Source: Steroidobacteraceae bacterium (GTDB lineage Bacteria > Pseudomonadota > Gammaproteobacteria > Steroidobacterales > Steroidobacteraceae). Taken from it: a stretch of DNA of 64,000 nt. The notes below the pieces were generated by a model. The model did not search any database. It worked only from the letters and a program-made list of their open reading frames with translations, and was not told the DNA's origin. Location: assembly GCA_025458905.1 (NCBI GenBank), contig JALORN010000002.1, forward strand, positions 1 through 64,000. The letters run 5' to 3'. The position numbers were made by a program, and so were the translations under genes. This document shows, in pieces, positions 1 through 64,000 of this stretch. Each line of letters begins with the position of its first letter. The first letter of the stretch is position 1.

Positions 1-1
1 C

Positions 2-1207
2 GGTCAGGCGCGCGCGCTCGGCGCGCTCGGCGTGCTGCCGAAGCAGGTCAAGCCGGCCGAGGTCTCGACGGTGCTGCACCAGCTGCGGCTCGTGCCCGAT
101 CGCCGCAAGGCCCGCGTGACCAGCTTCGAGCCGGGCAACGCCGTCGCGCACGAGGCGTTCCAGCGCCCGGCCTCGATGGTGTCGATCGGCGGCCTGGCCA
201 CCGGCACCGACGGGCCGTCGGTCGCCGCGCTGCCGCCCGCGGGCGGCGAGCCACCGATGACGCCGGCGCAGCTGCGCGCGCTGGTCGAGGAGGTGGTGCG
301 CGACCAGGTCACCGACCTGCGGCGCGCGTTCTCCGGTCTGCTCGACGATCACGCGGAGCGGGTGCTCGCCGAGGTGCGCGAGGGCTTCGCCGGCACTTCG
401 ACCGTCGCCGGCGCCGCCGGCGCCGATCCCGCGGGCGAGGCGCTGTTCGCCGCCCACGAGGCGCCGCCGCGGGCGTCGCGCGCACCGTGGGCGATCGCCG
501 CGGCCGCGTCGCTGCTGGCGGCGGCGCTCGCGGTGCTCTGGTGGCAGGAGAGCGAGTCGACGCGACGCCTCGCCACGGAGCTCGCCACGGCGCGCGAGGC
601 GCAAGTGGCGCGCGCGGCGCAGGCCGTGCGTGGCAGCGCCGCCCCGCCGCCCGGCGCGGCGGCGTCCGCCGCGCCGTCGGCCACCGGCGGCGGCTGGACC
701 AGCGCCGCGGCGTCCGGCAACGCGGGTTCCACGCCGGCGCCCGCAGCCAGCGAGTCCGTGCAGGCGGTGCCCTACGGCGAGGTGCCGGTGTCGGGTGAGC
801 GCCTGGAGTCGCTGCGCGGCCTTCTCGACGACCTCGCCGCACGCAGCTTCCGCGGCACCGTCACCGTCACGGCCTTCCCGGGGCGCTACTGTCTCGCGGG
901 CTCGGCCGCCGAGGGTTTCGAGCTGGTCGCGGCCGATGCGCCGCTGTCGAAGTGCGACGTGATCGGCAACCCGTTCGACGAGCAGCTCGACCCGGCGCAG
1001 CGCGAGCCGCTGGCGCTCGCCAACCTGGTCGGCGCGATCCGCCAGCGCAGCGGTGGTGCGATCGACGTGCAGCTCGTCAACGGCGCCGAGACGCAGCGCG
1101 TCGCCGCCTATCCGGAGCCGGCCTTCCGCGGCACGGCGGGCGACTGGAACCGCGCCGCCGCCGCCAACAACCGGCTCGAGATCCGGGTCCAGCCCCGGGC
1201 CCCGTGA
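2..1207 (+). CDS. Membrane protein with receiver-like start, 5'-truncated
   Basis: The frame is open to the left window edge, so the true start is missing and about 401 C-terminal residues remain. The first 30 or so residues (ALGVLPKQVKP, then a helix ending in LVPDRR) look like the end of a CheY-type receiver domain, with the conserved beta-5 lysine in LPK; this is inference from a short stretch. A charged helical region follows, then one membrane helix near residues 160-180 ending in LAVLWW, an Ala/Ser/Pro/Gly linker of about 60 residues, and a C-terminal domain with two cysteines (GRYC, SKCDV). It ends in NNRLEIRV, reminiscent of the end of OmpA-like domains. The stop overlaps the next start (GTGA). 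A signalling role is likely; the exact family is not recognised. Confidence 0.7.
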   Translation, partial: GQARALGALGVLPKQVKPAEVSTVLHQLRLVPDRRKARVTSFEPGNAVAHEAFQRPASMVSIGGLATGTDGPSVAALPPAGGEPPMTPAQLRALVEEVVRDQVTDLRRAFSGLLDDHAERVLAEVREGFAGTSTVAGAAGADPAGEALFAAHEAPPRASRAPWAIAAAASLLAAALAVLWWQESESTRRLATELATAREAQVARAAQAVRGSAAPPPGAAASAAPSATGGGWTSAAASGNAGSTPAPAASESVQAVPYGEVPVSGERLESLRGLLDDLAARSFRGTVTVTAFPGRYCLAGSAAEGFELVAADAPLSKCDVIGNPFDEQLDPAQREPLALANLVGAIRQRSGGAIDVQLVNGAETQRVAAYPEPAFRGTAGDWNRAAAANNRLEIRVQPRAP

Positions 1208-2298
1208 GCGTCCGCGTCGTCGACGCCTCCTTCCGTCCCCGGTGGTGGCTGCGCGGCCGGCATCGCCAGTCGGTGCTGCCGAGCCTGCCGCTGCGGCGCG
1301 TCGCGGTCGAGCGCCATGCGCGGCCGCTGCGCGTGGCGAGCCGCGCGCGCCGCGTCGACTGCGGCGATGGCACGACGCTGCAGGCGCTGCACGCCGCGCC
1401 GCGCGCGCCGCGGCCGGAGCCCGCGCTGGCGGTGCTGCTGCACGGCTGGGAGGGCAGCGCGGAGTCGCTCTACATCCTGTCGCTCGCGCAGCGCCTGCAC
1501 GCGCACGGCTACGAGGTCGTGCGCCTGAACCTGCGCGACCACGGCGACACCCATCACCTGAACCGCGAGCTGTTCCATTCCTGCCGGCTGCCGGAAGTGC
1601 TGGGCGCCGTCGCGCGGCTGCAGGCGGATTTCCCGCGCCATCGCCTGTTGCTCGGCGGGTTCTCGCTCGGCGGCAACTTCATGCTGCGCGTCGCGGCCGA
1701 GGCGCCGCGCGCCGGGCTCGCGATCGCCGGCGCGGTGGCGGTCTCGCCAGTGCTCGACCCGGCGCGCACGCTCGATGCGCTGGAGTCCGGGCTGTGGATC
1801 TACCCGCGGTACTTCGTGCGCAAGTGGTCGCGGTCGCTGCGGCGCAAGCAGGCCGCGTGGCCGGGCGCCTTCGACTTCGCGCCGCTGCTGCGCTCGCGCG
1901 ACCTGCGGCGCATGACCGCCGACCTCGTGCGCGCGCACACCGACTACCCGGACCTCGAATCCTACCTCGCCGGCTATGCGATCACCGGCGGACGGCTGGC
2001 CGGGCTCACGGTGCCCGCGACCATCGTCACCGCGCTCGACGACCCGATGATCCCGCCGCAGGACCTCGACCGGCTGCCGCGCGAGCCGCGGCTGCGCGTG
2101 GTGGTGACCGAGCGCGGCGGCCACTGCGGCTTCCTCGAGACCCTCGGCGCCGGCAGCTGGGTCGACCGCTTCGTGCACGCGGAATTCGAGCGCCAGCTCG
2201 CCGCGGGCGAGGCGTCGGAGGCCCATGCCCGGCAGTCTGCCGCCGTCGCGTCGCCGGCCGCCGGGCCGGCCGCGGCGCATGCAGGAGTGGCGCGATGA
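1204..2298 (+). CDS. Alpha/beta hydrolase, YheT-like
   Basis: A 364-residue alpha/beta-hydrolase-fold protein. The oxyanion region reads LLHGWEGS, the nucleophile elbow GFSLGGN, the acid is probably in ALDDPMIP, and the catalytic His is in ERGGHCGF. The order and the SLGGN elbow match the YheT/EMB8 group of predicted esterases; the substrate is unknown. The GTG start overlaps the upstream stop (GTGA), which gives a start consistent with family length; the frame stays open upstream but that part is a shadow of the previous gene. The last 30 residues are an Ala/Pro/Arg tail. Its stop overlaps the ATG of apbE, so three genes form one coupled operon. No signal peptide is visible, so it is probably cytoplasmic. 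Confidence 0.85.
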   Translation: MSVRVVDASFRPRWWLRGRHRQSVLPSLPLRRVAVERHARPLRVASRARRVDCGDGTTLQALHAAPRAPRPEPALAVLLHGWEGSAESLYILSLAQRLHAHGYEVVRLNLRDHGDTHHLNRELFHSCRLPEVLGAVARLQADFPRHRLLLGGFSLGGNFMLRVAAEAPRAGLAIAGAVAVSPVLDPARTLDALESGLWIYPRYFVRKWSRSLRRKQAAWPGAFDFAPLLRSRDLRRMTADLVRAHTDYPDLESYLAGYAITGGRLAGLTVPATIVTALDDPMIPPQDLDRLPREPRLRVVVTERGGHCGFLETLGAGSWVDRFVHAEFERQLAAGEASEAHARQSAAVASPAAGPAAAHAGVAR

Positions 2299-3281
2299 GC
2301 GGCCGGCGCGGCGGCGTGCTGCGCGCGTGGCTGCTGCTCGCGGCGCTGCTGCCCGCGCTCGCCCATGCCGAGTGGTTCCGGCGCGAAGCCGCGGTCATGG
2401 GCACGCGGATCTACGTCGAGCTCTGGGCCGAGGAGGCCGCGGCCGGCGAGGCGGCGATCGCCGAGGTGATCGAGTCGATGCGCGCAGTCGACGAGATGAT
2501 GAGCACCTACAAGCCGGAGAGCCAGCTGTCGCGCGTCAACGCGCGCGGCGCGCTCGAGGCGGTGCCGGTGGACGCCGAGCTGTTCGACGTGATCCGTGCC
2601 TCGCTCGAGTTCTCGAGGCTCACGGGCGGCGCGTTCGACGTCACCTATGCCAGCGTCGGCTACCTCTACGACTACCGTGCGCGCCAGCGGCCGACGGACG
2701 CGCAGATCTCCAAGGCCCTGCCCGGCGTGAACTGGAGGAACGTGCGGCTCGACCCGGCGGCGACGACGGTGCGCTTCGACCGGCCGGGCATGCGCATCGA
2801 CCTCGGCGGCATCGCCAAGGGCTATGCGGTCGATCGTGCGATCCGACTGCTGCAGGCGCGCGGCGTGGCGCACGCGGTGGTCAGCGCCGGTGGCGACTCG
2901 CGGATCATCGGCGACCGCTTCGGTCGCCCGTGGATCGTCGGCATCCGCCATCCCGATGACCCGAAGCGCGTGGTCACGCGCATCCCGCTGGTCGACACCG
3001 CGATGTCGACCTCGGGCGACTACGAGCGCTACTTCGACGAGGACGGCGTCCGCTACCACCACATCCTCGACCCGAAGACCGGCCGCTCCGCGAGCAAGGT
3101 GCGCAGCGCCACGATCCTCGCCTCGACCGCAATGCAGACCGACGGGCTCTCCAAGACCGCCTTCGTGCTCGGCGCCGAGGAGGCGCTGAAGATCATCGAG
3201 CGCATCCCCGGCGTCGATGCAGTGTTCGTCACGCCCGAGGGCAAGGTCCTCTACACGAAGGGGCTCCAGCCCGCGCAGTAG
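2295..3281 (+). CDS. apbE: FAD:protein FMN transferase ApbE
   Basis: A 328-residue ApbE-family protein, which attaches FMN covalently to Thr in flavoproteins such as NqrB/NqrC, RnfG or periplasmic flavin carriers. A Sec signal peptide ends at AHA. Family motifs in order are MGTR near residue 36, DLGGIAKGYAVD (FAD binding), SAGGDSR, YHHILDPKTGR and DGLSKTAFVLG with the metal-binding Asp/Thr region. ATG start with ATGA overlap to the hydrolase. No flavoprotein target is in the window. The TAG stop sits at the first base of the left arm of a long inverted repeat, so the 3' end is defined by that element. Confidence 0.95.
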   Translation: MSGRRGGVLRAWLLLAALLPALAHAEWFRREAAVMGTRIYVELWAEEAAAGEAAIAEVIESMRAVDEMMSTYKPESQLSRVNARGALEAVPVDAELFDVIRASLEFSRLTGGAFDVTYASVGYLYDYRARQRPTDAQISKALPGVNWRNVRLDPAATTVRFDRPGMRIDLGGIAKGYAVDRAIRLLQARGVAHAVVSAGGDSRIIGDRFGRPWIVGIRHPDDPKRVVTRIPLVDTAMSTSGDYERYFDEDGVRYHHILDPKTGRSASKVRSATILASTAMQTDGLSKTAFVLGAEEALKIIERIPGVDAVFVTPEGKVLYTKGLQPAQ

Positions 3282-3402
3282 GAGGAAAAGGGGACATAGA
3301 AAAAGGGGACAGATTTATTTTCCCGACGTCGACGCCACGGTCTTCTCCGTAGACGGTCGGGAAAATAAATCTGTCCCCTTTTTCTATGTCCCCTTTTCCT
3401 CC
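3281..3402. repeat. 47-bp perfect inverted repeat between convergent genes
   Basis: Arms 3281-3327 and 3356-3402 are perfect reverse complements (47 of 47), separated by 28 bp that hold a small ACGG/CCGT stem. Each arm contains GGGGACAGATTTATTTTC preceded by a second GGGGACATAG unit. Related single copies lie at 43086-43133 and 44175-44200. The left arm begins on the last base of the apbE stop. The dctA-like gene reads into the right arm and takes its last five residues and TAG stop from it. The AT-rich composition is unlike the surroundings. It can act as a bidirectional terminator; origin as a REP-like mobile repeat is inferred. Confidence 0.9.
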
Positions 3403-4622
3403 AGTTCGCCTTCCCACTTGGCGACGGCCGCGGCGGCGATCGAGTTGCCGACCACGTTCGTGGCGCTGCGCCCCATGTCGAGGAAGTGGTCGACCGCGAG
3501 GATCAGCAGCAGCCCGGCCTCGGGGATGTTGAAGAAGGAAAGCGTCGCCGCGATCACCACCAGCGAGGCGCGCGGCACGCCGGCCATGCCCTTGCTGGTG
3601 ACCATCAGCAGCAGCAGCATCGTGATCTTCTGGCCCCAGGTGAGGTCGATGCCGTAGGCCTGCGCGATGAAGATGGTCGCGAAGGTGCAGTACATCATCG
3701 AGCCGTCGAGGTTGAACGAGTAGCCGAGCGGCAGCACGAAGCTCGCGATCCGCTTCGAGACGCCGAAGCGCTGCAGCTGCTCGAGGGTGCGTGGGTAGGC
3801 GGCCTCGGAGCTCGCGGTCGAGAAGGCGAGCAGGATCGGCGCGCGCATGTCGCCGACCAGGCGCGCGACCGACGGGCCGATCACCAGCGCGCCGCAGGCC
3901 ATCAGCACCGCCCACAGCAGCACCAGCGAGACGTAGAAGCCGCCGATGAACTTGCCGTAGGTGGCGAGGATGCCGAGCCCGCGGGTCGCGACCGTCGCGG
4001 CCAGCGCCGCGAACACCGCCACCGGCGCCACCAGCATCACGTAGCCAGTGATCTTCAGCATCACCAGCACCAGCTGGTCGATCGCCTCGAGCAGCACGCG
4101 GCCGCGCTCGCCGACGGCGGCGAGCGCGACGCCGAAGAACACCGAGAACACGACGATCTGCAGGATCTCGTTGGTCACCATCGCCTCGAAGAACGACTTC
4201 GGCACGAGGTGCAGCACGAAGTCGCGCAAGGACAGCGACGAGGCTTGCACCCCGGCGCTCGCGCCGGCCTCCGGCAGCGGCAGCCCGAGCGAGGCACCCG
4301 GCTGCAGCGCCGTGACCATCACGATGCCGAGCAGCAGCGACAGCAGCGAGGCGCCGATGAACCAGGCCATGGTGCGCAGGCCGATCCGCCCCAGCGCGCC
4401 GCCCGACGCTCCCATGTGCGCGACGCCCGCGACCAGGGTCGAGAACACCAGCGGGCCGATGATCATCTTGATCAGCCGCAGGAAGACGTCGGTCGCGAGC
4501 GAGAAGTAGCCGGCGAGGGACTGCAGCGTGGCCGGGTCGGCGACCGTCGCGTTGATGGCGTAGCCGACCACGACCCCGAGGATCATTGCAATCAGCACGT
4601 AGAGCGTGAAGCGACGGGACAT
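3384..4622 (-). CDS. Dicarboxylate/amino acid:cation symporter (DctA/GltP type)
   Basis: A 412-residue inner-membrane symporter of the DAACS/SLC1 family, taking up C4-dicarboxylates or acidic amino acids with H+ or Na+. Visible signatures are the serine-rich hairpin STASSEAAYPRTL, the NLDGSMMY motif of TM7, the VTSKGMAGVPRAS hairpin region and DHFLDMGRSATNVVGNS in TM8, all carrying substrate- or cation-binding positions in characterised members. Length is normal for the family. The final residues EEKGT and the stop are encoded by the inverted repeat, so the original end was probably replaced on insertion. It is divergent from the MFS gene at 4695, with 72 bp between the starts. Confidence 0.93.
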   Translation of the reverse strand: MSRRFTLYVLIAMILGVVVGYAINATVADPATLQSLAGYFSLATDVFLRLIKMIIGPLVFSTLVAGVAHMGASGGALGRIGLRTMAWFIGASLLSLLLGIVMVTALQPGASLGLPLPEAGASAGVQASSLSLRDFVLHLVPKSFFEAMVTNEILQIVVFSVFFGVALAAVGERGRVLLEAIDQLVLVMLKITGYVMLVAPVAVFAALAATVATRGLGILATYGKFIGGFYVSLVLLWAVLMACGALVIGPSVARLVGDMRAPILLAFSTASSEAAYPRTLEQLQRFGVSKRIASFVLPLGYSFNLDGSMMYCTFATIFIAQAYGIDLTWGQKITMLLLLMVTSKGMAGVPRASLVVIAATLSFFNIPEAGLLLILAVDHFLDMGRSATNVVGNSIAAAAVAKWEGELEEKGT

Positions 4623-4694
4623 CCCTGCCGGTCCTCTCCCTGGGGCGCCCGGTCATAGTAGTCTTGCCGCCGGTCGAAGTCTCGGTAGCACCCC

Positions 4695-6350
4695 TTGTCC
4701 GCAGCCGCCCCGTCCGCCACCCCTCGCAACACCCGCCTCGTCGTGCCGGCCTCTGCCGCGGGCACCGCGTTCGAGTGGTACGACTTCTTCATCTTCGTGC
4801 CGCTCTCGAGCATCCTCGCGCGCACTTTCTTCGCGGGCCTGAACGACGCGGCCGGCTACATCCTCGCGCTCGGCGCCTTCGCCGCGGGTTTCGCGTTCCG
4901 CCCGCTCGGCGCGCTGGTGTTCGGCCGGATGGGCGACCTGATCGGCCGCAAGAGCACCTTCCTGGTCACGATCTCGATGATGGGCGGGGCGACCTTCGCG
5001 ATCGGCCTCCTGCCGACCTACGAGGATGCCGGGCTGATCGCGCCGGTGCTGTTCGTCGGCCTGCGCATCCTGCAGGGCCTCGCGCTCGGCGGCGAATGGG
5101 GTGGGGCGGCGATCTACATCGCCGAGCACGCGCCCGCCGGCCGTCGCGGCTACCTCACCAGCTGGATGGGCTCGGCGGCGGCCTTCGGCCTCGGCGGCGC
5201 GCTGCTGGTGACGCTCGGCACGCGGCTCGCGCTCGGCGAGGCCGCGTTCGACGACTGGGGCTGGCGCGTGCCCTTCCTGGTGTCGGCGATCCTGCTGGCG
5301 CTGTCGCTGTGGATCCGCCTGAAGCTGCACGAGAGCCCGATGTTCCAGCAGCTGCGCGATTCCGGGCAGCAGTCGAAGTCGCCGTACCGCGAGTCCTTCG
5401 GTGAGTGGCGCAACCTGAAGGTGGTGCTGGTCGCGCTGTTCTCGATGATGGTCGCGCAGGGCGCGGTCTGGTACACGACCTTCTTCTACAGCCAGTTCTT
5501 CGTCGAGCGGATCGTCAAGGTCGCGCCCGGCACGGTCAACGGCCTGATGATCGCGCTGGTCGCGGCCTCGGCGCCGCTGTACCTCTTCTTCGGCTGGCTG
5601 TCGGACCGCATCGGGCGCAAGCCCGTGATGCTCGCCGGCATGATCGTGATGGCGCTCGCGATCTTCCCCGGCTTCCAGGCCGTGACGCGCGCCGCGAACC
5701 CGGCACTGGTCGAGGCCGCCGAGCGCGCCCCGGTCAGCGTGGTCGCGGACCCGGCCGAGTGCGCGCTGCAGTTCGATCCCATCGGCAAGTCGCAGTTCCG
5801 CTCCTCCTGCGACCTCGCCAAGACCGTGCTCGCCAACGGCGGCATCCCCTACGTCAACGTCGCCGCGCCGCCCGGCACGCTCGCCGAGGTGCGCATCGGC
5901 GCGGCCGTGGTGCGCTCGGCCGACGGCCGCGGGCTCGACGCGGCCGCGCTCGCGGCGCTCAAGGGCGACGTCGGCGCACGGGTACGCGCCGCGCTCGCGG
6001 ACGCCGGCTATCCGCCGTCGGCGGACCCGGCGCGTGCGGACATCACGACGGTATTCGCCTGGCTGATGGTGCTGGTGCTCGGCGCGACCGCACTCTACGG
6101 CCCGCAGGCCGCCTGCCTGGTCGAGCTGTTCCCGACGCGGATCCGCTACACCGCGCTGTCGCTGCCGTATCACATCGGCACGGGCTGGGTCGGCGGCTTC
6201 CTGCCGGCGACCGCCTATGCGATGACGGTCGCGACCGGCGACATCTACTACGGCCTCTGGTACCCGACCGTCGCGATCGTGGTCTCGATCGTGGTCACCG
6301 CGCTGTTCCTGCCCGAGACGCGGCACCGCGCGCTCGATCGCGCGGCCTGA
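4695..6350 (+). CDS. MHS-family MFS transporter with periplasmic insert
   Basis: A 551-residue 12-TM major facilitator of the metabolite:H+ symporter type (ProP/ShiA/KgtP-like). It shows FEWYDFF at TM1, GRMGDLIGRK in loop 2-3, LQGLALGGEWGG in TM4 and GWLSDRIGRK in loop 8-9. Between TM9 and TM10 is an extra segment of about 110 residues with two cysteines (PAECALQFDP, RSSCDLAK). By topology it lies in the periplasm, where the cysteines could form a disulfide. The paralogue at 50025-51689 has the same insert. The start is taken at TTG 4695 with a weak ribosome site; GTG 4743 is an alternative. The substrate is not predictable. Confidence 0.88.
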   Translation: MSAAAPSATPRNTRLVVPASAAGTAFEWYDFFIFVPLSSILARTFFAGLNDAAGYILALGAFAAGFAFRPLGALVFGRMGDLIGRKSTFLVTISMMGGATFAIGLLPTYEDAGLIAPVLFVGLRILQGLALGGEWGGAAIYIAEHAPAGRRGYLTSWMGSAAAFGLGGALLVTLGTRLALGEAAFDDWGWRVPFLVSAILLALSLWIRLKLHESPMFQQLRDSGQQSKSPYRESFGEWRNLKVVLVALFSMMVAQGAVWYTTFFYSQFFVERIVKVAPGTVNGLMIALVAASAPLYLFFGWLSDRIGRKPVMLAGMIVMALAIFPGFQAVTRAANPALVEAAERAPVSVVADPAECALQFDPIGKSQFRSSCDLAKTVLANGGIPYVNVAAPPGTLAEVRIGAAVVRSADGRGLDAAALAALKGDVGARVRAALADAGYPPSADPARADITTVFAWLMVLVLGATALYGPQAACLVELFPTRIRYTALSLPYHIGTGWVGGFLPATAYAMTVATGDIYYGLWYPTVAIVVSIVVTALFLPETRHRALDRAA

Positions 6351-6361
6351 TCGCGCCGTGA

Positions 6362-7639
6362 TCAGCGGGCGGCGGCGTAGGCGTCGCGGATCGCGGCGAG
6401 GCGCACGCCGGCCTCGTGCAGCTCCGGCATGCGTGCCGCCAGCGCGGTGGCGCCGCGCGCGAGCTCGTCGAGGCGCTCGTGGACCAGGCGCGCCTCGGCC
6501 TCGCCGAGGAAGAACGGCTCGACGCTGCGCAGCATCGTGAAGCTGACGCCGGCGTGTGGGCCGCCCGGTGCCGCGTCGGCCGGCAGCCTCGCGAGCAGCG
6601 CGCCGAGCCGCGACAGCTCGTGCATCAGGCCGATGGCCGCGTCGAGGTGGCGGCGCTGGCCGGCCGGCGCGTCGCGCCCGGTGCGGCCGAAGGACTGCAG
6701 CACCAGCTGCAGCAGCATCGTGTACACCGCGTTGGCGAGGTCGAGCACGGCGGCGGCCGGGCGGGCACGGACGAACACCTTGTCCTCGGGCTCGGGCGGG
6801 CGGCGCATCACCGGGTTCTCGGCTGCCGGCCATGCGGGCTCGAAGCCCGGCCGCTCGCGGCGCAGCGCGGCGAGCTCGGCCTGGATCGCGCGGAAGCGCT
6901 CGAAGTGCGAGGCCTCGCCGCCGCGCGGCGCGCCCTCGCCCTGCTCGACGATCGCGTCGATCGCGGCGAGCGCGTCGTCGAGGCCGGTGATGGTCGCGAC
7001 GCCCGGCAGCGCGACGACGTCGTGGCCGACCTGCGCCGCCACCGGGCCGATGAACAGCGCGGCCTCGCCGCGCCGCGCGACGAACGCGCGCAGGTTGCGC
7101 CGCAGCGCCTCGTAGAGCTCACCGACCGTCGCGTAGTCCTGCACGCTCGGCATCAGGCCGTGGTAGGCCTCCTCGCGCTCGTAGTCGGTCGGCGGCTCGA
7201 ACCCGGGAGCGTCCTCGAGCCCGGCGTCGGCGGGCCGCTCGAGGAACACGAAGTGCTCGAGCGTGCGCGCCGAGAACGGCGCGAGGCGCACGACCACGTC
7301 GGCCGGGAAGTAGCCCGGCGCGACCGGGAAGTTGGGCCGGCCGAAGTGCGGCCGGCCGCCGATCGCGATCGTCAGGTTCGCGACCAGCAGCAGGTGCGCC
7401 ATCTCCTCGACCGCCACCGAGACGATGCGCTCGCGCCAGCGCGCGACCGCCGCCGCCTCCGCGGGGCGCAGCGCCGGATCCGCCGCATCGCGCAGGCTGA
7501 ACGCCGCGTAGAGATAGCTGCACATCAGCGTGTGCTCGACTTCCGCGGCCTCCGCGAGCAGGTGGAACAGCTGCTCGCGCCCGCCGATCACGATGTCCTC
7601 GGCCTCGCCCGGGGTGTGCTCGAGGATCTTGGTCGTCAT
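6362..7639 (-). CDS. Ferritin-like (VioB-like) domain protein
   Basis: A 425-residue protein of the ferritin-like family that includes the C-terminal part of VioB and related iminophenylpyruvate dimer synthases. The N-terminal helical bundle carries AAEVEHTLMCSYLY and VAVEEMAHLLLVANL, the Glu/His pattern of a di-iron or haem-binding bundle, followed by GRPHFGRPNFP and a second helical region. No partner oxidase of the violacein or indolocarbazole type is nearby, so a biosynthetic role is not supported. It is divergent from the large catalase with 166 bp between the starts, which points to oxidative or stationary-phase stress. The family call is good; the function is unknown. Confidence 0.75.
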   Translation of the reverse strand: MTTKILEHTPGEAEDIVIGGREQLFHLLAEAAEVEHTLMCSYLYAAFSLRDAADPALRPAEAAAVARWRERIVSVAVEEMAHLLLVANLTIAIGGRPHFGRPNFPVAPGYFPADVVVRLAPFSARTLEHFVFLERPADAGLEDAPGFEPPTDYEREEAYHGLMPSVQDYATVGELYEALRRNLRAFVARRGEAALFIGPVAAQVGHDVVALPGVATITGLDDALAAIDAIVEQGEGAPRGGEASHFERFRAIQAELAALRRERPGFEPAWPAAENPVMRRPPEPEDKVFVRARPAAAVLDLANAVYTMLLQLVLQSFGRTGRDAPAGQRRHLDAAIGLMHELSRLGALLARLPADAAPGGPHAGVSFTMLRSVEPFFLGEAEARLVHERLDELARGATALAARMPELHEAGVRLAAIRDAYAAAR

Positions 7640-7720
7640 GCCGTCCTTCGCTGCCGGTGGCCGTGTCGTCGGCGCTCGGCGCGCCGCCTCGCGTGGGCGA
7701 GGCCACGCAGGTTCAGCCGC

Positions 7721-7730
7721 GTCCTACAGA
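7721..7730 (+). promoter_or_regulatory. Candidate stress promoter motif GTCCTACAGA
   Basis: The motif lies 75 bp before the catalase ATG. Closely related copies occur 62 bp before the flavin-binding stress protein at 26324 and before the hemerythrin starting at 46303, all in the same orientation to their gene. It may be a -10-like element or a regulator site. The call rests only on this recurrence. Confidence 0.4.
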
Positions 7731-7805
7731 CGCTTCTCGCCAGGGCTCGCCATGCTGCTGCCCGCTGCGTGCCGCGTCGGTGCGCCCATCCACAGGAGCC
7801 TCCGC

Positions 7806-10349
<2,544 letters not shown>

Positions 10350-10400
10350 GCGGTGGGCGTAGGCTAGAATCGTGCGGCGCGCCAATGGAGGCTGCTGCCG

Positions 10401-11288
10401 ATGATCCCCGCCTGCCCGTCGTCCACCTCGTCCCGCCTGCGGCCGCTCGCGGCGTCGCTGGTGCTGTCGTGGTCGCTGCTGCTGGCCGCCTGCGCCGGCG
10501 ATGCCGGTGACTGGAAGGCCGCGCAGGATGCCGACACGCAAGAGGCCTACGAGGCCTTCCTCGCCAGGCACCCCGACAGCGAGTACGCGCCGCAGGCCAA
10601 GGAACGCACGGCGCAGCTGCTCGAGGAGCGTGACTGGGCCGCGGCCACGCGCAGCGACACGCCCGAGGCCTACCAGAAGTTCATCGGCCAGCACCCCGAC
10701 GGCAAGTGGACGCAGGAAGCGCGGATCCGGGTCGAGAACTTCAACGTGATGGCCGCCGCGGCACCCGAGGTCCCGGCCGAGCCGGCGGAACCGGCGGGCA
10801 CGGCGCGTCCCGGCGCCACCGCAGCCGCGCGGGCGGCGGGCACGGCGCCCGGGACCACGACGCCGGTGCTCGCTGCGACCAAGCCCGCACCCGGGTCGAG
10901 GCCGGCCCCGGCGCCGGCACCGGCGTCGGCCATGCGGGAAGAGCGCGCGGTGGCCGCATCCGCGCCGGCGTCCCCGAAGGGCGCGGCCGAGGCCCCGGCC
11001 ACGGGCGGCGCCGCCACCGCTGGCGCTGCGGGCGCTTCCCCCGCGCCCGGCTACCGCGTGCAGCTCGGCGCGTTCTCCTCGGTCGACAAGGCGGAGGCCG
11101 AGTGGGCCCGCGCCCGCGACCGCTTCCCGGCGCTGCAGTCGCTCGAGCCGCGGATCACGCCGGTGCAGGCGCAGGCGAGGCGCCTGTTCCGGCTGCAGGC
11201 GGGCATGCCCGACGAGGCCGCCGCCAAGGGCCTGTGCGAGACCCTGAAGGGCGGCGGGCAGCCGTGCCTCGTCGTGCCGGTGAAGTGA
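10401..11288 (+). CDS. SPOR-domain lipoprotein
   Basis: A 295-residue predicted lipoprotein: the signal peptide ends in LLLAAC (lipobox). Residues 30-110 hold two copies of a helical repeat, each beginning DW.AA and containing HPD before a Gln/Glu-rich helix, as in TPR-like or secretin-associated proteins. A long Ala/Pro/Thr linker with low complexity leads to a C-terminal SPOR domain (YRVQLGAFSSVDKAEAEWAR to the end), which in characterised proteins binds denuded peptidoglycan at division sites. The stop overlaps the GTG of the next gene. Its role with the M16 proteases is unknown; periplasmic envelope maintenance is a reasonable inference. Confidence 0.82.
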   Translation: MIPACPSSTSSRLRPLAASLVLSWSLLLAACAGDAGDWKAAQDADTQEAYEAFLARHPDSEYAPQAKERTAQLLEERDWAAATRSDTPEAYQKFIGQHPDGKWTQEARIRVENFNVMAAAAPEVPAEPAEPAGTARPGATAAARAAGTAPGTTTPVLAATKPAPGSRPAPAPAPASAMREERAVAASAPASPKGAAEAPATGGAATAGAAGASPAPGYRVQLGAFSSVDKAEAEWARARDRFPALQSLEPRITPVQAQARRLFRLQAGMPDEAAAKGLCETLKGGGQPCLVVPVK

Positions 11289-12748
11289 GCCGCGGCGGGC
11301 GCGGCGCAGCCGGCGCGGCGGCGCTGCTGCTCGCGCTCGCCGGGCCCGGCTGCGCGCCGCGTGCCGGCGCCGACGAGTCGGTCGCGGCCCCGGCGGTCGC
11401 CGCCGCCCGCGCCGCCCGCGCCGCCCGCGCCGCCACGCCGTCGCTGCCGGGCGCGGCAGTGATCCGCAGCACGACGCTCGGGAACGGCATGACGGTGATC
11501 GTCTGGAGCGACCGCGACATCCCGAACGTCGCGCTCTACAACTGGGTGCGCGTCGGCAGCCGCAACGAGGCACCGGGCATCACCGGCCTCGCGCACTTCT
11601 TCGAGCACATGATGTTCAACGGCACCGCGCGGCGTGCGCCGGGCGAGTTCGACCGCGAGATGGAGGCGCAGGGCGGCGCCAACAACGCCTTCACCAGCGA
11701 CGACGTCACGGTCTACCAGGACTGGTTCCCGCGCAGCGCGCTCGGCCTGGTCTTCGACCTCGAGGCCGACCGTCTCGCGAACCTCGCGTTCGACCCGAAG
11801 GTGGTGGAGAGCGAGCGCGGCGTGGTGTTCTCGGAGCGGCGCCTCAACTACGAGGACAACAACGCCAACTTCCTCTCCGAGCAGGTGCAGTCGACCGCGT
11901 TCGTCGCCCATCCCTACCAGATCCCGACGATCGGCTGGCCCTCCGACATCCGTGGCTGGAAGCTCGAGGACCTGCAGGCGTTCTTCCGCACGCACTATGC
12001 GCCGAACAACTGCACGCTGGTGGTGGTCGGCGACGTCGCGCCCGAGGAGGTGTTCGCGCTCGCGAAGCGCCATCTCGAGCCGATCCCGCGGCAGCCGGCA
12101 CCCCCGGCGGTGCGCACGCGCGAGCCCGAGCAGCTCGGCGAACGGCGCGTGCGCGTCGAGCGCCGCGCGCAGACGCCGCTGCTGCAGGTGGCCTACAAGG
12201 CGCCGGCGGTCGGCGACCCGCAGGGGCCGGCGCTCGACCTGCTGATGACGGTGCTCGGCCAGGGCGACGCCTCGCGCCTGCACCGCGAACTGGTGGAGAC
12301 GCAGAAGCTCGCGATCGGTGCCGCGGCCTGGTGGAGCGAGTCGCTCGATCCCGGGCTCGCGTGGTTCACGATGGTGCTGCCCGAGGGCGGCGACCCGGCG
12401 CAGCTCGAGCGGGCCTTCGACGCGCTGGTGGCGCGGGTCGTCGCCGACGGCGTGACCGACGCCGAGCTGCGGCGCGCCAAGAACCTCGCGGCCGCGTCGT
12501 TCTGGGCGTCGATGGCGACCATCGACGGCAAGGCGCGGCGCCTCGGCGAATACCAGGTGATGCACGGCGACTGGCGCCGGCTGTTCACCGCGCCGGCCGA
12601 CTACGAGGCCGTGACCCGCGAGCAGGTGCAGGCCGTGGCCCGCGAGGTGCTGCAGGCGCGCCGGCGCACCGTCGGCGTGCTGGTGCCGCCGCCGCCCCGG
12701 AGCGGCTCGACGGAGCCCGCGGCCGGCGACGACGGGGGGTCGCGGTGA
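11285..12748 (+). CDS. M16 family zinc metallopeptidase (active subunit)
   Basis: A 487-residue M16 protease with a signal peptide or lipoprotein-like N-terminus (LLLALAGPGC). The inverted zinc motif HFFEH is present at about residue 105 (LAHFFEHMMFNGT), with the distal Glu expected in VVESERGVVFSERR. Both halves of the M16 fold are visible, the second ending with the LQARRRTVGVLVP strand. The GTG start overlaps the upstream stop and its own stop overlaps the next start (GTGA both times), which fits stoichiometric synthesis with the inactive partner. It is predicted to be periplasmic and to degrade peptides. Confidence 0.9.
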   Translation: MSRGGRGAAGAAALLLALAGPGCAPRAGADESVAAPAVAAARAARAARAATPSLPGAAVIRSTTLGNGMTVIVWSDRDIPNVALYNWVRVGSRNEAPGITGLAHFFEHMMFNGTARRAPGEFDREMEAQGGANNAFTSDDVTVYQDWFPRSALGLVFDLEADRLANLAFDPKVVESERGVVFSERRLNYEDNNANFLSEQVQSTAFVAHPYQIPTIGWPSDIRGWKLEDLQAFFRTHYAPNNCTLVVVGDVAPEEVFALAKRHLEPIPRQPAPPAVRTREPEQLGERRVRVERRAQTPLLQVAYKAPAVGDPQGPALDLLMTVLGQGDASRLHRELVETQKLAIGAAAWWSESLDPGLAWFTMVLPEGGDPAQLERAFDALVARVVADGVTDAELRRAKNLAAASFWASMATIDGKARRLGEYQVMHGDWRRLFTAPADYEAVTREQVQAVAREVLQARRRTVGVLVPPPPRSGSTEPAAGDDGGSR

Positions 12749-14274
12749 GCGCGCCCGCGCGCGGCGCGGATCGCGGGGTGCCGGCGACGCGGGCGCGCGC
12801 CGTCGTGCGCGTGAGTCGCGGCGCGCGGTGGGCCGCAGCCTGCCTGCTCGGGTGGCCCTGGACGATCGCGCCCGCCACGGCGGCGCCGGTCCAAGCGACG
12901 TCGGCGGCGCCGTCGAGCGCCGCGAGCGGTGCCGCCACCGTGCGCGTGCCCGCGCACCGCCGCGTCGTGCTGCCGAACGGCGTGGTGCTGGTGATGGTGC
13001 CGCTGCGCGAGGTGCCGCTGGTCGCCTTCACGGCCGTCGTGCGCGGCGGGGCGCTCGGCGACCCGCCGGGTCGCGCGGGACTCGCCTCGCTGGTCGCCGG
13101 CCTGCTCGAGCGGGGTGCCGGCGGGCGCGACGCCTTCGGCTTCGCCGACGCGGTCGAGGGGGCCGGTGGCCGCTTCGCGGCGGGCGCGGGCGCCGAGTCG
13201 ATCACCGTCAGTGGCCAGTTCCTCGCCCGCGACCGCGCCTTGATGCTCGAACTGCTGGCCGATGCGCTGCTGCGGCCGCGGTTCGACCCGGCCGAGTTCG
13301 ACCGGCTGCGCGCGCGCCGGATCGAGCTGCTGAAGGCCAGCAAGGACGGCAACCCCGCGGAGCTGCTCGCCGACTACGGTCGCGCACTGCTGTTCGGCGC
13401 GCATCCCTACGGCGCGCCCGTCGACGGCAGCGAGCGTACGCTCGCGGCGATCGGCCACGACGACGTGCGCGACTACTGGGCCACGCGCTTCGGCGCCGAC
13501 CGCCTGACGCTGGTGTTCGCCGGCGACCTCGACCCGAAGGGCATGGAGGCGGCGGTTCGGGCCGCGTTCGGGCGCCTCGCGCCGGCGCGGGCGCCGCTGC
13601 CGCCGCTGCCCGAGCCGCGGCGCATCGCCGGGCGGCGCGTGTTGCTGGTCGATGCGCCGGGCGCGTCGCAGGCCTACTTCTGGATCGGCAACGTCGGCGT
13701 GTCGCGCCACTACCGCGACCGCGCCGCGCTCGACGTCGTCAACACGCTCTACGGCGGCCGCTTCACCTCGATCCTCAACACCGAGCTGCGCGTGAAGTCG
13801 GGCCTGTCGTACGGCGCGAGCTCGGGCTTCGTGCGCGGCAGCGTGCCCGGCGAGTTCGCGATCACCTCGTTCACGCAGGCCGAGAACACCGCGCGCGCGG
13901 TCGACCTCGCGCTCGCGACGCTCGCCGGCCTGGAGCGCCAGCCGCCCGACGCCGCAATGCTCGAGAGCGCCCGCAACTACGTGCTCGGCCAGTTCCCGCT
14001 GCGGCTCGAGACCGCGGCCCACTGGGCCGGGCAGCTCGCCGACCTCGAGTTCTTCGGGCTCGACCGCGGCTACGTCGAGGGCTACGGCCCGGCGCTCGCC
14101 GCGGTCGCGGGATCCGACGCCGCGCGCGTGATCGCGGATGCGTTCCCGCCGGTCGACGACCTCGCGATCGTGCTGATCGGCGACGCCGCGCAGGTGCGCG
14201 ACGCGGCACGCCGCTACGGCACCCTGCTCGAGATCCCGCTCGCCGCACCGGACCTGCTGCCGGCGCCGCGCTGA
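12745..14274 (+). CDS. M16 family peptidase-like protein (inactive subunit)
   Basis: A 509-residue M16-fold protein without the HxxEH zinc motif: the equivalent place reads LASLVAGLLERG. It keeps the C-terminal signature region KSGLSYGASSGF, used in M16B partner subunits to hold the substrate. The N-terminus has a long Arg-rich lead and a hydrophobic stretch ending at ATAAP, so export is likely. It is the expected non-catalytic half of an alpha/beta heterodimer with the preceding gene. The GTG start is set by the GTGA overlap. Confidence 0.88.
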   Translation: MSAPARGADRGVPATRARAVVRVSRGARWAAACLLGWPWTIAPATAAPVQATSAAPSSAASGAATVRVPAHRRVVLPNGVVLVMVPLREVPLVAFTAVVRGGALGDPPGRAGLASLVAGLLERGAGGRDAFGFADAVEGAGGRFAAGAGAESITVSGQFLARDRALMLELLADALLRPRFDPAEFDRLRARRIELLKASKDGNPAELLADYGRALLFGAHPYGAPVDGSERTLAAIGHDDVRDYWATRFGADRLTLVFAGDLDPKGMEAAVRAAFGRLAPARAPLPPLPEPRRIAGRRVLLVDAPGASQAYFWIGNVGVSRHYRDRAALDVVNTLYGGRFTSILNTELRVKSGLSYGASSGFVRGSVPGEFAITSFTQAENTARAVDLALATLAGLERQPPDAAMLESARNYVLGQFPLRLETAAHWAGQLADLEFFGLDRGYVEGYGPALAAVAGSDAARVIADAFPPVDDLAIVLIGDAAQVRDAARRYGTLLEIPLAAPDLLPAPR

Positions 14275-14305
14275 ACCCTTCCACACCCCCGACGAGGACA
14301 CGACG

Positions 14306-14974
14306 ATGCAATTGACGGACATCCTGGGCCAGATGGGCGGCCTGCAGTCGATGGCACGCGAACTCGGCGTCAGCGAGGGCCAGGCGGCGAGCGGTGCCGC
14401 GGCGCTGCTGCCGGCGATCCTCGGCGGCTTCAAGAAGCAGGCGCAGGCGGCGCCGGGCGGCGTCGGCGGGCTCGGTGCGCTGCTCGAGGGGCTCGGCGGG
14501 GGTGGCCTGCTCGACGACGTGCTGTCGCCGCAGCCCACCAACGTCGCGCGCGGCGACGAGGTGCTCGGCCAGATCTTCGGCTCGCGCGACGTCAGCCGCA
14601 CGGTCGCGCAGGCGGCCGCCGGGCGCTCCGGGCTCGATCCTGCGCTGCTGAAGAAGATGTTGCCGATGCTCGCGATGCTCGCCGCCGGCTACATGGCGCG
14701 CCAGCAGGGCGGGGCGGGCGGCGGCCTCGGCGGCGCACGCAGCGCGGCGGGCCTCGGCGGCGCGACCCTGCCCGGCGGCGCCGGTGCGCTCGGCGGCGCC
14801 GGCGGCCTCGCCGGGGCGCTCGGTGGGCTGCTCGGCGGTGGGCCTGCGGGCGCGGCGCAGGGTGCGGCGGGCCTGCCCGGCGGCCTCGGCGGCCTGGCCT
14901 CGATGCTCGACCTCGACGGCGACGGCAATCCGCTCGACGACATCCTCGGCATGGCCGGCAAGCTGATGCGCTGA
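14306..14974 (+). CDS. DUF937 family protein
   Basis: A 222-residue YidB-like DUF937 protein. The N-terminal part (LTDILGQMGGLQSMARELGVS, then AASGAAALLPAILGGFKKQA) has the paired helices of the family, and LKKMLPMLAMLAAGYMARQ gives a second hydrophobic helix. Residues 130-195 are a Gly/Ala-rich low-complexity stretch, and the end has LDLDGDGNPLDDIL, a calcium-loop-like acidic motif. The start ATG follows a GACGAGGAC site. Function of the family is not established. The 31-bp gap suggests co-transcription with the M16 pair. Confidence 0.8.
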   Translation: MQLTDILGQMGGLQSMARELGVSEGQAASGAAALLPAILGGFKKQAQAAPGGVGGLGALLEGLGGGGLLDDVLSPQPTNVARGDEVLGQIFGSRDVSRTVAQAAAGRSGLDPALLKKMLPMLAMLAAGYMARQQGGAGGGLGGARSAAGLGGATLPGGAGALGGAGGLAGALGGLLGGGPAGAAQGAAGLPGGLGGLASMLDLDGDGNPLDDILGMAGKLMR

Positions 14975-15013
14975 GGCGGCAGGCCGCGCGCGTGGCGCGG
15001 CGCGGCGCTTCCC

Positions 15014-15601
15014 ATGGCACTCGGCGCGACGATCCACAGCTTCGCGATCACGCTGAACGACGCCGACCGCGGCGTCTACGCGGCGCTCGACCTGCGCGTC
15101 GCGCGCCATCCGTCCGAGACGGCGGAGTTCCTGCTCGCGCGCGTGCTCGCCTATGCGCTCGAGTATCGCGAGGGGCTGGAGTTCTCGAAGGGCGGGCTCT
15201 CCGACACCGACGAGCCGGCGCTCGCGGTCCGCGACCTCACCGGCGCGCTGCAGGCCTGGATCGAGGTCGGCGCCCCCGATGCAGCGCGACTGCACCGCGC
15301 CGCCAAGGCCGCGCCGCGCGTGGTCGTCTACTGCCACAAGGACGTGCCGGCACTGCTCGAGAGGCTCGCGGGCGCGTCCATCCACCGTGCTGCCGAGATC
15401 GAGGTGCGCGGACTGGACCGGGCGCTGCTCGCGGCACTGGCGGCGCGCCTGCAGCGACGCACCGGCTTCGACCTCTCGGTCTCCGAAGGCCACCTCTACC
15501 TGACGCTGCCCGACGCGACGCTCGACGGCGTCGTGTCGCACCACCGGATCGGCGAGGCCGCGAAGGGCCGCGTCGCGCCGATCGTGTCGCGCGACGACTG
15601 A
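15014..15601 (+). CDS. yaeQ: YaeQ family protein
   Basis: A 195-residue member of the YaeQ family, which adopts a PD-(D/E)XK-like fold; biochemical function is unproven. Motifs seen are ATIHSFAITLNDADRGVY at the start, RHPSETAEFLLARVLAYALEY, the DEPALAVRDLTG strand and WIEVGAPDAARLHRA, followed by the C-terminal LSVSEGHLYLTL. Length is slightly over the usual 180. The 39-bp gap to DUF937 suggests the same transcript. Its TGA and the convergent cupin stop take part in an AGCGCGCG/CGCGCGCT pairing that may serve as a terminator. Confidence 0.92.
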   Translation: MALGATIHSFAITLNDADRGVYAALDLRVARHPSETAEFLLARVLAYALEYREGLEFSKGGLSDTDEPALAVRDLTGALQAWIEVGAPDAARLHRAAKAAPRVVVYCHKDVPALLERLAGASIHRAAEIEVRGLDRALLAALAARLQRRTGFDLSVSEGHLYLTLPDATLDGVVSHHRIGEAAKGRVAPIVSRDD

Positions 15602-15643
15602 GCGCGCGGCGCCGCCGTGCCCCGCGCGTCCATGGGTCGCGCG

Positions 15644-16126
15644 CTACAGCAAGGCGTCGAAGTCCGCGAACGCCGGCCGCGGCGGCCGCTGCGGCGGCGG
15701 CAGGTCGTGCAGCAGCGCGAAGTCGGCGAAGTCGAACCCGGGCCCGACGCTGCAGCCCACGAGCGCGTAGTCTCCGAGCGGTCGAGCCGCCTGCCACCAG
15801 CCCGCCGGCACCACGTGCACGCGATGGGCCGCATCGCGGCCGAGCGGCGTCGTGCTCGCCTGCGTGCCGTCGGGGGCGAAGCTCAGCAGCTCGAGCGGTG
15901 CGCCCTCGTAGTGATGCCAGGCCTCGTCCGCCCCGGCCACGCGGTGCCAGCGGCTGCGCTCGCCGGCGGCGAGCAGGAAGAAGATCGTCGTGAGGCCACT
16001 GCGGCTCGCGCCGTCGCCGTCGCGGCGCACGCCGGTCGCGGCGCGGTGCACCTCGCGGTACCAGCCGCCTTCCGGGTGCGCGGCGAGTCGCAGGGTGTCG
16101 ATCAGTTCGCGGGCTCTCGGGTGCAT
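15644..16126 (-). CDS. Cupin DUF985 family protein
   Basis: A 160-residue DUF985 cupin. Typical features are the start RELIDTLRLAAHPEGGWYRE, SGLTTIFFLL, the cupin segment SRWHRV.GADEAWHHYEG with metal- or sugar-binding His residues, VVPAGWWQAA and the closing VGCSVGPGFDFADF. Relatives resemble sugar epimerases in fold, but no activity is agreed. The start lies 14 bp downstream of the stop-proximal end of no other gene on this strand; the TauE-like gene ends upstream of it at 16140, so both are read leftward and are probably co-transcribed. Confidence 0.9.
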   Translation of the reverse strand: MHPRARELIDTLRLAAHPEGGWYREVHRAATGVRRDGDGASRSGLTTIFFLLAAGERSRWHRVAGADEAWHHYEGAPLELLSFAPDGTQASTTPLGRDAAHRVHVVPAGWWQAARPLGDYALVGCSVGPGFDFADFALLHDLPPPQRPPRPAFADFDALL

Positions 16127-16139
16127 GCGCTCCTCGTGC

Positions 16140-16976
16140 TCAGCCGGGCGCCAGCTCGCGCCAGGCGAGCAGGGCGGCGGCCGCGATCATCAGTGCCGCG
16201 AACAGGCTCTGCAACACCGGGCCCGAGATCCGCCGGGCGACCCGGCGGCTGGCGAGCATGCCGAGCAGGGCGCCGCCGACGAACGGTGCCGCGACCGCGA
16301 GCGGCAGCGCCGCCGGCCCGGCGGCGACGAGGTGCGCGGCGGTCGCGGCCGTGCTGACGATCGCGATGGTCATCAGCGAGGTCGCGACACAGGCCTGCAT
16401 CGAGAGGCCGGTGACCGCGCGCAGCGTCGGCACGATCACGAAGCCCGCGCCGACGCCGAGCGCGCCCGACAACACCCCGGTGACCGCACCGGCGACCGCG
16501 ACGGCGAACGCGCAGGGCCGGTTCCAGCGGAGGCGCTGCGTCGCCGGGTCGATGCGGCACAGCGGGTCGCCGGCGTCGACCGCACCGTCGGCGGCGGCAC
16601 GCACCACGCGCGCGTCGTCCGGCGCCGCGCCGGCCTGGCGCAACATCCTCGCGGCGACCACCAGCATCGCGGCGGCGAACGCCAGCACCAGCATGCGCGC
16701 GGGCAGGCGCGCGGCCAGCGCGAGGCCGAGCGGTGCACTGAGGCTGCCGAGCAGCCCGGCGAGCAGCGCCGCGCGGCGCGCGATCAGGCCGCTGCGCCAG
16801 CCGGTCGCCGTGCCGAGGGTCGCCGCCGCCAGCACCGCCAGCAGCGCGACCGGCGTGGCCTGCGGCAGCGTCCAGCCGAGGCCGAACACCAGCAGGGGCA
16901 CGGCGAATATCGAGCCGCCGGCGCCGGTGAGGCCGAGTACGATTCCGACCAGCGAGCCGAGGATGGCAGCGAGCAT
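16140..16976 (-). CDS. TauE/SafE family sulfite/anion exporter
   Basis: A 278-residue inner-membrane protein of the TauE/SafE family with two repeats, each starting with a glycine-rich helix: GIVLGLTGAGGSIFAVPLL near residue 12 and GVLSGALGVGAGFVIVPTL near 165. The ATG at 16976 places the first helix at the terminus as usual; an upstream in-frame ATG would overlap the divergent gene. Only 13 bp separate it from the MBL enzyme start, so the two share a very compact divergent promoter region. With that neighbour the role is probably export of sulfite or another sulfur anion formed during persulfide oxidation. Confidence 0.9.
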   Translation of the reverse strand: MLAAILGSLVGIVLGLTGAGGSIFAVPLLVFGLGWTLPQATPVALLAVLAAATLGTATGWRSGLIARRAALLAGLLGSLSAPLGLALAARLPARMLVLAFAAAMLVVAARMLRQAGAAPDDARVVRAAADGAVDAGDPLCRIDPATQRLRWNRPCAFAVAVAGAVTGVLSGALGVGAGFVIVPTLRAVTGLSMQACVATSLMTIAIVSTAATAAHLVAAGPAALPLAVAAPFVGGALLGMLASRRVARRISGPVLQSLFAALMIAAAALLAWRELAPG

Positions 16977-16989
16977 CGGAGGGAAGCAT

Positions 16990-17868
16990 ATGCCGGCGGC
17001 ATCACCGATGGTCCAGGGCTTCCACGACCCCGACACCTCGACGATCACCTACGTGGTGCAGGACCCGGCGAGCGCCGCCTGCGCGATCATCGACCCGGTG
17101 CTCGACTACGACCCGAAGGCGGCGCGCATCCGCACCCGCTCGGTCGACCTGCTGCTCGGGCACTTGCGTGCCGGGCGGCTCGAGCCGCGGATGATCCTCG
17201 AGACCCACGTCCACGCCGACCACCTGAGCGGCGCCGCGCGCCTGAAGGACGCGCTCGGCGTGCCGGTCGGCATCGGCGCGGGCGTCGTGGTCACCCAGCG
17301 CTTCTTCGCGCCGCTGTTCGACCTCGGGGCCGGCTTCCCGACCGACGGCTCGCAGTTCGACCGCCTGTTCGCCGACGGCGAGCGCTTCGCGGTCGGCGGG
17401 CTCGAGTTCGAGGTGCTCGCGACCCCGGGGCACACGCCCGGCTGCGTCAGCTACCGCTGCGGCGACTGCGTGTTCGTCGGCGACACGCTGTTCATGCCCG
17501 ACTACGGCGCCGCGCGCGCGGACTTCCCCGGCGGCGACGCCCGCACCCTGTACCGCTCGATCCGCCGCCTGCTCGACCTGCCGCCCACGACGCGCCTGTA
17601 CACCGGCCACGACTACCGGCCCGGCGGCCGCGAGCCGCGCTGGGAGAGCACCGTCGCGCAGCAGCGCGCCGGCAACCCGATGGCCAACGAGCGGATCGAC
17701 GAGGACGAGTTCGTGCGGCTGCGCGAGGCGCGCGACCGCGAGCTCGCGGCGCCGGTGCTGATCCTGCCGTCGCTGCAGGTGAACATCCGCGCCGGTCGCC
17801 TGCCCGAGCCCGCGGCGAACGGCATCCGCTACCTCAAGCTGCCGCTCGATCGCCTCGGGCGCGGCTGA
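16990..17868 (+). CDS. MBL-fold persulfide dioxygenase-like hydrolase (Blh type)
   Basis: A 292-residue metallo-beta-lactamase-fold protein close to Blh of bigR operons and ETHE1-type persulfide dioxygenases, which oxidise glutathione persulfide to sulfite. The metal site reads ETHVHADHLSGA, TPGHTPGC, FVGDTLFMPDYGAARADF and YTGHDYRPGG; the C-terminal stretch LILPSLQVNIRAG and YLKLP is typical of Blh. The ATG at 16990 is chosen for length; M7 is an alternative. No rhodanese domain or BigR regulator is fused or adjacent. The divergent TauE exporter supports a sulfide-detoxification module. Confidence 0.88.
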   Translation: MPAASPMVQGFHDPDTSTITYVVQDPASAACAIIDPVLDYDPKAARIRTRSVDLLLGHLRAGRLEPRMILETHVHADHLSGAARLKDALGVPVGIGAGVVVTQRFFAPLFDLGAGFPTDGSQFDRLFADGERFAVGGLEFEVLATPGHTPGCVSYRCGDCVFVGDTLFMPDYGAARADFPGGDARTLYRSIRRLLDLPPTTRLYTGHDYRPGGREPRWESTVAQQRAGNPMANERIDEDEFVRLREARDRELAAPVLILPSLQVNIRAGRLPEPAANGIRYLKLPLDRLGRG

Positions 17869-17903
17869 GGCGCGGGCGCCGCGTCGCCGTCCCGGAGCCG
17901 CGC

Positions 17904-17936
17904 GAGCGGGCAGCGCCCGGAAGCCGGCGCCCGCTC
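17904..17936. terminator. Bidirectional terminator candidate
   Basis: GAGCGGGC (17904-17911) pairs with GCCCGCTC (17929-17936); a longer alternative pairs the stretch after the MBL stop with the same right arm. It lies between convergent genes and includes the stop codon of the RCC1 protein gene. No U-tract. Confidence 0.5.
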
Positions 17937-19950
17937 AGGGCCCGGCGCTGAAGGACGGCACCTCGGTCGGCGTGCCGGTGCCGGTCGCCGCCAGCGACGG
18001 GTTGCCGAGCTGGTCGCCGGTGTTGTCGCCCCAGGAGAGCAGGCGACCGTCGCTGCGCACGGCGATGCCGAACGAGCGTCCGCCGACCGCGGCGGCGATC
18101 GCCGAGGCGACCGCGTTGACCGGGGCGTAGCTGCCGCGCGCGGTGGTCGTGCCGTCGCCGAGCGAACCGGTCTCGTTGCTGCCCGCGGCGCGCAGCACGC
18201 CGTCGGCGCCGACGAACAGCGACAGCGTGTCGGCGGCCGAGCCGTCGACCACGTCCGACAGCACGCCGACCGGGCTCGGGACGTCGTTGGCGGTGAGGCT
18301 CGCGAGCCCGAGCTGGCCGCTGCTGTTCTCGCCCCAGGCGAGGCCGGTGCGCCGCCGGGTGACCGCGAGCGACAGGTCGCCGCCGGCGCGGATGCGCACC
18401 ACGTCGCGTGCCGCGGTGGCGACCGGCGCGCGGCGCAGTGCGAAGCCGCCGATGCCGAGCTGGCCGGAGGCGTTCGCGCCCCAGGCCCAGACGCTGCCGT
18501 CGTTGCGCAGCGCGAGCACGTGCGCGTTGCCGGCGGCGACCGCCGTCACCCCGGCGAGGCCGGTCACCTCGACCGGGATCACCGAGGAGAAGCGCGTGCC
18601 GTCGCCGAGCTGGCCGTCGTTGTTGAGGCCCCACGCATAGACGCGGCCATCGGCGAGCGCCGCCACCGAGAACTCGCGGCCGGCCGCGATCGACGCGGCG
18701 GCCGCGGGCAGCGCGACGCGGGTCGGCACGCCGCGGCTAGTCTGGTCGCCGACACCGAGCTGGCCCGAGGTGTTGCGGCCCCAGGCATAGACGTCGCCGT
18801 TGCCGGCCAGCAGCAGCGCGTGGTTGCCGCCGGCGGCGACGCTGCGCGCGGTCACGCCCGCGGGCAGGGTGACGGTCGCCGGCGTGTCCGAGGCATTGCC
18901 GGCACTGCCGTCGCCGCGCTGCCCGTCGGTGTTGAAGCCCCAGGCGGCGACGCTGCCGTTGCTGCGCCGGACCACCGTGAACGCCTCGCCGGCGGTCGCG
19001 CTGCGCGAGGCGGCGACCTCGGCGAACGGCGTGGTCGGGGCGGCGATGGCCGCGGCCACGGCGGTCAGCGTGGCGCTGCCGCTGGTGACGCTGCCCTGCG
19101 CGTTGGTGACGGTCACGCTGTAGCGCGCGCCATCGTCGCCCGCGACCAGCGCCGGCGTCACGTAGCTGCGCGCGGTGGCGCCCGCGATCGGCACCGCGTT
19201 GCGCAGCCACTGGTACTGCAGGTTGCCGCCGGTGGCGACCACCGCGAAGGTGGCCTGCTCGCCGATCGCGGCGCGCTGCGACAGCGGCCCCGTCAGCACC
19301 GCCGGCGTCGAGGTCACGGTCAGCAGCACCGGCGTGCTGCCGACGATGCCGGCGCCGTTGGCGACGTCGACGCTGACCTCGACCCCGTCGTCGGCGGCGA
19401 CGGTCGCGGCCGTGGTGTAGGTGGCGGCGTTCGCGCCCGGCACCGCGATGCCGTTGCGGCGCCACTGGTAGCCGAGGCCCTCGCCACTGGCGGCGACGGT
19501 GAAGGTGGCGGTGGCACCGACGGCAGCCGTCTGCGCCACCGGCTGGGTCGTGATCGTCGGCGGGCCGAACACCGTCAGCGTCGCCTCGGCGCTGGTGACC
19601 GTGCCGGCGGAGTTGCTGACGACGACCGAGAAGCGCGCGCCGCCGTCGGCGAGGGTGAGCGGCGGGGTCGCGTAGACCGCGCCGGTGGCGCCCGCGATCG
19701 CCACGCCGTTGCGCCGCCACTGGAACACCAGCGGCCCCTTGCCGCCGACCCCGATGTCGAAGTTCACCGAGGTGCCGACGAACGCGGCGCGGTCGCGCGG
19801 CTGCTGGCTGATCGACGGTTCGTCGGAACCGCCCGAATCGAGGCAGCCGTGCAGCGACGGCACGAGCAGGACGGCGAGCAGCGCGGCCATCCAGGCCCGG
19901 CGCCACGTCGGTTGCGCCGGCGAGCGCGGGGGCATCAGCTGCATCGACAT
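17935..19950 (-). CDS. Lipoprotein with Ig-like domains and RCC1 repeats
   Basis: A 671-residue exported protein. The signal peptide ends in VPSLHGC, a plausible lipobox. Three Ig-like domains of about 90 residues follow, each with the pattern QP..., G..., A.F.V..., YQWRRNG.AI.GA....Y, G..Y.V.V.N..G.V.S. From about residue 310 to the end are RCC1-type beta-propeller repeats, recognised by repeated AWG.N..GQLG.G (at least six). Such proteins are common surface or secreted lipoproteins of unknown ligand. It is monocistronic, with convergent and divergent neighbours. A signalling GEF role is not implied for bacterial RCC1 proteins. Confidence 0.85.
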   Translation of the reverse strand: MSMQLMPPRSPAQPTWRRAWMAALLAVLLVPSLHGCLDSGGSDEPSISQQPRDRAAFVGTSVNFDIGVGGKGPLVFQWRRNGVAIAGATGAVYATPPLTLADGGARFSVVVSNSAGTVTSAEATLTVFGPPTITTQPVAQTAAVGATATFTVAASGEGLGYQWRRNGIAVPGANAATYTTAATVAADDGVEVSVDVANGAGIVGSTPVLLTVTSTPAVLTGPLSQRAAIGEQATFAVVATGGNLQYQWLRNAVPIAGATARSYVTPALVAGDDGARYSVTVTNAQGSVTSGSATLTAVAAAIAAPTTPFAEVAASRSATAGEAFTVVRRSNGSVAAWGFNTDGQRGDGSAGNASDTPATVTLPAGVTARSVAAGGNHALLLAGNGDVYAWGRNTSGQLGVGDQTSRGVPTRVALPAAAASIAAGREFSVAALADGRVYAWGLNNDGQLGDGTRFSSVIPVEVTGLAGVTAVAAGNAHVLALRNDGSVWAWGANASGQLGIGGFALRRAPVATAARDVVRIRAGGDLSLAVTRRRTGLAWGENSSGQLGLASLTANDVPSPVGVLSDVVDGSAADTLSLFVGADGVLRAAGSNETGSLGDGTTTARGSYAPVNAVASAIAAAVGGRSFGIAVRSDGRLLSWGDNTGDQLGNPSLAATGTGTPTEVPSFSAGP

Positions 19951-20085
19951 GGGACTCTCCCCGTGGATCGCGGCGGCCCGCTCGAGGCGGCAGGCTCGCG
20001 GGCGCGGCCAGGCTCGGGATCGCTCGGGTGCGGCGTGGTTCTGGAGGGCCGCGATTATGCCGGGTGACGCCCGGCCGGGCTACCC

Positions 20086-20108
20086 GCCCGCCCGGCTGCC
20101 GGGCGGGC
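20086..20108. terminator. Perfect GC hairpin, terminator candidate
   Basis: GCCCGCCCGG (20086-20095) pairs perfectly with CCGGGCGGGC (20099-20108) around a CTG loop. It is about 70 bp past the stop of the ABC permease gene and upstream of the RCC1 protein gene. There is no T-run, so it may only stabilise the transcript end. Confidence 0.5.
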
Positions 20109-20176
20109 GCGCGCTGCGCTCCGGCCGTCCGCGCATCGCGACCGGTCCGGGCGCCCCGGCCGTGCGCCGTACCGCC

Positions 20177-20995
20177 TCACTTCGACAGCCGCCGCTGCGC
20201 GATCCGCGTCGCCAGCGCGATGCCGCCGAGGCCGTAGGCGAGCAGCACCGCGACGTTCAGCAGCGGCTGCTCGAGCGGCCGGCCGAGCGTGATGCCGCGC
20301 ACCAGGTCGATGCCGTGCGACAGCGGCAGCAGCCGCCCGGCCAGCTGCACCGCCGCCGGCAGCGAGTCGCGCGGGAAGAACACGCCCGAGAGGAACATCA
20401 TCGGCGTGATCACCAGCGTGAAGTAGTAGGTGAAGAAGTCGTACGAGCGCGCGAGCGTCGTCACCACCAGGGCGATGCCGGCGAAGCTCAGGCCGACCAG
20501 CACGACCACCGGCAGCACCGCGAGCGGCGCGAGCCCGCGGACCACGCCGAGCCCGTACATCACCAGCAGGATCGCCGTGCCCGAGAGCAGTGCCTTGCAT
20601 GCGCCCGCCCACAGCCACTCGCCGAACACGACGTCGCGCACCGTCAGCGGCGCCTGCAGGATGCCTTCCCAGGTGCGCTGCACCGCGAGCCGCGAGTACG
20701 CCGACCACAGCGCCTCGAACGAGGCGCTGTTCATCGTGCTGTAGCAGAGCATGCCGGCGGCGAGGAAGTGCAGGTAGGGCACGCCCTGGATCTGCGGCAG
20801 GAACGCGCCGAGCCCGTAGCCGAGGCCGAGCAGGAAGATCAGCGGGTCGACCAGGTTGCCGACCAGCGAGGAGAACATCAGCTTGCGCCAGACGAGGAAG
20901 TTGCGCCCGACGACGTGCAGCGCGCGGAACTCGTGGTGCGCATCGGGCACCGCGCCGAGCGTGCCGGTGAGCGTAGCGTCGCCTGCTTCAGTCAC
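20177..20995 (-). CDS. ABC-2 type permease, NodJ-like
   Basis: A 272-residue ABC-2 permease with six predicted membrane helices. The segment [33 protein letters not shown] and the later [17 protein letters not shown] are characteristic of the NodJ/Wzm-like export group. It overlaps the end of the ATPase gene by 8 bp, so the two are coupled. NodIJ pairs export lipo-oligosaccharides in rhizobia; outside rhizobia the substrate of this group is unknown, and no nod genes are here. Confidence 0.9.
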
Positions 20996-21923
20996 GGATG
21001 TCCCGCCCGGTCAGCTTGATGAACACGTCCTCGAGGTTGGCGACGCGCTTCAGCGCGCGCAGGCTCGGCCAGGCGTCGAGCGTCGCGAGCAGCGCCGCGG
21101 CGTCGTGCGCGTAGCAGAACGCCGTCTCGCCCGCGACCTCGATGCGGCTCGAGGCCGCGCGGCCCGGTCCCGCGGCCCAGTCGCGCACGCCGTCGCCGTA
21201 GACCTCGAGCACCTGCGGCTCGATCTCGCGCGCGATCAGGTTACGCGGCGAGTCGAGCGCGATCAGCTCGCCGCGGTCCATGATGCCGACGCGCTGGCAG
21301 AGCCGCTCGGCCTCGTCCATGAAGTGCGTCGTCAGGAGCAGCGTCTTGCCGACGCCGAGCAGCGACTTGAGGCGGTCCCAGACGAGGTGGCGCGCCTGCG
21401 GGTCGAGGCCGGTGGTCGGCTCGTCCATGAAGATCACCTGCGGGTCGTTGACCAGCGCACGCGCGATCGTCAGGCGCCGCTTCATGCCGCCCGAGAGCGC
21501 GTCGATCTTGGCGCCGGCCTTGTCCGCGAGGCCGGCGAACTCCAGCAGGCGCGGCACGTTGGCCCGCGCGCGCTCCGCCGGGATGCCGAAATAGCGCGCG
21601 AACACCACCAGGTTCTCGGTGACCGTGAAGTCCGGGTCGAGGTTGTCGAACTGCGGCACCACGCCGACCCGGTAGCGTGCCTCGCGCGCCGCCTGCGGCA
21701 CCGGCAGCCCGGCGAGCTCGACGCGTCCCTCGTCCGGCGCGGTGAGGCCGAGGCAGCAGCGCAGCGTGGTGGTCTTGCCCGCGCCGTTCGGCCCGAGCAG
21801 GCCGAAGCACTCGCCCGCGGGCACCTCGAAGCTGACGCCGCGCACCGCCGGCACGCCGGCGAACGACTTGCGCAGCGCGCGCACCGCGAGCATCGCGGGC
21901 GCCGGTGTCCCGTCGCGGCTCAC
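20988..21923 (-). CDS. ABC transporter ATP-binding protein, NodI-like
   Basis: A 311-residue ATPase. Walker A is [10 protein letters not shown], the Q-loop [15 protein letters not shown], the signature [19 protein letters not shown] (the MKRR form is typical of NodI), Walker [18 protein letters not shown] and the H-loop [13 protein letters not shown]-terminal accessory region of about 90 residues is present as in NodI. The GTG at 21923 overlaps the upstream DUF924 stop (GTGA); an ATG at 21893 is an alternative start nearer the domain. It energises the NodJ-like permease for export. Confidence 0.92.
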
Positions 21924-22540
21924 GACCCGAAGCGCTCGCCGCCGGCGTCGAGCCAGGCGATCTCCGCCGGCGTCGACGGCCGGCCGAGGATCGCGTTGCG
22001 GTGCGGGAAGCGGCCGAAGCGGCGCACGATCTCGCGGTGCCGCTCGGCGAAGTCGAGCGGACCGGCGAGCACCTCGCGCCAGGCCTCGGGCGACTCCTCG
22101 CGCAGGCGGCGGAATGCCGCGACCGACTCTTCCTGCACCTCGGGCAGCTCGCTGTGCTGCAGCGGCATGTAGAAGAACATGCGTCCCGCCGGGTCGAGCG
22201 TCGCGTCGGCGGCCTTCTGCATGCCGTCGAGCGTCAGCGCGGCGGCGCGCTCGTCGGTCGCGAAGGCGCGCGCGGTGCCACGGTGGATGTGCCGCGGGAA
22301 CTGGTCGAGCAGCAGGATCAGCGCCAGGCGCTGGCGCGGACTGTCCGCCCAGGCGTCGAGCGCGCCGGCGGCGGCGCGCGCCGCGAGCACCGCGAACTGC
22401 GCGACGATCGCCGCGTCGCGCGCGGCGCGGGCGCCGGCGTCGTCGTTGCCGAACCACCCCGGCATCTTCGCGGCCATCAGCGCCGGCGTCATCGGCTCGC
22501 GGCCGAACCAGAAGTCGAGCACCGTGCGCGGGTGGTCCAT
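21920..22540 (-). CDS. DUF924 family protein
   Basis: A 206-residue DUF924 protein, an all-helical TPR-like family of unknown function. Family marks are [10 protein letters not shown] at the start, [49 protein letters not shown] (shown in part by [12 protein letters not shown]), [10 protein letters not shown] and [15 protein letters not shown] near the end. The ATG at 22540 gives the normal start; an upstream in-frame ATG would add 23 atypical residues. Its stop overlaps the NodI-like start, so it is the first gene of a three-gene operon. Confidence 0.9.
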
Positions 22541-22662
22541 CCGCGGCAGGATACCAGCCACGCCGCTGCGCGACCGCGCTGCCGGCCCCGGCTGCGTAGC
22601 CAGCGCCACCGAGGGAGTGCTAGCGTCTGCGCCCCGAAGGGCTTCGTTGCAGGAAGGACGCC

Positions 22663-24915
22663 ATGGCCGACATCGCCGCCCGTCTCGATCGCCGCCGGTT
22701 CCTCGGTGCCGCCGCGGGTGCCGCCGGCACCCTTAGCGTCGCGGTCGTGCTGCCGGGCTTCGTGCCCGGCGCCGCCGTCGCGGCCGGTGCACCCGTCGCG
22801 GGCGGCACGATGGCCGCAGGCGCCGTCGCGCTGCGCCCCTACATCGAGATCGCGCCGTCCGGCGCCGTGCAGCTCTGGTCGCCGACCAGCGAGATGGGGC
22901 AGGGCACCCATACCGCGCACGCCGCGATCATCGCCGACGAGCTCGGCGTCGAGCTCGCGCGCGTCACCATCGACACCGCCGAGCCCGCCGACCCGTTCCG
23001 CCGCCGCGGCGCCGCCGGGCAGCCGGGCGCGATGGGCTCCGGCGGCAGCATGGGCGTGCGCTTCTGGGTCGATGCGCTGCGGCTCGCTGCCGCACAGGCG
23101 CGCGAGATGCTGGTCGCCGCGGCCGCGGCGCGCCTCGGCGTTCCCGCCGGCGAGCTCGTCGCGGGCGACGGCGCGGTGCGGCACGCCGCCTCCGGCCGCG
23201 CGCTCTCCTACGGCGAGCTCGTCGCCGCGGCCGCGCAGCTCGCGCCGCCGGCAGCGCCTCCGCTGCGGCCTGCGGGCGAGCGCCGCTACGTCGGCTCCGC
23301 CGCGCTGCGGCGCGTCGACACGCCGCCGAAGGTCGACGGCAGCCAGGTGTTCAGCGCCGACTTCCGCCGGCCCGGCATGGTCTACGCCTGCGCGCGCCTC
23401 GCGCCAGTGCGCGGCGCGGCGGTCGCGCGCTTCGATCGCGCCTCGGTCGCGACGCTGCCGGGCGTGCTCGACGTGGTGCCGTTCGACGGCGGCGTCGCCG
23501 TGGTCGCGCGGGGCGCGTGGCAGGCGATGCGCGCCGCCGAGGCGCTGCAGGTGGAGTTCGCGAAGTCCCCGGGCGACGCGCTCGACTCGGCGGCCATCTC
23601 CGCGCAGATGCGCGAGGGCCTCGGCGCCGCGACGCGCGCGGTGGCGAAGGACGAGGGCGGGTTCGAGGCGGCCCGCGCGCGGGCCGCGCGCCTCGTCACC
23701 GCCGACTACGAGGTGCCCTACCTCAACCACGCGCCGATGGAGCCCTGGAGCTGCACGATCGAGCGCGACACGGCCGGCACCTGGCGCGTCTGGGCGCCGA
23801 CCCAGGCGCAGGACCGGCTGCGCACCGCCACCGCCCGCGGCCTCGGCGTGCCGCTGGAGAAGGTGCGCGTGCACACGTTGCGGCTCGGCGGCGGCTTCGG
23901 CCGGCGCCTCGCCGAGGATGGCGTGCCCGGCGCGGTGGCCGTGGCCAAGGCGCTCGACGGCCGCCCCGTGAAGTTCTTCTGGACGCGCGAGGGCGAGTTC
24001 CTGATGGCCGCCGGCCGGCCCTGCGCGATGGCGCGGCTGACCGCCGCACTGGATGCCGACGGCCGCGTGATCGGCCTGCACGTGCGCACCTCCGGGCCGT
24101 CGATGGCGCGCTCGTTCACGACCCTGCCGCCGACCACCGACCTCGAGACCTTCGTCGACGGCCAGGCGCTGCAGAACCTCGCCGAGGCGCGCTATCGCTT
24201 CGGCGCCGTGAAGCTCGACTACGCGATGCGCCACAACCACGTGCCCACCGGGCCCTGGCGCTCGGTCGGTGCGACCCAGTGCGCGTTCTTCCTCGAGTCC
24301 TTCGTCGACGAGATCGCGCGCGCCACGCGCAAGGACCCGCTGGCGCTGCGCCGCGAGCTGCTGGTGCACGATGCGCGCGCGCTGCAGGTCGTCGAGACGG
24401 CGGCCGCGAAGGCCGGCTGGGGCGCCGACGGTCGCGGCACGCCGCAGAAGCCGCTGCCGAAGGGACACGCGCTCGGCCTCGCCTATTACGAGAGCTACGG
24501 CTCGCTGTGCGCGCACGTCGCCGAGGTCTCGCGCGGCGCCGACGGGCTGCCGCGGGTGCATCGCGTGGTCTGCGCGATCGACTGCGGCGAGGTGGTGACG
24601 CCCGACGGCGCGCGCGCGCAGGTCGAGGGCGGCATCGTCCAGGGGCTCTCCGCCGCGCTCTACGAGGCCTCGACCATCGCCGGGGGGGCTGCCGCCGAGC
24701 GCAACTTCGACCGCTACCGCCTGCTGCGGATCAACGAGGCACCCACCTCGATCGAGGTGCACTTCGTCGCCTCGGGCGAGAAGCTCGGCGGCATCGGCGA
24801 GCCCGGCCTGCCGCCGATCTCCGCCGCGGTCGCGAACGCACTCGCCCGGCTCGATGGCACGCGCGTGCGCACCCTGCCGTTCGCCGCCGGGATCGCGCGC
24901 GCCGCGCGCACCTGA
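22663..24915 (+). CDS. Tat-exported molybdenum hydroxylase large subunit (IorB-like)
   Basis: A 750-residue molybdopterin-binding subunit of the xanthine oxidase family, closest in layout to isoquinoline 1-oxidoreductase beta and aldehyde dehydrogenase subunits. A Tat signal (DRRRFLGAAAG, residues 9-19) precedes the domains. Motifs include SPTSEMGQGTHTAH, LNHAPMEPWSCTI, LRLGGGFGRR, GPWRSVGATQ and the catalytic-Glu motif GGIGEPGLPP near 710. These enzymes hydroxylate heteroaromatics or oxidise aldehydes using an [2Fe-2S] partner subunit. No such IorA-like gene lies on either side, nor a cytochrome partner, so this is an orphan. RBS-like GGAAGG precedes the ATG. Confidence 0.9.
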   Translation: MADIAARLDRRRFLGAAAGAAGTLSVAVVLPGFVPGAAVAAGAPVAGGTMAAGAVALRPYIEIAPSGAVQLWSPTSEMGQGTHTAHAAIIADELGVELARVTIDTAEPADPFRRRGAAGQPGAMGSGGSMGVRFWVDALRLAAAQAREMLVAAAAARLGVPAGELVAGDGAVRHAASGRALSYGELVAAAAQLAPPAAPPLRPAGERRYVGSAALRRVDTPPKVDGSQVFSADFRRPGMVYACARLAPVRGAAVARFDRASVATLPGVLDVVPFDGGVAVVARGAWQAMRAAEALQVEFAKSPGDALDSAAISAQMREGLGAATRAVAKDEGGFEAARARAARLVTADYEVPYLNHAPMEPWSCTIERDTAGTWRVWAPTQAQDRLRTATARGLGVPLEKVRVHTLRLGGGFGRRLAEDGVPGAVAVAKALDGRPVKFFWTREGEFLMAAGRPCAMARLTAALDADGRVIGLHVRTSGPSMARSFTTLPPTTDLETFVDGQALQNLAEARYRFGAVKLDYAMRHNHVPTGPWRSVGATQCAFFLESFVDEIARATRKDPLALRRELLVHDARALQVVETAAAKAGWGADGRGTPQKPLPKGHALGLAYYESYGSLCAHVAEVSRGADGLPRVHRVVCAIDCGEVVTPDGARAQVEGGIVQGLSAALYEASTIAGGAAAERNFDRYRLLRINEAPTSIEVHFVASGEKLGGIGEPGLPPISAAVANALARLDGTRVRTLPFAAGIARAART

Positions 24916-24948
24916 GCGCGGCCGCGGCCGCGCGCCTCGCGGCGCTCA
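24913..24948. terminator. Palindrome containing both convergent stops
   Basis: TGAGCGC (24913-24919) pairs with GCGCTCA (24942-24948), with a GC-rich inner part. The TGA of the hydroxylase gene and the TGA of the VOC gene are the outer ends of the stem. Confidence 0.5.
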
Positions 24949-26148
24949 GCGCGCGGGCGCTTCGAACACCTCGACCAGCAGCCCGTTCGGCGCGAGCAGC
25001 GTCGCGATGCGCACCCGCCCGAAGCGCGGGTCGTCGACCTGCATCGGGCCGGCGAGGCGCGTCGCGCCCTGCTCCGCCGCGCGCCGCAACGTCTCGTCGA
25101 GGCGCCGCACGGGGAAGGTCCAGCCGGCGAGGCCGCGGTTCGGCGGTCGCGGCGCGACGCCGGTCGAGGGCTTGCGGTCCGCGGGGTCGTACTCGACCAG
25201 GCCGAGGTTGCCGGTGGTCGCGCCCTTGGCGTGCAGCGTCACGTAGCGGAAGCGCGGCGAGAACACCGTCCACTCGCGGCGGGTGCGCCGTTCGTAGTCG
25301 AGCACCTCCGTGAAGAAGCGCTCCATCGCCGCCGCGTCGTCGACGACCAGGCTCGAGTAGCCGGGTCCGCCGAGCCCCGTGGCCGGATCGATCGAGCCGG
25401 TGGGCTTCATGCCGCCGCCGCGCTGCATCAGCACCAGGCGCGTGTTGTCGGCGATCTCGTAGCTCGCCTCGATCACCGGGTACTCGGTGCCGTCACGCCG
25501 CTGCAGCGGATACTCGTTGACCGCCGGCAGCGTGCGCCGGAAGCCGAGCGCCGTGATCCGCGGGTCGACCGCGCGCACGTCGCGCATCGGGAAGCCGAGC
25601 GCATACGGCCCGGTCTCCTCGCGGTCGTGGCTGCGGCGCATCACCGGCGTGTCGACGTCCGGCACGATCACCAGCACCCGGATCGCATCGGGCGTCGCCG
25701 GCCGCGTCAGCATCCAGGTCTGCCAGCCCAGCCCCTCGGGCATCTGCCACAGCCGCCGCTGCGCCTCGCGCTGCGCAGGCGTCAGGGCCAGGGGCCCTGT
25801 CATCTTCAGGCCCACGCCGTCGACGTAGATGCGTCGCAGGTTCTCGAGGTCGCGCGTCACCACCAGCGCGCCCGACAGTGGGCCGGCGTTCGCGTCGCGC
25901 GCATCGGCGATCGGGTCCATCGGGTCGTTCGGCAGCGTCGCGACCCGCGCGACCTCCGACGTGGAGGCCGGTGCGCCACGCGCCGTGGCAGCGTGCGCCG
26001 GCGCGCCTGCGACCAGCCCGGACACGGCCGCCACGAACACGGCCCGTGCAGCGCACGCCGGCCGCGCAGCATTCGGCGACCGCCCCGGCGCGAAACCCCG
26101 GGGTCCCGCCCGTCGCGATGCCGTCCCGTCGGCAGTCTGCGCGCCCAT
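24946..26148 (-). CDS. Exported VOC (glyoxalase/dioxygenase-fold) protein
   Basis: A 400-residue protein with a predicted signal peptide (hydrophobic stretch ending AGAPAHAA near residue 52) and two vicinal-oxygen-chelate units. The first starts SGALVVTRDLENLRRIYVDGVGLKM and the second GPGYSSLVVDDAAAMERFFTEVL (here in part: MERFFTEVLDYE). The end LLAPNGLLVEVFE carries the usual closing Glu of a VOC metal site. Export of a VOC enzyme is unusual. The ATG at 26148 is preferred; the frame is open further upstream without a ribosome site. The start region is divergent from the flavin-binding stress protein. Substrate unknown. Confidence 0.7.
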   Translation of the reverse strand: MGAQTADGTASRRAGPRGFAPGRSPNAARPACAARAVFVAAVSGLVAGAPAHAATARGAPASTSEVARVATLPNDPMDPIADARDANAGPLSGALVVTRDLENLRRIYVDGVGLKMTGPLALTPAQREAQRRLWQMPEGLGWQTWMLTRPATPDAIRVLVIVPDVDTPVMRRSHDREETGPYALGFPMRDVRAVDPRITALGFRRTLPAVNEYPLQRRDGTEYPVIEASYEIADNTRLVLMQRGGGMKPTGSIDPATGLGGPGYSSLVVDDAAAMERFFTEVLDYERRTRREWTVFSPRFRYVTLHAKGATTGNLGLVEYDPADRKPSTGVAPRPPNRGLAGWTFPVRRLDETLRRAAEQGATRLAGPMQVDDPRFGRVRIATLLAPNGLLVEVFEAPAR

Positions 26149-26251
26149 CCCGTGCCCCCCTCTCGCCCACGTGGGTGGGCAGGATGCGCGGCGCGGTGGC
26201 CGGCTGTCGAGCGCCCGCGTCGGGCCGCGGCCCACGCGTCGGCGCGCATCC

Positions 26252-26261
26252 GGCCTACAGA
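26252..26261 (+). promoter_or_regulatory. Candidate stress promoter motif GGCCTACAGA
   Basis: Eight of ten bases match the motif before the catalase gene, and the element is 62 bp before the ATG at 26324, the same distance as the hemerythrin copy. Inferred by recurrence only. Confidence 0.4.
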
Positions 26262-26323
26262 TCCCGGTGCGTCGTGCAGCGAGCCTGAGGCCGGGCCGCG
26301 CGGTGGCCGAAGGAGGAGAGACC

Positions 26324-26875
26324 ATGGACGACCCTGACGACGACCACGACCACGACCACGACCCGACCGCCGAGGCGATGGCGGAACTGTGGCAGCGCAT
26401 CCGCGGCATCCGCGTCGCGATGCTCGCCACCGTGCAGCCCGGCGGCCTGCTGCGCAGCCGGCCGATGGCGACGCAGGAGTGCGAGCCCGACGGCGTGCTG
26501 TGGTTCGCGGCCGACGCCGACTCCGCCAAGGTGGCCGCGCTGCGCGCGGACCCGCGGGTCGAGCTGTCCTGGGCCGACGCCGCCGAGGACCTGTTCGTGA
26601 CCGCGAGCGGCACCGCGCGCGTCGTCCACGACCCCGACAAGGCGGCCGGGATCTGGAACTCGCACCTGAACGCCTGGTGGCCGGCCGGCCCGAACGACCC
26701 GAAGCTGCGGCTGATCGAGGTGACGCTCGAGGCGGCCGAGTACTGGCATGCGCGCGCGCCGCGCGCGATCCAGGTCGCGCGCCTGGCACGGGCGGCCGCG
26801 CGCGGCGAGCGGCCGCGACGCCTCGGCGAGGACGTCAAGCTGCAGGTTCGCGATGCGGCCCGGCCCGGCGCGTGA
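26324..26875 (+). CDS. Pyridoxamine 5'-phosphate oxidase-like stress protein
   Basis: A 183-residue split-barrel flavin-binding protein of the general stress protein 26 type. The core begins WQRIRGIRVAMLATVQPGG, continues with LRSRPMATQE and LWFAADADSAKVAALR, and ends with the WNSHLNAWWPAGPNDPKLRL segment characteristic of this subfamily. Residues 2-13 are a DHDHDHD tract from a GAC/CAC codon repeat, which may bind metal or be neutral. The ATG follows a strong AAGGAGGAG site. These proteins bind FMN or F420; a pyridoxal role is not implied. A second member of the family is at 43692. Confidence 0.88.
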   Translation: MDDPDDDHDHDHDPTAEAMAELWQRIRGIRVAMLATVQPGGLLRSRPMATQECEPDGVLWFAADADSAKVAALRADPRVELSWADAAEDLFVTASGTARVVHDPDKAAGIWNSHLNAWWPAGPNDPKLRLIEVTLEAAEYWHARAPRAIQVARLARAAARGERPRRLGEDVKLQVRDAARPGA

Positions 26876-26909
26876 GCGCCGGCCCGCCACAGGCGCTACG
26901 CTCCTGCCC

Positions 26910-27701
26910 ATGGCCGCGCCCGAGCACGACCCCGACGAACTGCGCGTCTACTGGCAGCCCGGTTGCACCAGCTGCCTGCGCGTCAAGGAGCTGCTGGCCG
27001 CGCGCGGCGTCCCGTTCAGGTCGATCGACGTGCTCGCCGACGCGCGCGCGATGCAGGAGCTGCGCGCGCTCGGCGCCCGGTCGGTGCCGGTGGTCGCGCG
27101 GGGCGAGCGCTTCGTCCACGGCCAGGACCCCGGCGAGGTCGCGCGCTTCGTCGGACTCGCGCTCGAGTCGCGGCGGCTCGACCCCGAGGTGCTGCTGATG
27201 CGGCTCGAGCGCCTGCTCGCGCACGCCGCGCGCCTCGCCGCGGTGATCCCGCCGGCCCGCGTCCACGACACGATCCCCGCGCGGCCGCGCCGCTATGCCG
27301 ACATCGCCTTCCACGTCGGCATGATCGTCGAGGGCTTCCTCGACGCCGCACGGGGCGGCGAGCTGCGCTACGAGCACTTCGAGCGCCGGCCCGGCTCCGG
27401 CGAGGACGACCCGGCCGGGCTGGCCGCCGGGCTGCTGCAGCGCCGCCTCGCGCTGCTCGACTGGGCGGCGCGCGACCGCCTGCGCGAGCCGTCGCGTCCG
27501 CTGCGCACCTACTACGGCGAGCAGCCGCTGCACGCCGTGCTCGAGCGCACGGCGTGGCACGTCGCCCAGCACTGCCGTCAGCTCGACCACCTGGTCGGCG
27601 AGGTATTGCAGGTCGCCGGCGCGCCGCGTCTCCCCGCCGGCGACCTCGACGGCCTGCCGGTGCCGCGCGAGGTCTGGGACCCGGAGATCCGCTTCGGCTG
27701 A
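26910..27701 (+). CDS. Glutaredoxin-DinB fusion protein
   Basis: A 263-residue two-domain protein. Residues 10-85 are glutaredoxin-like: VYWQPGCTSCLRVKELL carries a CxxC pair (CTSC) and SVPVVARG the cis-proline. Residues 95-245 resemble the DinB/YfiT four-helix bundle, with metal-ligand-type His in DIAFHVGMIVEGF and RTAWHVAQHCRQLDHL. DinB-fold enzymes include thiol-dependent transferases (bacillithiol, mycothiol), so fusion to a thiol-redox domain suggests a glutathione-dependent transferase or isomerase; this is inference. It is 34 bp downstream of the stress protein and probably co-transcribed with it. Confidence 0.82.
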   Translation: MAAPEHDPDELRVYWQPGCTSCLRVKELLAARGVPFRSIDVLADARAMQELRALGARSVPVVARGERFVHGQDPGEVARFVGLALESRRLDPEVLLMRLERLLAHAARLAAVIPPARVHDTIPARPRRYADIAFHVGMIVEGFLDAARGGELRYEHFERRPGSGEDDPAGLAAGLLQRRLALLDWAARDRLREPSRPLRTYYGEQPLHAVLERTAWHVAQHCRQLDHLVGEVLQVAGAPRLPAGDLDGLPVPREVWDPEIRFG

Positions 27702-27773
27702 GCGGGCCGTGTCGCCGCGGCGCCTGCTGGCCTAACATGCGTGCCGGGCGCGTCGCCCGAGGGAGACCCTTCC

Positions 27774-28643
27774 ATGCTGCAGAACCTGTTCCGCGCCGGC
27801 CTGTTGGCGGGCGCACTGCTGGCCACGGGCGCCGCCGCCGCCGCGCCGGCGAGCACCGTCGCCGCCGACCCCGCGATCGCCAGCGCGCTGAAGTCGACCA
27901 GGATCCTCGTCATCGGTTCGACCGGGCGCAACGGCAGCTCGATCGTCGAGGCGTTGGAGGCCGCGGGCGCGAAGCCACGCGCTCTGGTCCGCGACCTCGC
28001 CAAGGCGAAGGAGAAGGCCGGCGCCGGCGTGCAGCGCGACTGGGTGGTCGGCGACATCCGTGACCCCGCCTCGCTCGATGCCGCGCTGAAGGGCGTGCAG
28101 GTGGTGATCAACGCCGCCGCGACCACGCAGCTCGAGGGCGAGAACGGCACCGCCGCGGTCGACCTCGAGGGCACCAGGAACCTGGTCGCCGCCGCGAAGC
28201 GCGCCGGCGTGAAGCGTGTCGTCTTCATCACCGGCATGAGCGTCTACTCGCCGCGGCCCGACATGCCGCCGCCGATGCTCAAGGCCTTCGGCCACAAGCG
28301 CGAGGCCGAGAAGGTGCTGGCCGCCTCGGGCCTCGAGTACGTGACGCTGCGCCCGACCGGCATCCTGCCGCGCCCCGCCGGCGCCTGGAAGATCACGCTC
28401 GCCGCCTCGCCCGAGTACAAGCCGACGCGCGAGGAGCAGACCATGCGCGCGCCCGGCTCGCTGCCACCGCCCGACGGCCCGCCGCCGGCAGGCACGATCT
28501 CGCGCGCCGACCTCGCCGAGGTCGCGATCGTCTCCGCGGTCGAGCCGCGGGCGCGCAACCGCGCCTTCGTCGTCACGCAGTCGAGCGAACCACGCGCCGG
28601 CGCCGACTGGCGCGACCAGCTCGAGCGCATGCCGGGCGACTGA
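27774..28643 (+). CDS. NmrA-like NAD(P)-binding protein with signal peptide
   Basis: A 289-residue atypical SDR. The nucleotide-binding glycine motif ILVIGSTGRNGSS lies at about residues 43-55, followed by VVGDIRDPASLDAALKGV, INAAATTQ and YVTLRPTGILPRP, as in NmrA/SDR_a5 proteins. The ATG at 27774 follows GAGGGAGAC and produces an N-terminal signal-like stretch (AGLLAGALLATGAAAAA), so the protein is predicted to be exported, which is odd for a nucleotide-binding fold. An upstream in-frame ATG at 27741 is less likely. The active-site Tyr/Lys of classical SDRs is not evident. Confidence 0.78.
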   Translation: MLQNLFRAGLLAGALLATGAAAAAPASTVAADPAIASALKSTRILVIGSTGRNGSSIVEALEAAGAKPRALVRDLAKAKEKAGAGVQRDWVVGDIRDPASLDAALKGVQVVINAAATTQLEGENGTAAVDLEGTRNLVAAAKRAGVKRVVFITGMSVYSPRPDMPPPMLKAFGHKREAEKVLAASGLEYVTLRPTGILPRPAGAWKITLAASPEYKPTREEQTMRAPGSLPPPDGPPPAGTISRADLAEVAIVSAVEPRARNRAFVVTQSSEPRAGADWRDQLERMPGD

Positions 28644-28667
28644 GCGCCGCGCCCCGGCGCACCCTCA
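28641..28667. terminator. Hairpin across convergent stops
   Basis: GCGCCG (28644-28649) pairs with CGGCGC (28655-28660), flanked by TGAG and CTCA that include the stop codons of both convergent genes. No T-run. Confidence 0.5.
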
Positions 28668-29147
28668 GTGGCTGAGCACGCTGTCGATCGCGAACACCCG
28701 CCCGTTGGCCGCGACGCGCTCGCGGTTGCCGACGCGCGCCTCGCCGACGACCAGGTTGCCGCGCTCGAGCCGCACGGCGATGGCGTGGCCGTCGAGCGCA
28801 GTGAGGCTGCGGCGCTTCTTCATCGTGTCGCGCTCCAGCTTGCCGGCGACCACGTGGTGCTTCAGCAGCGCCACCAGCTTGTCGCGGTTCTCCGGCTTCA
28901 GCAGGTCGTCGAGCGCACCGGCCGGCAGCCGCGCGAAGGCCTCGTCGGTGGGCGCGAACAGGGTGACCTCGTCGGTGCCGCCGAGCGCGGCCTCGAGACC
29001 GGCGGCCTCGAGCGCGCGTGCCAGGGTCGAGAACTCGGGGGTCGACTTCACGACCTGCGCGGCCGTCTGGGTGGAATCGGCCTGCGACAGCAGGGGCGAG
29101 CAGGCGAGCGCCAGGGCGGCGAGCAACAGGGATCGGCGGGACGACAT
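28665..29147 (-). CDS. Fasciclin (FAS1) domain protein
   Basis: A 160-residue secreted protein: a signal peptide (SLLLAALALACSPLLSQA) followed by one FAS1 domain. The two family blocks are present: VTLFAPTDEAFARLP in the first half and LLKHHVVAGKL in the second, with the closing NGRVFAIDSVL. The ATG at 29147 follows AAGGAG. FAS1 domains mediate adhesion in many organisms; bacterial single-domain proteins are poorly characterised. It is divergent from the TetR gene across an AT-richer 129-bp region that holds palindromes, so it may be regulated by that protein. Confidence 0.92.
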   Translation of the reverse strand: MSSRRSLLLAALALACSPLLSQADSTQTAAQVVKSTPEFSTLARALEAAGLEAALGGTDEVTLFAPTDEAFARLPAGALDDLLKPENRDKLVALLKHHVVAGKLERDTMKKRRSLTALDGHAIAVRLERGNLVVGEARVGNRERVAANGRVFAIDSVLSH

Positions 29148-29189
29148 CGAACACTCCTTGTCCGCAAAGGACTCCATTGAGCAAGGGAC

Positions 29190-29245
29190 TGCGCAATGGC
29201 GCAGCCTGCACCATTACACTTGTTTATTACAAACGTTTCAAGCGA
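29190..29245. promoter_or_regulatory. Divergent promoter with operator-like palindromes
   Basis: This AT-rich stretch between the fasciclin and TetR genes has TGCGC (29190-29194) facing GCGCA (29199-29203), and CTTG (29219-29222) facing CAAG (29239-29242) around the palindrome AAACGTTT (29231-29238). TetR-family repressors commonly bind such sites next to their own gene; TTGTTT near 29220 could be a -35 element. No binding data. Confidence 0.45.
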
Positions 29246-29276
29246 GAATGCGCCGCGATGATAGCCTGACCGCAGC

Positions 29277-29936
29277 ATGGATCCACGGATGGCCACCAGC
29301 GACCTGCGTCCCCTGCATGGCAACGAGCCCGACGTGCGCCGGCGCCTGCTCGACGCCGCCAGCGAGGAGTTCGCCGCCAAGGGCTACGAGGGCGCCACGG
29401 TGCGCGACATCGTCGCACGCGCCCACGCCAACCTGAACTCGATCAACTACTACTTCGGCAGCAAGCAGGAACTCTACGTCGAGGTGATGCGCTACCAGGT
29501 GGCGCTGTCCGACGCCGCCCACCCGCGGGTGCCGCGCGAGCCGCGCCCCGGCGAGGACCCGGCGACGGCGCTGCGCTCCGCGGTGCGCCGCATGGTCACC
29601 TTCCTGCTCGACCCGAACTCGCTGCTGCCGCGGCTCTATGCGCTCGAGCTGGTCAACCCGAGCCCGGCCTTCGAGTCCGCCAGCAGTCCCGACGTCGAGC
29701 AGAGCGCGCTCTCCGCCGCGGTGCGCGCGCTGCTCGGGCCGGGCGCGGACCCGAAGCTGGTCGCGCGCTGCGTGCGCACGATCTATTCGCAGTGCGCCTA
29801 CTACATGTTCGTCCGCAAGGTGTTGCCCAAGGTCGATCCCGGCTTCGTCGCCGACGAGCGCACCATCGAGGAACTCACGCACCACATCACCGAGTTCTCG
29901 CTCGGCGGCCTCGAGCGGCTGAAGACCATCCCCTGA
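29277..29936 (+). CDS. TetR/AcrR family regulator (CecR/YbiH-like)
   Basis: A 219-residue TetR-family repressor. The N-terminal DNA-binding domain reads RRRLLDAASEEFAAKGYEGATVRDI and then ANLNSINYYFGSKQELYVEVM, with the helix-turn-helix in residues 25-65. The C-terminal ligand domain has the DUF1956-type end (YYMFVRKVLPKVDPGF). The start ATG at 29277 is preferred over M5. It is read in the same direction as the PQQ dehydrogenase gene 70 bp downstream and is a likely controller of that exported-enzyme cluster, of the fasciclin gene, or of itself. Confidence 0.88.
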   Translation: MDPRMATSDLRPLHGNEPDVRRRLLDAASEEFAAKGYEGATVRDIVARAHANLNSINYYFGSKQELYVEVMRYQVALSDAAHPRVPREPRPGEDPATALRSAVRRMVTFLLDPNSLLPRLYALELVNPSPAFESASSPDVEQSALSAAVRALLGPGADPKLVARCVRTIYSQCAYYMFVRKVLPKVDPGFVADERTIEELTHHITEFSLGGLERLKTIP

Positions 29937-30006
29937 GACTTGCCGGGAGCACGGTTCCCGGCCGGCCCGCGGCTCGCGTATCTTCCTGCGCACAGCGGAG
30001 GATCCG

Positions 30007-32058
30007 ATGAACCGAACCAGCATCCCGGCGCGCGTCCGCGTCGCCTCGTTCGCCACGCTCGCGACGTTCGCCGCCGGCCTCGCGCCCCACGTGGCGACGG
30101 CCGAGGGCACTGCCGCCACGATGGCCACCGCGCCCGGCGGCGACTGGACCGCCTTCGGCCGCGACCCCGGCGGCAGCCAGTACTCGCCGCTCGCGCAGAT
30201 CGACACGAAGAACGTCGCGAAGCTGCGCCAGGTGTGGGTGCATCGCAGCGGCGACTTCAAGGACGCGCCCCTGCCCAAGGGCGGCACGGTGCTGCAGGCG
30301 ACGCCGCTGCACGCCAACGGGCTGCTGTACTTCTGCACGCCCTACAACAAGGTGTTCGCGGTCGAGCCCGCCACCGGCCGCCAGCGCTGGGTGTTCGACC
30401 CGCACCGCGTCGACCCGAAGAGCGGCAAGGCGCTGAGCCCGCCGTTGCAGATCCCGGCGCGCTGCCGCGGCGTCGCCTACTGGCAGGCTGCGCCGGCCAA
30501 GGCGCCGACCGGCACCGCGGCCCCGGCCCCGGCCCCGGCCGCGCCGGGTGGGCCGTGCACGCGCCGCATCTTCAAGAACGGCGAGGGCGGCCGGCTCTAT
30601 GCACTCGACGCCGACAGCGGCGCCCTGTGCACCGACTTCGGCGCCGCCAAGGGTCACCCCGGCTGGGCCTCGCACGAGGACTACGACAACCGCGGCCAGG
30701 GCTTCAGCGGCTCGCCGAGCTCGCCGCCGGCGGTGCTCGGCGACCTCGTGATCATCGGCAACTCCACCAACGACGGGCTCGCGAATGCGCGCGACGGCTT
30801 CATCCGCGCCTTCGACGTCCGCAGCGGCGAGCTGCGCTGGGAGTGGAGCCCGATCCCGGCCGACAAGGCGCAGCTCACCGGTGCGGCCAACGTCTGGTCG
30901 ACGATCTCGGTCGACCCGGCGCGCAACCTCGTGTTCGTGCCGACCACCAGCCCGTCGACCGACTACTACGGCGGCGGCCGCCAGTTCGACATCCCGATGT
31001 CGAACTCGATCGTCGCGCTCGACGGCGCGACCGGCGAGGTGAAGTGGCACTTCCAGACCGTGCGCCACGACCTGTTCGACTACGACCTCGTCGGCCATCC
31101 GCTGCTGGTCGACATCCGCCGCGGCAACCAGGTGATCCCGGCGGCGCTGCTGCAGACCAAGATGGGCTGGCTGTTCGGCTTCGACCGCGGCAGCGGCGCG
31201 CCGATCTGGCCGATCGTCGAGCAGCCCGTGCCGCCGACCGACGTGCCGGGCGATCGCGCCGCGCCGACGCAGCCGGTGCCGACCGGCATCGCGCCGTTCG
31301 CGCGCCAGGTGATGAAGCGCGAGGAACTGTTCGGCCTCACGCCGCTCGACAAGCTCGCCTGCCAGCGCCGCTTCGACCAGGCGCGCTACGACGGCATGTA
31401 CACGCCGCCCTCGGTCAAGGGCTCGATCCTCTTCCCGTCCGCGCTCGGCGGCGGCAACTGGGGCGGCGCCGCCTACGACCCGAAGCAGAACCTGCTGGTG
31501 ATCAAGGCCGAGAACCTCGCGACCCTGATCAAGGTCGTGCCCAAGCAGGACCCGAAGAAGGAAGACGCGCAGCCGCCGTCGGACTACCTGACCCGCCCGC
31601 TGGTGGGCACGCCGTACAAGGTCGAGGGCGAGATCTTCCAGTCGCCGCTCGGCATCCCCTGCACGCCGCCGCCTTGGGGCACGCTCGCCGCGATCGACCT
31701 CGACAGCGGCAAGCTCAAGTGGCAGATCCCGCTCGGCCAGGTGCGCCGCGCAGGCGTCACGATCCCCGAGGGCACCGGCTGGGGCTCGCCGAACGTCGGC
31801 GGCCCGATCACCACCGCCGGCGGCATCACCTTCATCGCCGCCACCATGGACTCGAAGCTGCGCGCGATCGACACCGCGACGGGCAAGGAGCTGTGGTCGG
31901 CGGACCTGCCGGTGCCGGGCATGGCGGTGCCGATGACCTACAGCGTCGATGGGCGCCAGTACGTCGTCATCGCCGCTGGCGGCAATGCGCAGGTCGGCAC
32001 GAAGATCGGCGACTACCTGGTCGCGTTCGCGTTGCCGGCGGGCGCGGCGGCGCGCTGA
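30007..32058 (+). CDS. Soluble PQQ-dependent dehydrogenase (glucose/quinate/shikimate type)
   Basis: A 683-residue quinoprotein with an N-terminal signal peptide (ending VATAEG) instead of the four-helix membrane anchor of Gcd or QuiA. The eight-bladed propeller signatures are visible: DWTAFGRDPGGSQYSPL at the start, ATPLHANGLLYFCTP, SSPPAVLGDLVIIG, HDLFDYDLVGHPLLVDI with DYD near the active site, and WGSPNVGGPITTAGGITF. Such enzymes oxidise alcohols, aldoses or cyclic polyols in the periplasm. No PQQ synthesis genes are in the window, so cofactor must come from elsewhere. A PAPAPA insert near 170 is low complexity. It opens a run of exported proteins in the same direction. Confidence 0.9.
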   Translation: MNRTSIPARVRVASFATLATFAAGLAPHVATAEGTAATMATAPGGDWTAFGRDPGGSQYSPLAQIDTKNVAKLRQVWVHRSGDFKDAPLPKGGTVLQATPLHANGLLYFCTPYNKVFAVEPATGRQRWVFDPHRVDPKSGKALSPPLQIPARCRGVAYWQAAPAKAPTGTAAPAPAPAAPGGPCTRRIFKNGEGGRLYALDADSGALCTDFGAAKGHPGWASHEDYDNRGQGFSGSPSSPPAVLGDLVIIGNSTNDGLANARDGFIRAFDVRSGELRWEWSPIPADKAQLTGAANVWSTISVDPARNLVFVPTTSPSTDYYGGGRQFDIPMSNSIVALDGATGEVKWHFQTVRHDLFDYDLVGHPLLVDIRRGNQVIPAALLQTKMGWLFGFDRGSGAPIWPIVEQPVPPTDVPGDRAAPTQPVPTGIAPFARQVMKREELFGLTPLDKLACQRRFDQARYDGMYTPPSVKGSILFPSALGGGNWGGAAYDPKQNLLVIKAENLATLIKVVPKQDPKKEDAQPPSDYLTRPLVGTPYKVEGEIFQSPLGIPCTPPPWGTLAAIDLDSGKLKWQIPLGQVRRAGVTIPEGTGWGSPNVGGPITTAGGITFIAATMDSKLRAIDTATGKELWSADLPVPGMAVPMTYSVDGRQYVVIAAGGNAQVGTKIGDYLVAFALPAGAAAR

Positions 32059-32174
32059 GGGCCGCCGCGCCACTGTCGGTCGCGGCTGACCGGGATTCGC
32101 GTGCCGCGACTACCGCGGCCGCGAGCGCCCGGCGCGAGACTGGTCGTTCACTTTCGCCCCGAGAGGAAAACGAC

Positions 32175-32507
32175 ATGGCCCACCGATACGCACTGCCGCT
32201 CGTCTGCGGCCTCGCGCTGCTCGCGACCGCCTGCGGCAGGCCCGCCGCCAACAACTCCTCGGACTCGACGCAGCAGCAGTCGCAGCCTGCGCCGACCACC
32301 GACCCGGCCACCGACCCGGCGACGCCGCAGGCCACGCCGACGCCCGAGGGCAGCGAGGTCGCGCCCGGTGTCACCTCCGATGGCTCCTCGCCGGGGGCAG
32401 GTTCCGGCTCCGGCTCGGGCACCGGCATGACCTCCGGCGGCAGCTCCGGCGCCACCGGCGGTGCGACCGGCACCGGCACGGGCGCCGGCCAGTCGCCCGG
32501 AGGCTGA
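32175..32507 (+). CDS. Small low-complexity lipoprotein
   Basis: A 110-residue predicted lipoprotein with signal peptide and lipobox LLATAC. After a short Asn/Ser/Gln stretch it is Pro/Thr/Ser, then Gly/Ser/Thr-rich to the end, with no recognisable domain. The ATG follows GAGAGG. It lies between the PQQ dehydrogenase and the exported hydrolase, in the same direction. It could be a flexible surface tether; function unknown. The frame is open upstream as a shadow of the dehydrogenase gene. Confidence 0.7.
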   Translation: MAHRYALPLVCGLALLATACGRPAANNSSDSTQQQSQPAPTTDPATDPATPQATPTPEGSEVAPGVTSDGSSPGAGSGSGSGTGMTSGGSSGATGGATGTGTGAGQSPGG

Positions 32508-32610
32508 ACCGAGGGCGCGAGGCTGCCTGTCGCGCGCAGCGTTCTGGTGTAATCCGTGCACCCCGTGCCGCCGGCACGGGGGCGACCCCCGCCCACGCAC
32601 GGAGCCCACG

Positions 32611-33588
32611 ATGAGCCGCATCCGTCCTCCCGCCTCGCGCTTCCCCGCGTTCCTGCTCGCCGCCGCCTGGCTGGCAGCGTCGGCCAGTGCTGGCGCGGCC
32701 GACGGCGCTGCGACCGCGAAGCCCGCCGCCGTGGCGGCCGCGGCGCCCGCGCTGCGCTTCCAGGTCGTCGAAGGCGCGGGCGGCGTGCCGCTGAACGTCG
32801 TCACCGCCGGCGACCGGTCGAAGCCCCCGATCCTGCTGGTGCACGGCATCGGCCAGAGCTACGTCAGCTGGGAGCACCAGCTGAAGCCGCCGGTCACCGA
32901 CCAGTTCTACGTGGTCGCCTTCGACCTGCGCGGCCACGGCAATTCCGGCAAACCCTGGAGCAAGGAGTCGTACACCGACTACCGCAACTACGCCGGCGAC
33001 GTGAAGGCGGTGATCGAGGCGACCGGCCTCGATCGCCCGCTGCTGGTCGGCTGGTCCTACGGCACGCTGGTGGTCGCCGACTACGTACGCACCTATGGCA
33101 CCTCGGGCCTGCGCGGCATCGAGCTGGTCGGTGCGTACGGCGGCTTCACGCCGCCACCGGCGCCCGCGCCGGCGGAGATGGCCGCGCAGATGGCCAGGAC
33201 CCGCGAGCTGCAGTTGAGCGGCAGCCTCGAGGACAACATCGCCGCGGCCCGCGGCGGCGTGCGCTTCCTGACGGCCCGGGACATGGGGCCCGCCTACTGG
33301 GAGCGCGCCACGCAGCTGTCGCTGATGCTGCCGGCCTACGCGCGCCGCCACATGTTCGACCGCCCGATCGCCAACATGGACCTGATCCCGAAGATCGGCG
33401 TGCCGATGCTGGTCAACGTCGGCGTGCAGGATCGCAGCACGCCCGAGGCCCCCGGCCGCGAGCTCGCGGCCAAGGTGCCGGGCAGCCGCGTCAGCGTCTA
33501 TCCCGACAGCGGCCACTCGCCGTTCGCCGAGGAGCCCGAGCGCTTCAACCGCGAGCTGATCGAGTTCGCGCGGGCCGTGCTGCGCTGA
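32611..33588 (+). CDS. Exported alpha/beta hydrolase
   Basis: A 325-residue alpha/beta-fold hydrolase with a signal peptide (LLAAAWLAASASAGAADG). Motifs are ILLVHGIGQSYVSW (oxyanion), FDLRGHGNSGKP, the nucleophile elbow VGWSYGTLV with Ser, the acid probably in VGVQDRSTP, and the final His in PDSGHSPFAEEP. The cap domain lies between about residues 180 and 250. The layout matches arylesterase- or C-C-hydrolase-like enzymes. The ATG at 32611 follows a CGGAG site. Its position in the exported cluster suggests hydrolysis of a periplasmic ester or related intermediate. Confidence 0.87.
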   Translation: MSRIRPPASRFPAFLLAAAWLAASASAGAADGAATAKPAAVAAAAPALRFQVVEGAGGVPLNVVTAGDRSKPPILLVHGIGQSYVSWEHQLKPPVTDQFYVVAFDLRGHGNSGKPWSKESYTDYRNYAGDVKAVIEATGLDRPLLVGWSYGTLVVADYVRTYGTSGLRGIELVGAYGGFTPPPAPAPAEMAAQMARTRELQLSGSLEDNIAAARGGVRFLTARDMGPAYWERATQLSLMLPAYARRHMFDRPIANMDLIPKIGVPMLVNVGVQDRSTPEAPGRELAAKVPGSRVSVYPDSGHSPFAEEPERFNRELIEFARAVLR

Positions 33589-33619
33589 GCGCACGCCCGG
33601 CCCCGCGGCAGGCGCGGCG

Positions 33620-35662
33620 ATGCGCAGGCGACCCGTGAAGGGCGGGCCGGACGAGCCGGCCGCCGCGCCGCAGGCGGCCGCGCGCCTCGGCCGCCGCCGC
33701 TTCCTCTCGGGCGCCGCGCTGGTCGGCGCGAGTGGCGCGCTGCCGTCCGGCGCGGTCGCCGCAGCGGCTGCCGATGCAGTGGCGCAGGGCACGGCGCCGC
33801 AAGGCAGCGGCGGCGCGGGCACGGCGCCGGCCGCTGCGCCATCGCCCGGCGCGCCGCCGCCGTCGGCCGCGGCGCTCGCTGCCGAGCAGGGCGAGCCCCG
33901 CGTCGCGCCCGGCACGCTCGCCGGCCGCCCCGGTTCCGACTACATGGTCGACGTGCTGAAGGCGCTCGGCGTCGAGTACGTCGCGTCCAACCCGGGCTCG
34001 AGCTTCCGCGGCCTGCAGGAATCGATCGCCACCTACGGCGGCAACCGCGCGCCCGAGTTCCTCACCTGCCTGCACGAGGAGACCTCGGCGGCGATGGCGC
34101 ACGGCTATGCCAAGGTCGCGCTGCAGCCGATGGCCTTCCTCGCGCACGGCACCGTCGGCCTGCAGCACGCCGCGATGGCGGTCTACAACGCCTGGTGCGA
34201 CCGCGTGCCGCTGATCGGCATCCTCGGCAACGGCCTGAACGCGGAGAAGCGCCGGCCCGGCGTCGAGTGGCAGCATTCCGCGCAGGATCCCTGCGAGATC
34301 GTCCGCGACTACGTCAAGTGGGACGACCAGCCGGCGAGCCTGCGCCACTTCGGCGAGTCGCTGGTGCGCGCCTGGAAGCTGACGATGACGCCGCCGATGG
34401 AGCCGGTGATGATCGTCGCCGATTCCGAGCTGCAGGAAGACGGCGTGCCCGAGGCGGAGTGGCCGCGCGTGCCGCGGCTCGCGCTGCCGACGCCGCCGGT
34501 GGGCGAGGCCGGCGCGGTGCGCGAGGCGGCACAGTGGCTGGTCGAGGCCGAGCTGCCGCTGATCGTCGCCGACCGCTGCGCGCGCACCCCGGCGGGCGTC
34601 GCGCGGCTGGTCGAGCTCGCCGAGCTGCTCGGCGCGCCGGTGGTCGACCAGGGCGGGCGGATGAACTTCCCGAACACCCACCCGCTGTCGGCCAACGAGC
34701 GCGCCGGCGCGCTGGTGCGGCGCGCCGACGTGATCCTCGGCCTCGAGCTCACCGACTTCTGGGGCACGGTCAACGAGTACGTCGACAACCTCGCGCGCGA
34801 CCACGGCCCGCGGTTCAAGGACGGCGCGAAGCTGGTCGCGATCTCCGCCAACGAGCTCTACCTGAAGTCGAACTACCAGGACTTCCAGCGCTATCCCGAG
34901 CTCGACCTCGCGATCGCCGGCGACGCCGAGGCGACGCTGCCGGCACTGCTCGAGGCCTGCCGCGCGCGCGTGGACGCGCGCCGCGCCCGCGCCTTCGCCG
35001 CGCGCCGCGAGTCGCTGGCGCGGCTGCGCGCCGAGGATCGCGCCGCCGCGCTCGAGGCCGCGACACACGGCTGGGACGCACGGCCGATCTCCACCGCGCG
35101 CCTCGCCGCCGAGCTCGGCCGGGCGCTCGAGGGCGAGGACTGGTCGCTCGTCAGCCCCGACAACTTCATCTCGGGCTGGGCGCGCCGCCTGTGGTCGTTC
35201 GAGCGCCACCACCAGTACCTCGGCCACGCCGGCGGCGCCGGCGTCGGCTACGGCCTGCCGGCCGCGGTCGGTGCCGCGCTCGCCCACCGCGCGCACGGCC
35301 GCCTGTCCGTCAGCATCCAGCCCGACGGCGACCTGATGTATGCGCCGGGCGCGATCTGGACCGCCGTGCACCACCGCATCCCGCTGCTCAGCGTGATGCA
35401 CAACAACCGCGCCTATCACCAGGAGACCATGCACCTGCAGCGCATGGCCAACCGCCGCCAGCGCGGCGTCGACCGTGCCTGGATCGGCACGGTGATCGAC
35501 GACCCGCCGATCGACTACGCGCTGCTCGCGCGGTCGATGGGCATGTGGGCCGAAGGCCCGATCACCGAGCCGCGCGAGCTCGGGCCGGCGCTGAAGCGCG
35601 CGGTCGCGGTGGTCAAGGGCGGTCGCCCGGCGCTGCTCGACGTCGTGACGCAACCGCGATGA
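33620..35662 (+). CDS. Tat-exported thiamine-diphosphate-dependent enzyme
   Basis: A 680-residue member of the acetolactate synthase/benzoylformate decarboxylase superfamily. A Tat signal is present (GRRRFLSGAALVG, residues 24-36) with an Ala/Pro linker to about 100. The PYR domain has the cofactor-activating Glu in CLHEETSAAMAHGYAK (about 150-165), a central domain spans roughly 300-430, and the PP domain has the ThDP-Mg motif QPDGDLMYAP...MHNNRAYHQE. Superfamily enzymes decarboxylate, ligate or oxidise 2-oxo acids, normally in the cytosol. The stop overlaps the start of a c-type cytochrome, which argues for a periplasmic oxidase or dehydrogenase passing electrons to it. Substrate unknown. 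Confidence 0.86.
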   Translation: MRRRPVKGGPDEPAAAPQAAARLGRRRFLSGAALVGASGALPSGAVAAAAADAVAQGTAPQGSGGAGTAPAAAPSPGAPPPSAAALAAEQGEPRVAPGTLAGRPGSDYMVDVLKALGVEYVASNPGSSFRGLQESIATYGGNRAPEFLTCLHEETSAAMAHGYAKVALQPMAFLAHGTVGLQHAAMAVYNAWCDRVPLIGILGNGLNAEKRRPGVEWQHSAQDPCEIVRDYVKWDDQPASLRHFGESLVRAWKLTMTPPMEPVMIVADSELQEDGVPEAEWPRVPRLALPTPPVGEAGAVREAAQWLVEAELPLIVADRCARTPAGVARLVELAELLGAPVVDQGGRMNFPNTHPLSANERAGALVRRADVILGLELTDFWGTVNEYVDNLARDHGPRFKDGAKLVAISANELYLKSNYQDFQRYPELDLAIAGDAEATLPALLEACRARVDARRARAFAARRESLARLRAEDRAAALEAATHGWDARPISTARLAAELGRALEGEDWSLVSPDNFISGWARRLWSFERHHQYLGHAGGAGVGYGLPAAVGAALAHRAHGRLSVSIQPDGDLMYAPGAIWTAVHHRIPLLSVMHNNRAYHQETMHLQRMANRRQRGVDRAWIGTVIDDPPIDYALLARSMGMWAEGPITEPRELGPALKRAVAVVKGGRPALLDVVTQPR

Positions 35663-36048
35663 TCCGCGCCCTCCGCCCGCTGCTGCTGCCGCTGCTCGCG
35701 ATCGGTGCAATCGCCGCCGGTGCCGCGTCGGCCACGGACGCGCCCGCCGCCCCGTCCGCCGGCCCGGCGGCTGCGGTCGAGAACGGCCGGCGGCTCTACA
35801 TGAAGGTCGGCTGCTACCAGTGCCACGGCACGGTGGGCCAGGGCGGGACCGCCGGCCCGCGCCTCGCGCCGCAGCCCATGCCGCTCGAGGCGCTGCGCGC
35901 CTTCCTGCGCAACAGCGTGCGCGCGATGCCGGCCTACCCCGAGTCGATCCTCGACGACGCCGGCGTCGCCGACCTGCACGCCTATCTCGCCTCGATCCCG
36001 CCGTCGCCGCGCGTCGACGAACTGCCGCTGCTGCGACGGTTGCAGTGA
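35659..36048 (+). CDS. Small c-type cytochrome
   Basis: A 129-residue periplasmic monohaem cytochrome c. A signal peptide ends at ASATDA. The haem site is CYQCHG near residue 53, preceded by GRRLYMKVGC; the axial Met is probably in VRAMPAYPE. The ATG overlaps the stop of the ThDP enzyme (ATGA), so the two are translationally coupled and probably form an electron-transfer pair. It is the last gene of the exported cluster, ending at a palindrome shared with the convergent pirin gene. Confidence 0.93.
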   Translation: MIRALRPLLLPLLAIGAIAAGAASATDAPAAPSAGPAAAVENGRRLYMKVGCYQCHGTVGQGGTAGPRLAPQPMPLEALRAFLRNSVRAMPAYPESILDDAGVADLHAYLASIPPSPRVDELPLLRRLQ

Positions 36049-36082
36049 GCGCCCGGGCCGGCCGGCGCGGTGCCCGCGCTCA
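36046..36082. terminator. Palindrome containing both convergent stops
   Basis: TGAGCGC (36046-36052) pairs with GCGCTCA (36076-36082), with GGGCCGGCC inside. The TGA codons of the cytochrome and pirin genes form the outer ends. Same design as at 24913-24948. Confidence 0.5.
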
Positions 36083-37015
36083 GTTCGGCGCGGCCCGCGA
36101 CGGCGCCTCCGCCGCACCGGGGGGTGCCTGCGGCAGCGGGATGAATTCCTGCTCGTCCCCCGGCACGTCGGGGAACACCGACCGGTCCCGCTCGCCCCAG
36201 GCCCGGCTGGCGCGCTCGATCCGCTCGCGCGAGGAGGCGACGAAGTTCCACCAGACGTGGCGCGGCGTCGGGAAGCGTGCGCCGCCGAGCAGCATCGCGC
36301 GCGCCGCGTGGCCGCCGCGGTTGGCGATGCCGACGGTGCGTCCGGGCGAGAGCAGCGCGAGCCGCCCCGCCGTCACCGTCTCGCCGTCGACCTGCACGTC
36401 GCCGTCGGCGACGTAGATCGCGCGTTCCTCGTGGTCGGCCGTCAGCTCGAAGCCGGCCTCGCAGGGCAGCGCGGCATCGACGTAGAGCGTCGGCCAGGCG
36501 GTCTCGACCGGCGAGCGCCGGCCGAAGGCCTCGCCGGCGATCACGCAGAGGCGCGCACCACCGGGCGTCTCGAGCACCGGCAGCGTCGCATGCGGATGGT
36601 GATGGAAGGATGGCGGGTCGTCCTCGCGACCGTCGGGCAGCGCGACCCAGGACTGGATGCCGTGCATCCGCGTCGGCCGCCCGAGGCTGCGGGCCGTGGT
36701 GCGTTCCGAATGCACGATGCCGCGGCCCGCGACCATCCAGTTGACGTCGCCCGGGTGGATCTCCTGCCGGAATCCGAGGCTGTCGCGGTGCAGGATCTCG
36801 CCGTCGAACAGGTAGGTCACGGTCGCCAGCGCGACGTGCGGATGCGGCCGGACGTCGATCGTCGTGCCGGCGGGGAAGTCGGTCGGGCCCATGTGGTCGA
36901 AGAAGATGAACGGCCCGATCATCTGCTGCCCGGCTGCCGGCAGTACGCGCCGTACCGTGAAGCCGCCGCCGAGGTCGCGGGTACGGCCGTCGATGCACTT
37001 GTCGATAGCGCTCAT
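36080..37015 (-). CDS. Pirin family protein
   Basis: A 311-residue bicupin of the pirin family. The metal site in the N-terminal cupin is seen as VRPHPHVALATVTY, then GDVNWMVAGRGIVHSE (His/Glu ligands), and GPFIFFDHMGP. The C-terminal pirin_C domain includes RLALLSPGRTVGIANRGGHAARAMLLGG (part). Some relatives act as quercetinases or redox-sensitive regulators; no specific function can be assigned. It is followed closely by the membrane protein gene (9 bp between), which is read in the same direction and lies upstream, so both are probably co-transcribed. Confidence 0.93.
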   Translation of the reverse strand: MSAIDKCIDGRTRDLGGGFTVRRVLPAAGQQMIGPFIFFDHMGPTDFPAGTTIDVRPHPHVALATVTYLFDGEILHRDSLGFRQEIHPGDVNWMVAGRGIVHSERTTARSLGRPTRMHGIQSWVALPDGREDDPPSFHHHPHATLPVLETPGGARLCVIAGEAFGRRSPVETAWPTLYVDAALPCEAGFELTADHEERAIYVADGDVQVDGETVTAGRLALLSPGRTVGIANRGGHAARAMLLGGARFPTPRHVWWNFVASSRERIERASRAWGERDRSVFPDVPGDEQEFIPLPQAPPGAAEAPSRAAPN

Positions 37016-37024
37016 CGGTGATCC

Positions 37025-38095
37025 TCATTCCCGTCGCGCGGGCAGGGCGAAGTCGGGCAGCGGGCTGATCGGCGCTCGCTCGCGCGGGGGCGGCAGGTCG
37101 GCACCGAGCAGCCGCGGCCACAGCCAGCGCAGCAGCGCGGCGGTGTCGCCGCGCGTGCCGCTGGCGGCGTAGCGCACCTCGGCCCAGCCCGGATTCGCAC
37201 GCCACCGGGCCACGTCGAAGGTGAAAGTGTAGTTCGGTTCCTGCCCCATCCGGATGTCGGCGATGGTCGCGACGTCGCCGCGTCGCTCGACGCGGAAGAA
37301 CCCGTGGCTGAACCACGCCATCCGTTCCACGCCCCAGTTGCCGCGCAGCTGCCCGAACAACCGGCGGTCGCTCGCGAAGCGGTCGAAGCGGATCGGCCGG
37401 CCGCGGTCGAACGGCGACCAGAAGCCCTCGCGGTAGGCCGCGCCACCCGGCTCCATCGCGACGATGCGCCAAAGCACGGTGTTCAGGCCCGTCGCGGTCA
37501 CCAGCAGCCGCTCGGTGCGCACGCCTGCGGCCGCGAGCTCGCGCTCGGCGACCTGGGTCGCCCAGGCCTGCGACACCAGGCTCCAGCCGAGGTACAGGGT
37601 GGAGACCGCGACCCCGGCCGCGTTCCAGCGCAGCCGCCGCGGGCCGCGGTCGATGCCCGTGGCGAGCAGCCCGAGGATCAGCGGCACGGTGTACAGCGGA
37701 TCGATGATGAACACGCTGCCGATCGCGAAGGGGTGCTCGGAGAACGGCTGCAGCAGCTGCGTGCCGTAGATCGTCATCGTGTCGAGCAGCGGGTGGGTGA
37801 ACAGCGCCCCCCACATCGCGAGCCACCAGCGCCTGAAGTGCGGCGCCTCGCCGTGGATGCGCGTCACCAGCCAGGCGAGCAGCGGCGAGAGCATCGTCAG
37901 GAACAGCAGCGAATGGCTCTCCGCGCGATGGAAGGTCATGTTGCGGATCGGGTCGCCGTGGTCGATGAGCGCATCGAGGTCGGGGATCGTGCCGGCGATG
38001 CCGCCCCAGAGGGCCGCCTTCCAGACCGCGGTGCGGCGGCCCATGACCGCGACGCCGATCCCGGCGCCGAGTACGTACTGGGAGATGGAGTCCAT
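37025..38095 (-). CDS. YdjM-like metal-dependent membrane hydrolase family
   Basis: A 356-residue inner-membrane protein of the YdjM/DUF457 type. Characteristic motifs are WGGIAGTIPDLDALI, the His/Glu motif FHRAESHSLLFL and THPLLDTMTIYGTQL, with membrane helices before and between them and near residue 165. A soluble C-terminal half of about 170 residues follows (RIVAMEPGGAAY..., FDRFASDRRLFGQL). YdjM is LexA-regulated in E. coli and may alter membrane lipids; activity is unproven. The ATG at 38095 is chosen over one four codons upstream. Confidence 0.85.
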   Translation of the reverse strand: MDSISQYVLGAGIGVAVMGRRTAVWKAALWGGIAGTIPDLDALIDHGDPIRNMTFHRAESHSLLFLTMLSPLLAWLVTRIHGEAPHFRRWWLAMWGALFTHPLLDTMTIYGTQLLQPFSEHPFAIGSVFIIDPLYTVPLILGLLATGIDRGPRRLRWNAAGVAVSTLYLGWSLVSQAWATQVAERELAAAGVRTERLLVTATGLNTVLWRIVAMEPGGAAYREGFWSPFDRGRPIRFDRFASDRRLFGQLRGNWGVERMAWFSHGFFRVERRGDVATIADIRMGQEPNYTFTFDVARWRANPGWAEVRYAASGTRGDTAALLRWLWPRLLGADLPPPRERAPISPLPDFALPARRE

Positions 38096-38274
38096 GCGCG
38101 GCGGCAAGTTAGCACGAAGCCCCGTGTGCCCGGCGACACCGCGGGACGGGTGACCCAGCGCACAGTTCTCCGGTGTTCGGGGTCGGCCCGATGGAGCGAC
38201 TCCGGCCGCGGGCCGATGGTGGCAGCGTGGTCCAGGACGACCTCGTCGCGTCGAACGCCAAGGAAGGTGCGCCC

Positions 38275-40980
38275 GTGTCGCTGATCTCCCGTCTCACGCT
38301 GTGGCAGAAGATCGCCGTGATCGCGGCGGCCCTGCTGGTCCCGACCCTCGTCTCCCAGGCCGTGCTGATGCGCAGCTCCGCCGCCCAGGTCGCTGCCGCC
38401 GAGGCGCAGACCGAAGGCCTGGAGTACGTGACCCGCGCCGCGGAGATCGGCGCCTACATCGTGGCCCACGAAATCGCCGTGGTCGGCGCGCTGCGCGACA
38501 TGCCGTCGCTGGCGCGCCGCCTGCCCGAGTTCGGCGCCGAGGTCGACGAGAACCTCGCTGCCCTGGAGCGCGCCTTCGCGACCGCCGATCCGGCGATCGT
38601 CGCGGCCGCGCGCCCGCACCTCGCGGCCTTGCGCGAGCAGTGGCGGACGCTGCGCGACGACGCGGCCCGGCTCGAGCCCCGCGTGCGTCAGCAGGCCTAC
38701 GACCGCTTCGGTCGGGCGGTCGTCGCGCTGCGCAACGAGCTGGTCGACGGGGCCGGGCTCGACCGGGTGGCCTCGGACGTGACCACGGCGCTGGTGCAGC
38801 TCGCCGTCGCGCAGCTGCCCGACCTGTTCCGCGCCGCCGCCGGCACCCAGGATGCGATGTCGATGATGCGTGCCGCCGGCGTCGGCGACCTCGCGGCGCG
38901 CGGCGAGCTGCTGGTCTCCGAGCGGCGCATGGCCTCCGCCGTCGAGGCGCTCGAGTCCAAGGTCCGCCGCGTGGAATCGCGCGAGCCGGCCTATGGCGGT
39001 CGCTTCCAGCCACGGCAGGAAGCGCTGGCGCGCAGCCTGGAGGACGTGCGCCGCAGCCGCGACGCGCTCGTCCAGGCCGGCACGATCGACGGCACCCGCG
39101 AGTCGGCCGTGCTGGGCACGCTGCTGGCGCTGTTCGAGTCCGGCGTCGAGCTGCAGCGCGCGGCCACCGGCACCGCGGCCGAGCGCCTGCGGGACGTCGA
39201 GGCCGGCCTGCAGCGCACCAACGCCGTGCTGCTCGGCGCGATCGCGCTGTGCCTGCTGCTCGCCGCCGCGCTGACGGTGCTGATCTCGCGCCGCACGTCC
39301 GGGCAGATGGCGCATGCCAACGCGACCCTGCAGGCGATCGCCGCCGGCCGGCTCGACTCGGAGATCCGGGTCGAGGGCAGCGACGAGATCAACGCGATGC
39401 TGCGCGAGCTGGCCGGCATGCAGCGCCAGCTCGCCGAGCGGCTGCAGGCCGAGCGCGCCGTGGCGGCCGAGAACGCCCGCGTCCGCCAGGGGCTCGACTC
39501 GTCCGCCAGCGCGGTGATGCTCGCCGGGCCCGACGGCCGCATCGTGTTCGCCAACCGCTCCGCGCTGCGCCTGTTCGGCGCGCTCGAGGCCGACCTGCGG
39601 CGCGACCTGCCGCGGCTCGAGGCCGCGCGGCTCGTCGGCGCCGGCCTCGACGTCTTCGACGACGCCACGCCGGATCGTGGCGGGCTGCTCGCCGGCCTCG
39701 CCGCGCCGCGCACCTCGCGCCTCGAGGCCGGCGGCCATACGTTGTCCGTGCTGGCCTACCCGGTGGCCGACGAGCAGGGCCAGCGCCTCGGCTACGGCGT
39801 CGAGTGGACCGACCTCACCCAGGAGGCGGCGATCGAGCGCGAGGTCGAGGCGGTGATCGGCGCCGCCGGCCGCGGTCGGCTCGACGGTCGCGTCCGCGAG
39901 GACGACAAGGACGGCTTCTTCCTCGTGATCTCGCGCCACCTGAACGCCTTGCTGGAGGCATCCGAGGGCGTCGCGAAGGACCTGCAGCGCGTGCTCGGCG
40001 CGCTCGCCGCCGGGCGGCTCGACGAGAAGGTGACGGCGCGCTACGAGGGCACCTACGGGCAGCTCGCGGCCGATGCCAACCAGACCGTCGACAAGCTGCT
40101 GGAGATCGTCGGCCAGATCCAGCTGACCTCCGACTCGGTGAGTTCGGCGGCCCTGCAGCTCTCGCGCGGCAACGAGGACCTCTCGCAGCGCACCACCGAG
40201 CAGGCCGCCTCGCTCGAGGAGACCGCCGCCTCCATCGAGCAGTTCACCTCGGCGGTGCGCCAGAACGCGACCAACGCCGCGCAGGCCAACCAGGTCGCGG
40301 GCAAGACGCGCACCGTGGCCGAGCAGGGCGGCGACGTCGTCGCCCGCGCGGTCGCCGCGATGGGCGAGATCAACGCCTCGAGCCGCCGCATCGCCGACAT
40401 CATCGCGGTGATCGACGACATCGCCTTCCAGACGAACCTGCTGGCGCTGAACGCCGCGGTCGAGGCCGCCCGCGCCGGCGAGCAGGGCAAGGGCTTCGCG
40501 GTGGTCGCGAGCGAGGTGCGCAGCCTCGCGAGCCGCAGCGCCGAGTCGGCGCGCGAGATCAAGGCGCTGATCCAGGACAGCGTCGCCAAGGTCGAGGGCG
40601 GCGCGCGGCTGGTCGACGAGTCCGGCCGCGCGCTCGGCGAGATCGTCGCGAGCGTGAAGAAGATGTCCGACCTGATCGCCGAGATCAGCGCCGCGAGCCG
40701 CGAGCAGGCCCAGGGCGTCGAGGAGGTCAACCGCGCCGTCTCGCAGATGGACCAGGTGACCACGCAGAACGCCTCGCTGGTCGAGGAGGCGAGCGCCGCC
40801 ACCCAGGCGCTCGCCGAGCAGGCGGGCTCGCTGGCGCGGCTGGTGGGATTCTTCGACGCGGGCCGCCCCGGCGGGGCGCGCGGGCAGCCCGGCACGGCGT
40901 CGCGCCACGACGCGCCGCCGCGACACGGCGCGCCGTCGCCGGCGCCGGCGGCGACGCCCGCTTTCGCGCGCTCGGCCTGA
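38275..40980 (+). CDS. Methyl-accepting chemotaxis protein with PAS domain
   Basis: A 901-residue chemoreceptor. TM1 lies near residues 10-32 ([20 protein letters not shown]), a large periplasmic helical sensor spans about 33-320, TM2 near 323-345, then HAMP ([17 protein letters not shown]), a PAS domain around 405-490 ([22 protein letters not shown] in part), a second HAMP-like segment ([20 protein letters not shown]) and the signalling domain. The hairpin tip [20 protein letters not shown] matches the conserved MCP core. No CheW-binding pentapeptide-type tail is seen. The GTG start at 38275 follows AAGGAAGG; upstream in-frame codons lack a site. No che genes are adjacent. Confidence 0.9.
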
Positions 40981-41005
40981 CGCGGCAGCGGCTCCCGGGC
41001 GGCGC

Positions 41006-41338
41006 TCAGGCCGCCGGGCGCCTGCGCGGCCGGCCGCCGCTGCGGTGCAGCGGCCGAGTCATGGATGCGACGACGATCAGCGAGTCCCACCATCCCAGGC
41101 CATGCCGCGATCCCAGGGCGTGTGCCTCGGTGAGGAGCGAGTCGACCGTTGGTCGCAGCATGCGCGTCGCGGCAAGGTAGAGCTCGTCCAGCACCTGGGT
41201 GCGGGTCCGGCCGCTGCGATCGCGCCACGGCGGTTCCCTCCAGGCGCGCGATGCGGCGTGCTGCGTGGCGTCGCGTGGGTCATGCGCGTGGACGAGGACG
41301 CTGGTGCCAGCGCACACGAGGGCGGTCATGGAGTTCAT
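41006..41338 (-). pseudogene. PIN-domain (VapC-like) toxin remnant
   Basis: The frame resembles a PIN toxin: TSVLVHAHDPRD, RTRTQVLDELYLAATRMLRP and HGLGWWDSLIVVAS match the usual blocks. The first catalytic Asp is lost (CAGTSV instead of VDTNV-like), about 30 residues between LRP and the next helix are missing, and the C-terminus is replaced by an unrelated Arg/Pro tail. The start overlaps the stop of an antitoxin-like frame (ATGA), as in intact VapBC pairs. Judged inactive. Confidence 0.7.
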
Positions 41339-41469
41339 CCCGCCTCGTAGGCAGGTGACTCGCAGAGGCGTGAGCGCCGCAGGTCCCCGACCCATCGCGA
41401 CACGCTCTCGCCCTCCTGGGCCGCTTCGATGCGCGCGAAGCGATCCGCGGTCGCGAAGCACGGGTCGAT
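41335..41469 (-). pseudogene. Antitoxin remnant upstream of PIN toxin relic
   Basis: About 44 codons ending at 41335 read DRFARIEAAQEGESVSRWV, then DLRRS, like the helix of a ribbon-helix-helix or similar antitoxin. The upstream part has no recognisable start and runs into unrelated sequence. The position and 4-bp overlap with the toxin relic support the identification. Confidence 0.45.
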
Positions 41470-41518
41470 CCTGTCGCGACGGTGGACGCGCCGTCGAGCG
41501 GGACGGCCCCGGCTGGCA

Positions 41519-43087
41519 ATGGCGGTCGGCGCTCCGTACTGTACGCGCCACGCGCAGCGCGACCGACGAGAGACCGGTCCAGGAGCTCCCACCATCCGCC
41601 CCGCCTTGCTCGCCATCGGCCTCGCCGTCCTCGTCGTCGTCGCGCTCGCACCGCCCCCGGCAGGCCTGGGCACTGCAGGCTTCGTCACCCTCGGCCTGCT
41701 CTGCGTGATGGCCCTGTGGTGGTTCACCGAGACCCTGCCGGTGACCGCGACCGCGCTGCTGCCGTTCCTGGTGCTGCCCGCGACCGGCGCCGGCAGGCTC
41801 GCCGAGGTGGCGGCGAGCTACATGTCGCCGGTGATCTTCCTGGTGCTCGGCGGCGCGCTGCTCGCGCTCGCGATGGAGAAGTCCGGGCTGCACCGCCGGC
41901 TCGCCGTCGCCGTGCTCGGGCGCGCCGGCAGCGAGCCGCGCGGCCTGGTGCTGGCGTTCATGGTCGCGACCGCCTTCATCTCCATGTGGGTCAGCAACAC
42001 CTCGACCACCCTGATCATGATGCCGATCGCCGCCTCGGTGCTCGCTGCGGTGCTGCCGGAGGAGGCGCGACGCTCGCAGGCCGAGCGGCACTTCGCCGTG
42101 GCCCTGGTGCTCGGCGTCGCCTACGGCGCCTCGATCGGCGGCCTCGGCACGCTGATCGGCAGCCCGACCAACGCGATCGGCGCCGGCGTGATCGAGCGCA
42201 CCCTCGGCGTGAAGCTCGGCTTCCTGCACTGGCTGGCGGTCGGCATCCCGCTGGTCGCCATGGCGATCCCGCTGGCCTGGCTGATCCTGACGCGCCTCGC
42301 GTTCCCGTTCGCGTTGCCCGCGGTCGAGCGCGGCCGCCTGCTCGCCGCGCTCGGTCCGCAGCGTCGCTGGAGCGTCGCGGAGCGCCGGCTGTTGCCGCTG
42401 CTGGTGCTCACCGCGGTGCTGTGGGTCGCGCTGCCGGTGCTGAAGCTGCCGGCGCTCGCCGGCATCGAGGACTCCTCGGTCGCGATCCTCGCCGCGTTGC
42501 TGCTGTTCGTGATCCCGGCGGGCCGTGGCCCGGCGGGATCGGCGGCGGGCGCCGCGGCCGAGCCGCCGCCCGGACCGCCGTCCGATCCCGGACCCGACGG
42601 CGCACCGGCCGGCACCCTGCTCGAGTGGCGCGACACCACGCGCGCGCCCTTCGACGTGCTGTTCCTGTTCGGCGGCGGCCTCGCGCTCGCCGAGGCGATC
42701 ACCGCCAGCGGCCTCGGCGGCTGGCTCGGCACCTGGATCGGCGGCGCCGCGACGCTGCCGATGCCGCTGTTCGTGGTGCTCGTGGTGCTGGTGGTGATCG
42801 TCGTCACCGAGTTCGCCAGCAACGTCGCCGCCGCCGCGAGCTTCATCCCGGTCGTCGCCGGCGTCACCACGGCGCTCGGCCTCGACCCGCTGGTGCTGAC
42901 GCTGCCCGCCGCGATGGCCGCGACCTGGGGCTTCATGATGCCCGCCGGCACCCCGCCGAACGCGATCGCCTACGCCAGCGGCTACGTCACCGTGCCGCAG
43001 ATGATCCGCGCCGGCATCTGGATCGACCTGCTCGGGCTGCTCGTCATCCCCGCCTCCGTCGCCATCGCCGTAGCCACCTTCCTCTAA
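41519..43087 (+). CDS. SLC13/DASS-type anion transporter
   Basis: A 522-residue inner-membrane symporter of the divalent anion:Na+ family (CitT/SdcS/VcINDY-like). Signature motifs are ISMWVSNTSTTLIMMPIA (the SNT substrate/sodium motif of hairpin 1) and its second-repeat counterpart TEFASNVAAAASFIPV, plus IGSPTNAIG and MMPAGTPPNAIAY. A Pro/Gly-rich cytoplasmic insert of about 40 residues interrupts the middle. It likely imports dicarboxylates or sulfate. ATG 41519 has no clear ribosome site; AGGAG seven bases before an ATC codon at 41594 hints at a mutated or non-canonical start there. The TAA stop touches the first G-rich repeat. Confidence 0.9.
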   Translation: MAVGAPYCTRHAQRDRRETGPGAPTIRPALLAIGLAVLVVVALAPPPAGLGTAGFVTLGLLCVMALWWFTETLPVTATALLPFLVLPATGAGRLAEVAASYMSPVIFLVLGGALLALAMEKSGLHRRLAVAVLGRAGSEPRGLVLAFMVATAFISMWVSNTSTTLIMMPIAASVLAAVLPEEARRSQAERHFAVALVLGVAYGASIGGLGTLIGSPTNAIGAGVIERTLGVKLGFLHWLAVGIPLVAMAIPLAWLILTRLAFPFALPAVERGRLLAALGPQRRWSVAERRLLPLLVLTAVLWVALPVLKLPALAGIEDSSVAILAALLLFVIPAGRGPAGSAAGAAAEPPPGPPSDPGPDGAPAGTLLEWRDTTRAPFDVLFLFGGGLALAEAITASGLGGWLGTWIGGAATLPMPLFVVLVVLVVIVVTEFASNVAAAASFIPVVAGVTTALGLDPLVLTLPAAMAATWGFMMPAGTPPNAIAYASGYVTVPQMIRAGIWIDLLGLLVIPASVAIAVATFL

Positions 43088-43135
43088 AAGGGGTCGGATT
43101 TATTTTTCGAAAAAGGGGTCGGATTTATTTTCTGA
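43086..43135 (+). repeat. Tandem GGGGTCGGATTTATTTTT repeats at stop codon
   Basis: Two near-identical 24-bp units (43086-43109 and 43110-43133), each AAAAGGGGTCGG followed by ATTTATTTT. The first base after T of the transporter TAA belongs to the repeat. They are related to the arms at 3281-3402 and to 44175-44200. AT-rich relative to the surroundings; the G-rich strand matches the sense strand of the upstream gene. Confidence 0.85.
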
Positions 43136-43180
43136 TTCGTTTTCTGACCTGCCCGAGAACGGCAGCGTCCTGTCCGATCC

Positions 43181-43368
43181 TCAGCGCGGATCCTGTCGGC
43201 GCAGTGCAGCCTCGAGCAGGCGACGCATGCGCCGATCCTCGTCCAGGGCGAAGAAGTCGACCCGCGACTGTGCAGTTCAGCCAGCCGCTGGCCGGGGTCG
43301 AGGGCGAGAAGCCCATCGACCACGCTCGCGTCGTGGGCAACGCTGATGTCTTCGGGATCCGGCTCCAT
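43181..43368 (-). pseudogene. Frameshifted small conserved-looking ORF
   Basis: From ATG 43368 the frame reads EPDPEDISVAHDASVVDGLL, then ALDPGQRLAEL. It continues sensibly only after a shift at 43269-43272, where a CA dinucleotide looks duplicated on the coding strand; then VDFFALDEDRRMRRLLEAAL and a stop at 43181. Without the extra CA it would be a protein of about 62 residues with a mostly helical pattern. The family is not recognised. It could be a sequencing error rather than decay. Confidence 0.5.
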
Positions 43369-43691
43369 GCCGACGGACTCCAGCCGGCCGACCCTGCGCG
43401 CAGCGCGCACCGCGGCGTCTGGTATCCGAACCGCAAGCGGGCGCGGTCACGCCGTCGCGGCTCGCTCTCGCCGGGCCAGCGGCCGCGCTCACGGCGTGCC
43501 TGCACCGCGCGGTGTAAGGCTTACCGGCCAGGGTGGCCAGAGTCGCCGTGAGCCGGTGCGCCTCACGTGTCTCTTTCGGCCGGCCAGTCGAAAAACTGGA
43601 CCTGGAAGGGAGGGCCCGGCCTCCTGGGTGCGATGGCGGGCTCTTTGCAGGGTCTACCGCGTTCCAGGACCCCAACCCGCCAGGAGCCCCC
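43369..43691. other. Intergenic stretch without recognisable gene
   Basis: 323 bp between the frameshifted ORF and the flavin-binding protein gene. Both strands have only short, codon-biased shadow frames. A ribosome site (AGGAG) lies just before the next ATG. No repeat copy, tRNA-like fold or clear terminator is seen. It may be remnant sequence of the same decayed region that starts at 41006. Confidence 0.6.
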
Positions 43692-44174
43692 ATGACGACG
43701 CCCATCGACCTCGAAGCCCGTTTCTGGAAAGCGCTGAAGTCCGACCGCACGATCATGCTCGGCCTCGACGGCGTCGAGGACGGACACGCCCGGCCGATGA
43801 CCGCGCTGTTCGAGGACGACCGCAGCCCGCTGTGGATCTTCACGTCCCGCGACAACAGCCTCGTGCAGAAGCTCGACGCGGGCCACCGCGCCATCGCGAC
43901 CTTCGCCTCCAAGGGCCACGACCTGTTCGCGACGATCCACGGCAGCCTCGCAGTGGACGACGACCGCGCGACCATCGACCGGCTGTGGAATCCGTTCGTC
44001 GCCGCCTGGTACGAGGGCAAGGACGACCCGAAGCTCACCCTGCTGCGCTTCGCTGCGGAGAGCGCCGAACTCTGGATGGACGGCTCGAGCCTCGTCGCCG
44101 GCGCGAAGATGCTGCTCGGCATCGACCCGAAGAAGTCGTACCAGGACAAGGTCGCGACCGTCAGCCTCTCCTAG
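43692..44174 (+). CDS. Pyridoxamine 5'-phosphate oxidase-like stress protein
   Basis: A 160-residue split-barrel protein of the general stress protein 26 family and a paralogue of the one at 26324. It shows FWKALKSDRTIMLGLDG, ARPMTALFEDDRSPLWIFT, LDAGHRAIATFASKGHDLFA, LWNPFVAAWYEGKDDPKLTLLRF and the closing AKMLLGIDPKKSYQDKVATV. Likely binds a flavin; activity unknown. The ATG at 43692 follows AGGAG with good spacing. The TAG stop is followed without gap by a G-rich repeat copy. Confidence 0.92.
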   Translation: MTTPIDLEARFWKALKSDRTIMLGLDGVEDGHARPMTALFEDDRSPLWIFTSRDNSLVQKLDAGHRAIATFASKGHDLFATIHGSLAVDDDRATIDRLWNPFVAAWYEGKDDPKLTLLRFAAESAELWMDGSSLVAGAKMLLGIDPKKSYQDKVATVSLS

Positions 44175-44231
44175 GAAAAAGGGGACGGATCTATTTTTCG
44201 TTCTCGGGCTTTCCGCCCTGCGGAAAGGCCC
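44175..44231 (+). repeat. G-rich repeat plus hairpin after stop codon
   Basis: GAAAAAGGGGACGGATCTAT and the following T-run (44175-44200) abut the TAG stop of the flavin-binding protein gene. A hairpin follows: GGGCTTTCCGC (44206-44216) and GCGGAAAGGCCC (44220-44231), one bulged C, CCT loop. The hairpin could end transcription; the first part belongs to the family at 3281-3402 and 43086-43135. Confidence 0.8.
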
Positions 44232-44373
44232 GATGAACGTGTTCGTCCCTTCGTCCGCCGCCATGCGTTTCGTACGACGTGCGATGAGCGAGGCGCAGGT
44301 GACGCCTGCGCCCGGACCTGCAACGATGTCCCCGCCCGGCGCCGCGCCGGCCGCACCTGGGAGGCTCGATCCG

Positions 44374-45696
44374 ATGGCACGCCCGTTCACCTCCGCCACC
44401 GCGCGCTGCGGCGCCGTGGCTGCCTGCGCGACCGCTGCGCTGGCGATCCTGGCTCCTGCGGCGCTCGCGCAGGGCGCCGCGCCCGCGGGCGCGACGGCCC
44501 CCACGGCGACGCCCGCCCCCGCCCCCCACGACGCCGCGATCCGCTGGGTCCGCGAGAACCGCGAGGCCTTCTTCTTCTGGTCGCGCTACGAGGACCTGCT
44601 GGCGAACCCGCAGGAGTTCCCGAAGCCACCGTCCTTCTACAACCCGAACGTGCTGGTCGAGGGCGAGCAGAAGGGCGAGCTGCCACGCGTCGCCAAGGGC
44701 CGCAACACCATCTCCGCGGCCGCCTGGCAGCAGGCCGTCGACTGGGCCTTCCCGCGCAACACCTACGCGCTGATCGTGATGCGCAAGGGCGCGATCGAGT
44801 ACGAGCAGTGGGCCGACGGCTACTGGCCCGGCCAGATGCTGCCGGTGCGCTCCTTCACCAAGACGCTGCCCTCGCTGCTGATCGGCATCGCGATCGGCGA
44901 GGGCAAGATCCGCTCGATCGACGAGCCGGTCGCCACCTACCTCACCGAGTGGAAGGACGATCCGCGCGGCAGGATCACCATCCGCCAGTTCCTGACCATG
45001 TCGAGCGGCCTCGCCGGCCTCGACCGCACCCGCGACGGCGGGACGCAGAGCCCGATCGTGCAGCTGACCGACGGCGCCGACGTCTGGCGCGCGGCCCTCA
45101 GCTTCCCGAAGGCCGCCGAGCCCGACACCGTGTTCGGCCTGAACCAGGTCGACTCGCAGATCCTCGGCATGGTGGTCGAGCGCGCCACCGGCCAGCCGTT
45201 CGCCGACTACCTCTCGCAGAAGCTCTGGCGCCCGCTCGGCGCCGGCACCGCCACCCTGAACGTCGATGCGAAGGGCCGTGCGCGCACCCTGTGCTGCACG
45301 CGCAGCGCGCTGTCCGACTGGCTGCGCGTCGGCCAGATGATCGCGCAAAAGGGCCGCTTCGGCGGCCAGCAGGTCGTGCCCGCCGCCTATGTCGACGAGA
45401 TGCTGACGCCCTCGAAGCTGAACCCCTACAAGGGCCTGCACATCTGGCTCGGCTGGAAGCCCGGCACCGCCGAGGTCAAGCGCCAGGGCGGCGGGCCGCT
45501 GCAGATGCCCACCTCGAAGCCCTACCTCGTCGACGACGTCGCCTACCTGATGGGCGGCGGCTTCATGACCACCTGGATCGTCCCCTCGCAGGACCTCGTG
45601 ATCCTGCGCTGGGGCTTCGAGCCCCCGAAGGAACTCGGCTGGGACAACTCGGCCGTGCCGAACCTGATCCTCGCGGACCTGCTGCGCAAGCGCTGA
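44374..45696 (+). CDS. Exported serine hydrolase, beta-lactamase/esterase family
   Basis: A 440-residue class C beta-lactamase-like protein (penicillin-binding-protein-related esterase or peptidase family). A signal peptide ends at APAALAQG. The catalytic SxxK motif is SFTK (VRSFTKTLPSLLIG), and FLTMSSGLAGLD and LNQVDSQILGMVVE follow, typical of the family's second half with the Tyr/Asn region less clear. Antibiotic resistance is not implied; family members range from esterases to D-aminopeptidases. The ATG at 44374 follows GGGAGG; longer in-frame starts would bury the signal peptide. Confidence 0.88.
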   Translation: MARPFTSATARCGAVAACATAALAILAPAALAQGAAPAGATAPTATPAPAPHDAAIRWVRENREAFFFWSRYEDLLANPQEFPKPPSFYNPNVLVEGEQKGELPRVAKGRNTISAAAWQQAVDWAFPRNTYALIVMRKGAIEYEQWADGYWPGQMLPVRSFTKTLPSLLIGIAIGEGKIRSIDEPVATYLTEWKDDPRGRITIRQFLTMSSGLAGLDRTRDGGTQSPIVQLTDGADVWRAALSFPKAAEPDTVFGLNQVDSQILGMVVERATGQPFADYLSQKLWRPLGAGTATLNVDAKGRARTLCCTRSALSDWLRVGQMIAQKGRFGGQQVVPAAYVDEMLTPSKLNPYKGLHIWLGWKPGTAEVKRQGGGPLQMPTSKPYLVDDVAYLMGGGFMTTWIVPSQDLVILRWGFEPPKELGWDNSAVPNLILADLLRKR

Positions 45697-45711
45697 ACGT
45701 TCGAGGCGGGT

Positions 45712-45733
45712 CCCGGCGACCGCGATCGCCGGG
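45712..45733. terminator. Perfect 8-bp hairpin between convergent genes
   Basis: CCCGGCGA (45712-45719) pairs with TCGCCGGG (45726-45733), loop CCGCGA. It lies 16 bp after the serine hydrolase stop and 19 bp before the hemerythrin stop, so it can serve both transcripts. No T-run. Confidence 0.6.
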
Positions 45734-45751
45734 CCCGGTCCCGGATCGGCC

Positions 45752-46303
45752 TCAGTGCGCCGCCGGCGCCTCGCCGGGCTGCTGCGCCATCAGCTCCGCC
45801 TTGCGCGCCGCCAGCCGCGCGCCGATCTCGTCCAGGTCGAGGTCGGTGTCCTCGAGCTTGCGGAACAGCTCCTTCTCTTCTTCCTTGACGTGGTGGCGGA
45901 CGTACTCGCCGACCACCTTGACGCGCGCGTCGAAGTGCTCGTCGTCGGGCGACGCGGCCTCGATCTCGGCCACCAGCTGCTTGACGCTGGCGTGCTCGAC
46001 GTCCGCCTCGTTGACCAGCTCGCGATCCTCCTCGTCGAGCGCCTCGCGCGCCTCGGGATAGAGGATCTCCTCCTCGATCTGCGCATGCACCGTCAACGCG
46101 GTGCAGATCTGCCGCGCGAGGCCGGCCTTCTCGTCGTGGTCGGCCTCCTCGAACTCCTCGATCAGCTCCGCGACCTCGCGGTGGTCGGCCTTCAGCAGCT
46201 TGATCGCATCGACGTTGCGCTCGCCGCGCGTCATCGCCGGCTTGCTCTGCGGGCCGGTGGGCAGGCGCTGCTCGGTCGAGATCTTCACGGGCTTGTCCTT
46301 CAT
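45752..46303 (-). CDS. Hemerythrin HHE domain protein
   Basis: A 183-residue protein with a hemerythrin-type di-iron bundle. Iron-ligand-like motifs are KLLKADHREVAELIEEFE, ALTVHAQIEEEILYPEA (HxxxE), DVEHASVKQLVAEI and YVRHHVKEEEKELFR. The N-terminal 30 residues and C-terminal tail are variable. Such proteins bind oxygen or NO, or help repair iron-sulfur centres under stress. The candidate stress motif lies 62 bp before its ATG. It is monocistronic. Confidence 0.93.
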   Translation of the reverse strand: MKDKPVKISTEQRLPTGPQSKPAMTRGERNVDAIKLLKADHREVAELIEEFEEADHDEKAGLARQICTALTVHAQIEEEILYPEAREALDEEDRELVNEADVEHASVKQLVAEIEAASPDDEHFDARVKVVGEYVRHHVKEEEKELFRKLEDTDLDLDEIGARLAARKAELMAQQPGEAPAAH

Positions 46304-46364
46304 CGCTTCGCTCCGGCTTCGTGGTGGAAGACGGGACGCAGTGTCGGACGGCCGCCGGGGCGGC

Positions 46365-46374
46365 GCTGTAGGAC
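46365..46374 (-). promoter_or_regulatory. Candidate stress promoter motif GTCCTACAGC
   Basis: On the coding strand of the hemerythrin gene, 62 bp before its ATG. Nine of ten bases match the copy before katE. See the copies at 7721 and 26252. A 12-bp direct repeat GACGGGACGCAG (46330-46341 and 46446-46457) brackets the region. Confidence 0.4.
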
Positions 46375-46468
46375 CGCGGCGATTACGACTGTCGCTGGAC
46401 GGGCATCGCGGAGCGGTTGCTGCGACTCCCTTGCGGCCATCCGCCGACGGGACGCAGCCGGTCCGCGA

Positions 46469-47212
46469 TCAGCGCGGCCCGAGCAGGCCGGCCGGCGAGG
46501 CCGGCGCGAGCTCCGGCGCCACCGTCCGCAACAGCGCCCAGGCGAGGCAGAGGTTCGACGAGAGCACCGGCAGGTGCGTCTCGGCCTGCATCGCCCGCAG
46601 TGCGCGCAGCGTCGGCATCCCGGTGCCGCTCGCCACCAGCGCGCCGGCGCCGGTCGCGTCGAGCCCGCGCAGCGCCTCGAGCGCGTCGTCGCTGGTCAGC
46701 TCATAGATGCGGTGGGTGTCGGTCAGCGCGAGGTCGACCCGGCGCTTCGCGACCACCTCGATGCCGGCGTCGCGCCAGTACTGGTAGCCGGCCTCGGAGA
46801 GGCCCTCGGGATAGGGCGAGGCGAGCGCGATCGCGCGCACGCCGAGCGCCCCGAGCGCGAGCCGGATGGCCTGTGCGGCGGTGATCACCGGCAGCTTCAG
46901 CTCGGCCGCCGCCGTCGCGGCGAGCTCGTCCTCGAGCGCGCGACCGGCGACGTAGGACGAGCCGGTGCAGCCGAAGCCGAAGGCGCGGATGTTCATCGTC
47001 CCGAAGGTGCGCGCGGCGTCGGCCATGTGTCGCACGTAGTGGTTCAGCCGCTCCTCGACCCGTGGTGCCGGGTGCACCAGCCGGGTCGCATAGATGCCGA
47101 CCGGCGCCGGCAGCAGCGCCCGCAGCTCGGGTTCGACCGTCGGGTTCGCGAACGGCACGGCGACCCCGATCCGCGCCCGGGGTCCATAGTCGGCCTGCAT
47201 CGACGTGCTCAT
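46469..47212 (-). CDS. Asp/Glu racemase superfamily enzyme (AMDase/maleate isomerase-like)
   Basis: A 247-residue enzyme of the superfamily that includes arylmalonate decarboxylase and maleate isomerase. Features are ARIGVAVPFANPTVEPEL at the N-terminus, the first catalytic loop GFGCTGSSYV with Cys, and the second loop VASGTGMPTLRAL, where the second catalytic Cys of the family is a Gly. Maleate isomerase has both cysteines and arylmalonate decarboxylase only the second, so this pattern is the reverse of the latter. ATG 47212 is chosen; an ATG six codons upstream is possible. It is divergent from the TonB-dependent receptor gene and may act on its cargo. Confidence 0.82.
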   Translation of the reverse strand: MSTSMQADYGPRARIGVAVPFANPTVEPELRALLPAPVGIYATRLVHPAPRVEERLNHYVRHMADAARTFGTMNIRAFGFGCTGSSYVAGRALEDELAATAAAELKLPVITAAQAIRLALGALGVRAIALASPYPEGLSEAGYQYWRDAGIEVVAKRRVDLALTDTHRIYELTSDDALEALRGLDATGAGALVASGTGMPTLRALRAMQAETHLPVLSSNLCLAWALLRTVAPELAPASPAGLLGPR

Positions 47213-47322
47213 CGGCTCCTCCGGCAACATCCCGGATGGTAGACCAGGGCGCCTCCCGCGGAACCGACCGGGGCCGGGGCAGGGTCGGCGCCGGGTGTGG
47301 CGTCAGTGCAACGCCAGCATGG

Positions 47323-47412
47323 CCAAAGGGTGAAACCGTTGCCCGGAGCTTCACCAAAGGGCCTCGAATCTGTGATCATCGCGTGACCGCGCCTCGCGAT
47401 CCGTTGCCCGGA
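47323..47412. promoter_or_regulatory. Repeat-rich divergent promoter region before TonB receptor
   Basis: Direct repeats CCAAAGGG at 47323-47330 and 47354-47361 (31 bp apart, about three helical turns) overlap an inverted repeat GGTGAA (47329-47334) / TTCACC (47350-47355). A 12-bp repeat CCGTTGCCCGGA occurs at 47336-47347 and 47401-47412. These suggest binding sites for a regulator of the receptor or the divergent racemase-like gene; none is identified. Confidence 0.4.
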
Positions 47413-47460
47413 CGCAACGGCGGCGCCGCAACGTCACGATGACCTGAGACAGGGGGAACG

Positions 47461-49830
47461 ATGAAGAGCAATCGACAGAGCATGCTGCGCCGCGCCGTCT
47501 GGTGCGGGACCGTGGGCTTCACGGCCACCCTCGCGGGCGAAGTGCTGGCCCAGGCCACCCTCGAGGAGGTCACGGTCACCGCGCGCCGCCGCGAGGAGTC
47601 CGTGCAGGAGATCCCGGTGGTGGTCACCGCGTTCACCGCGGACGAGCTGGCGCGCCGGGGCGTCAACGAGCTCGAGGACATCGCGGCCGCGACCCCCGGC
47701 CTCGCGTTCGAGGACTTCTCGAACGGCTTCTCCGCCGCCCCCGTGATCCGCGGCCTGACCCAGGTCAACGTGTCGTCGGAAGTGCAGAACGTCGCGACGT
47801 TCATCGACGGCATCTACATGCAGCGCAACTTCTCGGTCGACGTCGGCCAGGCCGACCTCGAGCGCATCGAGGTGGTCAAGGGCCCGCAGAGCGCGCTCTA
47901 CGGCCAGAACGCCTTCGCCGGCGCCATCAACTACGTGCTCGCCAAGCCCGGCGACGAATACGCCGGCTACGCCGAGGTCGGTGCCGGCACCGACGGCCGG
48001 CTCGACTACCGCGCCGCCTTCGGCGGCCCGCTGATCGAGGGCAAGCTCGGCCTGCGCGGCTTCTACGGCCACAGCGAGTTCGACGGCACCTGGCGCAACG
48101 AATTCCCCGGCCTCGCCGGCAACGACGCGCGCCTCGGCTGGTGGGACAACCAGAACTACAGCCTGGTCGCGGTCGCGACGCCGACCGAGTGGCTGACCGC
48201 CGAGGTCTCCTACATGAAGGTCGACCGTCGCCTGGGCAACCGCCCCGGCTACTCGATCAACACCGGCGACGCCCAGAACACTGGCAACTGCGGCCCGCGC
48301 GTCGGCACCACCACGCGCCTGTCGCTGATCTGCGGCGAGCTCTCGAACAACCCGGCCGCCTACCAGAGCGCCGCCTCGACCCGTCCGGCCGGCGCGATCA
48401 ACGTGCAGCTGAACGCCCCGGGCTTCACCAACGAGACCGACTTCTGGCACGCCAAGCTGACGTTCGAGTTCGGCGAGTCGTTCGAGCTTAACTACGACTA
48501 CGGCAACGTCGACGCCAAGGGCCAGGAGATCAGCGCGCCGAACGTCAACCCGGTGTCGCCGTCCTTCGGCGTCAACCTGGTGCAGCTCGCGATGGGCGTG
48601 ACGCAGCTCGGCTTCTTCAACAACCTCCAGAAGCAGGGCAGCAGCAACCTGTTCGAGAGCCACGAGCTGCGGCTCGACTACCGGCCGCAGGGCAGCCCGC
48701 TGCAGGCGACGATCGGCTACTTCCGCTCCGACTTCGACGACTTCTACCGCTTCTTCCAGACCTCGCTGCCGCCGGGCGTGCAGGGCTCCGACCCGACCTC
48801 GGGCTTCCTCGACATGACCGGGTTCCCGTTCGGCCTGCGCGACCTCGTCAACACCGGCACCGTGGACGCCTGGTTCGGCACGGTCTCCTACACCTTCTTC
48901 GACAAGCTCACGTTCGGCGCCGAGCTGCGCTACAGCGAGGAGAAGAAGGGCCTGCGCGACGTGCGCGCCAACGTCAACCTCGCCGACCAGTTCGACGACT
49001 GGATCCCGCGCTTCACGGTCGACTACCGGCTCACCGACTCGGTGATGCTCTACGCCTCGACCGCCAAGGGCCTCAAGACCGGCAGCTTCAACGGCGTCCG
49101 CGCCGGCAACGTCACGATCCCGCTCGACGAGCAGGCGGTCGGTCCCGAGTCCAACTGGACCACCGAGATCGGCGCCAAGAGCACCCTGCTCGACGGCCGC
49201 CTGGTGCTGAACGCCGCGCTGTTCAACGTCGACTGGAACGACATGCAGATCCAGGCGCTGCCGTCGAACACGCCGCCGAACCTCATCGACAACACCCCGG
49301 TGATCTTCCGCAACCTCGGCAACGCGCGCTCGCGCGGCATCGAGATCCAGAGCCTGTTCGCCGCCACCGACAAGCTGTCCTTCAACCTCGCCGCCTCGTT
49401 CACGCAGCCGGAGTTCGAGGACGGCACGCTGTCGTTCCGCTTCAACAACCGCTGCGACGACATCGTCTGCCCGCGCAGCACCGCGGTCGGCGGCAACACC
49501 CTGCCGCGCACGCCCAAGACCCAGGTCGCGGCCGGCGCGGAGTGGGCCTCGACGGTCGGCAACGGCTTCGAGTACTTCCTGCGCGGCGACCTGACCTACC
49601 AGTCGGAGATGCAGGTCGAGGAGATGAACCTCGCGCAGATCCCGCCGCGCACGCTGGTCAACGTGCGCGCCGGCATCGGCCGCGACGGCTGGACGGCCGA
49701 CGTCTGGGGCCGCAACGTGTTCGGCGAGAAGTACGTCGCGAACTCGTTCTTCATCATCCAGGGCGTGAGCTACGGCGCCACCTTCGGCGAGCTCGCGACC
49801 TGGGGCGCCACGTTCCGCTACAGGTTCTGA
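47461..49830 (+). CDS. TonB-dependent receptor
   Basis: A 789-residue outer-membrane receptor. Signal peptide to about residue 28, TonB box region LEEVTVTARRREESVQEI, plug domain with VIRGLTQVNVS and ERIEVVKGPQSALYGQNAFAG, then a barrel ending in TFRYRF with the C-terminal Phe used for BAM recognition. It belongs to the large group of receptors abundant in sphingomonads and Steroidobacter-like bacteria, many for plant, steroid or aromatic compounds. No FecR or anti-sigma partner or SusD is nearby. Neighbours are a racemase-superfamily enzyme (divergent) and an MFS transporter (convergent), which fit an uptake locus for an organic acid. Confidence 0.95.
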   Translation: MKSNRQSMLRRAVWCGTVGFTATLAGEVLAQATLEEVTVTARRREESVQEIPVVVTAFTADELARRGVNELEDIAAATPGLAFEDFSNGFSAAPVIRGLTQVNVSSEVQNVATFIDGIYMQRNFSVDVGQADLERIEVVKGPQSALYGQNAFAGAINYVLAKPGDEYAGYAEVGAGTDGRLDYRAAFGGPLIEGKLGLRGFYGHSEFDGTWRNEFPGLAGNDARLGWWDNQNYSLVAVATPTEWLTAEVSYMKVDRRLGNRPGYSINTGDAQNTGNCGPRVGTTTRLSLICGELSNNPAAYQSAASTRPAGAINVQLNAPGFTNETDFWHAKLTFEFGESFELNYDYGNVDAKGQEISAPNVNPVSPSFGVNLVQLAMGVTQLGFFNNLQKQGSSNLFESHELRLDYRPQGSPLQATIGYFRSDFDDFYRFFQTSLPPGVQGSDPTSGFLDMTGFPFGLRDLVNTGTVDAWFGTVSYTFFDKLTFGAELRYSEEKKGLRDVRANVNLADQFDDWIPRFTVDYRLTDSVMLYASTAKGLKTGSFNGVRAGNVTIPLDEQAVGPESNWTTEIGAKSTLLDGRLVLNAALFNVDWNDMQIQALPSNTPPNLIDNTPVIFRNLGNARSRGIEIQSLFAATDKLSFNLAASFTQPEFEDGTLSFRFNNRCDDIVCPRSTAVGGNTLPRTPKTQVAAGAEWASTVGNGFEYFLRGDLTYQSEMQVEEMNLAQIPPRTLVNVRAGIGRDGWTADVWGRNVFGEKYVANSFFIIQGVSYGATFGELATWGATFRYRF

Positions 49831-49838
49831 CGGTCCGA

Positions 49839-49872
49839 CCCCCCTCGTGTCCTTGAACGGACGCCAGGGGGG
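49839..49872. terminator. Long imperfect hairpin after TonB receptor gene
   Basis: CCCCCCT (49839-49845) pairs with AGGGGGG (49866-49872), continued by GTCC (49848-49851) and GGAC (49859-49862) around a TTGAAC-type loop. It starts 8 bp past the receptor stop. The remaining 150 bp to the convergent MFS stop show nothing further. Confidence 0.6.
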
Positions 49873-50024
49873 CTTCCCGAGGTTCGACGCGCGCCTCCGG
49901 GCGCCGGCGTCGGTACGGGGAGCGGGGGCAGGGCGGGCCGCGATCGCGGTCCGCGCCGGTCGATGGGCACGAGGGGGGAAGGTCGTCAGGCCCCGGGCCG
50001 CCGCGCCGTCGCGGCGGCCGTCCT

Positions 50025-51689
50025 TCAGTCGACGTCCGGCGCGCCGCGCGTTTCGCGCAGCGCCAGACCGCCGATCCCGACCGTGATCGCGGCGACGACG
50101 ACCGGGTACCAGAGGCCCGCATAGATGTCGCCGGTCGCCGCGACGATCGCGAACGAGGTCACCGGCAGGAAGCCGCCGAACCAGCCGTTGCCGAGGTGGT
50201 AGGGCAGCGACATCGAGGTGTAGCGGATCCGCGTGGGGAACAGCTCCACCAGCCACGCGGCGATCGGCCCGTAGACCATCGTCACCAGCAGCACCAGCCA
50301 GGTGCAGATCGCGATCACCGGTCCGTAGGCCACCCGTGACATGTCGGCCTTCGCCGGATATCGCGCCGCGGCCAGGGCCGCCTTCAGCTGCGCACCGAAC
50401 TGCGCGCTCGCCGCCGCGAACGCCGGCTTGTCGAGCGCGCGGCCGTCGAACGCGGCGAGGGTGGTGGCGTCGCGTCCACCCGCTCCGATGCGCACCACCG
50501 CGAGGCTGCCCGCCGGCGCCGCCTCGTTCGAGTACGGCACGCCCGCCTTCGCCAGCGCCGCCTTGGCGACGTCGCAGGAACTCGCGAAGGCCTTGCGGCC
50601 CACCGGGTCGAACTGGAACGAGCAGTCGGCCGGGTCCGCGACCACCGTGACCGGCGCCGTCGCCACCGCCTCGCGCAGCGCCGGGTTGGCGTACTTCGTC
50701 AGCGCCTGGAAGGCCGGGAAGTACGTCAGCACGGCGATTGCGCAGCCGGTGAGCACCACGACCTTGCGGCCGATCCGGTCCGACAGCCACCCGAACACCA
50801 CGAAGAACGGCGTGCCGATGACCAGCGCCGCCGCGATCACGAGGTTCGCCGCGCCCGACTCGACCTGCAGGATCTTCTCGAGGAAGAACAGCGCATAGAA
50901 CTGCCCGCCGTACCAGACCACGGCCTGGCCGGCGGTCGCGCCGAACAGTGCGAGCAGCACGACCTTGAGGTTGCCCCACTGGCCGAAGGCCTCGCGCAGC
51001 GGCGCGGTCGAGAGCCGCCCGGCGCTCTTGACCTCGATGAAGGCCGGCGACTCCTGCAGCTGCAGCCGGATGTAGACCGAGATGCCGAGCAGCACCACCG
51101 ACAGCAGGAACGGGATCCGCCAGCCCCAGGCCTCGAAGTCGGGGCCGAGCACCAGGCGACAGGCGAGGATCACCAGCAGCGACAGGAACAGGCCGAGCGT
51201 CGCGGTGGTCTGGATGAAGCTCGTGTAGAGCCCGCGCCGCGCGGGAGGGGCATGCTCCGCGACATAGGTCGCCGCGCCCCCGTACTCGCCGCCGAGCGCG
51301 AGGCCCTGCAGCAGCCGCAGCACGATCAGGATCACCGGCGCCGCGAGCCCGATGGTCTCGTAGGCCGGCAGCAGCCCGACCGCCGCGGTCGAGGCGCCCA
51401 TGATCAGGATCGTGACCAAGAAGGTGTGCTTGCGCCCGACGAGGTCACCGAGCCGCCCGAACACCAGCGCACCGAAGGGTCGCACGAAGAAGCCGGCCGC
51501 GAACGCCAGCAGCGCGAAGATGAAGCCGGTGGTCTCGTTGACGCCCGAGAAGAACTGCCGCGAGATGATCGCCGACAGCGAGCCGTACAGGTAGAAGTCG
51601 TACCACTCGAACACCGTCCCCAGCGAGGACGCGAGGATCACCTTGCGGTGCGAGCGGTCCAGGCCGCCGCGGCTGCCGTCTGTCGTCAT
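50025..51689 (-). CDS. MHS-family MFS transporter with periplasmic insert
   Basis: A 554-residue 12-TM symporter and a paralogue of the protein at 4695-6350. Motifs are GTVFEWYDFYLYG (TM1), GRLGDLVGRKHTF, LLQGLALGGEYGGAATYVAE and GWLSDRIGRK. The extra periplasmic segment between TM9 and TM10 keeps two cysteines (PADCSFQFDP, ASSCDVAK) and PY.NEAAP.GSLAVVRIGA. The ATG at 51689 is the natural start. Convergent with the TonB receptor gene, it may carry the same compound across the inner membrane. Confidence 0.9.
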   Translation of the reverse strand: MTTDGSRGGLDRSHRKVILASSLGTVFEWYDFYLYGSLSAIISRQFFSGVNETTGFIFALLAFAAGFFVRPFGALVFGRLGDLVGRKHTFLVTILIMGASTAAVGLLPAYETIGLAAPVILIVLRLLQGLALGGEYGGAATYVAEHAPPARRGLYTSFIQTTATLGLFLSLLVILACRLVLGPDFEAWGWRIPFLLSVVLLGISVYIRLQLQESPAFIEVKSAGRLSTAPLREAFGQWGNLKVVLLALFGATAGQAVVWYGGQFYALFFLEKILQVESGAANLVIAAALVIGTPFFVVFGWLSDRIGRKVVVLTGCAIAVLTYFPAFQALTKYANPALREAVATAPVTVVADPADCSFQFDPVGRKAFASSCDVAKAALAKAGVPYSNEAAPAGSLAVVRIGAGGRDATTLAAFDGRALDKPAFAAASAQFGAQLKAALAAARYPAKADMSRVAYGPVIAICTWLVLLVTMVYGPIAAWLVELFPTRIRYTSMSLPYHLGNGWFGGFLPVTSFAIVAATGDIYAGLWYPVVVAAITVGIGGLALRETRGAPDVD

Positions 51690-51789
51690 CGCCCCCCCGG
51701 GTCGGCCCGGCGCATCGTAGCGGCCGGGCCCGGCCTGCGCGAGTCGGTGCGAGGGTGCCGCGGGCGCGCCCCACGGGGGCAGAGGCGTT

Positions 51790-52698
51790 TCAGCCGGCGT
51801 TGCGCCGGGCGCGCGGCATGCCGCGCGCCGCGCCGGCGACCAGCGCCGTCTCGTGCTCGAGCCGCAGCCGCGCCAGCGTCTCCGCCGGCACGCGCGGCAG
51901 CTGCTCCAGGCCCGGCCGCGCGAAGTAGAAGCCCTGGAAGAGGCGCACGCCGAGGTCGCGCAGCGCCAGCGCCTCGTCGCGGCACTCGATGCCCTCGGCG
52001 ATCACCGAGATGCCGAGTTCCTGGCAGAGCGAGACGATCGAGCGCGTGATCGCCCGGCGCACGCGGTCGGCGTGCAGGTTGCGGACCAGGCCCATGTCGA
52101 GCTTGACGACGTCGGGCTGGAAGTCCGCGAGCATGTTCAGCCCGGAGTGCCCGGCACCGAAGTCGTCGATCGCCGTCAGCATGCCGTGCCGCTTGTACTC
52201 GGTGAAGATCGAGCGCAGGTGGCCGACGTCGCGGGTCGGCTCGGTCTCGGTCACCTCGAACATCAGGTGGTGCGGCGGGAAGCCCGAGCGGGCCGCGGCC
52301 TCGAAGGTCTTCCGCAGGCAGGCCGCGGGCTGGTACACGGCGTTCGGCAGGAAGTTGATGCTCAGCAGCGACTGCAGCCCGAGCCGGGCCGCGAGCTCGA
52401 TCGCGCGGACGCGGCAGGCCTGGTCGAAGGCATAGCGGTTGCCCTCGTGGATGCGCGCGAGCACGGCCGCGGCGCTGCCGCCGCCAGGGGGGCGCACCAG
52501 CGCCTCGTAGGCGAAGGTCTCGCCGGTCTCGGCGTCGACGATCGGCTGGAACGCCATCGTGAACGGCGGCAGCGACACGTCCTCCCGGCAGGCTTCGCAG
52601 CGCCGGCGCGGTGCGACCACGCCGTCCGGCACGACCCCGGCCAGCGGGGCGGGTTCGGCGGGCACGACGGCGGCGGCAACGGCGGTCGACAGGGTCAC
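51790..52698 (-). CDS. EAL-domain cyclic-di-GMP phosphodiesterase
   Basis: A 302-residue protein with a nearly stand-alone EAL domain that hydrolyses c-di-GMP to pGpG. All expected residues appear intact: EAL in YEALVRPP, Asn in SINFLPNAVY, Glu in EVTETE, DDFGAGHSG with both Asp, the Lys in VVKLD, IAEGIE, and QGFYFARP. The 45-residue N-terminus has a CEAC pair that might bind metal or sense redox. No ATG lies near the start; GTG 52698 is chosen, with ATG codons further in cutting into the domain. It is 47 bp downstream of the halohydrin-dehalogenase-like gene. No GGDEF partner nearby. Confidence 0.88.
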   Translation of the reverse strand: MTLSTAVAAAVVPAEPAPLAGVVPDGVVAPRRRCEACREDVSLPPFTMAFQPIVDAETGETFAYEALVRPPGGGSAAAVLARIHEGNRYAFDQACRVRAIELAARLGLQSLLSINFLPNAVYQPAACLRKTFEAAARSGFPPHHLMFEVTETEPTRDVGHLRSIFTEYKRHGMLTAIDDFGAGHSGLNMLADFQPDVVKLDMGLVRNLHADRVRRAITRSIVSLCQELGISVIAEGIECRDEALALRDLGVRLFQGFYFARPGLEQLPRVPAETLARLRLEHETALVAGAARGMPRARRNAG

Positions 52699-52745
52699 GA
52701 GGGCTGTATCGGCCGCCGCGTGCCCGCCTTGAGCCGGCCGGACGC

Positions 52746-53441
52746 TCAGCGGGTCGCCCAGCCCCCCGCCACCGGGAACACCTGCCCGACGAAGCAGTCC
52801 GCCGCCGCGCTGCAGAGGTAGGCCACCAGGCTCGCATCCTCGTCCGCGCCGACCAGCCGGCCGAGCGGCACCTCGCGGGCCAGGCGCTCGGCGAAGCGCG
52901 GGTCCTGCTGGACCGTTTCCGGGAAGTAGGTCGGGTTGTCGACGAAGTGCTGGGCGATCGCGTTCACCTGGATGCCCCGCGGCGCGAGCTCGACGCCGAC
53001 CGCCTGCACCCAGGCGAGCTGCGCGCCGCGCGCCGCGGAATAGGTCGAGGCGCGCTTCATGCCGCGCAGCGCCGAGGCGCTGCCGATCACGATCAGCTTG
53101 CCGGCGCCGCGCCCCGCCATCTGCGGCGCGAAGGCGCGCAGGAAGCGCGGCAGCGGATCGACCAGCCAGGCGAAGACCTCGCGCCACTCTGCCGCCTCGA
53201 CCTCGGTTGCCGGTGTCGCGGGCGCCGGGATCGCGAGGTTCAGCACCAGCGCGTCGACCGGGGCGTGCAGCGTCGCCAGGCGTTCCGGCAGGCCCGGGTC
53301 GGTGGGCGGCTCGCCCGAGGCGAGCACCGTCGCGCCGCGCGCGGCGAGCAGCCGGCAGATCGCCGGTCCCATGAAGTCCGCGGCCTGCGTCACGAGGATG
53401 CGGCGGCCGGCGAGGCGGGTCAGGTCGTTCGGGTCGGGCAC
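52746..53441 (-). CDS. Halohydrin dehalogenase-like enzyme
   Basis: A 231-residue SDR-fold protein. Instead of the NAD(P) glycine motif, the first loop reads TQAADFMG (residues 18-25), which fits the T-x4-[F/Y]-x-G halide-pocket motif of halohydrin dehalogenases. The catalytic triad is Ser121, Tyr134, Arg138 with spacing S-x12-Y-x3-R, Arg replacing the usual SDR Lys. DNPTYFP and VGQVFPVAGGW also parallel HheC. Such enzymes convert halohydrins to epoxides and open epoxides with anions, without nicotinamide cofactor. GTG 53441 is preferred because the open frame upstream runs into a terminator hairpin. No dehalogenase partners or epoxide hydrolase are adjacent. Substrate unknown. Confidence 0.85.
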   Translation of the reverse strand: MPDPNDLTRLAGRRILVTQAADFMGPAICRLLAARGATVLASGEPPTDPGLPERLATLHAPVDALVLNLAIPAPATPATEVEAAEWREVFAWLVDPLPRFLRAFAPQMAGRGAGKLIVIGSASALRGMKRASTYSAARGAQLAWVQAVGVELAPRGIQVNAIAQHFVDNPTYFPETVQQDPRFAERLAREVPLGRLVGADEDASLVAYLCSAAADCFVGQVFPVAGGWATR

Positions 53442-53504
53442 CGACGGCTCCGGTGGCAGGTGGCGCGGGACATCCGGGCGAGAGCATGCCAAAAAGGCCC
53501 GCCC

Positions 53505-53540
53505 AAAAAAGAAGGGACGAACCCTCGGGTGCGTCCCTTC
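53505..53540 (-). terminator. Intrinsic terminator with T-run
   Basis: On the minus strand GAAGGGACG and CGTCCCTTC (53511-53519 and 53532-53540) form a stem continued by ACCC/GGGT pairing, followed directly by TTTTTT (53505-53510). It lies about 100 bp past the stop of the gene at 53640 and before the start of the dehalogenase gene, separating the two transcripts. The stem sequence may belong to a dispersed repeat family. Confidence 0.8.
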
Positions 53541-53639
53541 CAAGGAGAAGCCAGTACAAGGCGCGCGCGAGGCGGGCGACTCTTTGGCTGTCAGCTCCGA
53601 ATCAGCGGGGCGTGGTGCCCCTGTTCTGGCGCCCGGGGC

Positions 53640-54008
53640 TCACTCGCAGAGGCTCTCCATGTAGCCCTGGGCGACGGGCGAGAGCCGCTTCATGGCCAGC
53701 GCACGCGCCTTGGGGGCGTCGAGGAGATGCTCGAGGGGGCCGGAGACCAGCATCCGGCGGACGCTGGGATCCTTGCGCGACACGGCTGCCATCTTGTTGA
53801 GGACGGTGAAGCCGCGGTTGATCTTGGAACGGGGGGCACGGCGGTGCTCGATAGAGCGCGCCAGGTATTGCCCGAAACGCGAATAGAGAAAGTAGTCGTC
53901 GTCTCCGACCTGGAATCGCGCCTCCGCGAAGAAGTCGGGAAAGTTCTTCTCGAGATACTGGTTGACCTTCAGAAGACGATGCCCTTCCAGGGCTGACTGC
54001 TTTTTCAT
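53640..54008 (-). CDS. Hypothetical protein, lower GC than its neighbours
   Basis: A 122-residue protein not recognised as any family. It starts KKQSALEGHRLLKVNQYLEK, is basic and mostly helical, has an acidic-aromatic stretch GDDDYFLYSRFGQYLARSI near residue 40, and lacks signal peptide and membrane helices. Codon use is visibly less GC-biased than around it (AAG, AAA, TTC, ATC-rich with A/T in third positions), which suggests recent acquisition. ATG 54008 is followed by Lys-Lys; longer in-frame starts would cover the palindromic upstream region. It has its own intrinsic terminator and so is likely a single-gene unit. Confidence 0.6.
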   Translation of the reverse strand: MKKQSALEGHRLLKVNQYLEKNFPDFFAEARFQVGDDDYFLYSRFGQYLARSIEHRRAPRSKINRGFTVLNKMAAVSRKDPSVRRMLVSGPLEHLLDAPKARALAMKRLSPVAQGYMESLCE

Positions 54009-54126
54009 TTCGGTCTTGCCACACCTCCAGGGGTCCAGAGAACCGTTTCCGGACGTCACGAGCGGTACCACACCTCGCAACGCGGGGCGCACGTTACGGC
54101 ACGGTGACAGGCGGTGCAATAGATCG

Positions 54127-54157
54127 CGGAAAAAATTTCCGTTGCGTCGTGACGACG
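54127..54157. promoter_or_regulatory. Two adjacent palindromes
   Basis: CGGAAA (54127-54132) and TTTCCG (54136-54141) flank AAA; CGTCG (54145-54149) and CGACG (54153-54157) flank TGA. They follow the small membrane protein stop by 32 bp and lie about 120 bp before the hypothetical gene start. Read leftward the second stem is followed by a T-run, so it could terminate the small gene; alternatively they are operators. Confidence 0.4.
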
Positions 54158-54188
54158 CTCACGTCCGCACCGCCGCGCTGCGCGGCGG

Positions 54189-54440
54189 CTACTGCGAGTC
54201 GCTCTCCGCCGCATCGACGCGCGCCTTGCCGGCCTGCAGCATCGCGTCGACCTGCGCGCCGACCTGCCCGGCCACCTCCGACGGCGTCGCGTCCGCGTCG
54301 ATCGCGGGCGCCTCGACGCCCGCGACCTCGGCCGCGTCCTCCGCGGCCCGCGCCGCCGCGCCGCCCGCGTCGTCGAGCTGCCGCGTCGCGAGCCAGGCCA
54401 CGAGCCCCAGCGCGACCAGTACGCCGATCCAGCGGAACAT
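54189..54440 (-). CDS. Small single-span membrane protein
   Basis: An 83-residue protein: one N-terminal membrane helix (FRWIGVLVALGLVAWLATRQ, residues 2-21) followed by an acidic Ala-rich region with AAARAAEDAAEVAGVEAP and helical VGAQVDAMLQAGKARVDAAE. The ATG follows AGGAGGCG with ideal spacing. The soluble tail probably faces the periplasm or cytosol depending on anchor orientation. No family recognised. It is divergent from the MFS transporter gene. Confidence 0.6.
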   Translation of the reverse strand: MFRWIGVLVALGLVAWLATRQLDDAGGAAARAAEDAAEVAGVEAPAIDADATPSEVAGQVGAQVDAMLQAGKARVDAAESDSQ

Positions 54441-54527
54441 CGCTCGCCTCCTGGCGCGGCCCGGCGCCGCGCCTCGACCCTGACCCGGCCGAGCATGCGA
54501 GCCGGCGCGCGCAGGCTCAAGCGCGCG

Positions 54528-54552
54528 GTGCCGGAAACCGGAACTCCGGCAC
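54528..54552. promoter_or_regulatory. Operator-like inverted repeat in divergent promoter
   Basis: GTGCCGGA (54528-54535) and TCCGGCAC (54545-54552) are perfect inverted arms with a 9-bp spacer, between the divergent small membrane protein (start 54440) and MFS transporter (start 54661). A regulator site or a transcript hairpin; no adjacent regulator gene is seen. Confidence 0.45.
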
Positions 54553-54660
54553 AGGCGGCCGGGCGGACCCCCGCCGTCTCGTCGGGTGGCCCCGTCCCGG
54601 GGCCCGCTGGTGCCGCCGCGACGCTTGCCCGAAGATGAGCCCTCGACGGGGAGCGCAGCG

Positions 54661-55926
54661 ATGGCGGCGGATTCGATGGCCGAGCGGCAGCAGTCCTGGC
54701 TGAACCGGGTGTTCGGCGCCCGGCCGGGCATCTTCTTCATCTGCCTGTTCGTCTGGACGCTGACCAACTTCGACCAGTCGCTGTTCGGCTACGCGATCCC
54801 CGGGATCCTCGCCGAGTTCCGGCTGCCGCTCGAGGCCGCCGGCACGATCCTGACGATCTCCTTCGTGCTCGGCACCGTGGTCATCGTGCTCGCCGGCATC
54901 GCCGCGGACCGCTGGGGGCGCGGACCGGTGCTGGTGCTGCTGCTGGCGAGCTCGGCGGTCTTCGTCGGCCTGCAGGGCTTCGCCGCCACGGTGGTGCTGC
55001 TGACGATCTTCCGCTCCCTTGGCTTCGGCCTGAGCGGCGGGCTCTCGCCGATCACCAATGCGCTGGTGGTGGAGAACGCCGCTGACCGCTTCCGCGGCGT
55101 CGCGATGGGGCTGCTGCAGTGCGGTTACCCGCTCGGCTGGCTGCTCGCCTCGCTGGTCGCGGCGCCCTTGCTCGCGCAGTTCGACTGGCGCGCCGCCTGC
55201 TTCGCCGCCTTCGCCGTGGTGCCGCTCGCGATCCCGATCGGGTTCTACCTCGCGCGCGTCGGCGATGGCGTGCGGCCGGGCGCCGTCGCACCCGCGCCCG
55301 CCGGCGGCGCCGGCCACGGCGCCTTCCGCGCGCTGTTCGGCCCCGAGTACCGTGGCCGCAGCATCGCCAGCTGCCTGCTGTTCTTCACCTTCGGCGGCGC
55401 CTATGCCGGCTCGGCGTTCTTCTTTCCCACCTTCTTCAACCAGGTGCGCGGCTACTCGCCCGCGGACGCCGCGCTGCTGGTCGGCCTCTCCAACGGCATC
55501 GCGGTCGTCGGCTACGTCGGCGCGGCACTGATGGGCGAGTTCGTGCTCTCGCGCCGCAACGTGTTCGTGATCTGGGTGCTCGGCGGTGCCGCCGCGCTGC
55601 TCGGCCTGCTGTGGCTCTCCGCGGGCCGGACCCCCGACATGCTCTGGTACGCCGTGATGGCGACCATGTTCTATGGTTCGCAGGCCGTGGTGCCGGTGCT
55701 GGTCGCCGAGATCTACCCGACCGCGATCCGCGCGTCGGGGCTCGCGATCTGCGCCTCGGCGCCGCTGACGCTCGGCTTCGCCGTGTTCCCGATGGTCGTG
55801 CCGCTGGTGATCGCCCGCGCCGGCTGGGAAGTCGGCCTGTCGGTGGTGGTCGTGCCGCTGCTGGTCGCCTCGACGTTCGCCGCGCTGTGCCTGCCGGACC
55901 GGCCGTCCGGCCTGCCGGTCACCTGA
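54661..55926 (+). CDS. MFS transporter
   Basis: A 421-residue 12-TM major facilitator. It begins with NFDQSLFGYAIPGI in TM1 and shows GIAADRWGRGPV in loop 2-3, RSLGFGLSGGLSPITNALVVE around TM4, and AEIYPTAIRASGLAI in the second half (sugar/organic-acid-porter-like). ATG 54661 follows GGGGAGCG. It heads an operon with an FAD-linked oxidoreductase (20-bp gap) and an SDR, suggesting import or export of the compound they oxidise or reduce. The substrate cannot be told. Confidence 0.88.
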   Translation: MAADSMAERQQSWLNRVFGARPGIFFICLFVWTLTNFDQSLFGYAIPGILAEFRLPLEAAGTILTISFVLGTVVIVLAGIAADRWGRGPVLVLLLASSAVFVGLQGFAATVVLLTIFRSLGFGLSGGLSPITNALVVENAADRFRGVAMGLLQCGYPLGWLLASLVAAPLLAQFDWRAACFAAFAVVPLAIPIGFYLARVGDGVRPGAVAPAPAGGAGHGAFRALFGPEYRGRSIASCLLFFTFGGAYAGSAFFFPTFFNQVRGYSPADAALLVGLSNGIAVVGYVGAALMGEFVLSRRNVFVIWVLGGAAALLGLLWLSAGRTPDMLWYAVMATMFYGSQAVVPVLVAEIYPTAIRASGLAICASAPLTLGFAVFPMVVPLVIARAGWEVGLSVVVVPLLVASTFAALCLPDRPSGLPVT

Positions 55927-55946
55927 TTCCCCGAGGAGGTTCCGCC

Positions 55947-57554
55947 ATGTTCGAAGATCCCCGCCGCGCCCGCCTGAACCTGCGCGCCGAGTTCGCCCGC
56001 CACGCCGAGCTGCGCCAGCGCCCGGCCGCCGCGCCCGGCGGCTGGCTCGACCGCCGCGCCGTGCTCGCGGGCCTGCTCGGCACCGCGGCGAGCGCCGCCA
56101 CCGTTTCCTACGCCCGGGGGCCGGCGAAGGCCGCGGATCTCCCGGCCGTGACGCTCGACGGCGGCGAGGTCGTGCTCTCGGACGCCAAGGTCGCGCGCCT
56201 CGCGAAGCGCCTGAAGGGCAGCGTGATCCGTCCCGGCGACGCCGAGTACGAGGCGGCGCGCAAGGTCTGGAACGCGATGTTCGACCGCCGCCCCGCGCTG
56301 ATCGTGCGCTGCGCCGGCGTCGCGGACGTGCAGGCCGCGGTGAAGTTCGCGCGCGAGCACCGGCTGCTGACGGCGGTGCGCTGCGGCGGCCACAGCGCCT
56401 CGGGCCAGTCGACCGTCGACCGCGGCCTCGTGATCGACCTCTCGCCGATGCGTCGCATCGACGTCGATGCCAAGGCGCGCACCGTGCGCGCCGACGGCGG
56501 CTGCCTGCTCGGCGACGTCGACGCCGCCGCCCAGGCCGCCGGCCTCGCCACCACGTTCGGCGTCGTCTCGCACACCGGCGTCGGCGGCCTGACGCTCGGC
56601 GGCGGCATGGGCCGCCTGCAGCGCCTGCACGGCCTGACGATCGACAACCTGCGCGAGGTGAAGCTGGTCACCGCCGAAGGCAAACTGCTGACCGCCAACG
56701 CGCGCGAGAACCCGGACCTCTTCTGGGCACTGCGCGGCGGCGGCGGCAACTTCGGCGTCGCGGTGTCGTTCGAGTTCGACCTGCACCCCCACGACTACCC
56801 GGTGACCACCCGCGCGATCACCTACGGCGCGGCCGACATCCGCCCGGTGCTCGAGGGCTACTTCGACTACGCGCCGCGTGCGCCCGAGCCGCTGTTCCTC
56901 GCCGTCGTGCTGGTGCGCAACGCCCAGGGCGCGCCACTCGTGAGCCTCTCGGCGAACTGGCTCGGCGCGCCCGACCAGGCGGAGCCCGTGTTCAGGACGC
57001 TGGAGGGCTTCGGCAAGCCGCTCGCCGCGCGCGGTGGGTCGGCGAAGTACCTCGACATCCAGAAGCAGGCCGACGGCGGCGGCAACGCCCACGGCAACTT
57101 CCACTACCAGAAGGCCGGCATGCTCGGGGCCTTCGAGGACCGCGCCGAGCGCGGCCGACTGCTCGACGGCCTGCTCGGCTTCTACGAAGCCAACCCGTTG
57201 CCGGGCGCGCGGGCGCTGCTGCTGCTGATGGGCGGCGCCGTCAACCGCGTCGCGCCCGACGCCACCGCCTACCCGCACCGCAGCGCGATGCACAACATCG
57301 ACGTCGGCGGCGACGCCGCCTCGCGCGAGGCGGCCGAGAAGTACGTCGACTGGGGCCGCCGTTACTGGAAGGTCGTCGACCCGTTCACCGGTGGCGGCTT
57401 CTACATCAACGCCGCCGCGGTCGACGACGACGACCGGCGCGTCGCCGGCAACTACGGCCCGAACTTCGAGCGCCTGGTCGCCGCCAAGACCCAGTACGAC
57501 CCGACCAACCAGTTCCGGATGAACGCCAACATCCAGCCCAGGGCCCGCGCGTGA
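55947..57554 (+). CDS. FAD-linked oxidoreductase, berberine-bridge/6-HDNO type
   Basis: A 535-residue oxidase. The N-terminus has a Tat-like DRRAVLAGLLGTAAS (about residues 35-49) after a 34-residue lead. The FAD_binding_4 domain shows RCGGHSASGQST, where the His is the usual covalent 8-alpha-histidyl-FAD ligand, and VGGLTLGGGMGRLQR. The C-terminal BBE region ends with YDPTNQFRMNANIQP. Relatives oxidise alcohols, amines, sugars or alkaloids with O2. No second Cys linkage is obvious (the GVVSHTGVGG position has His in place of the bicovalent Cys). Strong GAGGAGG ribosome site before ATG 55947. Coupled to the SDR by GTGA overlap. Confidence 0.9.
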   Translation: MFEDPRRARLNLRAEFARHAELRQRPAAAPGGWLDRRAVLAGLLGTAASAATVSYARGPAKAADLPAVTLDGGEVVLSDAKVARLAKRLKGSVIRPGDAEYEAARKVWNAMFDRRPALIVRCAGVADVQAAVKFAREHRLLTAVRCGGHSASGQSTVDRGLVIDLSPMRRIDVDAKARTVRADGGCLLGDVDAAAQAAGLATTFGVVSHTGVGGLTLGGGMGRLQRLHGLTIDNLREVKLVTAEGKLLTANARENPDLFWALRGGGGNFGVAVSFEFDLHPHDYPVTTRAITYGAADIRPVLEGYFDYAPRAPEPLFLAVVLVRNAQGAPLVSLSANWLGAPDQAEPVFRTLEGFGKPLAARGGSAKYLDIQKQADGGGNAHGNFHYQKAGMLGAFEDRAERGRLLDGLLGFYEANPLPGARALLLLMGGAVNRVAPDATAYPHRSAMHNIDVGGDAASREAAEKYVDWGRRYWKVVDPFTGGGFYINAAAVDDDDRRVAGNYGPNFERLVAAKTQYDPTNQFRMNANIQPRARA

Positions 57555-58519
57555 AGCGGCGCGAGGTCGTCGCCGGGCTCGCGGGCGCGGCCTCGATCGC
57601 CGGCATCGCCGCCGGTGCCGGGCCGCCCGCGGCCGGTGCCGTCGGCGGCAGCCCGGGTGGGAGTGCCGGGCCGGGCGCAGGCGCGGGCGACGCGGCGGGC
57701 CTGCCGGCCGCGCCTCCCGCGCCGGGCCGCCCCCCGAAGCGCTTCGATGCGCGCGGCTGCGTCGCGCTCGTCACTGGCGCGAACCGCGGCGTCGGCCTCG
57801 GCTTCGTCGAGGTGTTGCTGGCACGCGGCGCGAAGCGCGTCTATGCCACCGGCCGCAACCCGCGCAACCTGCCGCAGGTCGTCGCGCTCGACCCGCAGCG
57901 CGTCGTGCCGCTGACGCTCGACGTCACCGACGAGGCGCAGCGCCGCGCGGCGGCCGCCGCCGCGCCGGACGTGACGCTGCTCATCAACAACGCCGCCTAT
58001 CCCGGCAGCGAGGTCGCCGCGGAGCGTCGGATGCTGTCGGCTGCGAGCCTCGACGACGCCCGGCGCGTGATGGACACGAACTGCTGGTCGCCCGCCGAGC
58101 TCGCGCGCCTGTTCGTGCCGCTGATCGTGCGCAACGGCGGCGGCGCGGTGGTCAACATCCTCTCGGTGGGCGCCTATTTCTGCCTGCCGGAGTTCTCGAG
58201 CTACTCGATCTCCAAGGCCGCGGCCGCGATCATGACCGCGGGGCTGCGCGCCGAGACCGACCGCCAACCCGTGCTCGTCTCGCAGGTCGTCACCGGCAGC
58301 GTGCTGACGCGCGCCTCGCCGGTCGGCACCCGGAACGGCGTCACGCCGGTGCAGCACGCCGAGGAAGTGCTCGACGCCCTCGCGCAGGGTGAGACCGAGA
58401 TCCTCGCCGCGGGCTCCCGGGGCTTCTTCGAGCGGCTGCGCGCCGACCCGAAGGCGTTCGAGCGCGGCGTGATCGATCGCTTCTTCAGCAATCCGGTGAG
58501 GATCGCGCCCTACGGCTGA
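57551..58519 (+). CDS. Short-chain dehydrogenase with Tat-like signal
   Basis: A 322-residue classical SDR. The nucleotide motif TGANRGVGLGF lies at about residues 76-86, LLINNAAY near 145, the catalytic Ser in NILSVGAY, and the active-site YSISKA (Tyr/Lys) near 218. The first 60 residues read KRREVVAGLAGAASIAGIAAG and a Gly/Pro/Ala linker, which looks like a Tat signal with a tether, so export with bound cofactor is predicted. The GTG start is set by the overlap with the oxidase stop. Its 3' end overlaps the convergent kinase gene by 10 bp. Confidence 0.85.
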   Translation: MKRREVVAGLAGAASIAGIAAGAGPPAAGAVGGSPGGSAGPGAGAGDAAGLPAAPPAPGRPPKRFDARGCVALVTGANRGVGLGFVEVLLARGAKRVYATGRNPRNLPQVVALDPQRVVPLTLDVTDEAQRRAAAAAAPDVTLLINNAAYPGSEVAAERRMLSAASLDDARRVMDTNCWSPAELARLFVPLIVRNGGGAVVNILSVGAYFCLPEFSSYSISKAAAAIMTAGLRAETDRQPVLVSQVVTGSVLTRASPVGTRNGVTPVQHAEEVLDALAQGETEILAAGSRGFFERLRADPKAFERGVIDRFFSNPVRIAPYG

Positions 58520-60063
58520 GGCCGGGCCGCGGCGTCGCGGCCGGCCGCGACGGGCGGGACACGGCAGGTCACGCGCGTGCCGCGCGGCGCGCGGGCTTCC
58601 ACCTGCAGCGTGCCGCCGGCGCGGGCCGCGCGATACTGCATGGTGCGCAGGCCGAGGCCCGGCCGCGCCGTCGCCACGTCGAAGCTCGCGCCGTCGTCCT
58701 GCACCACGAGCTGCAGTCCCGTGGCCGCATCCCCCTGCAGCTCGATCGCGATGCGCTGCGCCCGCGCGTGCCTGAGTGCATTGGCGAGCGCCTCCTGTGC
58801 GATCCGGTAGACGTCGCGCCCGCGGCTCGCCGGCACGGGCAGCCGCGTCGGGGCATCGATCCGGATCTCGACGCCGGTGCTCGCCGGGATGCGGTCGGCC
58901 AGCCGGCGCAGCGCCGCCGCCAGGTCGCCGTCGTCCTCGATGTCGGGCGAGAAGCCGTCGGCCAGCGCGAGCGACGCCTCGATCGCACGCCCGCAGGCCG
59001 CCGACATCTGGCGGGCATCCTCGAGCAGCCCGGGGGCCTCCTGCGCGGTCCGCGCCTCCAGGTGCGCCAGCTGACCGGACAGCACCTCGAGGTCGCGATG
59101 CACGGATTCGCGCACGTCCCGACCGATGCGTTCCTGCTCGCGGATCTCGGCGTCCAGGAGGCCGACGCGATGGCTCGCCTCGGCGAGGCGCTGCCGCTGC
59201 CGCAGCGCGTCCCTCTCGGCCAGCAACGCCCGCAGGGTCAGGTTGACGGCCGTCAGCACCAGGCAGAACGCCCAGAGCCGGAGCGTGTCCGTGACACTGA
59301 TGCCGGCCGGCGCCGCGGAGCCGAGCATCGCCATCGCGGTCGTCAGCAGCAGCACGAGCAGCGAGGCGAACGCGAGGTCCATGCGCAGCGCGGCGACGGC
59401 GGTCAGCGGCACGGCCAGCAGCGTCGTCCAGCTGGAGTCCGGCAGCCGCGCGGCGAGCAGCGCGACCCAGGCGGCGGTGGCCGCCAGCAGCGCGGCAGTC
59501 GGGCGCCAATCGCGCACCCAGGCGCGCAGCGTGTCGGGGCCCGCCGCGAGGAACCCCGGCACCACGGCGAGTGAGGCGATCGACGCCGACATCCACCAGC
59601 GGACGAAGTAGTAGCCCGGCTCCGCGATGGCGGGCGCATAGCCTTGCGCGATCGCACCGAGCAGCGCCACGGCACCGGGCGCCGCCATCGCCAGCGTGGT
59701 CGCGGTCGCGAGCCGCGCGAAGCCGTCGCGGCGCGCGAAGTCGCGCCCCACGCCGAGCGCGCGCGCGGCCGCGGCCAGCGCCAGCGCGGCGGACGCCGCG
59801 CCGGCGAGCCCGAAGCCGAGGATCAGCGGCGGACGTCCCACCGCGAGGCCGGCGACGGCCGCGCCGAGCAGGGCACAGCCCGCGCCCCGCCAGCCCCAGC
59901 GCAGCATCGCGGCGGCGGTCACCCCGCCGGGCAGCCAGCCGAGCGGCGAGTTCACCTGCACCCCGAGCAGCAGCACACCGAGCAGCACGCTGGCCGCGCC
60001 GAACGCGGCGGCGGGCAGCACGGGCGTCGTGCCGGGCGTACTGCCGCGCACGGTCGTCGTCAT
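58510..60063 (-). CDS. MASE1-type sensor kinase lacking the phospho-acceptor His
   Basis: A 517-residue NarL-type (HisKA_3) kinase. The first 280 residues hold about eight membrane helices with the MASE1-like WLPGGVTAAAMLRWGW start. In the dimerisation helix the motif is ERIGRDVRESVHRDL: Arg318 replaces the His that HisKA_3 kinases phosphorylate (normally DLHD/DVHD). The ATPase domain looks intact: the N-box Asn is in EALANALRHA (near 428), G1 in VQDDGASFD, and G2 in GLGLRTM. The ATG overlaps the stop of the upstream kinase (ATGA). It may act as kinase for its partner. No response regulator is adjacent. Confidence 0.87.
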   Translation of the reverse strand: MTTTVRGSTPGTTPVLPAAAFGAASVLLGVLLLGVQVNSPLGWLPGGVTAAAMLRWGWRGAGCALLGAAVAGLAVGRPPLILGFGLAGAASAALALAAAARALGVGRDFARRDGFARLATATTLAMAAPGAVALLGAIAQGYAPAIAEPGYYFVRWWMSASIASLAVVPGFLAAGPDTLRAWVRDWRPTAALLAATAAWVALLAARLPDSSWTTLLAVPLTAVAALRMDLAFASLLVLLLTTAMAMLGSAAPAGISVTDTLRLWAFCLVLTAVNLTLRALLAERDALRQRQRLAEASHRVGLLDAEIREQERIGRDVRESVHRDLEVLSGQLAHLEARTAQEAPGLLEDARQMSAACGRAIEASLALADGFSPDIEDDGDLAAALRRLADRIPASTGVEIRIDAPTRLPVPASRGRDVYRIAQEALANALRHARAQRIAIELQGDAATGLQLVVQDDGASFDVATARPGLGLRTMQYRAARAGGTLQVEARAPRGTRVTCRVPPVAAGRDAAARPQP

Positions 60064-61598
60064 GGCGCGGCTGCGGCTGCGGCGGGGGTGGGCGCGGGCA
60101 CGGCGCCGATCGGCAGCTCGCAGGCCACGTGCATACCGCCCTCCACGCTCTGCCCGAACGCCATGCGGCCGCCGCCCACTTCGGCGCGATACAGCATGGT
60201 CCGCTGCCAAGGGTCCGGCCCCGCGGCGCCCTCGCCACCGGCCGGGGCACGGCCGTCGCTGGTCAGGTCGAGACGCACCCAGCCCGGTTGCCGGGCAGCG
60301 CCGATCACGATCCCGATGCGTGTCGCCCCGAGACGCTGCCGCGCGCGGCTGAAGGCCTCCTCGGCGATCCGGAACAGGTTGGCGCAGGTGTCCGCGGGCA
60401 GGCCGGGCGCGCGCGTCGCATCGACCGTCAGCGTCACCGACTCCAGCGGCGGGCCCGCCAGGCGCTCGAGCGCCCGGACCAGCTCGCGCAGGTCGGTGAC
60501 GTCCTCCAGCAGCCCGCGGGCCAGGCCGCGCACGGCCTGCGCCACGCGGTCGCAGCCGAGGCGTGCGTCGCGGGCGAGCGCGGCGAGCGCGGGCTGCTGC
60601 GCGCCGGCGCGCGTCTCGAACGCCCGCGCCAGCAGCGACAACGCGGCGAGCTCCTGGCCGAGGGTGTCGTGCACGTCGCGCCCGATGCGCTGCTGCTCGC
60701 TCGACGCGGCCTCGAGCAAGGCCAGGCGATGGCGCAAGGTGGCGGCCTGCAGCGCGTCCTCGGCGCGCTGGCGCGCGCCGAGCAGCGCGTGCACCAGCAG
60801 CACCGTAGCGGCGAGGGTCAGCCCGTAGCTCCAGCTCGGACCATCGTCCGCCACGTTGATGGTGATCGCCGTCACGATCGCGAGCCCGAACAGCGAGGTG
60901 AACGCGAGGTCCATGCGCATCCCCGCGTACAGCACCGCGATCAGGCCCAGTGGCCCGACCCAGGGCACCGTCGCGGCGCGCGGCAGCAACAGCGTCGCCG
61001 CCACGAGGCCGAGCAGCACGCCCAGCAGCGTCGCGACGGCGCGCCCCTCGCGGCACCAGCCGCGCAGCCGCTCGCCGGTGAGCGTCGCGACCGCGGGCAC
61101 CAGCAGCAGGGTCACGATGCTCGCGTGCGCCCACCAGTGCACCCACTGCGACGCAGGCCGCCAGGGGCCGCTGGTCCACTCCAGCACCTGCAGCGCGCCG
61201 AGCACCAGCGCCGGGGGCAACGCCATCGCCGTCACGGTCGCGAGGCCGAAGCGCAGCGCAGCGCCGCGGGCATCGAGGCGCAGCGGAGCGCCGTCGCGTC
61301 GCGCCAGCCATGCGGCGAGCGCCAGCGGTCCCGAGACCCCCGTGAGGGCAGCGAGCAGCGCGGGCAGCGGCGCATTGCCCATCGCGAGCGCGGCCGACAG
61401 CGCACCGGCGAACACCAGCGCGCCCCGTCGCACGCCCCAGCGGACCAGCAATCCCGCGACCACGCCGACGGGCACCCAGCTCGCGATCGAGCGCAGCTCG
61501 GCGATGCGCAACAGCTCGGGAATCGCGAACACCCCGACGCCGGCCAGGGCGGCTGCCACAGATCGGCCCAGACTCCGCGAGGCGAAACGCATTGCCAT
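60060..61598 (-). CDS. MASE1-type sensor kinase with degenerate ATPase domain
   Basis: A 512-residue HisKA_3-type protein with an N-terminal multi-helix MASE1-like sensor (SWVPVGVVAGLLVRWGVRRG). The H-box is canonical: QQRIGRDVHDTLGQELAAL with His310. The ATPase domain is degraded: the N-box reads EEAFSRARQRLGATRI (Arg418 where Asn is needed), G1 TSDGRAP lacks the first Asp and second Gly, and the G2 box is replaced by DPWQRTM. It therefore should accept phosphate but not bind ATP. ATG 61598 is chosen; a second Met two codons later is possible. Translationally coupled to the reciprocal partner downstream. Confidence 0.87.
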   Translation of the reverse strand: MAMRFASRSLGRSVAAALAGVGVFAIPELLRIAELRSIASWVPVGVVAGLLVRWGVRRGALVFAGALSAALAMGNAPLPALLAALTGVSGPLALAAWLARRDGAPLRLDARGAALRFGLATVTAMALPPALVLGALQVLEWTSGPWRPASQWVHWWAHASIVTLLLVPAVATLTGERLRGWCREGRAVATLLGVLLGLVAATLLLPRAATVPWVGPLGLIAVLYAGMRMDLAFTSLFGLAIVTAITINVADDGPSWSYGLTLAATVLLVHALLGARQRAEDALQAATLRHRLALLEAASSEQQRIGRDVHDTLGQELAALSLLARAFETRAGAQQPALAALARDARLGCDRVAQAVRGLARGLLEDVTDLRELVRALERLAGPPLESVTLTVDATRAPGLPADTCANLFRIAEEAFSRARQRLGATRIGIVIGAARQPGWVRLDLTSDGRAPAGGEGAAGPDPWQRTMLYRAEVGGGRMAFGQSVEGGMHVACELPIGAVPAPTPAAAAAAP

Positions 61599-61801
61599 CC
61601 GTGTTCCCCGACGCGCCGATCCCTGGCGCGCGCTTTCTACCGGCTCGCGGCCTAGATTGCAGGAACATGGTTGCGCGAGCCAAGCAGCCGTTCGCAGCCC
61701 CGGAGTGGGTGAGGGTCTCCCCGATCCGTGCTGCGCAACGGACTCGCATCGTGCGGTCCGCTCGTCGATCGCGAGGCGTGCGGTGCCCGCGCGGCGCCCG
61801 A
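61599..61801. other. Intergenic region before kinase pair
   Basis: 203 bp between the sulfatase stop and the start of the kinase operon. No gene, repeat or convincing hairpin is seen; it presumably holds the kinase promoter. Short open frames here lack coding character. Confidence 0.5.
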
Positions 61802-63517
61802 CTACTGGCCCAAAGATCCGCTCGCCGCGGCGGGACCGGGACCGCGTGGCGCGCCATCGGGCGCGACCACGAGGGGATAGGGCATGAAGCCCGCGGGCAC
61901 TTCGATCACGCCGACGCGCTGCGCCCATGCTGCGTACTGTGCCGCGAGCGCGCGCACCACGTCCGGCTGCGCGGCGGCGAGGTTGCGCGACTCCCCGGGA
62001 TCGACACGGGTGTCGTACAGCTCCCACGTGCCGTCGCCCCAGGGCGCGCGCAGCTGCACGATCTTCCAGCGACCCGACTGCCACGCGCGGTTGCCGAGCA
62101 GCTCCATCCCGAGGCCGGGCGAATCGCGGCGCACCTCGCGGCTGCGACCCTCGAGCACGCGCCCGAGCGCTCCGCCGTCGACGTCCGCGAGCGTCCCGCC
62201 GGCGAGCGCCAGCAGCGTCGGCGCGAGGTCGACGATGCTCGTGGGCGTCGCGATCCGCGTGCCCGCGGGGAAACGGCCCGGCGCGCGCACGATCGCCGGC
62301 ACGCGCGTGCCGCCGCTGGTCGGCAGGCCCTTGAAGAGACGGTTCGGCGTCGCGCTCACCTGCGCCCACCCGGCGCCCTGGAACGCATACGAGTCGCCGC
62401 GGCCGATGCGCGCGACGTCGGCGTTCCACGCCCGCCGGAACCATTCGCCGATGCCGGGCATCGCCGAGAAGTCGCTGGCCTCCGCGCCGTTGTCCGACAG
62501 GAACACCACGACGGTGTCCGCGAGGCTGCCGTCCTGCTCGAGCTGCGCGAGCAGGCGGCCGAGGCTGCGGTCCAGCCCTTCGACCATCTCCGCATAGGCA
62601 CTCATCCGCGCCACCTCGCGCGCCTGCTGCGCCGCGTCGAGGCCGTCCCAGGCCGGCACCATCGGCCAGCGCGGCGGCAGCGGCGCATCGGCAGGCAGCA
62701 GCCCGCTCGCCTGCTGCCGCGCATGGCGCGCGGCGCGCACCGCGTCCCAGCCCGCGGCGTAGCGCGCCCGCGTGGCCGCACGCACCTCGGCGGGGGCGTG
62801 CAGCGGTGCATGCGGCGCAGTGAAGGCGAGGTAGGCGAAGAACGGCCGCGCGTCGCCGCGCCGGCGCGCCTCCTGCAGGTAGCCGAGCAGGCGGTCGACG
62901 AACAGGTCCGAGGAGTAGAAGGGCGTCGGCGGCTCGATCAGCGCGCCGTCCTCGACGTAGGCGGCGCGCGGCTGCTGCGGCATGTAGCCGCGCAGGTCGA
63001 CGTGGCTCGCGCCGCCGTGCAGCAGCGCGAACGAGCGCTCGAAGCCGCGATCGACGGGCAGCCGGCCGGGAACGTCGCCGAGGTGCCACTTGCCCGAGAG
63101 GTAGGTGGCGTAGCCGCGGGCGCGCAGCGCGCCGGCCACGGTCGGCACGCCGTCGACCAGCCAGCCCTCGTAGCCGCGCCGCCCCTGCTGGTTGGGCGCC
63201 ACCAGCTCCGCCATCGTGCCGAGGCCGACGCGCTGCGGCACGCGCCCGGTCAGCAGCGCGGCGCGCGACGGCGAGCAGGTGGGCATCGACGCGAACTGCG
63301 TCAGCAGCACGCCCTCGCGCGCCAGCCGGTCGAGCGTCGGCGTCGGGATCTCGCCGCCGGTGACGCCGAGGTCCGAGAAGCCGAGGTCGTCGGCCACCAC
63401 CAGCAGCAGGTTCGGCGGCGGCGCCGCAGGTGCGACGACGGGTGCTGCGACGAATGCGAGTGTGGCCAGCAGTCGCCGCAGGAGGCGCCGTGGGCGTGGG
63501 CCCTGCCGCTGCCTCAC
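61802..63517 (-). CDS. Exported type I sulfatase
   Basis: A 571-residue arylsulfatase-type enzyme with a signal sequence (LLRRLLATLAFVAAPVVAPA). The N-terminal metal site reads LLLVVADDLGFSDLGVTGG, and the formylglycine motif is CSPSR in MPTCSPSRAALLTGR. Other active-site segments are YLSGKWHLG, FFAYLAFTAPHAPLHAP, and FLSDNGAEASDF, all well preserved. The Cys must be converted to formylglycine by an enzyme not encoded here. It hydrolyses sulfate esters or sulfonated compounds; the substrate is unknown. The GTG start is set by GTGA overlap with the acyl-CoA dehydrogenase stop, an unusual coupling. Confidence 0.92.
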   Translation of the reverse strand: MRQRQGPRPRRLLRRLLATLAFVAAPVVAPAAPPPNLLLVVADDLGFSDLGVTGGEIPTPTLDRLAREGVLLTQFASMPTCSPSRAALLTGRVPQRVGLGTMAELVAPNQQGRRGYEGWLVDGVPTVAGALRARGYATYLSGKWHLGDVPGRLPVDRGFERSFALLHGGASHVDLRGYMPQQPRAAYVEDGALIEPPTPFYSSDLFVDRLLGYLQEARRRGDARPFFAYLAFTAPHAPLHAPAEVRAATRARYAAGWDAVRAARHARQQASGLLPADAPLPPRWPMVPAWDGLDAAQQAREVARMSAYAEMVEGLDRSLGRLLAQLEQDGSLADTVVVFLSDNGAEASDFSAMPGIGEWFRRAWNADVARIGRGDSYAFQGAGWAQVSATPNRLFKGLPTSGGTRVPAIVRAPGRFPAGTRIATPTSIVDLAPTLLALAGGTLADVDGGALGRVLEGRSREVRRDSPGLGMELLGNRAWQSGRWKIVQLRAPWGDGTWELYDTRVDPGESRNLAAAQPDVVRALAAQYAAWAQRVGVIEVPAGFMPYPLVVAPDGAPRGPGPAAASGSLGQ

Positions 63518-64000
63518 TGCGCCGGCGCCGGCGCCGGCGCGCCCGGCGGCATGCCGCGCGGGGCGCCCGCGGGCACGCCCGGCGGCGGCCCCCCGTGGGC
63601 CGGCGGCCCGCCACCGGGCGGCTGCAGGTAGCCGCGCGCCATCCGCATGAAGGGCACCGTCGAGAGGCGCAGCAGGTCGTGCGTGCCGTCGCAGGAATCC
63701 CCGACCCAGGCATCGGCCAGCATGCGGCCGGTCTCGTAGTCGGCCGCGACACCGTAGCCGCCGAGGATGCGCATCGCGCGCTCGGCGTTGCGGATCGCGG
63801 CCTGCACGGCCGTGGTCTTGGCGATCGGCGACAGCAGTCCCGCGGCTTCCGGGTCGCCGCGATCGGCGGCCCAGGCGACCTTCCACACCAGCAGTCGCGC
63901 GGCCTCGAGGTCGGCGGCCATGTCGGCGAGCTTCAGCGCCACGGCCTGGTGCTCGACGATCGGCTTGCCCCAGCTGATGCGCTGGTGCGCATAGTCGAGC
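63514..64000 (-). CDS. Acyl-CoA dehydrogenase, C-terminal part (window edge)
   Basis: Only the last 161 codons or so are in the window; the N-terminus lies to the right. Visible are DYAHQRISWGKPIVEHQAVA, RILGGYGVAADYETGRMLAD and DGTHDLLRLSTVPFMRMA, the helix bundle and FAD/tetramer region of acyl-CoA dehydrogenases. The active-site Glu is probably replaced or lies in the AWVGDSCDGTHD region and cannot be judged alone. A 36-residue Pro/Gly/Ala tail (PPGGGPPAHGGPPPGVP onward) extends beyond the normal end, which is unusual. Coupled to the sulfatase gene by 4-bp overlap. Confidence 0.88.
   Translation of the reverse strand, partial: LDYAHQRISWGKPIVEHQAVALKLADMAADLEAARLLVWKVAWAADRGDPEAAGLLSPIAKTTAVQAAIRNAERAMRILGGYGVAADYETGRMLADAWVGDSCDGTHDLLRLSTVPFMRMARGYLQPPGGGPPAHGGPPPGVPAGAPRGMPPGAPAPAPAQ

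Follow-up and report, generated by a model that had tools for sequence, protein, structure and literature searches.

Two adjacent genes of a Steroidobacteraceae contig were found to encode HisKA_3-type sensor kinases with complementary defects, the phospho-acceptor His being kept in one protein (P0001) and most of the ATP site in the other (P0002). The genes were analysed in a stretch of 64,000 nucleotides, which as a whole is called the window. The complementary defects given in the preliminary description were confirmed with small corrections. Its proposal of an obligate heterodimer in which P0002 would phosphorylate P0001 is, judged from the sequences, placed by us about midway between improbable and probable.

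Gene arrangement and membrane regions

Both reading frames were as first described in coordinates, strand and overlap (ATGA), with P0001 (512 aa) followed by P0002 (517 aa) on the minus strand. The features, in window positions, are as follows.

60060..61598, minus strand: P0001, MASE1-like membrane region, HisKA_3 DHp (H310-D311...Q315 intact) and CA whose ATP site is destroyed; putative acceptor subunit
58510..60063, minus strand: P0002, MASE1-like membrane region, DHp with R318 for His, and CA whose ATP site is almost intact; putative donor subunit
60060..60063, minus strand: ATGA overlap, start of P0002 over stop of P0001
60669..60671, minus strand: His310 codon of P0001 (CAC)
59110..59112, minus strand: Arg318 codon of P0002 (CGC), at the His position

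From the ATGA overlap, we infer translational coupling of the two genes. Their GC3 values were 0.92 and 0.94 and their base pattern was like that of the neighbouring genes, which, as named from the translations, are a sulfatase-like frame upstream and a convergent short-chain-dehydrogenase-like frame downstream. None of the 63 receiver-domain matches of the genome was located on the window's contig (144,714 bases).

Both membrane sensors had been called MASE1-like, for which the support from Pfam was weak: the MASE1 score of P0002 (21.7 bits) was below the cut-off of 29.8, and P0001 gave no MASE1 match up to E = 1. P0001 is called MASE1-like only because it is 32% identical to P0002 over its residues 34-496 and has eight hydrophobic segments in the N-terminal region by a simple scan, which found seven in P0002. 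Both regions are accordingly described as MASE1-like at most.

Motif and domain analysis

In P0001, the acceptor His was kept as claimed (H310 in RDVHDTLG), together with D311 and Q315, and the ATP site was ruined as claimed, the N-box Asn being replaced by R418, the G1 Asp by S447, the second G1 Gly by A451 and the G2 glycines by D462 and W464, with one G1 glycine (G449) kept. P0002 had R318 at the His position of RDVRESVH, again as described, together with E319 and with R323 for Gln, and it kept N428, H432, D456, G458, G469 and G471 (GLGL present). The N and G2 boxes of P0002 were intact as stated, but G1 was not fully so, its second Gly being S460.

Alignment to the HisKA_3 and HATPase_c profiles, the check suggested at the outset, placed one domain in each protein. 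HisKA_3 (PF07730), the DHp with the phospho-acceptor His, was matched by P0001 at 32 bits (cut-off, 24), and no HATPase match with its N, G1 and G2 boxes was obtained for P0001 up to E = 1. Conversely, HATPase_c (PF02518) was matched by P0002 at 40.8 bits (cut-off, 26.4) despite Ser460 in G1, and no HisKA_3 match with its acceptor His was obtained for P0002 up to E = 1. In whole-genome Pfam scans the two domains were divided between the proteins in the same way. By sequence, the acceptor His and the ATP site reside on different proteins, as in a split kinase.

A sequencing artefact was rejected, because several residues of one site are lost in each protein and a single sequencing error would be insufficient. 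If each of two duplicates misses one site, a reciprocal outcome has about an even chance by our reasoning, and the pattern alone is therefore not strong statistics.

Structure matches and models

Sequence matches in the PDB (E up to 1) were complementary, since DesK was matched over its DHp side by P0001 and over its CA side by P0002. The five matches of P0001 were all to DesK and within residues 276-376 (best E, 7e-4). The ten matches of P0002, all within residues 410-503, included DesK at 422-503 (E, 0.002) and other CA domains such as that of VraS.

AlphaFold single-chain models had mean pLDDT values of 71.6 (P0001) and 69.7 (P0002) and pTM values of 0.46 and 0.42, and in both proteins the membrane part was weak and most of the CA part was good. 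The degenerate CA of P0001 showed block pLDDT values of 89-95 at residues 401-500, except for 71 at 451-460, in a model built, like that of P0002, on an alignment containing many intact kinases. With Foldseek, both models matched DesK and other kinases. The CA of VraS was fitted on P0002 with a TM score of 0.84 on the target and an rmsd of 2.2, and the remaining listed fits had rmsd values between about 7 and 30 angstrom, which makes the domain placement in the models uninformative.

Search for a second copy and phylogenetic analysis

No orthologous pair was found by single-protein searches in 148 relatives, 396 genomes of the order and 369 genomes of the class, or by profile search in 217 family and 229 class genomes, these sets overlapping and including the window's own genome. 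The same was true of genome_contigs (two peptide patterns only), viral_contigs and plasmids (P0001 as query). Thresholds were strict (1e-20 to 1e-50), and in the order, class and profile searches at most 3 to 5 candidates per genome were scored. Among the 148 relatives, four other genomes were matched, over the C-terminal kinase part only. The pair with its residue losses was thus not seen as a conserved gene pair in the searched genomes.

A tree was constructed by a quick method, with SH-aLRT as the only support, from 92 of the 129 classified rows (see below), rows from genome_contigs being thinned to one in three. P0001 and P0002 formed a sister pair (SH-aLRT, 92) apart from both groups of fused kinases, although none of the starred sets of the tree contained the pair; judged from this tree they are sister paralogues. 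Their branch lengths were 1.61 (P0001, flagged as a long branch) and 0.91 (P0002), compared with a median of 0.48.

Two other origins were considered and set aside. Fission of a fused double kinase is less likely, as the two proteins group together with the above support, have no PAS and stand apart from the fused groups. A foreign or mis-binned contig was rejected on the composition of the window, which resembled that of the assembly's other contigs (r, 0.976-0.992), a weak argument because the G+C-rich relative L142 also scores 0.989.

Separate MASE1 kinases in tandem were also observed in genome G165 (L148:2524-5883), 53% identical mutually and both intact. This tandem was rejected as the same case, both kinases being intact and 23-25% identical to P0002; it may be a pair of this type at an early stage.

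Fused double kinases of the family

MASE1 and profile searches in the family yielded 11 fused genes from eight genomes of two genera, each with two MASE1-PAS-kinase units in one open frame; the MASE1-PAS-kinase profile included eight of the fused units themselves. Ten of the genes had 1224-1437 codons (L194 begins at a contig end), and the eleventh (L161/L191) is cut at a contig end. Pfam found HisKA_3 and HATPase_c once each in L139, L140, L142, L143, L190, L192, L193 and L194, HATPase_c twice in L189, and neither in L146.

In 9 of the 11 genes, His and Asn were both present in one unit and both absent from its partner, the dead unit being the first in L139, L140, L142, L189 and L190 and the second in L143, L192, L193 and L194. 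The order of intact and dead units thus differs between lineages. In L161/L191 the first unit is dead and the gene is cut before the second kinase. Both units of L146 are dead: in L146:2820-6491, Asn or Arg stands for His in the halves, the first half has no CA and the CA of the second is dead. L146 might serve purely as a sensor, or the gene might be in decay.

In the tree, the intact units (nine; support, 83) and the dead units (11; support, 92) formed neighbouring groups (94). For four pairs of fused genes, NG86 dN/dS was 0.17-0.36 in intact units and 0.22-0.39 in dead units, with dS up to 1.1, strong codon bias and three of the four pairs among L192, L193 and L194; YN00 gave dN/dS of 0.09-0.14 in three of eight cases. 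These values suggest that the dead units are kept by selection. The fused genes support the idea that tandems of unequal kinases work as a design in this family, the reciprocal kind not included; reciprocal loss was found in none of the nine intact/dead genes and was seen only in P0001/P0002.

Distribution of HisKA_3 modules

A profile was made from 11 modules, namely P0001, P0002, L153 and both units of each of four fused genes (eight in all), and searched against loci L001-L208. The 173 hits were reduced to 132 by dropping identical or overlapping copies, and, with three incomplete, 129 were classified by two positions, the His and the N-box Asn. Both residues were present in 113 of the 129 modules (55 from genome_contigs, and 49 single and nine fused modules from the window's own or related genomes). 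Neither was present in 11, all in fused genes, with L161, whose contig stops inside the gene, scored as single by the script. The His alone was kept in four, P0001 among them, and a fifth such protein, L078, was below the cut of that count. Asn without His was found once, in P0002. This sample leans towards profile-like modules, and the counts are not population rates.

The window genome contained 14 modules, eight with both residues, five with His only (P0001, L073, L075, L077 and L078) and one with Asn only. The acceptor His is likewise kept and the ATP site degenerate in L073 (contig C78), L075 (C87), L077 (C65) and L078 (C105), and no second HisKA_3-type module was found near these four in the surrounding stretches of 11-13 kb. 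In a Pfam check by comparison of positions, four of 13 HisKA_3 places had no same-strand HATPase_c beside them and one had a match below the cut-off. The surroundings of the assembly's 53 HATPase_c matches (10 read, 43 scanned) contained, by profile, no other His-less HisKA_3-type module, and a simple pattern detected no HisKA-like box in 7 of the 43 scanned loci. The assembly has a completeness of 85.8%. Its 13 HisKA_3 places compare with 0-2 in 23 genus relatives, and its genome size of 4.3 Mb with 1.4-3.6 Mb in the same relatives.

Interpretation of the kinase pair

As the best explanation, the full-length sister membrane proteins P0001 and P0002 would together constitute a split sensor kinase of HisKA_3 type, P0001 supplying the phospho-acceptor and the phosphatase motif and P0002 the ATP site. 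The heterodimer would form through the DHp helices of both proteins, the CA of P0002 would phosphorylate His310 of P0001 in trans, and P0001 would hand the phosphate to a response regulator whose gene lies elsewhere and would also dephosphorylate that regulator. Neither homodimer would be active as a kinase by itself, and output would require both membrane sensors.

Counted for this heterodimer were the Pfam split, the sets of kept and lost motifs and the complementary PDB matches, as well as the sister relation, the modelled CA folds and the gene-like base pattern. The recurrence of unequal tandems with a conserved dead unit was also counted for it, as was the phosphotransfer complex of DesK, for which excerpts of PMC5231405 describe contact between the CA of one protomer and the DHp helix of its partner. 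That geometry allows the phosphorylation in trans that had been named as possible in HisKA_3 dimers, but the loop rule for cis or trans may not apply to all HisKA_3 kinases, NarQ and NarX being given as possible exceptions in excerpts of a review (PMC8199190). Counted against the heterodimer were the failure to find an orthologue in the searched genomes, the long branches, which also fit relaxed constraint, the absence of reciprocal loss from the nine fused tandems, S460 in P0002, and a contig on which no receiver domain lies. An obligate heterodimer, as first proposed, therefore fits the complementary defects, the overlap and the sister relation, but the fused relatives are without reciprocal loss; the interpretation is plausible, partly supported and unproven.

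If true, a natural reciprocal pair would allow phosphorylation in trans to be tested directly in HisKA_3 kinases, would constitute a molecular AND gate that joins two signals, and would show by example how a symmetric dimer, once duplicated, becomes an obligate heterodimer. A broader scenario, in which a duplicated membrane kinase naturally evolved into an obligate heterodimer of full-length sisters passing phosphate only when both sensors meet, in a family that repeatedly builds unequal tandems and in a genome where a number of His-only kinases would rely on the ATP sites of other proteins, is considered doubtful.

Chance loss of one site from each copy of a duplicated orphan pair under weak constraint, leaving no working kinase, is regarded as unlikely. 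It would agree with the long branches and with the failure to find an orthologue in the genomes searched, with the fused relative L146, neither half of which retains the His or a usable ATP site, with the degenerate ATP sites of other HisKA_3 proteins of the window genome and with the contig free of receiver domains. Against such decay, frames of 512 and 517 codons are both open, with the ATGA overlap and a gene-like base pattern, one motif set per protein is nearly whole and the other lost at several residues, and the CA folds persist in the models.

We find it rather improbable that the pair is a regulatory module without autokinase activity, in which P0001 would act as a phosphatase or phosphate carrier tuned by nucleotide binding to P0002, like histidine pseudokinases. 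P0001 keeps the HisKA_3 phosphatase motif (D311...Q315), and the phosphorylatable His is reported in excerpts of PMC5231405 to be nonessential for NarX-mediated dephosphorylation. Histidine pseudokinases, among them DivL and a ChrS variant, have also been described (excerpts of PMC9491836). However, His310 of P0001 and most catalytic-site residues of P0002 are kept, and these would be needless for a mere scaffold.

P0002 might also serve as ATP donor not to P0001 alone but to several of the five His-only HisKA_3 proteins of the genome; by profile, no other HisKA_3-type module in the reverse state was found around the 53 HATPase_c matches. Such sharing is very improbable, since L073, L075, L077 and L078 are all on other contigs and do not have the membrane region of P0002 (in the MASE1 search, C28 and C84 are the only places listed for the window genome), in the tree three of the four form long branches without a placement and the fourth is absent, and other donors may be missing from the incomplete assembly.

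Comparison with known systems

Histidine kinases are described as homodimers with both sites on each chain. In Mycobacterium tuberculosis, the ATP domain and the acceptor His are carried by two adjacent gene products, Rv0600c/Rv0601c, which differ from P0001/P0002 in belonging to another kinase class and in being cut into domain pieces.

The concept of a split kinase is already known, and a reciprocal pair of full-length sisters would be a variant of it. Split kinases are described for CheA3/CheA4 of Rhodobacter sphaeroides, and 711 of 42417 HisKA proteins were counted as possible split bifunctional kinases (excerpts of PMC3591291). In CheA3/CheA4, according to the same excerpts, ATP use and phosphate acceptance are likewise on two proteins and the acceptor is also a phosphatase, but whole domains are missing and the kinase is one of chemotaxis (PMC3591291); P0001 and P0002, in contrast, are full-length membrane sisters of HisKA_3 type in which single sites are destroyed. 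Hik36-Hik43 of Synechocystis is also called a split histidine kinase, and its parts interact in two-hybrid tests, but it is a CheA homologue split over two genes and not two sister sensors (excerpts of PMC7656254). In ChrS/HrrS of Corynebacterium glutamicum, related kinases heterodimerise and one can be catalytically dead; a difference is that excerpts of PMC9491836 describe the ChrS pseudokinase as a frameshift product of laboratory evolution without significant heterodimerisation, with HrrS a working kinase.

It had been stated that no MASE1 pair of this kind was described. A pair of full-length sister kinases with reciprocal losses was indeed not seen among the open-licence papers listed for split, degenerate, heterodimeric, MASE1 and double kinases, but the idea of a split kinase is not new in kind, as excerpts of PMC3591291 attest. 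A likeness within the family is given by the fused MASE1-PAS-HisKA_3 double kinases, which also have two functionally unequal MASE1 kinases in tandem; they differ in being one polypeptide with PAS, in pairing, in 9 of 11 genes, an intact unit with one that is doubly dead, and in their separate place in the tree. These intact-plus-dead kinases would represent a second, conserved route to unequal dimers, for study alongside P0001/P0002.
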